Shown here: positions 1 through 28,371 of the stretch, piece by piece
Layout: every line of letters starts with the position of its first letter
Numbering within the stretch: the first letter of the stretch is position 1
IMG/VR virus record: IMGVR_UViG_3300014819_000021
Coordinates: 1 to 28,371 of that record
Direction: 5' to 3' (one strand)
Source: a virus
DNA: 28,371 nt
Notes under the pieces: model-generated
Database searches by the model: none
Seen by the model: only the letters and a program-made list of their open reading frames with translations
What the model was told of the DNA's origin: nothing
Made by a program: the position numbers and the translations under genes

Positions 1-58
1 AACTATAACAGATATTGATGATTTTATCCAATCACTTAAACAACCTAAAAAAGATTAA
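1..58 (+). CDS. C-terminal end of an upstream gene (partial)
   Basis: Frame 2 is open from the window edge to a TAA at 56-58 and encodes the last 18 residues of a protein, ending in a lysine-rich tail (KQPKKD). The next gene begins two bases after the stop, which matches the tight packing of the cluster that follows. Nothing can be said about function from this fragment. Confidence 0.6.
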   Translation, partial: TITDIDDFIQSLKQPKKD

Positions 59-60
59 TT

Positions 61-363
61 ATGTTATCTATTAAATTAAAAAAAGAAGAAATTGATAAAT
101 TGAAATTGCTACTTCATGATATTGAATTATTGCAAAAACAAAATAATTTATTTGATAATGAAGCAATAGAAATTTTATCATTTAAAGTTATTGAACATAT
201 TTCCAATGTAAGCAAAATCTTAGAACTTCCCCAACAAGAAATATCAGATGAAGAAATATGGAAAGCATCTATAAATTATGATAATGGTGCTTTTTCTGAA
301 ACACCAATAGTACATTTTCAACAGGGAGCTTTTTGGTACAGAGAACAATTAAAAACTAAATAA
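61..363 (+). CDS. Hypothetical protein, 100 aa
   Basis: I do not recognise this protein. The N-terminal half is lysine- and glutamate-rich and probably helical (residues about 5-60, with heptad-like leucines and isoleucines). The C-terminal part is aromatic (YDNGAF, HFQQGAFWYREQL). There is no signal peptide or membrane segment. The ATG follows an AT-rich leader (GATTAATT), the usual start context in Bacteroidota. Its TAA overlaps the next ATG (TAATG), so the two genes are probably translated in a coupled way. It opens a run of small + strand genes of the type phages often use early against the host; that role is inference. Confidence 0.75.
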   Translation: MLSIKLKKEEIDKLKLLLHDIELLQKQNNLFDNEAIEILSFKVIEHISNVSKILELPQQEISDEEIWKASINYDNGAFSETPIVHFQQGAFWYREQLKTK

Positions 364-611
364 TGACATATATAGAAACAACAATAGAAGTAACTAACAA
401 ACGAGATGAAGAACTTTTAGGATATGAGCATATAATGTATGTTAAAATACTTATAGATTTTAATGAAATATGTGCAGTTAGAGAAGTTATTGATGATAAT
501 GATGCTGAAGTAAATCCAGAAAAATGTCAAGTTTATTTAAAAAGTGGAGAATATTTTACAATATTTACAAAGTACGAAGAAGTTGTAAAACATTTAAAAC
601 AAAGACAATGA
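363..611 (+). CDS. Hypothetical protein, 82 aa
   Basis: Unrecognised small acidic protein. The predicted fold is mixed, with beta-like stretches such as VKILIDFNEICAVREVID and a lysine-rich end (KHLKQRQ). It lacks cysteine pairs, a signal peptide and membrane segments. It starts inside the stop of the preceding gene (TAATG) and its TGA overlaps the ATG of a tiny membrane peptide (ATGA at 608-611), so it lies in a translationally coupled string. It is probably cytoplasmic. Function is unknown. Confidence 0.75.
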   Translation: MTYIETTIEVTNKRDEELLGYEHIMYVKILIDFNEICAVREVIDDNDAEVNPEKCQVYLKSGEYFTIFTKYEEVVKHLKQRQ

Positions 612-694
612 AACAAATTATAATAGTTATAATTCTTTGGGAAACTATTAAATGGTTAGTAAGAAAAGTATTTGATAAAATTGTAAATGAATAA
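608..694 (+). CDS. Tiny membrane peptide, 28 aa
   Basis: A 28-codon frame fills the whole gap between its neighbours. It starts in an ATGA overlap with the upstream stop and ends three bases before the next ATG. The product begins MKQIIIVIILWE, a hydrophobic segment that could span the membrane, and continues with a basic and amphipathic tail (IKWLVRKVFDKIVNE). Fit to the gap and stop/start coupling are the main evidence that it is real. Its role is unknown; phages often encode such small membrane peptides. Confidence 0.5.
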   Translation: MKQIIIVIILWETIKWLVRKVFDKIVNE

Positions 695-697
695 ATA

Positions 698-904
698 ATG
701 GCAACAATTATAGACCCACCATCAGGATGGCAGTATGGGTTTCCTAAACCTATTCCTGAAGACAGAAGATATGATTCTCTAACTTGGTTAGTAGAACAAG
801 GATATCCTCAAGAACTTATAGATGAGCTTGGAGAACATTTCTACTGTAGGTACTGGGAAGCTCCAGATGCTGAAAGTGAAGACCAGACACCATTGTATCC
901 ATAA
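698..904 (+). CDS. Conserved small phage protein (DPPSGWQYGFPKP), 68 aa
   Basis: Small acidic protein whose N-terminus, DPPSGWQYGFPKPIPED, together with LVEQGYPQELIDEL, resembles small proteins I recall from Bacteroidota phages; no function is known to me. There is no membrane segment or signal. The ATG is three bases after the previous stop. The protein ends in TPLYP. A very similar ending (KPLYP) appears in another frame about 70 bases downstream, just before the next gene. Confidence 0.75.
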   Translation: MATIIDPPSGWQYGFPKPIPEDRRYDSLTWLVEQGYPQELIDELGEHFYCRYWEAPDAESEDQTPLYP

Positions 905-917
905 TCTTGTAACTAAA

Positions 918-993
918 ATGTCCAGTTTTTTAAATAATCTACTGGACGAATCTTTCAAGTAATGACCCACCACCAAAACCTTTATATCCATGA
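918..993 (+). other. Possible 24-aa gene read with a +1 shift, or a broken gene
   Basis: The 85 bases between 904 and 990 hold an ATG at 918 opening MSSFLNNLLDESFK with a stop at 960-962. The +1 frame continues as SSNDPPPKPLYP and stops at 991-993, overlapping the next ATG as ATGA. That is the same coupling seen at several junctions in this cluster, which suggests that the downstream frame is the end of a real gene. The two parts would join through the bases around TCTTTCAAG. A single-base indel, a programmed +1 shift or chance are all possible. Confidence 0.25.
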
Positions 994-1235
994 GTGATTT
1001 AGCAAAACTAACTATCTTTAGAGATAGAATGAAAAAATTAAATATAGATGTACAACTTATGGGTAATTATCCCTGGATCTATATAGACTCTGTAAATGGT
1101 AATAGAATAAAAAAAGAAGATTATTTCTACGGTGATCATGGATTCACTATAGGGTTTCTACCTATTAAACCAGATGAGCCATTTCATTTTACAGACATAA
1201 CTGAGATCTTTAAACTAATAAGAAAGTACAAATGA
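990..1235 (+). CDS. Hypothetical protein, 81 aa
   Basis: Unrecognised. It is rich in aromatic residues (MGNYPWIYIDSVNG, DYFYGDHGFTIGF), and its end, HFTDITEIFKLIRKYK, is probably an amphipathic helix. The pattern of short beta strands with a terminal helix suggests a small globular cytoplasmic protein. The ATG overlaps the stop of the frame described upstream (ATGA), and its own TGA overlaps the next ATG at 1232. Confidence that it is a gene rests on length, coupling and normal codon use. Confidence 0.7.
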   Translation: MSDLAKLTIFRDRMKKLNIDVQLMGNYPWIYIDSVNGNRIKKEDYFYGDHGFTIGFLPIKPDEPFHFTDITEIFKLIRKYK

Positions 1236-1570
1236 GTTACGAAAAAGACACGTTCTCTTTAGCTAAAGGTTTACATCACATAAATATTGCTAAACAATAT
1301 TTTGAAGATTTTAGAATGGGCTGTACAGGAGACATAAAAAATACTGTTAATGGTTATATAAACAAATGTGATTGGATACTAAATAACATATTTGATAAAC
1401 TAGGAGAACAAACACGTAAAGTGTATAAAGAAGAATTGTCTGATTCATTAAGTATAGATGCTATTAATGATAAACTAATGATATTAGATAATGCACAACG
1501 TCTTGAAATAGAAGACATGTTAGATGCAATTACTAAAGGTAAAAAAGTTACAGTTAAAATTGATGACTAA
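1232..1570 (+). CDS. Hypothetical helical protein, 112 aa
   Basis: Unrecognised protein, probably mostly alpha-helical, with long amphipathic stretches (LHHINIAKQYFEDF, YKEELSDSLSIDAINDKL) and a charged end (KGKKVTVKIDD). It has no membrane segment or signal peptide. It starts in an ATGA overlap with the upstream gene, and its TAA overlaps the next ATG (TAATG at 1568-1572), so it belongs to the same polycistronic string. Confidence 0.75.
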   Translation: MSYEKDTFSLAKGLHHINIAKQYFEDFRMGCTGDIKNTVNGYINKCDWILNNIFDKLGEQTRKVYKEELSDSLSIDAINDKLMILDNAQRLEIEDMLDAITKGKKVTVKIDD

Positions 1571-1755
1571 TGGAAAAAGCTATTATAAAATTTAACGGAG
1601 GCAACTTAGCTATGTTATGTAGTAATTGCTATGTAATAATTAAAACTGGTAAAGATTTTACACCAGAAGAAATGGAGTTTGCTTTATCAAGTAAACATCT
1701 TGAACCACAATATTGTGAAAAATGTAAATCTAAACAGAATGATAACAGAAAATGA
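1570..1755 (+). CDS. Small zinc-ribbon protein, 61 aa
   Basis: Two CxxC pairs, CSNC near residue 17 and CEKC near residue 49, are separated by about 30 residues and form a probable zinc-binding knuckle pair. The stretch between them, VIIKTGKDFTPEEMEF, reads like small zinc-finger proteins found in Bacteroidota phages, though I cannot name the family. It may bind nucleic acid or a host protein (inference). It starts in a TAATG overlap, and its last codons overlap the following gene, which starts at 1739. Confidence 0.7.
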   Translation: MEKAIIKFNGGNLAMLCSNCYVIIKTGKDFTPEEMEFALSSKHLEPQYCEKCKSKQNDNRK

Positions 1756-1900
1756 TGTAATTAGAGTTCATAAAGAGCTTGAAGCAGTGAATGATGACAT
1801 TATTAAACAACAACAAGAACAAATTAAACTTTTAGAAGCTCATGTTATTGAGTTGAGAGAAATTATTCAGAAGTATTTATTAAAAGATGTAAAAAAATGA
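1739..1900 (+). CDS. Small coiled-coil protein, 53 aa
   Basis: I chose the ATG at 1739 rather than an earlier in-frame ATG at 1679, because the earlier start would run through most of the zinc-ribbon gene. From 1739 the product is nearly all helical, with heptad-like hydrophobics (VIRVHKELEAVNDDIIKQQQ, IKLLEAHVIELREIIQKYLL), so it is probably a coiled-coil dimer. The end is basic (KDVKK). It overlaps the preceding gene by 17 bases and the next by four (ATGA). Function is unknown; it may be an adaptor or inhibitor acting by protein-protein contact. Confidence 0.65.
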   Translation: MITENDVIRVHKELEAVNDDIIKQQQEQIKLLEAHVIELREIIQKYLLKDVKK

Positions 1901-2280
1901 GTCATCCACTACACCATGCAATTTCAAGTCAGAAAAAGCATAAAGGAAAGATTGAGGACTATCTTCCACTCCATAATTGGTTTGATGAGTCTAAGAAATC
2001 ATACCCTGATATGAGACATAGAGCTATGAGACATCATTCAGAAGGTATATTCTGGGCTGAAGAAAAATTTGGTGTATACATAACCAATAGTGATGGTAAA
2101 ATGATTCCAACTAGGGTGTTGGGAGAACAGCACATCATAGAAGACATTGGTAGAATACCAACTATCAAAGATTATTTAGATTGTATGTCACAAGAAGGAT
2201 GGATGTATAAACCTGGAGAAGGTAGAAAGATGCTAAAAGAAATAGCAGAACAAAAATTAGATTATACAACAAACATTTAA
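1897..2280 (+). CDS. DUF6915-like protein, 127 aa
   Basis: The N-terminal half (HAISSQKKHKGKIEDYLPLH followed by NWFDESK, then MRHRAMRHHSEGIFWAEEKFG) matches the pattern I associate with DUF6915. This is a small domain found in phages and bacteria with many conserved histidines and an RHRAxRHH motif; its biochemical role is not established. The C-terminal part (GRIPTIKDYLDCMSQEGWMY) is also typical. The histidine cluster could bind metal, which is inference. It starts in an ATGA overlap with the coiled-coil gene, and the next gene follows after two bases. Confidence 0.8.
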   Translation: MSHPLHHAISSQKKHKGKIEDYLPLHNWFDESKKSYPDMRHRAMRHHSEGIFWAEEKFGVYITNSDGKMIPTRVLGEQHIIEDIGRIPTIKDYLDCMSQEGWMYKPGEGRKMLKEIAEQKLDYTTNI

Positions 2281-2282
2281 TT

Positions 2283-3029
2283 ATGAGCTTAAGTAAAAAA
2301 GCAGCAAAGGCTAAAGAGCCTGTTATAAAAAAATCAATATTAAACTGGTTATCACAACTAGATGAAAATGGTAATGAATTATCTATAGGATGGGAAGGTG
2401 GTGGAGATTCAGGCTGGGCTTATTTTGAGATAGATGGTGATAGAGAAGATAATGAATATACAGAAGCTCTTGTAGATCATATGCATGATGAATTAAACTA
2501 TGGAAGTTGGGCTGGTGAATTTAGTGCTAGTGGTAAAGCAATCTATGATGCTAAAACAAGAACATTTGAAGGTACAGACTACTATGGTGAAGATGGAAAT
2601 GATATATTAGATATAGACTTTAAAATAAAAGTTCCTAAAAAACTATGGTTTGATGTAATACATGTAGAAGTGGAAGCTAATTACGATGATGTAGTAAATA
2701 CAGACGTAAGATTTATTGTAAAAAACGGCTTCTTAACTCAGGAACATTCAGATATTTGTAGTAACTTAGAGGAGGTTTTGAAAGATGATTTTAGTAGTTT
2801 ATTTGACAACTATGAATCTACAGATAATTCTAAATTTAGAGGTTGCAATGACAGCTGGATACTAGAAAGAAAAGATGCTATTGAAGATGAAGATGATTTA
2901 GTGTTTACAATATCTAAAGTGGGTATTCAAACAATTGATAGTGAAGAAAAAACAATTGTATTAGAATTAGATGAAGACAGAGTGGAAAACATTGATAACA
3001 GATTAAATAGTACAGAAGATGCAAATTAA
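2283..3029 (+). CDS. Hypothetical acidic protein, 248 aa
   Basis: A strongly acidic protein with many D and E runs (DREDNEYTEALVDHMHDEL, DEDDLVFTISK). The first part contains ELSIGWEGGGDSGWAYFEID. Such high negative charge is common in phage proteins that mimic DNA or bind basic surfaces, but no family is recognised and mimicry is only a thought. There is no signal or membrane segment. The ATG follows the previous stop after two bases (TTAATT leader). The C-terminus overlaps the start of the next gene by 11 bases. Confidence 0.8.
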   Translation: MSLSKKAAKAKEPVIKKSILNWLSQLDENGNELSIGWEGGGDSGWAYFEIDGDREDNEYTEALVDHMHDELNYGSWAGEFSASGKAIYDAKTRTFEGTDYYGEDGNDILDIDFKIKVPKKLWFDVIHVEVEANYDDVVNTDVRFIVKNGFLTQEHSDICSNLEEVLKDDFSSLFDNYESTDNSKFRGCNDSWILERKDAIEDEDDLVFTISKVGIQTIDSEEKTIVLELDEDRVENIDNRLNSTEDAN

Positions 3030-3774
3030 TTATGCAGATCAAACCTATGTTGTAAATAACAGAAGTGGGTTTGACTTAACAACAGCTCTTAGGTTATGGA
3101 AAGCTAAGTATGCTGATGACTATAGAGATTTTCAAAAGGAAGTTATTACACACGAAAGTCTTAATGACTTTGATCAGTTTGTAAAAGAATGCTGGAATAA
3201 AATAAAACCAGTGACAGTAGAAGAAGCTCTTAAAGTAGAAAATACAGAAGAAAGAAGAACATATTTTGATTGTATAGGTATAGAAAAATTATTTAAATCA
3301 TTAAATCCTACTCTTTTAGATAAGCAAGCAATTGATAAAAAAAGAATGAGATGGGATGATGAGTTTAATGAGTATGAATATACATTTCAAGATGTGTATG
3401 AACTATATCAAATAGATGGTAATAAACTTTATAACAAAGACAGATGGGGAAATGATCCTCAGCCTGTATATGCTGTAAGATGTTGGTGCACTACTACTAA
3501 CCGTGAGTATTGGTTGTATGTACCAAAAGAAGCTGCATTGGGTAGACAATGGTGGTCATCTGATGAAGCACCAGAAAACAAACCAGATGCTATTAGAGCT
3601 ATAGCTTGGACTGTACGTATAGATGTACCAGCAGAAAACGTAGAGAAGATATATAGACAAGGTGATATAATTGTAGCTAAAATGAAAGACTCAGCTAAAA
3701 TTACAGAAACAACCTTTAATTCATATCATCTCTCTAAAGAACAATATTTATCACTAATCTATTCAGAAACATAA
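3019..3774 (+). CDS. Hypothetical protein, 251 aa
   Basis: Unrecognised. The central part is rich in tryptophan and tyrosine (YAVRCWCTTTNREYWLYVP) and is followed by a segment resembling a folded enzyme or binding domain (DAIRAIAWTVRIDVPAENVEKIYRQGDIIVA, quoted in part). The phrase YRQGDIIVAKM may be a short beta barrel. It overlaps the preceding acidic gene by 11 bases, and its TAA overlaps the next ATG (TAATG). It is cytoplasmic by sequence. No catalytic motif is obvious. Confidence 0.75.
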   Translation: MQINYADQTYVVNNRSGFDLTTALRLWKAKYADDYRDFQKEVITHESLNDFDQFVKECWNKIKPVTVEEALKVENTEERRTYFDCIGIEKLFKSLNPTLLDKQAIDKKRMRWDDEFNEYEYTFQDVYELYQIDGNKLYNKDRWGNDPQPVYAVRCWCTTTNREYWLYVPKEAALGRQWWSSDEAPENKPDAIRAIAWTVRIDVPAENVEKIYRQGDIIVAKMKDSAKITETTFNSYHLSKEQYLSLIYSET

Positions 3775-3884
3775 TGGCACTAGCAACAGATATACTAGCA
3801 CTCTTTTTATTTACATTAGCAGGAATAGTAGCAGTGATTGGTTTAATATCAATTTTTAAACAATTTAAAAAATTAGAAGATTGA
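3774..3884 (+). CDS. Small single-pass membrane protein, 36 aa
   Basis: A 36-codon frame fills the gap exactly. It starts in a TAATG overlap with the preceding gene, and its TGA overlaps the TTG start of the next (TTGA at 3881-3884). The product has one clear hydrophobic segment (ILALFLFTLAGIVAVIGLIS) followed by a basic tail (FKQFKKLED), as in a small inner-membrane protein with its C-terminus in the cytoplasm. Function is unknown. Confidence 0.6.
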   Translation: MALATDILALFLFTLAGIVAVIGLISIFKQFKKLED

Positions 3885-4378
3885 GTACAAAATTAATTGG
3901 TCATGTAGGAGTTGATTCAGGTCAGCTCCTATTATGTGACCCATGTTATATAGATAGTGAATGGGAGAAAGAAGATTTTGAAGACTTCAGAAGTTATCAA
4001 CACAAAGACACAAAGAACGAGCTCACTTATAGAATAGATTTTGATAATTATCAAAGACCTATTGCAGAATATAATGGTAAGAATATGAATGAATTAATAG
4101 CTACAGGAGAATGGGAAGAAGTTCCTGATATTAAAAAAGCTGTTAATCCATTTAGTTATAATGCTTGTGCTAAAGCCACACTATCTAAAGATGGACATGG
4201 ACAGCTTAGATTTAAGCTTGGACATGCTGGAGCAGGTGTAGCATTTAGTACAGCATTTGGTGATGGTATCTATCCTGTATTAGCTCACTATCATAAAGAT
4301 GGTACACTTAGAAGTGTAGAAGTGGTATTTCAAAATGATGAGGATGAAGAAGAGTGGAATGATGATATAGAAGATTAA
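3881..4378 (+). CDS. DUF4241-like protein, 165 aa
   Basis: The N-terminal VDSGQLLLCDPCYIDSEW and the C-terminal GVAFSTAFGDGIYPVLAHY match the general pattern of DUF4241-type proteins, which carry a VxSGxLxxxDP motif and a GDGxYPV motif and have no established activity. The start is a TTG that overlaps the stop of the upstream membrane peptide; no ATG lies nearer the conserved N-terminus, so TTG is the best choice. The tail is very acidic (NDEDEEEWNDDIED). It is probably soluble. Confidence 0.75.
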   Translation: MSTKLIGHVGVDSGQLLLCDPCYIDSEWEKEDFEDFRSYQHKDTKNELTYRIDFDNYQRPIAEYNGKNMNELIATGEWEEVPDIKKAVNPFSYNACAKATLSKDGHGQLRFKLGHAGAGVAFSTAFGDGIYPVLAHYHKDGTLRSVEVVFQNDEDEEEWNDDIED

Positions 4379-4399
4379 TAAATATACTAACCTATTATA

Positions 4400-4573
4400 A
4401 TGAAAAACTTCTATTGGATAAGTTTCACAAGATGGAACTATTATAAATTCATGTCAACTAAAAAAGGCTACTGGTTAGCCAAAAGAATATACCGTAAAGG
4501 ATGGAGATGGACTCCATTTATTAAATTATCTTTTCACAAATATCAAAACTATAATTATTATGGCAAGAGGTAG
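4400..4573 (+). CDS. Small aromatic, basic protein, 57 aa
   Basis: A 57-codon frame opens at an ATG in the otherwise empty interval after 4378 and ends in TAG, overlapping the next gene by 14 bases. It is unusually rich in tryptophan, tyrosine and lysine (MKNFYWISFTRWNYYKF, KGWRWTPFIKLSFHKYQNY). There is no long hydrophobic segment, so it may be a peripheral membrane or nucleic-acid-binding peptide. The AT-rich leader (CTATTATA) fits the local start context. No family is recognised. Confidence 0.55.
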   Translation: MKNFYWISFTRWNYYKFMSTKKGYWLAKRIYRKGWRWTPFIKLSFHKYQNYNYYGKR

Positions 4574-4883
4574 AAAACCTAAAGAACAAGCAGTGGTACC
4601 AGTAGTGGTAGATCATGCTAAACTGTTAAAACAATTTGAACAAGAACAAAGAGTTCAATTGGAAACATTATATAAAGATTTAGCTAAAGTTAAACAACAA
4701 ATAGATTTAGCATTAAATCAAATAGGATTTATGGATGAAGCTGAAAACTTATCACAAGCTGCATTTAGAGCTGGTAGAGCATTTGGTCCATTAGATGAAG
4801 CTAATGACAAGCTTGAAGAAATTTTAGATGGTATTTATAATAATACTGATTTAGATCATTATGATGATATTATTGATAACTAA
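4560..4883 (+). CDS. Hypothetical helical protein, 107 aa
   Basis: It starts MARGRKPKEQ, a basic tail, and continues with a long helical segment likely to form a coiled coil (HAKLLKQFEQEQRVQLETLY, then DLAKVKQQIDLALNQIGF). The C-terminus is acidic (DLDHYDDIIDN). A basic N-terminus plus a coiled coil is common in phage nucleoid-associated or adaptor proteins, but no family is identified. It overlaps the upstream aromatic peptide by 14 bases and is followed after nine bases by a lipoprotein gene. Confidence 0.7.
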   Translation: MARGRKPKEQAVVPVVVDHAKLLKQFEQEQRVQLETLYKDLAKVKQQIDLALNQIGFMDEAENLSQAAFRAGRAFGPLDEANDKLEEILDGIYNNTDLDHYDDIIDN

Positions 4884-4892
4884 AATAAAAAT

Positions 4893-5126
4893 ATGAAAAA
4901 ATTAATTATTGGATTAGCTATTATTTTATCAATAACAAGCTGTCAAAAAGATCCAGCAAAAATGTGTAATTGTGGATTAGTATTAAGTGATAATGCATTT
5001 GACTATTCAGTGGTAATAAAAAATAACTGCAGTGGAAATTCAAAAAGATTTTACTTACAAGCAGGAGATTGGATGAATGCTTTTGTTGGAAGTGATTATT
5101 GTATTACAAATGTAACAGGTTGGTAA
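4893..5126 (+). CDS. Small phage-encoded lipoprotein, 77 aa
   Basis: The N-terminus MKKLIIGLAIILSITSC is a typical lipoprotein signal peptide with a lipobox ending in Cys17, so the mature protein would be lipid-anchored in the host envelope. The mature part has four further cysteines (CNC, NNC, DYC) that could form disulphides in the periplasm. No domain is recognised. Phage lipoproteins are sometimes superinfection-exclusion factors; that role is inference here. The ATG follows a TAAAATAAAAAT leader. Confidence 0.75.
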   Translation: MKKLIIGLAIILSITSCQKDPAKMCNCGLVLSDNAFDYSVVIKNNCSGNSKRFYLQAGDWMNAFVGSDYCITNVTGW

Positions 5127-5130
5127 ATTA

Positions 5131-5148
5131 TTAAAATTAAATATTATG
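5131..5148 (+). repeat. Upstream copy of an 18-bp direct repeat
   Basis: The 18-mer TTAAAATTAAATATTATG occurs here and again, identically, at 5875-5892. The second copy ends in the start codon of the gene at 5890. The two copies flank the GIY-YIG endonuclease gene, 744 bases apart, and similarity continues beyond the repeat into the codons after the ATG. Confidence 0.7.
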
Positions 5149-5178
5149 CAAAAAGCAAAACGTATTGTCCTTGTGTAA
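5146..5178 (+). pseudogene. Relic 5' end of the gene now starting at 5890
   Basis: The ATG at 5146 opens only ten codons, MQKAKRIVLV, before TAA. This aligns with the first residues of the intact gene at 5890 (MNQKSKRLILG) with one gap and conservative changes, and both are preceded by the same 18 bases. The simplest reading is that the endonuclease gene landed at the start of this gene and left the old start behind as a fragment. Confidence 0.45.
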
Positions 5179-5189
5179 AAACTAAAAAA

Positions 5190-5906
5190 ATGTGGAAGAT
5201 ATATAAATTACATACATCTACTGATGAAACTGCAAAGTATATAGGTATTACTAAAGGTACATTATCTAGAAGAAAAAGACAACATATGTATGATCTTAGA
5301 TCAGCATTAAATGGGCAAATGTCTTCTAAAACTAAATGGATGTTAGAAGTACTTTCTAATTCTGAAGAAATAGTAATTACAGAATTATTTACATTTGATA
5401 ATATTAATGATGCTCAACTTAAAGAAGTAGAGTTGATTAATAGTTTACCAGATTTAACTAATTCTAAAATGTATAAAACACATATTACTGAATGGACAGA
5501 AGAAGATAAATCTAAGTTTCAAACTAATGCAATAAAAGTATACCAGTTTTCTAAAGATGGTATTTTTATTAAAGAATGGGTTGGAGCTAAAGAAGTAGAA
5601 AGATATACTGGATATTGTCATAGTGCAATTAGTAGATGTTGTAAAGGTATATACAGAAGCTATAAAGGTTTTTATTGGAGTTATAGTTTAAATATAGATC
5701 ATTTACTAAAACCATTTAGTCATCATAATTGTAAAATGGTTATTGTAGAAAATATTTATAATACAATTACTCATTCTTTTAATTCAGTAGGGGAAGCTGC
5801 AGCTTTTTGCAAAGTAAGTAATAGTACTATAAAATCAGCAGCTAAAGGAACTATTAAAATAGTTAATAAACAATTTAAAATTAAATATTATGAACCAGAA
5901 AAGTAA
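5190..5906 (+). CDS. GIY-YIG homing endonuclease with NUMOD-type DNA-binding repeats, 238 aa
   Basis: The N-terminal domain has the GIY-YIG pattern: KIY at residues 3-5, YIG at 17-19, a basic helix with conserved arginines (LSRRKRQH), then the expected glutamate helix (KEVELINSL) and DLTN. Residues about 115-170 form a NUMOD1-like module (KVYQFSKDGIFIKEW, then HSAISRCCKGIYRSYKGFYW), and a second similar helix-turn-helix region follows (SVGEAAAFCKVSNSTIKSAA). This is the architecture of free-standing mobile nucleases that cut intron-less target sites and spread by repair. Its last codons overlap the next gene by 17 bases, and it is flanked by an 18-bp repeat, so it looks like an insertion. Confidence 0.9.
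   Translation: MWKIYKLHTSTDETAKYIGITKGTLSRRKRQHMYDLRSALNGQMSSKTKWMLEVLSNSEEIVITELFTFDNINDAQLKEVELINSLPDLTNSKMYKTHITEWTEEDKSKFQTNAIKVYQFSKDGIFIKEWVGAKEVERYTGYCHSAISRCCKGIYRSYKGFYWSYSLNIDHLLKPFSHHNCKMVIVENIYNTITHSFNSVGEAAAFCKVSNSTIKSAAKGTIKIVNKQFKIKYYEPEK
5875..5892 (+). repeat. Downstream copy of the 18-bp direct repeat
   Basis: Identical to 5131-5148. Here the repeat encodes part of the endonuclease C-terminus in one frame and supplies the leader and ATG of the gene at 5890 in another. The endonuclease insertion therefore preserves translation of its neighbour. Confidence 0.7.
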
Positions 5907-6153
5907 ACGTCTTATTTTAGGACAAGGGGAAGGTAGGGATGCTACAGGTCAAATTAAAAAACATGTGTTAGATAGTAAATCTAATATAGAATATGAACAG
6001 ACTACAGACAGCATCACTTTTATGTTGAATGACATGGGTATTCTTACACATGATGAACATGATAAAATGGTGTTTTCTAAAGGAAAGTATAGAAGTTATA
6101 ATCAAGTGGAATTCAATCCATTTGACAACACTATACAAAGAGTATTTGATTAA
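5890..6153 (+). CDS. Hypothetical protein, 87 aa
   Basis: Unrecognised small protein. The first part is glycine-rich (LILGQGEGRDATGQIKKHVL) and the middle is NIEYEQTTDSITFMLNDMG, probably a mixed alpha/beta fold. Its start codon lies inside the 3' end of the homing endonuclease gene and within the duplicated 18-mer, so its present start is probably the copy restored by the insertion. It is the last gene before the structured non-coding stretch ahead of the helicase. Confidence 0.7.
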   Translation: MNQKSKRLILGQGEGRDATGQIKKHVLDSKSNIEYEQTTDSITFMLNDMGILTHDEHDKMVFSKGKYRSYNQVEFNPFDNTIQRVFD

Positions 6154-6174
6154 GATTTATTTGTATAACCCAAT

Positions 6175-6263
6175 CCCAGAATGCTAAATTTAAACCTTGT
6201 ACCCTTGCCTCAGGGTTGGTATAGACATAGGTTACTTGTGTGTTGTGTAGCATATCAACTGGG
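6175..6263 (+). ncRNA. Candidate structured RNA / leader upstream of the helicase
   Basis: The non-coding interval 6154-6332 has nested complementary segments: CCCAG 6175-6179 with CTGGG 6259-6263; TGCTA 6182-6186 with TAGCA 6248-6252; AACCT 6193-6197 with AGGTT 6229-6233; ACCCT 6201-6205 with AGGGT 6212-6216. They are correctly nested, so one RNA could form all four helices as a bulged arm of about 89 nt. I do not recognise a known riboswitch or tRNA in it. No sizeable ORF occupies the interval, which is exceptional in this packed genome. Confidence 0.45.
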
Positions 6264-6301
6264 AATTAATTTTCGTGCATGACAAAGTAATCAGGGGGGT
6301 C

Positions 6302-6322
6302 TAACTGTACCAGAACAGTTAA
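6302..6322 (+). promoter_or_regulatory. Hairpin with U-rich tail just before the helicase start
   Basis: TAACTGT (6302-6308) and ACAGTTA (6315-6321) form a 7-bp stem with a six-base loop, followed by ATTTTATTATT and then the helicase ATG at 6333. It could act as a weak terminator/attenuator or hide the ribosome site. With the structured RNA just upstream it resembles a sensor plus expression platform; this is inference from shape only. Confidence 0.4.
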
Positions 6323-6332
6323 TTTTATTATT

Positions 6333-7445
6333 ATGAACAAAAGAGAACAAATACAACAAGATGCTCTATCAATAGCTTTACAACATAAACGTTGTGGACT
6401 TGCTATTAGTATGGGTGTAGGTAAAACTCTTATTGGACTTAATTATATTGATCATTTACAGGGGGAAAATATGGGGAAGCTTAGAGTGCTAGTAGTAGCA
6501 CCTAAGCTCTCTATATTTGATAGTTGGAGAAATGATGCAGCTAAGTTTAATATAGATATAGAGAATATAGAATTTACTACATACCTTTCCCTTAATAAGT
6601 ATAATCCACAAGAATTTGATATTGTAGTGTTAGATGAGTGTCATAGTTTATTAGATTCTCATCTTAACTTTTTAGGACATTACACAGGAAAAATATTAGG
6701 TCTCACAGGTACTCCTCCTAGATATAATGATTCAGATAAAGGTAGAATGGTAACACAATTCTGTCCAATGAAATTCACTTATATTACAGATGATGCTGTA
6801 GAAGATGATATACTTAATGACTATAGAATTATAGTACATAAAATGAGTTTGTCTCAGTCTAATAATATTCCTGTAAAACTCAAAGATAAAGAGTTTTATA
6901 CATCAGAAACTAAAAATTATAATTATTGGTCTCAAAGAGTGTATGATGCTAATGGACCAAAGCAAAGACAAATTGCATCTATTATGAGAATGAGAGCTTT
7001 GATGGATTTCAAAACAAAAGAAACCTATGCAAAGCATTTGTTAAGTGATATAGATGAAAAGTGTATTGTATTTTGTAATACACAAGATCAAGCAGATAGA
7101 GTTTGTATAAATTCTGTGCACAGTAAAAATCCTGATGCAGAAGAAAATTTACAAAACTTTAAAGATGGTGATATAGAAAAACTATCCTGTGTACTTCAGC
7201 TTAATGAAGGTGTAAATATACCAGAGCTTAGAGCAGGTATAATTATGCATGCATATGGTAATGAGAGGAAGAGTAATCAACGTATAGGTAGATTATTAAG
7301 GCTTAATCCTACAGAAACAGCTATGGTACATATACTTTGTTATAAAAATACTATAGATGAAACTTGGGTGACTGAAGCTTTGAAAGATCTAGACAGTAAT
7401 AAAATTAAATATTTTGACGTAGATGAATCAACATTTAAACGGTAA
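6333..7445 (+). CDS. SF2 / SNF2-like DNA helicase, 370 aa
   Basis: All main superfamily 2 motifs are visible: a Q-like start (REQIQQDAL), Walker A MGVGKT near residue 28, motif Ia VVAPKL, DECH box near residue 100, LTGTPP (motif III), VFCNTQDQADRV (motif IV), LNEGVNIPEL (motif V) and QRIGRLLR (motif VI) near residue 316. It is a compact ATP-dependent DNA translocase of the kind present in crAss-like phages, probably acting in replication, repair or fork remodelling. It has no extra domains. The ATG follows the structured leader, and the end overlaps the next gene by 23 bases. Confidence 0.9.
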   Translation: MNKREQIQQDALSIALQHKRCGLAISMGVGKTLIGLNYIDHLQGENMGKLRVLVVAPKLSIFDSWRNDAAKFNIDIENIEFTTYLSLNKYNPQEFDIVVLDECHSLLDSHLNFLGHYTGKILGLTGTPPRYNDSDKGRMVTQFCPMKFTYITDDAVEDDILNDYRIIVHKMSLSQSNNIPVKLKDKEFYTSETKNYNYWSQRVYDANGPKQRQIASIMRMRALMDFKTKETYAKHLLSDIDEKCIVFCNTQDQADRVCINSVHSKNPDAEENLQNFKDGDIEKLSCVLQLNEGVNIPELRAGIIMHAYGNERKSNQRIGRLLRLNPTETAMVHILCYKNTIDETWVTEALKDLDSNKIKYFDVDESTFKR

Positions 7446-7818
7446 GTATAAAAAAGAAAGAGGACTGTTAAAACCTCTTACAATAGCAGCAATTAAACAA
7501 CATGAGATATTTGTTTCAAATATTCCTGAAGGATCAATTGTAGAATTTTTCTATGAAGTTCAGCATGATGATGGTACTCTACCACAACTTGCTAAGCTTC
7601 ATGTAATGATTAAACAACTATCTACACATGTAGGTGAAACTGTAGAGAATATGAAGTTGTTAGTAAAAGATAGAGCAGGTTTATGTATAGCAAGAGAAGT
7701 GTCAGGCAAAGAATATTTCTTAGCTAAGTCATTTGCAGACTGTTCTAGGGACGAGTTGTCCCTAGCAATACAGGCAGCAATAGAAATTGGAGAACAAGTG
7801 GGTTTTATTCTTACATAG
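7423..7818 (+). CDS. Hypothetical protein, 131 aa
   Basis: Unrecognised. The first 15 residues are basic (MNQHLNGKYKKERG). The rest looks like a compact alpha/beta domain, with strand SIVEFFYEVQHDDGT, helix KLHVMIKQLSTHVGETVENM and strand EYFLAKSFADC. It overlaps the helicase gene by 23 bases at its start and the convergent minus-strand gene by eight bases at its end. Position after the helicase suggests a linked role, but nothing in the sequence proves it. Confidence 0.7.
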   Translation: MNQHLNGKYKKERGLLKPLTIAAIKQHEIFVSNIPEGSIVEFFYEVQHDDGTLPQLAKLHVMIKQLSTHVGETVENMKLLVKDRAGLCIAREVSGKEYFLAKSFADCSRDELSLAIQAAIEIGEQVGFILT

Positions 7819-8110
7819 AAGCCATTGCTTCAGACATATCAGCTTCATAAGAATGTCCTTGTTCATCAGCTTTTTTCTCAACATCACGTAGTAGAATAGA
7901 AAGAGTGGTTAAAGCATTCATCCATTCTTCAGTGAATTCATAAGTATTATCTTTAGTTTTGATTTCAGCTTGTTTTTTATAATCATCAAGCTGTTCTTGT
8001 TTTAAATCTTTAACTAAAAATAAAATTAGTTTTTGAATTTGCTGTAGAAATCCTGTGCCTATACCCACTTGGATGATGGCATCTTTTTTAATCATTTTTA
8101 CTTTGTCCAT
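7811..8110 (-). CDS. Small helical protein on the opposite strand, 99 aa
   Basis: The only minus-strand gene inside a long plus-strand block. The product is probably alpha-helical and has the character of a real protein: IIQVGIGTGFLQQIQKLILF, then a lysine/glutamate-rich middle, then EFTEEWMNALTTLSILLRDV and an acidic tail. I vaguely recall similar small proteins in crAss-like phages but cannot name a family. A promoter fitting the Bacteroidota consensus lies directly upstream on the minus strand (8127-8157), which supports independent expression. Its end converges on the preceding plus gene with eight bases shared. Confidence 0.7.
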   Translation of the reverse strand: MDKVKMIKKDAIIQVGIGTGFLQQIQKLILFLVKDLKQEQLDDYKKQAEIKTKDNTYEFTEEWMNALTTLSILLRDVEKKADEQGHSYEADMSEAMASM

Positions 8111-8126
8111 AATAAATATTTTGTAA

Positions 8127-8157
8127 CAAATTTAATCTAAAATTGTGACAGAACAAA
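8127..8157 (-). promoter_or_regulatory. Bacteroidota-type promoter for the minus-strand gene
   Basis: Read on the minus strand, TTTG (8157-8154) is followed by 19 bases and then TAAATTTG (8134-8127), an exact fit to the Bacteroidota vegetative consensus TTTG-N19-21-TAnnTTTG. Transcription would start a few bases before the ATG at 8110. It overlaps the first codons of the glycosylase gene on the other strand, so the two may compete. Confidence 0.6.
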
Positions 8158-8861
8158 TAAATTTAGAAGAAATAAAATGTAAGCTAATAGAAAAATTACA
8201 ACCATCTGGTTGGGCTCATAAGCTTAGAGGTTTTATTCAAAGCTCAGACTTTGATAAAATCCTAGATACATTATATAAAATGAGAGAAGATGGTAAACGT
8301 TTTACTCCTCCTCTTAAGTATGTGTTTCGTGCATTTGAAGAATGTCCACATGATAAACTAAAAGTGATAATGATAGGACAAGATCCCTATCCACACTTTG
8401 GTGTAGCAGATGGACTAGCATTCTCTTGTAGTCTAACACAAAAACCACAACCAAGTCTTAAGAATATATTTGGTGCTGTAGAACTCACTGTATATGAAGA
8501 ATTTCCCACTCACCAGGACCCGGATTTAACTAGATGGGCTAACCAGGGTGTGTTATTACTAAATAGTGCACTTACATGTCAAGTTGATAAAGTAGGGTCT
8601 CACTATAGTATATGGCAAGAGTTCATAGCTTATACAATGGATATGTTAAACTTTACAGACAGTGGATTAATATTTGTGTTGATGGGTAAACAAGCACAAG
8701 AACTAGAAGGTATGATTGGTGATCATCATCACATAATCAAAGTAAGTCATCCTGCATCTGCAGCATACACTAAAACAACATGGGACTGTGGTAACATGTT
8801 TAATGAAATTAATAAAATTATTAAGGGCCAATATGGTCCAACCTTTAAAATCAATTGGTAA
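8145..8861 (+). CDS. ung: Uracil-DNA glycosylase, 238 aa
   Basis: Family 1 uracil-DNA glycosylase, which removes uracil from DNA by cutting the N-glycosidic bond. Visible motifs are the water-activating loop GQDPYPHFGVADGLAFS from residue 78, the central LLNSALT, and the DNA-binding loop SHPASAAYTKT near residue 200. Catalytic Asp and His are both present. Length is normal for the family (about 220-240 aa). The start is a GTG preceded by TAAAATT; no in-frame ATG lies close by. UDG genes recur in crAss-like phages, where they may guard uracil-prone DNA or take part in degrading host DNA. The stop overlaps the next ATG (TAATG). Confidence 0.95.
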   Translation: MTEQINLEEIKCKLIEKLQPSGWAHKLRGFIQSSDFDKILDTLYKMREDGKRFTPPLKYVFRAFEECPHDKLKVIMIGQDPYPHFGVADGLAFSCSLTQKPQPSLKNIFGAVELTVYEEFPTHQDPDLTRWANQGVLLLNSALTCQVDKVGSHYSIWQEFIAYTMDMLNFTDSGLIFVLMGKQAQELEGMIGDHHHIIKVSHPASAAYTKTTWDCGNMFNEINKIIKGQYGPTFKINW

Positions 8862-9199
8862 TGGCAATCAACAAAGTAGATTTAACAGTTAGTGAATTAA
8901 TTAATGACCTTAATCAAGGTTATACATGGCTTAAGAAAGATGACTTAGGTTATGGATCTATAGAAGTAAAGTATGGTGCTAATCCTAATCAGATAGCAGC
9001 TATTAGAAAACATCCAGCTCTTAAAGATGCTGAGACTAGTATTACAATCTTTAATATTATAGATGATACACAAGTATCCACCAAACAACCAACAGTTACC
9101 AAACCAAATACAACTGTGGAACAACCAGTCGTATCTATGGTCAGTGAGAGAGCAACAGTGGATTCTACTGAAGCAGCCGACATCTTTGCAAACCTCTAA
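8861..9199 (+). CDS. Hypothetical protein, 112 aa
   Basis: I chose the ATG in the TAATG overlap with the glycosylase stop; a TTG six bases earlier is also in frame. The N-terminal 70 residues look folded (LTVSELINDLNQGYTWLKKD, SIEVKYGANPNQIAAI), while residues 70-105 are rich in Thr, Val, Pro and Gln (QPTVTKPNTTVEQPVV), a probable flexible linker, ending in a short helix (EAADIFANL). That ending may be a docking peptide, since its neighbours are an AAA+ ATPase and its VWA partner; this is inference. No family is recognised. Confidence 0.7.
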   Translation: MAINKVDLTVSELINDLNQGYTWLKKDDLGYGSIEVKYGANPNQIAAIRKHPALKDAETSITIFNIIDDTQVSTKQPTVTKPNTTVEQPVVSMVSERATVDSTEAADIFANL

Positions 9200-9206
9200 T
9201 ACAAAT

Positions 9207-10763
9207 ATGGCAACAAGACCTAGTCCAACAGAAAGTGCTACATTATATCATGTAGGTTATAGAAAAAAAGGTAATGATGGTAGAATGTGGAAAATTACAG
9301 CCAATAGTGCAGGTGTCCAAAGATGGGTACCTGATAGTGGTAGTATTCCATCTATATATACAACACCAACTCCAACATATAAGTTTAAAGTTGGAGATGA
9401 AGTAAAAATAGTTCAATCTGGTACAGGATGTGCTCCAGAAGAAATAGGTTTAGAAGTAATCATTACAGAATTAGGACTATATAGTGATGGACCTGGATAT
9501 AAACTATATCAGCAAGTAGGAAATAGTAAACAATATCCTAATGGAGGATATCATGCATATGAAGGATTCATAGGAGAAGATTCATTTGAATTAGTAGAAC
9601 AACAAATAATTAAACAACAACCAAAACCCCTTAAAATGGCAAAGTCAACAAAGACCATTACAAAGAAGACTACTCAAGAGGTACGTCAAATTGAAACTTC
9701 CTTGATTAATAAGGAAGAAGTATTTAAGATGCTAGCATTAGCAGAAGCTACAGGATTACCATTATTATTAGTAGGTGAGCCAGGTGTAGCAAAGACTAAA
9801 ACTATTATAGAATATGCTAAAGCATGGTTGAACAAAGATGGTAAGATGACAGCTGAAGACTTTCAGAACAAAATGTACATCTTAGAGACTGATGAGGGTA
9901 CTAAAGCATCAGAGATTAAAGGTATGCCTGACTTAGGTAAATTATTTACAGAAAACAAATATGAACTTAATGCTCCTGTAGCAGAAGCTGATATTGTTAT
10001 CATCAATGAGGTAGACAAAGCTAGTAGTGCTATTAGAAATGCTATGTTGGGTGTTATGAACGAGAAGTTCTTGTTCAATGGTAAATCTAAGGTTCCTTGT
10101 AAATGGAAATTATTCATTGCAACTTGTAATGAAATTCCTAAGGATGAAGTAGATTCTCCATTCTGGGATAGATTTATGTTGAAAATGACTGTAAACAGAG
10201 TTAGTGCAGGTGATATGTCTAAGTATTATGCAAAGGGTGCACGTAATTACAAAGAAAGCTTCAAGATTGGTATTCCTAATCAAGCTGAATTGGATACAGT
10301 GGAAATCCCAAGCAGTAAGCTTGACAAGTATTTAGAAGTGGGTTATCAACATAGTTCAGATCGTACATTAACTTTTGTACCAAAGCTTGCTAAAGCTGTA
10401 AGTTATGTATGGGATATTAGTGTAGATAAGGCTCTTGTAAAGACAGCACAGATTATGATTTCTCAAACAGCTGGTTCTGAATTACAGAATAAGTTGATGA
10501 GTCCAGAAATCAAAGCTGTAATGAGCAAGGTGGAGATGTTACATTCTCATAGTAATAATGAAGCTCTTGAGTTAGCAGTAGCTGAGATTGAGAGTTTGAT
10601 TAATGCATATGCTAGTAGAGGTGTAATGGATAATGGTCAAGTGGAAGAGATAGAAACTTCTATGCAGTATATTCTACAGAACCATCCAGCTCGTGCTGAC
10701 TACCAAACATCAGAAGACTTTGATCAAATGTTAGATGGTGTAGCTGATAGCAACCCTTTCTAG
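9207..10763 (+). CDS. MoxR-type AAA+ ATPase with an N-terminal extension, 518 aa
   Basis: The start is the ATG at 9207 (context ACAAAT); an earlier in-frame ATG at 9063 would run through the previous gene. Residues 1-45 carry a short motif module (LYHVGYRKKGNDGRMWKI, VQRW), and about 55-135 a KOW/SH3-like stretch (FKVGDEVKIV). A second Met at residue 144 (9636) begins the ATPase: Walker A GEPGVAKTK near 190, Walker B IVIINEVDKAS near 262, sensor 1 FIATCNE near 305. MoxR ATPases act with VWA-domain proteins as remodelling machines or chelatase-like pairs, and a VWA gene follows directly. The stop TAG is immediately preceded by a CCCTTTC slippery sequence. Confidence 0.88.
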   Translation: MATRPSPTESATLYHVGYRKKGNDGRMWKITANSAGVQRWVPDSGSIPSIYTTPTPTYKFKVGDEVKIVQSGTGCAPEEIGLEVIITELGLYSDGPGYKLYQQVGNSKQYPNGGYHAYEGFIGEDSFELVEQQIIKQQPKPLKMAKSTKTITKKTTQEVRQIETSLINKEEVFKMLALAEATGLPLLLVGEPGVAKTKTIIEYAKAWLNKDGKMTAEDFQNKMYILETDEGTKASEIKGMPDLGKLFTENKYELNAPVAEADIVIINEVDKASSAIRNAMLGVMNEKFLFNGKSKVPCKWKLFIATCNEIPKDEVDSPFWDRFMLKMTVNRVSAGDMSKYYAKGARNYKESFKIGIPNQAELDTVEIPSSKLDKYLEVGYQHSSDRTLTFVPKLAKAVSYVWDISVDKALVKTAQIMISQTAGSELQNKLMSPEIKAVMSKVEMLHSHSNNEALELAVAEIESLINAYASRGVMDNGQVEEIETSMQYILQNHPARADYQTSEDFDQMLDGVADSNPF

Positions 10764-10879
10764 GAAAAGATTTTCTTAAGCCAGTGAACCCAGGGGGATT
10801 TACTCTCCCTGGTGTTTCATTAGAAGATCTTGTAAAACAGGCTAATGAACAAATTAAAAACAAACAAGATGGCAAGTAA
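10751..10879 (+). CDS. Candidate -1 frame extension of the MoxR ATPase (39 codons)
   Basis: The frame one base behind the ATPase is open from 10751 to TAA at 10877-10879. It would add 39 residues after Phe518: LGKDFLKPVNPGGFTLPGVS, then a helix LEDLVKQANEQIKNKQDGK. It fills the 105-base gap before the VWA start and overlaps it by 11 bases, as genes here usually do. The composition looks like ordinary coding sequence and there is no ATG in the frame; a GTG at 10784 is the only obvious independent start. It may be reached by programmed -1 frameshifting, by an indel relative to relatives, or translated separately. Confidence 0.45.
   Translation, partial: QPFLGKDFLKPVNPGGFTLPGVSLEDLVKQANEQIKNKQDGK
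10754..10812 (+). promoter_or_regulatory. Possible -1 ribosomal frameshift site: slippery heptamer plus hairpin
   Basis: C CCT TTC (10754-10760) in the ATPase frame is an exact X XXY YYZ heptamer, and the stop TAG follows it directly. CCAGGG (10790-10795) and CCCTGG (10807-10812) form a 6-bp GC-rich stem with an 11-base loop 29 bases downstream. That is farther than the usual 5-9 bases, so the stimulator is uncertain; a nearby weak GAAA/TTTC hairpin at about 10764-10775 is another option. Confidence 0.4.
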
Positions 10880-12380
10880 AAGCTACAAGAATGTATATAC
10901 CATTCTAGAAAAAGTAAAGAAGGGTGAAATAGAAACCCATTATAAAGACAAAGAAGGATTGTTTGGAAAGATTAACTTTTATAAGAAACCAGATCTTATC
11001 AAACCATACATGCATTATATAGATGAATGGAGGCTTGAGAATATTATGGATACTCATATGAGAGATAATAGAACAGTACAAGAAAACTTTAATAAGTTTG
11101 CTAAGACCACTGACTTTAAAAAGATAGATCCAAAACAACAACCTGATCAGTCAGCATTTTATAATAAGTTTCAAGAAAACTATAGAAAGTTTCCTAAACA
11201 TATGGCTAAAGACATCTTCAAGATGTATTATAACCAAATAAATAAGCTAGATTTTGAAGAGAGGGATGAGAAGAACCATACTAAGTTTAAGTTCTTAGAA
11301 AGAGCTAATAATCCTGTAGGTAAGATTATGTCTGAACATAGCAATCTAAAGTCTGCTATATATGCACGTAATATGCTTAGTTATTTTATTACACGTATGA
11401 CCATTATGGATTATATAGATCCAAAAGCATCTGAAGATATTAAAAATGGACTAAACGGTCAGTCTGATTTTGATAATCAAGGTACTGATAAAGCTATGGA
11501 GCAAATGATGGATAGTAAACAGGGTAAAAGTATGTTAGATGATGCTATGCAGAAAGCTCAAGAACTTTGTAAACAGATGGATGAAGCTATGGATGATGAT
11601 GTTCAAGAACAAATGTTTGAGAATGCTAATAAACCAGAAGGTGAAGGAGGAATGGCAGGTAAACTTAGTCCAGATTTTCTTAGACAAATAGCAGCTAAAC
11701 TTGAGAGGGTTAATCTTTCTATGGGAAGTCTTAAAGAAAAGATTAAGAAACTACTAGATAAGTCTGTAAGTTATTTTAGTGCAAATGAAAAGACTGAGTA
11801 TGAAGATTTGTTTAATAGTGATAATATAGCTGGATTAGAAGATTATGAACTATTACATCCTAAACTTAGAAAAATCTTTGCAGAAGATTTGCAAGTGAAG
11901 AGTACTAAGAAAGTGGGTAAGATAGATCTCTATATAGATGTATCAGGATCTATGTCTTCCAATTGTGGTGTACAAAATAGCAATGGTGATACTATAAGCA
12001 AAATAGATTTTTGTAAAGCATTTGCTGCCAAACTAAAAGGCATGGATATGCTTAATGAAATCTATACATTTGATAATAGAGTGAAGCATCGTAAGAACGA
12101 CATCATATCTATATCTATGTTAGATTGTGGTGGTGGCACTACCATTGATAATGCTATACAAAGCATAGAAAAGAATGGTGTTAATGCATTAGTAATCACT
12201 GATGCTGAAGATAGCTGTTCTATTTATTCTGATAAAGCATTTTTCATTGGTGTAGAGGGAGCTAGATTCAATTACTTCAATGAGAATATCATCAAAGAAT
12301 ATGCTACTAAAGGTCAGGCTGTAGTATTTAATGGTGAAGCTATATACAAAGTGGATGAAAATGGTGAGATAGTTAAATAA
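10869..12380 (+). CDS. VWA-domain protein, MoxR partner (CobT-like), 503 aa
   Basis: The C-terminal domain is a von Willebrand A fold: MIDAS motif LYIDVSGSMSS near residue 357, threonine in CGGGTTID near residue 420, and LVITDAEDS. These residues bind a metal ion and ligand. The first 300 residues are helical and charged, with a methionine- and glutamine-rich middle (EQMMDSKQGKSMLDDAMQKA). Such proteins work with MoxR ATPases, as the gene just upstream suggests; phage pairs are often called CobS/CobT although a role in cobalamin is not implied. I chose the ATG at 10869 (MASKSYKN); one at 10845 would add eight residues. A strong terminator follows. Confidence 0.85.
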   Translation: MASKSYKNVYTILEKVKKGEIETHYKDKEGLFGKINFYKKPDLIKPYMHYIDEWRLENIMDTHMRDNRTVQENFNKFAKTTDFKKIDPKQQPDQSAFYNKFQENYRKFPKHMAKDIFKMYYNQINKLDFEERDEKNHTKFKFLERANNPVGKIMSEHSNLKSAIYARNMLSYFITRMTIMDYIDPKASEDIKNGLNGQSDFDNQGTDKAMEQMMDSKQGKSMLDDAMQKAQELCKQMDEAMDDDVQEQMFENANKPEGEGGMAGKLSPDFLRQIAAKLERVNLSMGSLKEKIKKLLDKSVSYFSANEKTEYEDLFNSDNIAGLEDYELLHPKLRKIFAEDLQVKSTKKVGKIDLYIDVSGSMSSNCGVQNSNGDTISKIDFCKAFAAKLKGMDMLNEIYTFDNRVKHRKNDIISISMLDCGGGTTIDNAIQSIEKNGVNALVITDAEDSCSIYSDKAFFIGVEGARFNYFNENIIKEYATKGQAVVFNGEAIYKVDENGEIVK

Positions 12381-12384
12381 AATT

Positions 12385-12417
12385 AGGGCCCTATATAGTG
12401 TAGGGCCCTTTATTTTT
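12385..12417 (+). terminator. Bidirectional intrinsic terminator
   Basis: AGGGCCCTA (12385-12393) and TAGGGCCCT (12401-12409) form a perfect 9-bp stem with a seven-base loop, followed by TTATTTTTG. On the other strand the hairpin is followed by an AT-rich T stretch too. It lies between the convergent ends of the plus-strand VWA gene and the minus-strand lysis/tail block, so it probably stops transcription both ways. Confidence 0.85.
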
Positions 12418-12453
12418 GTTACTAGTAGAGTGACTAATAACTATATGAGAGGG

Positions 12454-12645
12454 TTAGCTTTTCTTGCTCTCTAAATAACTTATTACAAATCCAATAGCCA
12501 CTAGTATATTCATACCTATAGAAGCTATTAATTCATACATATCTTCATAGATGTTCAAACTCAGATGTATGTGACCAACTATCCAAAATGGTATAGCTAA
12601 GTTTTGACTTATCCATACAATTAAATACTTGATAAAATATTTCAT
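12454..12645 (-). CDS. Small membrane protein, 63 aa
   Basis: Two hydrophobic segments (YLIVWISQNLAIPFWIVGHI and LIASIGMNILVAIGFVISYL) with a short acidic link (NIYEDMYE) indicate a two-pass membrane protein, ending in ESKKS. The ATG overlaps the stop of the basic protein gene upstream on the same strand (ATGA). It is the last gene of the minus-strand block before the terminator. Near lysis genes, a two-pass protein of this size could be a second holin or antiholin, but the family is not recognised. Confidence 0.65.
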   Translation of the reverse strand: MKYFIKYLIVWISQNLAIPFWIVGHIHLSLNIYEDMYELIASIGMNILVAIGFVISYLESKKS

Positions 12646-12773
12646 CGTCCTTGTCCTACGTAAGCTTTTGGTCTAGGATTATGTTTATTAAATGCTTTTT
12701 TAGCACATCCTTTCTTTCTTTTACCAAAGGTGAGTTTTCTAGAAGCATCACCACCTGCTTTTAATTTTGCCAT
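12642..12773 (-). CDS. Small, very basic conserved protein, 43 aa
   Basis: A 43-codon frame encodes MAKLKAGGDASRKLTFGKRK, then KGCAKKAFNKHNPRPKAYVGQGR in continuation. I recall near-identical small proteins (GGDASRK.TFGKRK...KAYxGQGR) in crAss-like and other Bacteroidota phages, often by the tail and lysis genes, with no known function. About one third of residues are Lys or Arg, which suggests nucleic acid binding or a virion component. The stop overlaps the start of the next gene (ATGA). Confidence 0.65.
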   Translation of the reverse strand: MAKLKAGGDASRKLTFGKRKKGCAKKAFNKHNPRPKAYVGQGR

Positions 12774-12797
12774 TATTTTATCACTTTATATTATTTA

Positions 12798-13685
12798 TTA
12801 ACGATTTATAAAAAAATCATTACCTCTTCTTGTTACTAATATTAATCCAGCTGTTATACCTGTTGATGTTCCATATATTGTACCACCTGTATTTGTTGTA
12901 AATTTAGCACTTGCTGATTCATTAAAAAATGTATATGTTACATAATCAGTAAATGTATTATTTAATACAATACTATTTGTACCTGATCCTACTAATATAT
13001 TAAAATAAACAGACCCTATTTCATTATATAAATTAGGTGTAAAATTACCTAAACTTAAATCTATGTTTGGTAATGGTGCTGCACAAACTTCTTGTGTTGC
13101 AAGTGTTAAAACTCCTCTATTATTATAAGGTAAACCAAAACGTCTATCATAAGTACCAGTATCATGATCACCACCAGTTCTAAATTGTATATATTGCCAA
13201 TATCCTTTTGTTTTATCATAAAAGTTTATATTAGGAAAAGAAGTACCATTTAAAGATTGTGAAATACCTACACTAAAAAGAGAGTTACTTACAGTTATTT
13301 GATCATTATAAATATCTGTTCTTGGATAAGCATCTACTAGAGGTTTTAAATAAAAACCATTTGATGTTAAAGTAGCTATAGTTTCATCACCATTTGATTT
13401 CAATGTTATATTATTTGGATAAATTTGTGTTTGTGTATTATCATAATCACCAGTTACTGCTAATCCAAATATATCAGTTTGATCTAATGTAATTGCTGAA
13501 CTACCATCACCGGCAGCTATTATTAAATTTACATCAGTAGCACTATTACCAGTGTTCAAAACCTGTTGTAAATCTGATCCCTCACCAAAAATTTCTAATT
13601 TAGTTACTCTAAATGCAAGAAGTTTAACTTGTTTTACAAGCCACTTAAGTTGTCCAAATATGTCTGTTGATAAAGGAAATCCCAT
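12798..13685 (-). CDS. Tail-fibre or appendage-like structural protein, 295 aa
   Basis: The N-terminus (LSTDIFGQLKWLVKQVKLLA then FRVTKLE) is a probable trimeric coiled-coil start. The rest is rich in Asn, Thr, Gly and Ser with repeated short beta strands (ITLDQTDIFGLAVTGDYDNT, SIVLNNTFTDYVTYTFFNES), and the end ITAGLILVTRRGNDFFINR is like the last strand of a fibre tip. No enzyme motif is visible. Low-complexity beta-rich proteins beside endolysin genes are typically tail fibres or receptor-binding appendages; the assignment is by composition and place. An 88-base AT-rich gap precedes it. Confidence 0.6.
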   Translation of the reverse strand: MGFPLSTDIFGQLKWLVKQVKLLAFRVTKLEIFGEGSDLQQVLNTGNSATDVNLIIAAGDGSSAITLDQTDIFGLAVTGDYDNTQTQIYPNNITLKSNGDETIATLTSNGFYLKPLVDAYPRTDIYNDQITVSNSLFSVGISQSLNGTSFPNINFYDKTKGYWQYIQFRTGGDHDTGTYDRRFGLPYNNRGVLTLATQEVCAAPLPNIDLSLGNFTPNLYNEIGSVYFNILVGSGTNSIVLNNTFTDYVTYTFFNESASAKFTTNTGGTIYGTSTGITAGLILVTRRGNDFFINR

Positions 13686-13773
13686 GTTATTATATTTTAG
13701 TTAGTTGAAAATGTATTTTTTAATCTTAAATTATATTATAATATACTAAAAAACCTATTAAATTATTAAAATT

Positions 13774-14241
13774 TTAGTATCCTTTATTATCTAAAACATA
13801 CCATTTATTAAGTATACTAGTAATTGTAATTATTCCTGATGGTGATATTACATTTAGTTGAGCACTATATGATTTATATATAGACTGAGAACTATTTGAT
13901 GTAAATAAAACAATTGGATGAACTGCATTTCTATTTATAATTGTAATAGATTGTCCTGGAAAGTACCCAGCCACTGGCATTGTTAAAATATAAACTTCAT
14001 TATCATCAGCAGTTACAAAATATACTTTCCCACCTTCTGGAAGAGTTATAGGTCCACTATTTAAATCATAAGAACCATATTCAGTAACTACTCCTTCTTT
14101 TATACCAACACCCCATTCTACATCATAATCAGCATTAGAACTTTTTATCAACACTTGACCTGTGGTACCTCCTTCAGGAATACCATTACCCATAGAATCA
14201 TCTATATATTTTCCATTAGTAAGTTCTTTTCTACTACCCAT
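13774..14241 (-). CDS. Tail-fibre-like structural protein, 155 aa
   Basis: The N-terminal region has the motif GGTTGQVLIKSSNADYDVEW, commonly seen in phage tail fibres and other appendage proteins as a linker before a beta-rich domain. The remainder is strand-rich (GKVYFVTADDNEVYILTMP, GQSITIINRNAVHPIVLFTS) and may be a small carbohydrate- or receptor-binding head. Its start overlaps the stop of the upstream gene in the minus block by one base, so they are co-translated. It probably belongs to the adsorption apparatus. Confidence 0.65.
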   Translation of the reverse strand: MGSRKELTNGKYIDDSMGNGIPEGGTTGQVLIKSSNADYDVEWGVGIKEGVVTEYGSYDLNSGPITLPEGGKVYFVTADDNEVYILTMPVAGYFPGQSITIINRNAVHPIVLFTSNSSQSIYKSYSAQLNVISPSGIITITSILNKWYVLDNKGY

Positions 14242-14528
14242 TATGGTGTTGTTACAATGTAATAATCTATTGGTCCTGTTACAGTGATATAAAACTGAAA
14301 ACCAGCATCTATTTTAATAATAGAATCTCTTATATAAGCTTCTCCTTGTTTTAATCTCATAGGAGCTGCAGATATAGAAATATCATTACCATTAGCATCT
14401 CTTATATATAAAGTAATAAAATTGGTTTCAGCATGTTTACTAACAATATTAATACTTTGAAGTGTTGATTGAGAATTATTAAATGGTAATAAAATACTAC
14501 TAGTAGTTTTTCCTTTATATACTGGCAT
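14241..14528 (-). CDS. Small beta-rich protein, 95 aa
   Basis: Unrecognised small protein with regular beta strands (NFITLYIRDANGNDISIS, GFQFYITVTGPIDYYIVTTP). Its composition resembles the neighbouring fibre-like proteins, so a virion accessory or decoration role is plausible. It starts two bases after the endolysin gene stop and its own end touches the next start. There is no signal peptide, cysteine or membrane segment. Confidence 0.6.
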   Translation of the reverse strand: MPVYKGKTTSSILLPFNNSQSTLQSINIVSKHAETNFITLYIRDANGNDISISAAPMRLKQGEAYIRDSIIKIDAGFQFYITVTGPIDYYIVTTP

Positions 14529-14530
14529 TA

Positions 14531-14974
14531 TTATATTTTTGCTAATTGAAAATGCATAGGATCAGTTCTACCTGTCCAATTACCACCCCAGTCAAAACCT
14601 GCATCTGTAAAACATTTTACAAACTCTGGAGAAAGATTTCCCTTTGTTCCTAATTGATTCCAAGCTGCATTTACATCTATTGCTATACCCCAGCTATGAA
14701 GAGACATAGAACTTAGGCCTCTTTTCTTTCTTATATTAAAACAACCATCAAATGTTTTAAGCTCATTCACTTTACCTCTAGATATAAGATTTGTAAAGGC
14801 TTGTGATAGAGGAGCAATCATATCCTTATTACAATAAAGCTTTTTAGGAATAACTCCCACTTCTAAATGACCAGGTACATCCCATACAATCATGCTAGAT
14901 TCTTTTGTGGGATCACCATATTTCTTTAATGCTTGTGCTGATGTTACCATTATTTCTTGATTTTGATTTTCCAA
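14531..14974 (-). CDS. M15-family peptidoglycan peptidase (endolysin), 147 aa
   Basis: The zinc-dependent L-alanyl-D-glutamate / D-Ala-D-Ala peptidase pattern is clear: SLHSWGIAIDVN with His93 and Asp100 as metal ligands, and DPMHFQLA with His141 as the third ligand, plus the preceding FNIRKKRG arginine region. The protein is a single catalytic domain of usual length with no cell-wall-binding part, as in many phages of Gram-negative hosts. It would cut peptide bonds in peptidoglycan to lyse the cell. It overlaps the membrane-anchored gene upstream by 25 bases, and a holin candidate lies close by, which supports a lysis cassette. Confidence 0.85.
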   Translation of the reverse strand: MENQNQEIMVTSAQALKKYGDPTKESSMIVWDVPGHLEVGVIPKKLYCNKDMIAPLSQAFTNLISRGKVNELKTFDGCFNIRKKRGLSSMSLHSWGIAIDVNAAWNQLGTKGNLSPEFVKCFTDAGFDWGGNWTGRTDPMHFQLAKI

Positions 14975-15585
14975 TAGCTAGAAAGACCTATCTGTAGAGC
15001 TCCTGACTTATTTAATCCAACATAGCCTCCAAACATCTGATCTTTCTTATTCTTTATTAATAGGTTTGCATTAATCTGACTTATAAGGTTTCCCTGCTCA
15101 CCCTGTATAGTTCCACCTACATACCACTGTGTTCTCTTAGGTTCAGGGATTGTGATGGTATTAGTGATTATAGGAAACTTAAAGTTGTATGTAAGTTTTC
15201 TATTCTTTATCATGTTAGTGGTAACAGTGTCTGTAATAAACACCTTACCAATTGTATCAATAGTTATACTATCTACAGATATGTTAAGAGCTAAGAACTT
15301 AGAAGCAAGCTCATTATATTGAGCTATAAGCTTTGACATACTAGAAGTATCTGGTAGATATTTTGTATTCCATTGTTCTACAGGAACAGTGATAGTCTTT
15401 ATAATCTGAGGCTGTTTAGTGATGGTAGAATCCGTATGAACCCAAACAGTGTCTCTTGTTATCTTTGGAGAAACAGGATTTTCAGGAGTTTTACCACCAC
15501 CACATCTTTGTAAGAGTATGATGATTAATAAGACAACTATTAATATTTCTGATATACTAATTTTTTTTAGATTTTCTAGTATCAT
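14950..15585 (-). CDS. Membrane-anchored periplasmic protein, possible spanin-like, 211 aa
   Basis: I chose the ATG at 15585; a TTG at 15615 would add ten residues inside the upstream gene. Residues 10-25 form one hydrophobic segment (ILIVVLLIIILLQRC), and the rest would be in the periplasm: a Thr/Val-rich stalk, a short helical stretch (SMSKLIAQYNELASKFLALN) and then a beta-rich end. That layout (N-terminal anchor, helical stalk, just before the endolysin) recalls inner-membrane spanins, but the beta-rich end is unlike most. The cysteine right after the membrane segment could be lipid-modified. No family is recognised with certainty. Confidence 0.6.
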   Translation of the reverse strand: MILENLKKISISEILIVVLLIIILLQRCGGGKTPENPVSPKITRDTVWVHTDSTITKQPQIIKTITVPVEQWNTKYLPDTSSMSKLIAQYNELASKFLALNISVDSITIDTIGKVFITDTVTTNMIKNRKLTYNFKFPIITNTITIPEPKRTQWYVGGTIQGEQGNLISQINANLLIKNKKDQMFGGYVGLNKSGALQIGLSSYWKIKIKK

Positions 15586-15769
15586 CTGTAAAGAAATTTG
15601 AAATAAATTTACCAATTACAGCTACCACCATAATAGTGGTACCTGCTATAGGATAACCATTAAGAATAGCAAGACCAGCACCAAAAGTACCAGCAGCAGC
15701 TAAGGAATCTCCTAATACCCTCACTCTCTTAGGAGTAGGATCAAAATAATGTTTCCAACCAAATTTCAT
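15557..15769 (-). CDS. Holin candidate, 70 aa
   Basis: A small membrane protein with a basic N-terminus (MKFGWKHYFDPTPKRVRVLG), two hydrophobic stretches (SLAAAGTFGAGLAILNGYPI and GTTIMVVAVIGKFISNFF) and a charged tail (DDTRKSKKN). This is the general shape of class II holins, and it sits two genes upstream of the endolysin on the same strand. I recall similar WKHYxxPTPKxxR proteins in Bacteroidota phages near lysis genes. Holins permeabilise the inner membrane at lysis time. The assignment rests on size, topology and position. Confidence 0.65.
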   Translation of the reverse strand: MKFGWKHYFDPTPKRVRVLGDSLAAAGTFGAGLAILNGYPIAGTTIMVVAVIGKFISNFFTDDTRKSKKN

Positions 15770-15773
15770 ATAA

Positions 15774-16082
15774 TTAATTTTTAGCTATATACTTGTTTAT
15801 ATCAAAAAAATCTTCATGTTTAAAAAATTGATCATGAAGAACATATAACTTATTAACATCTATATTTGATGCAACAGGAGGTGGTATTTTAAATACCTCT
15901 CTTTTAAGATTTAGTATCTCTGTTTTGTCAATATTAGACTGAGCTAATAGTTGTTTAACATCAACTCTAAGTTCAGATACATCTCTCCAAATCATCATAG
16001 CTAAAATACTTACTAAAGAAGGAAAGAGATAGAGTTTTAGTGCATTAGGCACTGAGCTTTTAGGGTTAGGAGATACACTCAT
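15774..16082 (-). CDS. Membrane protein with coiled coil, 102 aa
   Basis: The ATG at 16082 gives MSVSPNPKSS; a TTG two codons earlier is also open. Residues about 17-32 (LKLYLFPSLVSILAMMIW) form one membrane segment, followed by a coiled-coil region (SELRVDVKQLLAQSNIDK then TEILNLKREVF) and a C-terminal part HDQFFKHEDFFDINKYIA. It is the first gene of the minus block, directly downstream of the divergent promoter region. It may be a lysis regulator or second holin component by position, but this is inference. Confidence 0.6.
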   Translation of the reverse strand: MSVSPNPKSSVPNALKLYLFPSLVSILAMMIWRDVSELRVDVKQLLAQSNIDKTEILNLKREVFKIPPPVASNIDVNKLYVLHDQFFKHEDFFDINKYIAKN

Positions 16083-16201
16083 TTCCAAAAAAATTAAAAA
16101 AATTACATAAATAAATAGATTATTAAAGAAAAAGGCTTAACTTTGACACCCTTTTCTCTACAATATAATATACGAAATTTCTAAGAATCAACCTAAAATT
16201 T
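16083..16201. other. AT-rich divergent intergenic region, possible origin
   Basis: This 119-base gap separates the minus-strand lysis block from the plus-strand replication block. The first part is nearly pure A/T with long A runs, and the right half contains promoter signals. A DnaA domain IV protein is encoded right next to it, so it may contain the binding sites and unwinding element of the phage origin. I saw no classical DnaA box (TTATNCACA) in it. Confidence 0.35.
16138..16171 (+). promoter_or_regulatory. Promoter candidate for the replication block
   Basis: TAACTTTG at 16138-16145 fits the Bacteroidota -7 box TAnnTTTG, though no TTTG lies at the right distance upstream. Overlapping it, TTGACA (16143-16148) and TAATAT (16166-16171) are 17 bases apart, like a sigma-70 promoter. 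Either would give a transcript starting shortly before the ATG at 16202. Confidence 0.45.
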
Positions 16202-16678
16202 ATGACACAGGAAGAACAATTACAAACAGAAAAAGAATTAATTAAAGAATTTATGGAGAAATTCCATAAAACCCTAAATTATTACCCTACAGTGGTTACT
16301 AGAAATAACACTATGCATAACAAAGATGACTTAAAAATAGTCAGTTTAGAAACTTTACAAACCTATTTTCAATCTTTTTTACCTACACGATATGGTAAAA
16401 AAATGAGTTTATCAGCAAGAAATAGAACTAGATGTTTAGTAGAGTTAAGATTTATTTACTTTTTTATATCTAGATCTATGGGATATAATGTAGTGACAAT
16501 AGGAAGATCTGTAGGTATGGACCATACATCTGTACTCCATGGTCTTATTACATTTAAAAACTTATACGAAACTAATGATCTATTCAGACAGAAGTATACT
16601 GAAATTATTAAACATATAAAACTTAACTATGAGCCATCAATTGTGGACTACTTTGATAAAATGGAACTTGAGTCCTAA
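16202..16678 (+). CDS. DnaA domain IV-like DNA-binding protein, 158 aa
   Basis: The C-terminal half reads as the DNA-box-binding domain of the bacterial initiator DnaA: MSLSARNRTRCLVELRFIYF, then an expected helix and the signature VGMDHTSVLHGLITFKNL (DnaA has GRDHTTVxxA), then a terminal helix. The AAA+ and DnaB-binding domains of DnaA are absent, and the first 65 residues are unrelated. It could bind DnaA boxes at the phage origin, recruit replication proteins or repress host initiation (inference). It is the first gene of the replication block and lies next to the AT-rich divergent region. Confidence 0.8.
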   Translation: MTQEEQLQTEKELIKEFMEKFHKTLNYYPTVVTRNNTMHNKDDLKIVSLETLQTYFQSFLPTRYGKKMSLSARNRTRCLVELRFIYFFISRSMGYNVVTIGRSVGMDHTSVLHGLITFKNLYETNDLFRQKYTEIIKHIKLNYEPSIVDYFDKMELES

Positions 16679-17216
16679 TCAAATCTATTTTCTTGACTGT
16701 TGTAGAGAAAAAATAATACCTTCTAAAGCACTAATTAATGCTGATGCTGAAAGAATAATTGCAGAACATAAAGGGTTAGTAGATAAAGATGGAAAATTAA
16801 CCAATAAAGCAGCCACTATTCTTAATGAGTTTGAAATGTATTTAGTCAAAACCAAAAAGAAAATAACAGTAGCTGTACTTGGTGAAGATTTCAATGAAAA
16901 AGTTAAAGAATATAGAGAAGCTTTCCCAGCCAAAAGACTTCCGTCTGGTGAGTTAGCTAGACAAAGTGTACAAGAACTTAAAGATAAGTTTGTATGGTTC
17001 TTTAAAAACTATCCTGAATATGATTGGGATCTTGTACTAGATGCCACTGACTATTATAATGAAGTTTTTAGAAAAAAGAATCATATGTATATGGCTACTA
17101 GCAGTTATTTTATAAAGAAAACAAATCCACAGACAAAAGAAGTGAGCTCAAAGCTTGCTGACTATTGTCAACAGATTATTGATAACCCTAAATTGTTAAC
17201 AGATGACCATTCGTGA
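16668..17216 (+). CDS. Hypothetical protein before DnaB, 182 aa; possible loader
   Basis: The frame is open from an ATG at 16629, but that start lies 50 bases inside the DnaA-like gene; the TTG at 16668 (MSPNQIYFLD) overlaps by only 11 and is my choice, with low certainty. The product is helical with conserved-looking aromatic segments (DKFVWFFKNYPEYDWDLVLD, HMYMATSSYFIKKT). I do not recognise a family. Because it sits between a DnaA-like protein and the DnaB helicase, it could be a helicase loader or origin factor; there is no ATPase motif, so a DnaC-type loader is unlikely. Confidence 0.65.
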   Translation: MSPNQIYFLDCCREKIIPSKALINADAERIIAEHKGLVDKDGKLTNKAATILNEFEMYLVKTKKKITVAVLGEDFNEKVKEYREAFPAKRLPSGELARQSVQELKDKFVWFFKNYPEYDWDLVLDATDYYNEVFRKKNHMYMATSSYFIKKTNPQTKEVSSKLADYCQQIIDNPKLLTDDHS

Positions 17217-17388
17217 GAAAGTAATACATAGTTTATTATTAGGATGTTTATTTACTTTTACCAATTGGTTTTTAGTAAATAAATTTATAATTGAAATTTC
17301 ATTTTGGAAGTATATTTTTATTGAAATTATTTTGGTAATCTCACTAAAATTATATACTTTTACTAAACTAAAACTAGGATTAAACTGA
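17203..17388 (+). CDS. Small two-pass membrane protein, 61 aa
   Basis: Two hydrophobic segments (SLLLGCLFTFTNWFLV and WKYIFIEIILVISLKLY) with a short polar link indicate an inner-membrane protein. It overlaps the gene before it by 14 bases and shares TGATG with the helicase start after it, so it is translated between two replication genes. Tethering replication to the membrane is one possible role; nothing proves it and the family is unknown. Confidence 0.65.
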   Translation: MTIREKVIHSLLLGCLFTFTNWFLVNKFIIEISFWKYIFIEIILVISLKLYTFTKLKLGLN

Positions 17389-18443
17389 TGAATATTCTAA
17401 ATCTTCCACAGAAAGATAGACCCTTTGGTATTAAAACATATGTTGAAATTCTAGAAGAAGGTTTACAGTATATAAAAGATAGACAATCTGGTAAAATTAA
17501 ATCATTAAGTCTACCATGGACTGGCATTAATAATGCAGGGGTTGCAGGTTTAGAATGGGGATCAATGCTAACAATAGGTGCAAGACCTGGGTCAGGAAAA
17601 ACAATGTTTGTTAGTCAAATATTAAGAGAATCTAAAACTCTTAATCCTACACAAAATTTCAATATTTTAGAATTTCAATTTGAGATGGGTGCTAAGCAAA
17701 CAGCATCTAGAGATTTTGCATCTCAAGTGGGACTAGATTATAATCAAGTGTTATCTACTACTAAACAAGTGGATGATTTTTCTATTAAGTTAATGAACAA
17801 TTATTTAAATGATACTAGAGTGTTTCATACACATGGAAACTATAGATGTCAGATAAATGAGCCACTCACTGTTAAACAAATGGAAGATGCCATCTATAAA
17901 ACTTATGAAGGATTAGGAGGAAAACCTCTTATAGTCACTGTAGATCATAGTTGGTTAATAAAAAAAGATGTAAATGAGAAAGAAAAGATTAACACTCTAT
18001 ACAACACTGTAGAAATGTTAATGAGAGTGAAGAATAAACTTCCTATTGTAGTATTTATGATCTCTCAGCTTAATAGAAGTATTGATGAACCTACTAGAAA
18101 AATGCCAGGCACTGTAGGTAACTACCCAACCAGCTCTGATATATTTGGTGGTGATGCATTACAACAAGGTAGTGATATGGTATTAGTACTTACAAGACCA
18201 TTCAAAGCTGATATAGAAAGTTATGGACGTAAAGAATATCCTTGTAAAACAGATGATATATTTGCTCACATACTTAAATCTAGAAATAGTGCAGATGATA
18301 CTAACTTAATATTTCTTAAAGCAGAGTTTGCTAAACAAAGAATGATAGAAGTGGGAGAACCACAAGCTGCTAATCCAACAGGACAACCTCCTCAAAGAAG
18401 AACAGCTAATAGATTTACTAATACAAATGGACCAACAATTTAA
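17388..18443 (+). CDS. Replicative DNA helicase, DnaB-like RecA domain, 351 aa
   Basis: The RecA-type core of DnaB is present: Walker A GARPGSGKT near residues 64-72, catalytic glutamate region (FQFEMGAKQ), Walker B VTVDHSWLI, the VVFMISQLNRS segment (motif H3), and GGDALQQGSDMVLVLTRP near the C-terminus. The N-terminal primase-binding domain of bacterial DnaB is missing, so at 351 aa it is the short phage form. It would unwind DNA 5' to 3' as a ring ahead of the polymerase. The primase and PolB lie downstream in the same block. The ATG shares bases with the previous stop. Confidence 0.9.
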   Translation: MNILNLPQKDRPFGIKTYVEILEEGLQYIKDRQSGKIKSLSLPWTGINNAGVAGLEWGSMLTIGARPGSGKTMFVSQILRESKTLNPTQNFNILEFQFEMGAKQTASRDFASQVGLDYNQVLSTTKQVDDFSIKLMNNYLNDTRVFHTHGNYRCQINEPLTVKQMEDAIYKTYEGLGGKPLIVTVDHSWLIKKDVNEKEKINTLYNTVEMLMRVKNKLPIVVFMISQLNRSIDEPTRKMPGTVGNYPTSSDIFGGDALQQGSDMVLVLTRPFKADIESYGRKEYPCKTDDIFAHILKSRNSADDTNLIFLKAEFAKQRMIEVGEPQAANPTGQPPQRRTANRFTNTNGPTI

Positions 18444-18467
18444 CAATAACAATTAAAACAAAAAACA

Positions 18468-19052
18468 ATGTCAATTATGCACAGCATGTCTGATGAAGAT
18501 CGTGCAAGGTATAAGACCCAAAAGACAAAAGAGATTAGAGATTATAATGCTAGTCTTATTGCAGATTTGGGAATTAGTCCTTACGACTTCAACATGAAGA
18601 CACAGTTCAGAGATGAACAAGGAAGACTCGTAGTAGGAATCTTTTCCTCAGAGTTTAAAAAAACAAAAGGATTTTTCTTTGAGCTTATAGACTCAGATTT
18701 AAATCCAGTGGATCCAGAAAGAAAAGTGTATAGAGTGCCTTATACACAATCTTTTGAAGAAGAGTATGAACTTAATGCTAAAGGTTCTTATTTAGTTCCT
18801 TTAGAAGAATTAAAAGTAGTACATCCAAGTTCTATTGCTATTAGCAAAATGTCAGCATTTACAGGAACAGAAGACAGTGTTTTTAAAGTGACACAAAAAG
18901 CACAGGAAACTATTGCTATGGTTCCTAAAGCCCCCTCTCCTATGGAAGATGCTCCATATTCTGATATGACAATCAGAGACTATTATGCCATACACTCAGG
19001 CAAACCTGTTAGTGCAAAAATATGGCTTAATGACCTTATAAAAAGTAAATAA
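18468..19052 (+). CDS. Hypothetical protein, 194 aa
   Basis: Unrecognised. The N-terminal part is charged and helical (SDEDRARYKTQKTKEIRDYN). A middle beta-rich region (RLVVGIFSSEFKKTKGFFFE, then LIDSDLNPVDPERK) is followed by a conserved-looking short C-terminal helix (DMTIRDYYAIHSGKPV SAKIWLNDLI, with one break). It lies between DnaB and the Sak4-like ATPase with gaps of 24 and 12 bases, so a replication or recombination accessory role is likely. The short C-terminal domain could contact one of its neighbours. Confidence 0.7.
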   Translation: MSIMHSMSDEDRARYKTQKTKEIRDYNASLIADLGISPYDFNMKTQFRDEQGRLVVGIFSSEFKKTKGFFFELIDSDLNPVDPERKVYRVPYTQSFEEEYELNAKGSYLVPLEELKVVHPSSIAISKMSAFTGTEDSVFKVTQKAQETIAMVPKAPSPMEDAPYSDMTIRDYYAIHSGKPVSAKIWLNDLIKSK

Positions 19053-19064
19053 AAACAAACACAT

Positions 19065-19748
19065 ATGGCACAAGGTGTATTAATCATTGCAGAGTCCGGT
19101 GCTGGAAAGTCTACCAGTATTGAGACGTTAGATCCCAAAGAGACATTTATTATTAACGTAGCTAACAAGCCACTACCATTTAAAGGATGGAAAAAGAAGT
19201 ACACTATCTGGAGTAAGGATAATCCTGCTGGAAACATGTATGACAAAGCCACACCTGAAAATATAGAAGCTTGCATTAAATATGTTAGTGAGAAAAGACC
19301 TGAGATCAAAAACATAATTATAGACGACTTTCAGTACATGAGTTCCTTTGAATTCTTTGACAAAGCTAATGAGAAGGGGTATGAGAAGTTTACACAGATA
19401 GGTGCACACCTAGCTAGAATTGCTCGTATGCCTAAAGACATGAGAGAAGATTTGCTCATCTTCTTTCTCACTCATGCAGAAGAGGCAACAGATATGGAAG
19501 GTAAACGTAAGTTTAAAGCAAAAACTATTGGTAAAATGGTTGATGAAAAACTAACTTTAGAAGGATTATTTTCTATAGTGTTGTTTGGAAAAGCCAAGAG
19601 AAACAAAGATGGAGATATTAGGTATGTATTTGAAACTCAAACCAACGGTGAGAATACATGTAAGAGTCCACGTGGAATGTTTCCCACTTTAGAAGTAGCT
19701 AATGACTTACAACTAGTAGTGAAAGCTATTAAAGATTATGAGAACTAA
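19065..19748 (+). CDS. Sak4-like / phage AAA RecA-fold ATPase, 227 aa
   Basis: Walker A AESGAGKST at residues 9-17 is followed by SIETLDPKETFIINVANKPL, a phrase typical of phage Sak4-like or AAA_24-type ATPases; Walker B is NIIIDDFQYM near residue 86, with LLIFFLTHAEE as the polar end of the core. These RecA-fold proteins promote single-strand annealing or recombination with a phage SSB, and an SSB-like gene follows directly. The length is normal for Sak4 (about 220-240 aa). I cannot prove recombinase activity from sequence alone. Confidence 0.82.
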   Translation: MAQGVLIIAESGAGKSTSIETLDPKETFIINVANKPLPFKGWKKKYTIWSKDNPAGNMYDKATPENIEACIKYVSEKRPEIKNIIIDDFQYMSSFEFFDKANEKGYEKFTQIGAHLARIARMPKDMREDLLIFFLTHAEEATDMEGKRKFKAKTIGKMVDEKLTLEGLFSIVLFGKAKRNKDGDIRYVFETQTNGENTCKSPRGMFPTLEVANDLQLVVKAIKDYEN

Positions 19749-19779
19749 AACCCATTTATTAATTTAAAAAACAAAACAC

Positions 19780-20397
19780 ATGTTCAAAACAGAAGGACAA
19801 GATGTGAAGGGAGGAGGATTAGGAAAATCCTTTGAACCCGGAGTAGTTCTAGCACACATTCACAGTGCTCAAGTAAGAACTGCCAAAACAGGTAAAAAAT
19901 CTTTAGAGCTTACTCTAGAAGGTCCTGCAATTCCTAACTTTGAAGGTTGGGCTATTGACAGAGAAGACCCAGAAGGTGAAAAGTATAAAGGTCAATCAGC
20001 ACGAGTTAGTGCAAGTATTTACATTGCTGACTTTAATAGTGACGATGTAAATAAAAATGAAATTCTTAGCAAAATAATTATCATTGCTAATGAATTAGGA
20101 CTTAGAAAAGAAATTGATAACCTATCTAAAGATGCAAACATTACATCCATTGAGCAGTGGGTAGAAAAAGCTGTAAACATCTTGAAAGGTAATGATCTTT
20201 ATTGGTTCCTAGCAGGTAAAGAAGATGAGTATAATGGAAAAGTAATTGTAAGATTGTCTCTTCCTAAATACAAATTCTGTTCTGCTGATGAAACCAAAAT
20301 GAATAAGTTTGATAAAACTAATAAGTATCATTTCACTCCACTAGCATCTAAATCAGTTAGTGGTTTTGAACCAGTGAATGATGATTTTAATATTTAA
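19780..20397 (+). CDS. Single-stranded DNA-binding-like protein, 205 aa
   Basis: The N-terminal glycine-rich stretch is followed by a beta-rich domain (SAQVRTAKTGKKSLELTLEG, then GQSARVSASIYIADF) that looks like an OB fold, and the protein ends in an acidic tip (EPVNDDFNI). An acidic C-terminal tail is the hallmark by which SSB proteins recruit partners. Its place just after the Sak4-like ATPase supports this, because such pairs recur in phages. The family name is not certain; it could also be a recombination mediator. A strong terminator follows the gene. Confidence 0.65.
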   Translation: MFKTEGQDVKGGGLGKSFEPGVVLAHIHSAQVRTAKTGKKSLELTLEGPAIPNFEGWAIDREDPEGEKYKGQSARVSASIYIADFNSDDVNKNEILSKIIIIANELGLRKEIDNLSKDANITSIEQWVEKAVNILKGNDLYWFLAGKEDEYNGKVIVRLSLPKYKFCSADETKMNKFDKTNKYHFTPLASKSVSGFEPVNDDFNI

Positions 20398-20419
20398 TTT
20401 TCAGTTTTAGTTTTAGATA

Positions 20420-20450
20420 GGGGGATGTTTCTACATTCCCCTTTATTTTT
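20420..20450 (+). terminator. Intrinsic terminator after the SSB-like gene
   Basis: GGGGGATG (20420-20427) and CATTCCCC (20434-20441) form an 8-bp stem with one G-U pair and a six-base loop, followed by TTTATTTTTG. It ends the DnaB-Sak4-SSB transcript. The tail TATTTTTG also fits the Bacteroidota -7 box, so a promoter for the primase could overlap it. Confidence 0.8.
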
Positions 20451-20467
20451 GCAAAAAAAATTAGCTT

Positions 20468-21439
20468 ATGTTTAATACAAAAGATTTAGTACATGATATA
20501 AAAGATGTACCAATAACATGGATATTTGAACATTTCTGTAAGCTTAAAGAAAAATTAAATGGTCATGATGTAAAAATTAAATCACTCTTCAATCCTAAAG
20601 AACGTACTCCTAGTATGTGTATTTATACCAATGGGTCTAATACTTATAAGTATAAAGATTTTTCTACAGGAAAAGGAGGCAGTGCAATAGATTTAGTAAA
20701 GGAACTAACTCAACTATCTTTTCATAAAGCATGTCAATTAATTATAGAAAACTATAATGATTTTGTTCTACATAATAATGGAGGATATGACATAGAAAAG
20801 TTTCAACGAGCATCTAAGTATAAAGTGACTAGTCATATAGTTAGAAAGTGGAGTACCCAAGATCAATATTTCTGGACACAATTTAATATTGGATCTAAAC
20901 TACTTGAGGCACATAATGTAAAACCTCTAGAAAGTTATTGCATGACTAAAGATGATAATGAACTTTGTATAAAAGGACTCTATCTCTATGGTTATTTCAA
21001 AGAAGATGGTACTCTCTATAAAATATATCAGCCTAAGACACTTGATAAGAAGTTTATTAAAGTGACGAATTACACCCAAGGCATGCATCAATGTACAGGT
21101 GAAAAACATCTTATGATTACATCTAGCCTAAAAGATATAATGTCTATTAAATCTCTTAAGCTTAGTATAGATATTATAGCTCCTGATAGTGAGAACACTA
21201 TGATTAAACAAGACATGATGGAAGAACTTAGAAATAAGTATGATAAAATCATAGTGATGTTTGATAATGATGAAGCAGGTATAGAAGCTATGAAAAAGTA
21301 CAAAGAAAAATATCCTTTTATAGAAATTACAGTGCTTCCTATGAGTAAAGATGCATCTGATTCAATTAAAGATTATGGAGCTAAAGAAGTTTTAATAAGA
21401 TTAGTTCCTATCTTAGCTAAAAAATTAAATAATGGCTAG
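20468..21439 (+). CDS. DnaG-like primase with Toprim domain, 323 aa
   Basis: The N-terminal region matches the layout of the DnaG zinc-binding domain (SLFNPKERTPSM for CPFHxEKTPS, KDFSTGKGGSAIDLV for CFGCGxGGDxI), but the cysteines that bind zinc are absent. The Toprim domain is clear from VMFDNDEAGIEAMKKY near residue 265 and MSKDASD further on. The first Toprim motif, usually with a catalytic Glu (xEGxxD), reads ITSSLKDIM. I expect it to make RNA primers with the DnaB-like helicase, possibly in a modified way. It follows a terminator, so it probably has its own promoter. The end overlaps the HNH gene by eight bases. Confidence 0.82.
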   Translation: MFNTKDLVHDIKDVPITWIFEHFCKLKEKLNGHDVKIKSLFNPKERTPSMCIYTNGSNTYKYKDFSTGKGGSAIDLVKELTQLSFHKACQLIIENYNDFVLHNNGGYDIEKFQRASKYKVTSHIVRKWSTQDQYFWTQFNIGSKLLEAHNVKPLESYCMTKDDNELCIKGLYLYGYFKEDGTLYKIYQPKTLDKKFIKVTNYTQGMHQCTGEKHLMITSSLKDIMSIKSLKLSIDIIAPDSENTMIKQDMMEELRNKYDKIIVMFDNDEAGIEAMKKYKEKYPFIEITVLPMSKDASDSIKDYGAKEVLIRLVPILAKKLNNG

Positions 21440-21830
21440 AAAAAAAGCTACAAAACCTAGAAAGAATGCAACACCTAAAACCAGGAATGCAGGTACAATG
21501 ACAGAGTCTGCCTTCTGGGGATTTATAAGAAGTTCACTCAGACAAAAGTCTAGATGGTGGAAACCTATAGCTCAAGCTAAAGCAAAAGCTAAAAGATCTT
21601 ATAAGGGTCCACTTAAAAGACAGAAGTTTGAATATCAATGTGCAGAGTGTTTACAATGGTTTCCTGACAAAAAAATCAATGTTGACCACATTATACCTGC
21701 TGGTACTTTAAGGTGTGCAAATGATCTCCCAGGTTTTGTAGAAAGATTATTCTGTGAAGTAGACAATCTGCAGGTGCTCTGTGAAACCTGTCACAATAAA
21801 AAGACACAAGATGAAAAGTCCAAAAAGTAA
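21432..21830 (+). CDS. HNH endonuclease, 132 aa
   Basis: The HNH metal-finger nuclease motif is complete: CAEC near residue 72, DHIIPAG, then NLQVLCETCHNKKT, with two CxxC zinc knuckles. The first 50 residues are very basic (MARKKATKPRKNATPKTRNA) and would bind DNA. Small HNH proteins of this type occur beside phage replication genes and can be packaging-related or DNA-repair nucleases, or homing enzymes. No repeat or relic flanks it here, so it does not look recently inserted. It overlaps the primase gene by eight bases. Confidence 0.85.
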   Translation: MARKKATKPRKNATPKTRNAGTMTESAFWGFIRSSLRQKSRWWKPIAQAKAKAKRSYKGPLKRQKFEYQCAECLQWFPDKKINVDHIIPAGTLRCANDLPGFVERLFCEVDNLQVLCETCHNKKTQDEKSKK

Positions 21831-21993
21831 ACAGGACCTTATAGAAACAGTATATAAACAGATAGAATTAGATATTCACTGTGGTGAAGTGGAAGCTATA
21901 GAAGAACTTCTTACGTTCTTACCTATAGTAAATCTAATAGAATATTTACCAGAAGAAGACTGGAAACAATTTAAACATTTAAGAGATGCCTGA
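21811..21993 (+). CDS. Small acidic protein, 60 aa
   Basis: I chose the ATG at 21811 (MKSPKSKQDLIETVYKQI); a GTG ten codons earlier lies inside the HNH reading frame. The product is acidic and helical with a segment CGEVEAIEELLTFLPIVNLI followed by EYLPEEDWKQFKHL. I recall similar short proteins with LxxYLPEExW in Bacteroidota phages and plasmids, without known function. It overlaps the HNH gene by 20 bases and the next gene by eight. It is probably cytoplasmic. Confidence 0.65.
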   Translation: MKSPKSKQDLIETVYKQIELDIHCGEVEAIEELLTFLPIVNLIEYLPEEDWKQFKHLRDA

Positions 21994-22189
21994 ACTACAT
22001 GAGACCCTATTGGGTAGAAGACTTATAGAAGGTACATTACCAGATATTGCCAATCAGCTTAAAAGAATAGCTGATGCTTTAGAAAACAAAGAGATTAGAA
22101 CAGAGAATGCATTAACCAATTTAATCACCCATTTTCCTAATGATATGGAATTAGGAAAAGAAATTAGAAAAAGATGGCAGAAGAAATAA
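21986..22189 (+). CDS. Conserved small phage protein (MPELHETxxGRRLIEGTLP), 67 aa
   Basis: The N-terminus, MPELHETLLGRRLIEGTLPD, then IANQLKRIADALE, is a pattern I recall from many Bacteroidota phage and prophage small proteins, where its function is unknown. A helix of the type IxxxLxRIAxALE suggests a coiled-coil dimer. The basic tail (EIRKRWQKK) overlaps the following gene by 16 bases. There is no signal peptide or membrane segment. Confidence 0.7.
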   Translation: MPELHETLLGRRLIEGTLPDIANQLKRIADALENKEIRTENALTNLITHFPNDMELGKEIRKRWQKK

Positions 22190-22323
22190 TAAAAGACATA
22201 GAACCTGAATTAACCTTAAAAGGTGTTATAGAATTCCTTGAATATGAGGAAGCAATGACAACAGACAAAACTACAGCAAGTAGAATTAGAACACTATTAA
22301 AAATTATGGGAGTATGGAATTAG
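22174..22323 (+). CDS. Small hypothetical protein, 49 aa
   Basis: A 49-codon frame fills the gap between its neighbours, overlapping the previous gene by 16 bases and the nuclease start by ten. The product MAEEIIKDIEPELTLKGVIE, then FLEYEEAMTTDKTTASRI, is acidic and helical. The coding quality is normal and the fit to the space is good. No family is recognised. Confidence 0.55.
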   Translation: MAEEIIKDIEPELTLKGVIEFLEYEEAMTTDKTTASRIRTLLKIMGVWN

Positions 22324-22796
22324 AAGATATCATGCAACAATCTATAGAAATTATGGAGAATGACTTTTATGCTAAACCATTTAAGTTTTCTTATAGTAGT
22401 TTAAATAAACTTTCATGGAACCCACAGGCTTTCTATCAAATGTATGTACTTGGAAACAGGGAAGAAAAAACAGAATCTTATTTAGTTAATGGTAAAATTA
22501 TACATGCTCTTTTACTAGAAGAAGATAAGTTTAATGACCAGTTTATTATTAGTCCAGGTAAACTTCCTAATGATAGCACTAGAATGGTTATAGACAGAGT
22601 GTTTGCTCATGCTCAAGAACTACAAGCTAATGGAGATCAAAGAACAGAATTTACAGACTTTAGTGATGCTGTACTTGATGTACTTAAAGACATCAACTTA
22701 CATCAGAGTCTAAAGACAGACCAACAACGTATAGACAAGATGTATACACCAGAAGCTATAAGCTATTGGGAATTTCTTATATCTAAAGGTAATTAA
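22314..22796 (+). CDS. RecB-like PD-(D/E)XK nuclease, N-terminal half ended by in-frame TAA, 160 aa
   Basis: This is the first half of a RecB/Cas4-type exonuclease of the sort found in phage recombination modules. It has SYSSLNKLSWNPQAFYQMYV and the family motif GKIIHALLLEE, in which the His (GxxxH) helps form the active site. A TAA at 22794-22796 interrupts it; the same frame then continues with no other stop to 23342. The AAT TAA ACT context could come from a single AAA-to-TAA change (Lys codon lost). Alone, this half lacks the metal-binding Asp and Lys residues. Readthrough, a recent mutation or a sequence error are all possible. Confidence 0.75.
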   Translation: MELEDIMQQSIEIMENDFYAKPFKFSYSSLNKLSWNPQAFYQMYVLGNREEKTESYLVNGKIIHALLLEEDKFNDQFIISPGKLPNDSTRMVIDRVFAHAQELQANGDQRTEFTDFSDAVLDVLKDINLHQSLKTDQQRIDKMYTPEAISYWEFLISKGN

Positions 22797-22853
22797 ACTC
22801 TTATAGATCAAGAAACTTATGACTTTTGTAAGACAGGAGTTGACCTTATTAAG

Positions 22854-23342
22854 ATGAACCCTCAGATATGTAACCTTATAGGGTGTAACCTTAATGAGTT
22901 TGATAACAAAGAAGTGTTCAATGAAATACCTTTGGAATGTAATATTAATAATAAATCATTTGGTCTTAAGGGTATTATAGATAACATAGTAATAGATCAT
23001 GATAATAAAATGATTTATATAAATGATATAAAAACTACTAGTAAAGATCTTAAGGATTTTCCTGAATCAATAGAATTTTATAATTATTGGATGCAAGCTG
23101 CAATTTATTCTACGATTATTGCAATAAAATTCATAAATTTAATTGATGGGGGATACCAAATGAAGTTTCACTTTGTTGTAATAGATAAAGCATATCAAGT
23201 ATATCCTTTCCCTGTTAGTGATAACACTCTAAATAATTGGTTTAACAAACTCACTGACACTTTAGAGAAAGCTAACTGGCATTATACAAACAAGAATTAT
23301 GAATTACCTTATGATTTTGCAATGGGTAAAGTAGTTCTATAA
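22854..23342 (+). CDS. RecB-like nuclease, C-terminal half with the active site, 162 aa
   Basis: Same frame as the upstream half. The nearest start after the TAA is this ATG at 22854; 19 codons between the TAA and here (TLIDQETYDFCKTGVDLIK) read like normal protein. It carries the PD-(D/E)XK core: FGLKGIIDNIVID with the first Asp, IYINDIKTTS with Asp-x-Lys, and the QxxxY helix (MQAAIYSTIIA). Together with the preceding half it forms a typical full-length exonuclease of about 340 aa. As a separate protein it would lack the GxxxH motif, so activity is doubtful. Confidence 0.75.
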   Translation: MNPQICNLIGCNLNEFDNKEVFNEIPLECNINNKSFGLKGIIDNIVIDHDNKMIYINDIKTTSKDLKDFPESIEFYNYWMQAAIYSTIIAIKFINLIDGGYQMKFHFVVIDKAYQVYPFPVSDNTLNNWFNKLTDTLEKANWHYTNKNYELPYDFAMGKVVL

Positions 23343-23354
23343 AGAAATATAAAA

Positions 23355-23915
23355 ATGATAGATAAACTCTATGGAAAATACTTTCAAAAATCTAGATCGT
23401 TTCTATATCCAGCATTAGGTATAAAACGTACAAGCTCCACTATGCCTTCTGGTACTTATGTATCACTCACTGGTAAAATAGAACCAGAAGATATAAAGCT
23501 TATATGTACTTTTCAACAAACAGATAGTGAAGAGTTTAAACTATTTGAAGAACAAATGTTACTCAGTAACCCTCTGTTTGTTGAAAAAATACCTGTTAAA
23601 GATTACAATCTGTATGTGTTTGATTTGGAAATATATCAAGCTGATTATTTTAATTTTCTTCTTGGTAAATATTCTAGATTATCTGCTCACTTAAAAAGAG
23701 CTATCAAAAACTATTATGGTGAGAAATCAGCAGAATATAAGTATATAGAAACCTATCTACATCCTGAAAAATATTTTGAAGTGTATGCAAAACTATTAGA
23801 TATTGATGTTGAAACATTGAAAGCATCTGGAGAACTATGTGATCCATGTGACTTAAATAAAGAAACATTAAAAATTCCTCAAGAAGATTTGGAAGTAATA
23901 AATAAAATATCTTAG
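23355..23915 (+). CDS. Hypothetical protein, 186 aa
   Basis: Unrecognised. The first part is basic (MIDKLYGKYFQKSRSFLYPA then LGIKRT) and the middle has a beta/alpha pattern (DYNLYVFDLEIYQADYFNFL). The C-terminal region contains LYTY-like helices and LDIDVETLKASGELCDPCDL, with a CDPC pair. I recall similar proteins beside the nuclease and polymerase genes in crAss-like phages, without a function. It is 12 bases from the nuclease gene. A promoter candidate lies within its last codons. Confidence 0.7.
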   Translation: MIDKLYGKYFQKSRSFLYPALGIKRTSSTMPSGTYVSLTGKIEPEDIKLICTFQQTDSEEFKLFEEQMLLSNPLFVEKIPVKDYNLYVFDLEIYQADYFNFLLGKYSRLSAHLKRAIKNYYGEKSAEYKYIETYLHPEKYFEVYAKLLDIDVETLKASGELCDPCDLNKETLKIPQEDLEVINKIS

Positions 23916-23920
23916 CTTTG
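23888..23920 (+). promoter_or_regulatory. Bacteroidota-type promoter upstream of the 135-aa gene
   Basis: TTTG (23888-23891), 21 bases, TAGCTTTG (23913-23920) matches the Bacteroidota consensus TTTG-N19-21-TAnnTTTG. The -7 box overlaps the stop of the preceding gene, and the transcript would start only about ten bases before the ATG at 23935. It makes the short gene that follows, bounded by a terminator at 24368, a potential separate unit. Confidence 0.55.
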
Positions 23921-23934
23921 TAAAAAAATCAAGT

Positions 23935-24342
23935 ATGAACAACACAATGTTATTAATCACGTCTAGCTGGGGAGAAAAAAAGACGTTTAAACTTATCCCA
24001 GCAAGTCAAGAAGCTGTCTATAATGAAGCTATCTTTGATATTGATGCTAAAGTATTAGCACTTATTGGTAAAGAAAAAAAAGATACCATGCACATGCTAG
24101 CCAAGCTTAATGAATGGGGAGATCCTGTTACAATGAAGATTGGTAAAAGAAGTAATGGTAAAGATTATGCTGAAGAACGTAAGACTATAGAAACTTTCTA
24201 TGAGTATTACATTGAGGATATTAAAGAAATAGAAAGTTTTGTTAAGTCAGTGGCAGTTAATGGTAAAGATTTTGATCTTAAACCTTTCTTAGAATCTAAA
24301 GAAAAGCCTCAAGTTGCACCAAAGAACATTATAACTGCATAG
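23935..24342 (+). CDS. Hypothetical protein, 135 aa
   Basis: Unrecognised small protein with mixed alpha/beta character (MLLITSSWGEKKTFKLIPAS, TFYEYYIEDIKEIESFVKSV) and a basic, proline-rich tail. It lies between a promoter match and an intrinsic terminator, so it could be transcribed as a single gene, possibly at a high level. Its place beside the polymerase suggests a replication accessory role, but no motif supports a particular function. The start follows AAGT with a TAAAAAAATC leader. Confidence 0.7.
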   Translation: MNNTMLLITSSWGEKKTFKLIPASQEAVYNEAIFDIDAKVLALIGKEKKDTMHMLAKLNEWGDPVTMKIGKRSNGKDYAEERKTIETFYEYYIEDIKEIESFVKSVAVNGKDFDLKPFLESKEKPQVAPKNIITA

Positions 24343-24367
24343 GGTTTTGTTCATAATAACCAAACTT

Positions 24368-24390
24368 AGCAGACAATGTCTGCTTTTTTT
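24368..24390 (+). terminator. Intrinsic terminator before the polymerase gene
   Basis: AGCAGAC (24368-24374) and GTCTGCT (24378-24384) form a perfect 7-bp stem with a three-base loop, followed by seven T residues. It separates the 135-aa gene from the polymerase, which therefore probably depends on readthrough or on a promoter in the 40 bases that follow. Confidence 0.75.
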
Positions 24391-24429
24391 GGCTCTAAAG
24401 GGGAAACAGCTTAACTGAATATTATAAAA

Positions 24430-26367
24430 ATGGCAGAAGAAATAAAACCACACTGGGTAATGGATTATGAAACTTTATGTAATTGTTTCATAGCAGTGTT
24501 TGAACATTATAAAACAGAGGAAAGAAAGCTGTTTGTTGTTTGCAAACAGAGAAATGACTTTCCTGAATTTATTAAGTTCTTGAATGAGTGTAAGTCCAAA
24601 AATCAATGGCATATTTCCTATAATGGATTGGGCTTTGATGCACAGATTACACAGAAACTTCTTGATAAACAAAAAGACTTATTAAACTTTGATACTGAAT
24701 CACTTATAAAGTTTATTTATAACTATGCACAACAAGTGATAGATAAAAATAATAAAGGTGACTTTGCTGAGTATGCTCCTTATAAACTTAAGATTAAACA
24801 GATAGATGTTTTTAAGCTTAATCACTGGGACAATAAAGCAAAGATGAGTAGTTTAAAGTGGATACAATATTCTATGGATTGGAAGAATGTAGAGGTGATG
24901 CCTCATAGACATGACCAACCTGTAACAGATGATCACACTTTGAATTCTATCATAGATTATTGTATTAATGATGTACAGTCTACTAAAGAAGTTTTTAATC
25001 ATTCTAAAGAACAAATATCTCTTAGACAGACTCTCACTAAAGAATATGGTATTGATCTATATTCTGCATCTGAGCCACGTATTTCCAAAGAACTCTTTTT
25101 ACATTTCCTAGAACAGAAGACTGGTATATCTAAAACTGATCTAAAAACACTACGTACTCCTAGAGATTATATAGTGTTAGCAGACTGCATCCTTCCATAT
25201 GCACAATTTCAAACTCCTGAGTTTAATAAAGTGTTGGATTATTTCCGTACTAAAGTGATTACATCTACTAAAGACGGATTTAAATATACACTTGACTTTA
25301 AAGGAGTGAAGATTGATTATGGATTGGGTGGTATCCATGGTGCTATATCTAGTGGAGTGTATGAAGCTAAACAAGGCTGGACAATAATGACGTCTGACGT
25401 TACTAGTTTCTATCCTAATTTAGCCATTAAGAATAACTTTGCTCCAGCTCATCTACCACAACAAGATTTTGGTCAGTTGTATGAATGGTTCTTTGAAGAA
25501 AGAAAGAAGATACCTAAGACAGATCCTAAGAACTATGTGTATAAGATTATCCTGAATTCTACTTATGGTTTAACAGGTGATGCTAATAGCTTTCTGTATG
25601 ATCCTAAAATGACTATGCAAATCACTATTAATGGTCAACTACTATTATCAAAACTTGCAGAAATGGTAAGTTTAGCTATTCCAGAGTGTCAACCTCTCAT
25701 GCTAAATACAGATGGTATGGAGATGATGATACCTAATAATAGAGTGGATGACTATATGAAAGTGTGTGCAGAATGGGAGAAACTTACACAACTAGCTCTT
25801 GAACATGACCAATATAGTAAGATGATCATTAGAGATGTAAATAACTATATGGCCATAACTCAAAAAGGTAAAGTGAAGTGCAAAGGTGCATTTGAATGGG
25901 AAGACTTAGATAAAAAGAAAGTAGCTACATTCCATAAGAATAAAAGCTTTCTTATTATTCCTAAGGCTATATATGCATTCTTTGTACATGGAACCAAGCC
26001 TGAAGACTTTCTAGCTCAAAATCAAAACATCTTTGACTATTGTGGTGCAGTTAAAGCTAAAGCAGGATGGCACTTTGTAGACAGAAGAATAGTAGATGGT
26101 GAACTAGTTAACACTCCTTTACAGAGTATGGTGAGATATTATATTTCTAATACAGGAGGTAAGATGGTAAAGTGTCATCAGGATGCACGGGAAATCCAGG
26201 TAGAGTCAGGAGAATGGTTACAAACCACAGTAAATAAGTTAGATGCTTCTAAAGATTATAATACTTATGATATCAATTTAAAGTATTATTTAGAAGAGAT
26301 CTATAAACAAATTGAAGGAATTCAAACTGTAACTTACAAAAGTATGGTGCAGCTTTCCTTATTCTAG
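24430..26367 (+). CDS. Family-B DNA polymerase with 3'-5' exonuclease, 645 aa
   Basis: The N-terminal exonuclease has motif I DYET at residues 12-15, motif II SYNGLGFDAQI, and motif III YCINDVQSTKEVF. The polymerase has motif A DVTSFYPN near residue 323, motif B KIILNSTYG near residue 372, and motif C LNTDGMEM near residue 426, where the family norm is DTDS; the essential second Asp is kept while the first Asp is Asn and Ser is Gly. At 645 aa it is short, as in crAss-like phage PolB. It is the replicative enzyme for this genome and works with the DnaB helicase and primase upstream. Confidence 0.9.
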   Translation: MAEEIKPHWVMDYETLCNCFIAVFEHYKTEERKLFVVCKQRNDFPEFIKFLNECKSKNQWHISYNGLGFDAQITQKLLDKQKDLLNFDTESLIKFIYNYAQQVIDKNNKGDFAEYAPYKLKIKQIDVFKLNHWDNKAKMSSLKWIQYSMDWKNVEVMPHRHDQPVTDDHTLNSIIDYCINDVQSTKEVFNHSKEQISLRQTLTKEYGIDLYSASEPRISKELFLHFLEQKTGISKTDLKTLRTPRDYIVLADCILPYAQFQTPEFNKVLDYFRTKVITSTKDGFKYTLDFKGVKIDYGLGGIHGAISSGVYEAKQGWTIMTSDVTSFYPNLAIKNNFAPAHLPQQDFGQLYEWFFEERKKIPKTDPKNYVYKIILNSTYGLTGDANSFLYDPKMTMQITINGQLLLSKLAEMVSLAIPECQPLMLNTDGMEMMIPNNRVDDYMKVCAEWEKLTQLALEHDQYSKMIIRDVNNYMAITQKGKVKCKGAFEWEDLDKKKVATFHKNKSFLIIPKAIYAFFVHGTKPEDFLAQNQNIFDYCGAVKAKAGWHFVDRRIVDGELVNTPLQSMVRYYISNTGGKMVKCHQDAREIQVESGEWLQTTVNKLDASKDYNTYDINLKYYLEEIYKQIEGIQTVTYKSMVQLSLF

Positions 26368-26403
26368 TTAAATAAAAAAGTTTAAAATAAACCAATAAAT
26401 TTT

Positions 26404-27261
26404 ATGCCAAGTAAAATTCCGTTCTATTCAGAACAAGATTTAAGAAAAGCTAGTCTTCCTAACCATGGAGGACGTTATGCCGTAGTAGCTCACGGTGATG
26501 TTATAGATAATGCATTAAACCAAATAGCTAAAGCTGGTTTTACAGTTAAGAATACACAATATAAAATGAGTAATGATGGTAATATAGCTCAAGGAGTTTA
26601 TCATCTAGACTATGCAAATGATCCTGATATGGGGATGATGTTTGCATGGAGTAATAGTTATAATAAAACCATGAGATTTAAATGTGCTGTTGGTGCATAT
26701 GTATTTATATGCAGTAATGGTGTAGTGAGTGGTGATATGGGTAGCTATTCACGTAAGCATTCTGGTACAGCATTACAAGATGTAGTAAATGAAATTACTC
26801 ACCAAATAAATCATGCTAAAGAACACTATGATTTATTATTACATGATAAGGAAATGCTTAAGAATATTAATCTTAGCCCTAAAGACAAAGGTACAATATT
26901 AGGTCAGTTGTTTGCTGATGATGAAATCCTCACTCTCACTCAAGTGGGTATAGTTAAACGTGAGATAGATAAACCATCTCATAATTATAACTCAGATGTT
27001 AATTCAGCATGGACTATGTACAATCATATCACCCTTGCATTAAAAGAGTCTCATCCTAGTACCTTTATGAAAGATCATCAAAGAGTACATGGATACTTTG
27101 TAGATGCATTTGGTCAGCTTGTTACACCTTCACCTATACATAATTCTGTACAAGATGAAGATGAAGAAGTGTATGAAGTAGTTAGTCCAGAACCAGTGAG
27201 TCCAGCAGGAGGCTCTGATTTTGATATAGATAGAAATACATACGGAGTGAATTTTCTCTAA
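26404..27261 (+). CDS. DUF932-like protein, 285 aa
   Basis: The middle (FAWSNSYNKTMRFKCAVGAY, then VFICSNGVVSGD) matches the DUF932 / phage-plasmid-like protein signature, which has a conserved NSYDxxxxFrxxxGxxxxVCSNGxxxG block. The family is widespread in phages and plasmids, near replication or recombination genes, and its role is not established. The last 40 residues are acidic and proline-containing (QDEDEEVYEVVSPEPV), probably a flexible tail. The gene follows PolB after 36 bases and ends at a terminator hairpin. Confidence 0.75.
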   Translation: MPSKIPFYSEQDLRKASLPNHGGRYAVVAHGDVIDNALNQIAKAGFTVKNTQYKMSNDGNIAQGVYHLDYANDPDMGMMFAWSNSYNKTMRFKCAVGAYVFICSNGVVSGDMGSYSRKHSGTALQDVVNEITHQINHAKEHYDLLLHDKEMLKNINLSPKDKGTILGQLFADDEILTLTQVGIVKREIDKPSHNYNSDVNSAWTMYNHITLALKESHPSTFMKDHQRVHGYFVDAFGQLVTPSPIHNSVQDEDEEVYEVVSPEPVSPAGGSDFDIDRNTYGVNFL

Positions 27262-27274
27262 CCCAAAACCAACA

Positions 27275-27314
27275 GGGAGTGGTTGCAATTTGTGACCACT
27301 TCCTAATTTTTATT
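27275..27314 (+). terminator. Intrinsic terminator after the DUF932-like gene
   Basis: GGGAGTGGTTGC (27275-27286) and GTGACCACTTCC (27292-27303) form a 12-bp stem with three G-U pairs and a five-base loop, followed by TAATTTTTATT. The small membrane peptide and kinase genes start right after it. Confidence 0.75.
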
Positions 27315-27416
27315 ATGGAATATAAAAGAAAAAATACAATACTGGGATGGATATATCATATCTATTTAGTAATTTTGTCAATGACTAAAAAACCACCGTA
27401 TGATCATAGGAATTAA
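27315..27416 (+). CDS. Tiny membrane peptide, 33 aa
   Basis: A 33-codon frame starts at the ATG directly after the terminator and overlaps the kinase start by 17 bases. The product has one hydrophobic segment (ILGWIYHIYLVILSM) between basic ends (MEYKRKN and TKKPPYDHRN), as in a small single-pass membrane protein. It resembles the other tiny membrane peptides in this genome. Without relatives to compare, it could also be a spurious frame. Confidence 0.4.
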   Translation: MEYKRKNTILGWIYHIYLVILSMTKKPPYDHRN

Positions 27417-28053
27417 TGGATACTCAGGCAGTGGAAAAGACACTGTAGGTATTATTATACAATATTTAAATTGTTCTAACAAAGGAGAACTAAGTATAGA
27501 AGATGTAATAAAAGATTATTCTGAACACGAGTGGTGGTTAGAAGATCAATCAGGATGGGAAGTAATGAAGTTTGCAGGTAAGCTTAAAGACATAGCTTCT
27601 CACCTTACAGGTATAGATAGAGAAAACTTTGAAGACCAAGAGTTTAAAAAAACTGTTCTAAATAGAGAATGGTGGACTCCTTGTGATGAAGGTATGCAAC
27701 CTATGACTGTAAGAGATTTATTACAAAAGTTAGGTACAGAGTGTATGAGAACAGGACTACACACTAACACATGGGTGAATGCTTTATTTGCAGATTACAA
27801 AGCAGATGAAGAAGGATACTATCCTAATTGGGTAATTACAGACACTAGGTTTACTAATGAAGCTCAGGCTATCAAAGATAAAAAAGGTATAATTATTAGA
27901 GTGGATAGACCTGGAGTTAGTCCTATCAATGCTCATCCTTCAGAAACAGGACTTGATGATTGGAAGTTTGACTATAAAATAGCTAATATATCTGGTATAT
28001 ATGAACTAAAAGAAGCAGTTGAAAATATTTTAAAACATGCTAAACTATTATGA
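27400..28053 (+). CDS. Deoxynucleoside monophosphate kinase, 217 aa
   Basis: P-loop GYSGSGKDT at residues 7-15 is followed by the dNMP-kinase pattern of phage enzymes (KFAGKLKDIASHLTG, RDLLQKLGTECMRTG, and WVITDTRFTNEAQAI, in which D and R bind substrate). It would phosphorylate dNMPs released from host DNA to supply phage replication. The length is normal for phage dNMP kinases of the T4/T5 type. The stop overlaps the MazG start (ATGA), so both belong to a nucleotide-metabolism pair. Confidence 0.88.
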   Translation: MIIGINGYSGSGKDTVGIIIQYLNCSNKGELSIEDVIKDYSEHEWWLEDQSGWEVMKFAGKLKDIASHLTGIDRENFEDQEFKKTVLNREWWTPCDEGMQPMTVRDLLQKLGTECMRTGLHTNTWVNALFADYKADEEGYYPNWVITDTRFTNEAQAIKDKKGIIIRVDRPGVSPINAHPSETGLDDWKFDYKIANISGIYELKEAVENILKHAKLL

Positions 28054-28371
28054 AACCAACACCATTAAGCAGAGACTTCTTAGTTAAGAGAGGTTTCTGC
28101 TGCCATAATGGTTGTAAAAACTTTCCTTATATGACATTTAAAGAGTATCAAGAAAGAGCTGTAGAAACAGCAATTTATGGAGCAGGAAATGCTATCATCT
28201 ATCCTGCACTAGGCCTAGCTAATGAAGCAGGTGAAGTGTTAGGAAAAATTAAAAAAGTTCTTAGAGATAAGAATGGTGACTTTGATCATCTAGACACTAG
28301 AATGGCTATTGCTGATGAGATAGGAGATGTCCTATGGTATATGGCTGGGCTATGTAAAGAGTTTGATATTT
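28050..28371 (+). CDS. mazG: MazG-like nucleotide pyrophosphohydrolase, partial
   Basis: The gene runs off the window. The MazG metal-binding pattern is present: LANEAGEVLGKIKK (ExxE) and ADEIGDVLWYMAGL (ExxD), which hydrolyse NTPs or dNTPs to monophosphates and can lower ppGpp during infection. The first 27 residues carry a different motif, RGFCCHNGCKNFPY, which resembles the cysteine-rich DUF5522 motif (RGxCCxxGCxNCPY) with the last Cys changed to Phe. It starts in an ATGA overlap with the kinase. Confidence 0.85.
   Translation, partial: MKPTPLSRDFLVKRGFCCHNGCKNFPYMTFKEYQERAVETAIYGAGNAIIYPALGLANEAGEVLGKIKKVLRDKNGDFDHLDTRMAIADEIGDVLWYMAGLCKEFDI

Follow-up and report, generated by a model that had tools for sequence, protein, structure and literature searches.

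Putative programmed −1 ribosomal frameshifting at the 3′ end of a phage MoxR-type ATPase gene

The ATPase gene end and its genome setting

In an uncultured virus, the gene for a MoxR-type AAA+ ATPase ends in frame 0 with AAC CCT TTC TAG, as read from the sequence, and the −1 frame remains open from this point into the gene for a VWA-domain protein. The locus therefore raises the question of whether a fraction of ribosomes enters the −1 frame and produces a second, C-terminally extended ATPase, as an earlier note on this DNA had suggested. The window analyzed here is the whole stretch of 28,371 nucleotides, taken from a 40.8-kb source record (IMG/VR IMGVR_UViG_3300014819_000021); features of the locus are collected in Table 1. 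The joint conservation of site and tail in relatives, described below, strongly supports this reading, and we consider it likely (probability of about 0.85, judged from sequence comparison) that the ATPase gene carries a site for programmed −1 ribosomal frameshifting at its 3′ end.

Table 1. Features of the ATPase-VWA locus, in window coordinates
Feature	Position	Strand	Basis
MoxR-type AAA+ ATPase ORF, 566 aa	9063..10763	+	Pfam bpMoxR PF20030 E 8e-25; AAA_5
Slippery heptamer C_CCT_TTC (X_XXY_YYZ)	10754..10760	+	sequence; CCCTTTN kept in 31/74 distinct relatives
Frame-0 stop TAG right behind the heptamer; proposed slip pause	10761..10763	+	sequence; TAG over-represented at heptamer loci
−1 frame tail, 39 codons plus TAA	10760..10879	+	translation; type A tail aligned in relatives
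Conserved hairpin within the tail coding sequence	10783..10821	+	core stem 10790-10798/10804-10812; covariation
VWA-domain partner gene, 503 aa, ATG 10869	10869..12380	+	AlphaFold model; structural match; conserved N-terminus
Intrinsic-terminator-like hairpin with T-run, 3′ of the VWA gene	12385..12415	+	sequence; best hairpin −19.4 kcal/mol, TTTATTTTT on 3′ side

The 40.8-kb record encodes phage replication genes (B-family DNA polymerase, DnaB-type helicase, uracil-DNA glycosylase, primase, and a Sak4-like annealing protein), along with a GIY-YIG-like endonuclease with NUMOD1 at 5190-5906 of the window that is probably a homing endonuclease. Searches of annotated phages returned just short matches of 31 to 39% identity and no match at the DNA level, a scan of host genome contigs found no relative, and an Rfam search of the window gave no match. 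Shine-Dalgarno sequences are absent before most window genes and leaders are A-rich, which suggests a host among the Bacteroidota and speaks against a Shine-Dalgarno-like stimulator of frameshifting.

The ATPase scored 87.6 bits against the bpMoxR profile PF20030 (cut-off 27), with the match limited to the MoxR domain, and contains the conserved Walker A and B motifs PGVAKTKT and IINEVD. RavA is its closest solved relative by sequence (profile versus PDB, E 4e-9); against the RavA equivalog NF010054 (NCBIfam) it reached 48.8 bits, below the cut-off of 681. The conserved core runs from about an internal Met at 9636. Nearly all relatives carry a variable N-terminal extension on the ATPase ORF (9063-9660 in the window), followed by this conserved Met with the core directly after it. 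The Met (window ATG 9636, MAKSTKTITKKT) was found in 58 of 61 relatives, and the ATPases of L040 and L048 begin at its position; a dual start possibly yields long and short ATPase forms. The partner protein has a helical N-terminal part and, in the AlphaFold model, a VWA domain at residues ~348-493 with the motif DVSGSMS. Residues 348-493 matched the VWA domain 4fx5 (Z 11.9, rmsd 2.5 over 127; VIA-align), and D357, S359, and S361 of the MIDAS-like DxSxS are invariant. A conserved N-terminus backs ATG 10869 as the start of the VWA gene.

An X_XXY_YYZ heptamer thus stands in frame 0 at the junction of the two frames. The earlier note had correctly placed it directly before TAG, and was equally right about the 39 open codons in the −1 frame, which ends 11 bases into the VWA gene (ATG 10869 to TAA 10877-10879). 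Read from CTA at 10760, the −1 frame gives LGKDFLKPVNPGGFTLPGVSLEDLVKQANEQIKNKQDGK. The closest upstream stop in this frame lies 13 bases before TAG, so the tail can be entered only via the heptamer or through a start codon within the tail itself. Stop-codon readthrough was rejected as a route, as the frame after TAG yields seven codons, EKIFLSQ, and then TGA.

Slip site and tail among relatives

The comparison set comprised 74 distinct, deduplicated ATPase 3′ ends from viral contigs among the matches listed, and these relatives are not independent of one another. CCCTTTN directly precedes TAA or TAG in 31 of the 74, and a −1 tail of 27 to 53 codons is found in 30 of those 31. Where the heptamer is missing, the tail is mostly missing as well (34 of 43 ends; Fisher p = 1e-11 for the association, with the tree ignored). 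The comparison with relatives that the earlier note had proposed therefore found heptamer, stop, and −1 frame retained together. The pairing of CCCTTTN with a stop is unique to the ATPase gene in a set of 651 distinct ORF ends. The openness of one tail is unremarkable (P = 0.083, dinucleotide shuffle), and the product of such shuffles over seven unlike tail types was 1.4e-9. The 1337 tail codons contain no stop, a zero that follows from how a tail was defined; the two remaining forward frames have 110 and 133.

Several comparisons separate the nucleotides from the peptide that they encode. Among 44 relatives that end in the same peptide, PF*, tails are present in 31 of 33 with CCT and in none of 11 with CCA or CCG; L003-L006, very close relatives with a 93% identical ATPase, have CCG or CCA and no tail. 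In tailed loci, the codon before CCT TTN is AAC (19), ATC (5), CTC (5), AAT (2), or AGC (1). The residue before Pro thus varies (Asn, Ile, Leu, Ser), yet 30 of the 32 tailed CCT TTN loci have C as the third base of this codon; in background codon use, C-ending codons make up 12% overall and CTC 5% of Leu. In L079, TTG (Leu) replaces the Phe codon and CCCTTT is still kept. Together, the CCT preference under the same PF*, the C-ending prior codon, and L079 indicate selection on the nucleotides beyond the peptide. The stop codon is also biased, with TAG over-represented at heptamer loci (17/31 versus 71/468 ORFs; p 1e-6, tree ignored).

Mapped on the ATPase tree, the heptamer requires ~16 changes, and so does the tail. 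Nine independent pairs on supported branches were compared for the two characters; they changed in the same direction in five to six and never in opposite directions, and the remaining pairs showed no difference. The corresponding sign test, underpowered at 9 pairs, gave a median p of 0.06. Counting against the frameshift reading, the slip sequence is weaker in nine relatives that have a tail (A_GCT_TTT, T_TCT_TTC, T_CCT_TTC, and similar).

A separate small gene, with its own start or with reinitiation after TAG, would also place a product in the −1 frame, and an ATG or GTG does lie nine codons into type A tails, while the upstream −1 stop is merely 10 to 64 bases before TAG across loci. However, 20 of the 31 heptamer loci have no ATG, GTG, or TTG between that stop and tail codon 10, and a separate gene leaves both the conservation of CCCTTT and its joint loss with the tail unexplained; we regard this explanation as very unlikely.

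The −1 tail could likewise be a decayed or mis-sequenced in-frame extension, produced by an indel or an assembly error, and a few relatives do look decayed. L332 keeps the heptamer and has a 10-codon remnant of a tail that still begins LNQDFLP. In L019/L020 the heptamer is lost (TCCTTAC) and the tail is broken by a frame change. In L013/L014 an intact type B tail lies in the +1 rather than the −1 frame, after ACT TTT TAA A, an arrangement that may stem from decay or from a change of the shift to +1 (or −2). Against such an origin, the same −1 arrangement occurs at the same heptamer in 30 loci from many assemblies. Among the relatives examined, none has the tail fused to the ATPase in frame 0, which argues against an indel or sequencing error, and we rate that explanation as highly improbable.

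Transcriptional slippage would yield an identical product. Such slippage requires long homopolymer runs. The T-run of the site is just a few bases long, and the conserved C of CCC is explained by re-pairing of tRNA and not by slippage of the polymerase; this route appears scarcely credible. With an own start, an in-frame fusion, readthrough, and polymerase slippage all disfavored, ribosomal −1 slippage remains.

Under the frameshift reading, most ribosomes would stop at TAG and release the short ATPase, while a fraction would shift on the heptamer, exchanging CCT_TTC for CCC_TTT, and add the 39-residue C-terminal tail. In nearly all tailed loci the stop lies directly behind the heptamer, so that a slip is possible with CCT-TTY translocated and TAR in the A site. 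Most simply, then, the slip would be post-translocational, with the stop codon waiting in the A site, and slow termination at the adjacent stop may supply the pause.

The downstream hairpin and the tails

The earlier note had pointed to a GC-rich hairpin downstream of the stop, adding that 29 bases is far for a stimulator. The hairpin itself is real and conserved: its 9-bp core stem lies ~29 bases after the stop, and comparison of six type A relatives shows three pairs in which both bases have changed. A role as stimulator was not supported, since the hairpin occurs without a tail and at a very variable distance from the site. In tailed relatives the hairpin starts 19 to 82 bases after the stop and ends 35 bases (median) before the VWA start, and almost every relative, tailed or tail-less, has a strong hairpin in the gap. 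No stem was conserved at the usual 5- to 9-base spacing. The hairpin's position follows the VWA gene rather than the slip site, so it is probably not a stimulator of the classical kind. Frameshifting at dnaX relies on a Shine-Dalgarno-like sequence that acts as an upstream stimulator and on a hairpin nearby; neither was seen at the phage MoxR site.

In tail-less relatives the hairpin is usually nearer the stop and is followed by more T (4.2 versus 2.5 T in eight bases; p 9e-5), and it resembles an intrinsic terminator. Terminator-like hairpins with the loop TGTTTCTACA, or one close to it, were observed after position 20397 of the window (20398-20440) and in the ATPase-VWA gap of the tail-less L003, L005, and L077.

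At least seven tail types can be distinguished, which for the most part track the ATPase tree and have in common only an initial Lxx[GD]; types A, B, D, and F also have a segment resembling [ST][LI]x[ED]Lxx(L)L near the tail end. The ATPase core is ~82% identical among relatives, whereas the frameshifted tails diversify. Within types, tail residues are conserved. A type C tail was predicted to form a sheet of four strands (mean pLDDT 84), and a search of this model against the PDB returned nothing below E 0.1. In profile searches of six-frame locus translations for the tail as a module of other proteins, ATPase tails alone were matched. A type C DNA pattern had 47 matches in viral contigs, of which those outside the ATPase gene were dismissed as chance. 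Pooled by type, tail pN/pS was 0.57 to 0.92 (0.89 for the window's type, 0.18 in one pair), values that have to be read with the embedded hairpin in mind, as it also limits synonymous change. Selection on the tail peptide thus seems visible and moderate, not strong.

It is reasonably probable that the tail is a small functional module that the ATPase uses in working with the neighboring VWA protein, although a single shared peptide function is less obvious for seven types that share little beyond Lxx[GD]. The tail might bind the VWA protein, as the earlier note had envisaged for its terminal helix, and the two ATPase forms might be made in a fixed ratio. Additionally or instead, shifting ribosomes may traverse the intercistronic hairpin, stop at the VWA start, and couple the two genes, which we regard as possible with lower confidence. 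In its strict form, this explanation accepts the frameshift as real and makes coupling its selected role, so that shifted ribosomes would melt the hairpin, terminate at the VWA start, and set VWA output, with the tail sequence largely incidental. It accounts for the position of the tail stop, which falls beyond the hairpin in every one of the first 35 tailed loci compared and, with one exception, within 25 bases of the VWA ATG, and for a tail extent that is kept while sequences differ widely between clades. A precedent is found in Shigella, where slippage in spa13 reaches into spa32 and has an effect on it (reviewed in PMC5009743). However, the hairpin and an intact VWA gene are kept in tail-less relatives that have no such coupling, tail residues are conserved within types, type C is predicted to fold, and the end of a −1 ORF would probably fall close to the following gene in any case. 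Coupling as the sole selected role is therefore doubtful. A role as a peptide module seems more likely for the tail than coupling, and both can be true.

A broader and quite speculative reading combines the two. The slip site would be a conserved port by which a minority of the subunits in a MoxR ring that is strongly conserved elsewhere receive interchangeable C-terminal modules, helical or beta-sheet and of at least seven types, with the stop as the pause. Shifting ribosomes would also be led through the conserved hairpin to the start of the VWA gene, and a single event would then set the composition of the ring as well as the dose of its partner.

Known frameshift systems and MoxR-VWA pairs

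Among the closest known systems is dnaX tau/gamma, in which a −1 frameshift in an AAA+ clamp loader gene gives two forms of one subunit (PMC5009743). Both cases would produce an AAA+ ATPase subunit in two forms; the dnaX shift yields the shorter form and the phage MoxR shift the longer one, and the genes are not orthologous. Frameshifting in an AAA+/VWA context is known from chlD of magnesium or cobalt chelatase, where small and medium subunits are produced from one gene (PMC9227772, PMC5009743). The chlD sites differ in being of A_AAA_AAR type or AT-rich and in having downstream structure, and their shift joins large gene parts, whereas the phage MoxR tail spans 27 to 53 codons and the VWA protein retains its own start.

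The slip sequence itself has a tested counterpart in the −1 site for West Nile virus NS1′, C_CCU_UUU, of which a natural variant, U_CCU_UUU, is also functional (PMC11507841). The former corresponds to the heptamer of the CCCTTTT relatives and the latter to the site of the tailed L052. Virus and protein are unrelated, and the West Nile virus site needs a pseudoknot at close spacing; at the phage MoxR site, the stop lies directly behind the heptamer and close structure is not conserved. In lambda, the G/GT tail-assembly chaperone likewise arises by a −1 shift near the end of a phage gene, giving a minority extended product (PMC5009743), with different genes, role, and slippery site.

No published description of frameshifting in a phage MoxR gene was found in the open-access literature. 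The kind of event, −1 programmed frameshifting, is known; the gene appears new for it and the arrangement unusual, namely, a stop-abutting heptamer, no close stimulator, exchangeable tails, and repeated joint loss. Phage MoxR ATPases would be a new family among the few DNA-virus genes known to have conserved programmed frameshifting. The ~16 slip-site and tail changes on the tree provide a natural experiment, and the pairing of a conserved core with diversifying tails would allow a direct test of what a C-terminal extension does in an AAA+/VWA machine. In every relative, such tails would escape usual gene calling.

MoxR ATPases adjoining VWA genes have been described in jumbo phages and Acidianus two-tailed virus, where the pairs are proposed to act as virion-assembly chaperones, in passages that make no mention of frameshifting (PMC7824862). 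The jumbo-phage VWA protein has an N-terminal metallopeptidase, for which the window's VWA protein gave no Pfam match. Over its whole length, the best Foldseek matches of the window's VWA protein were TROVE/Ro60 proteins, which combine a helical part with a VWA domain (E 1e-4, TM only ~0.2).
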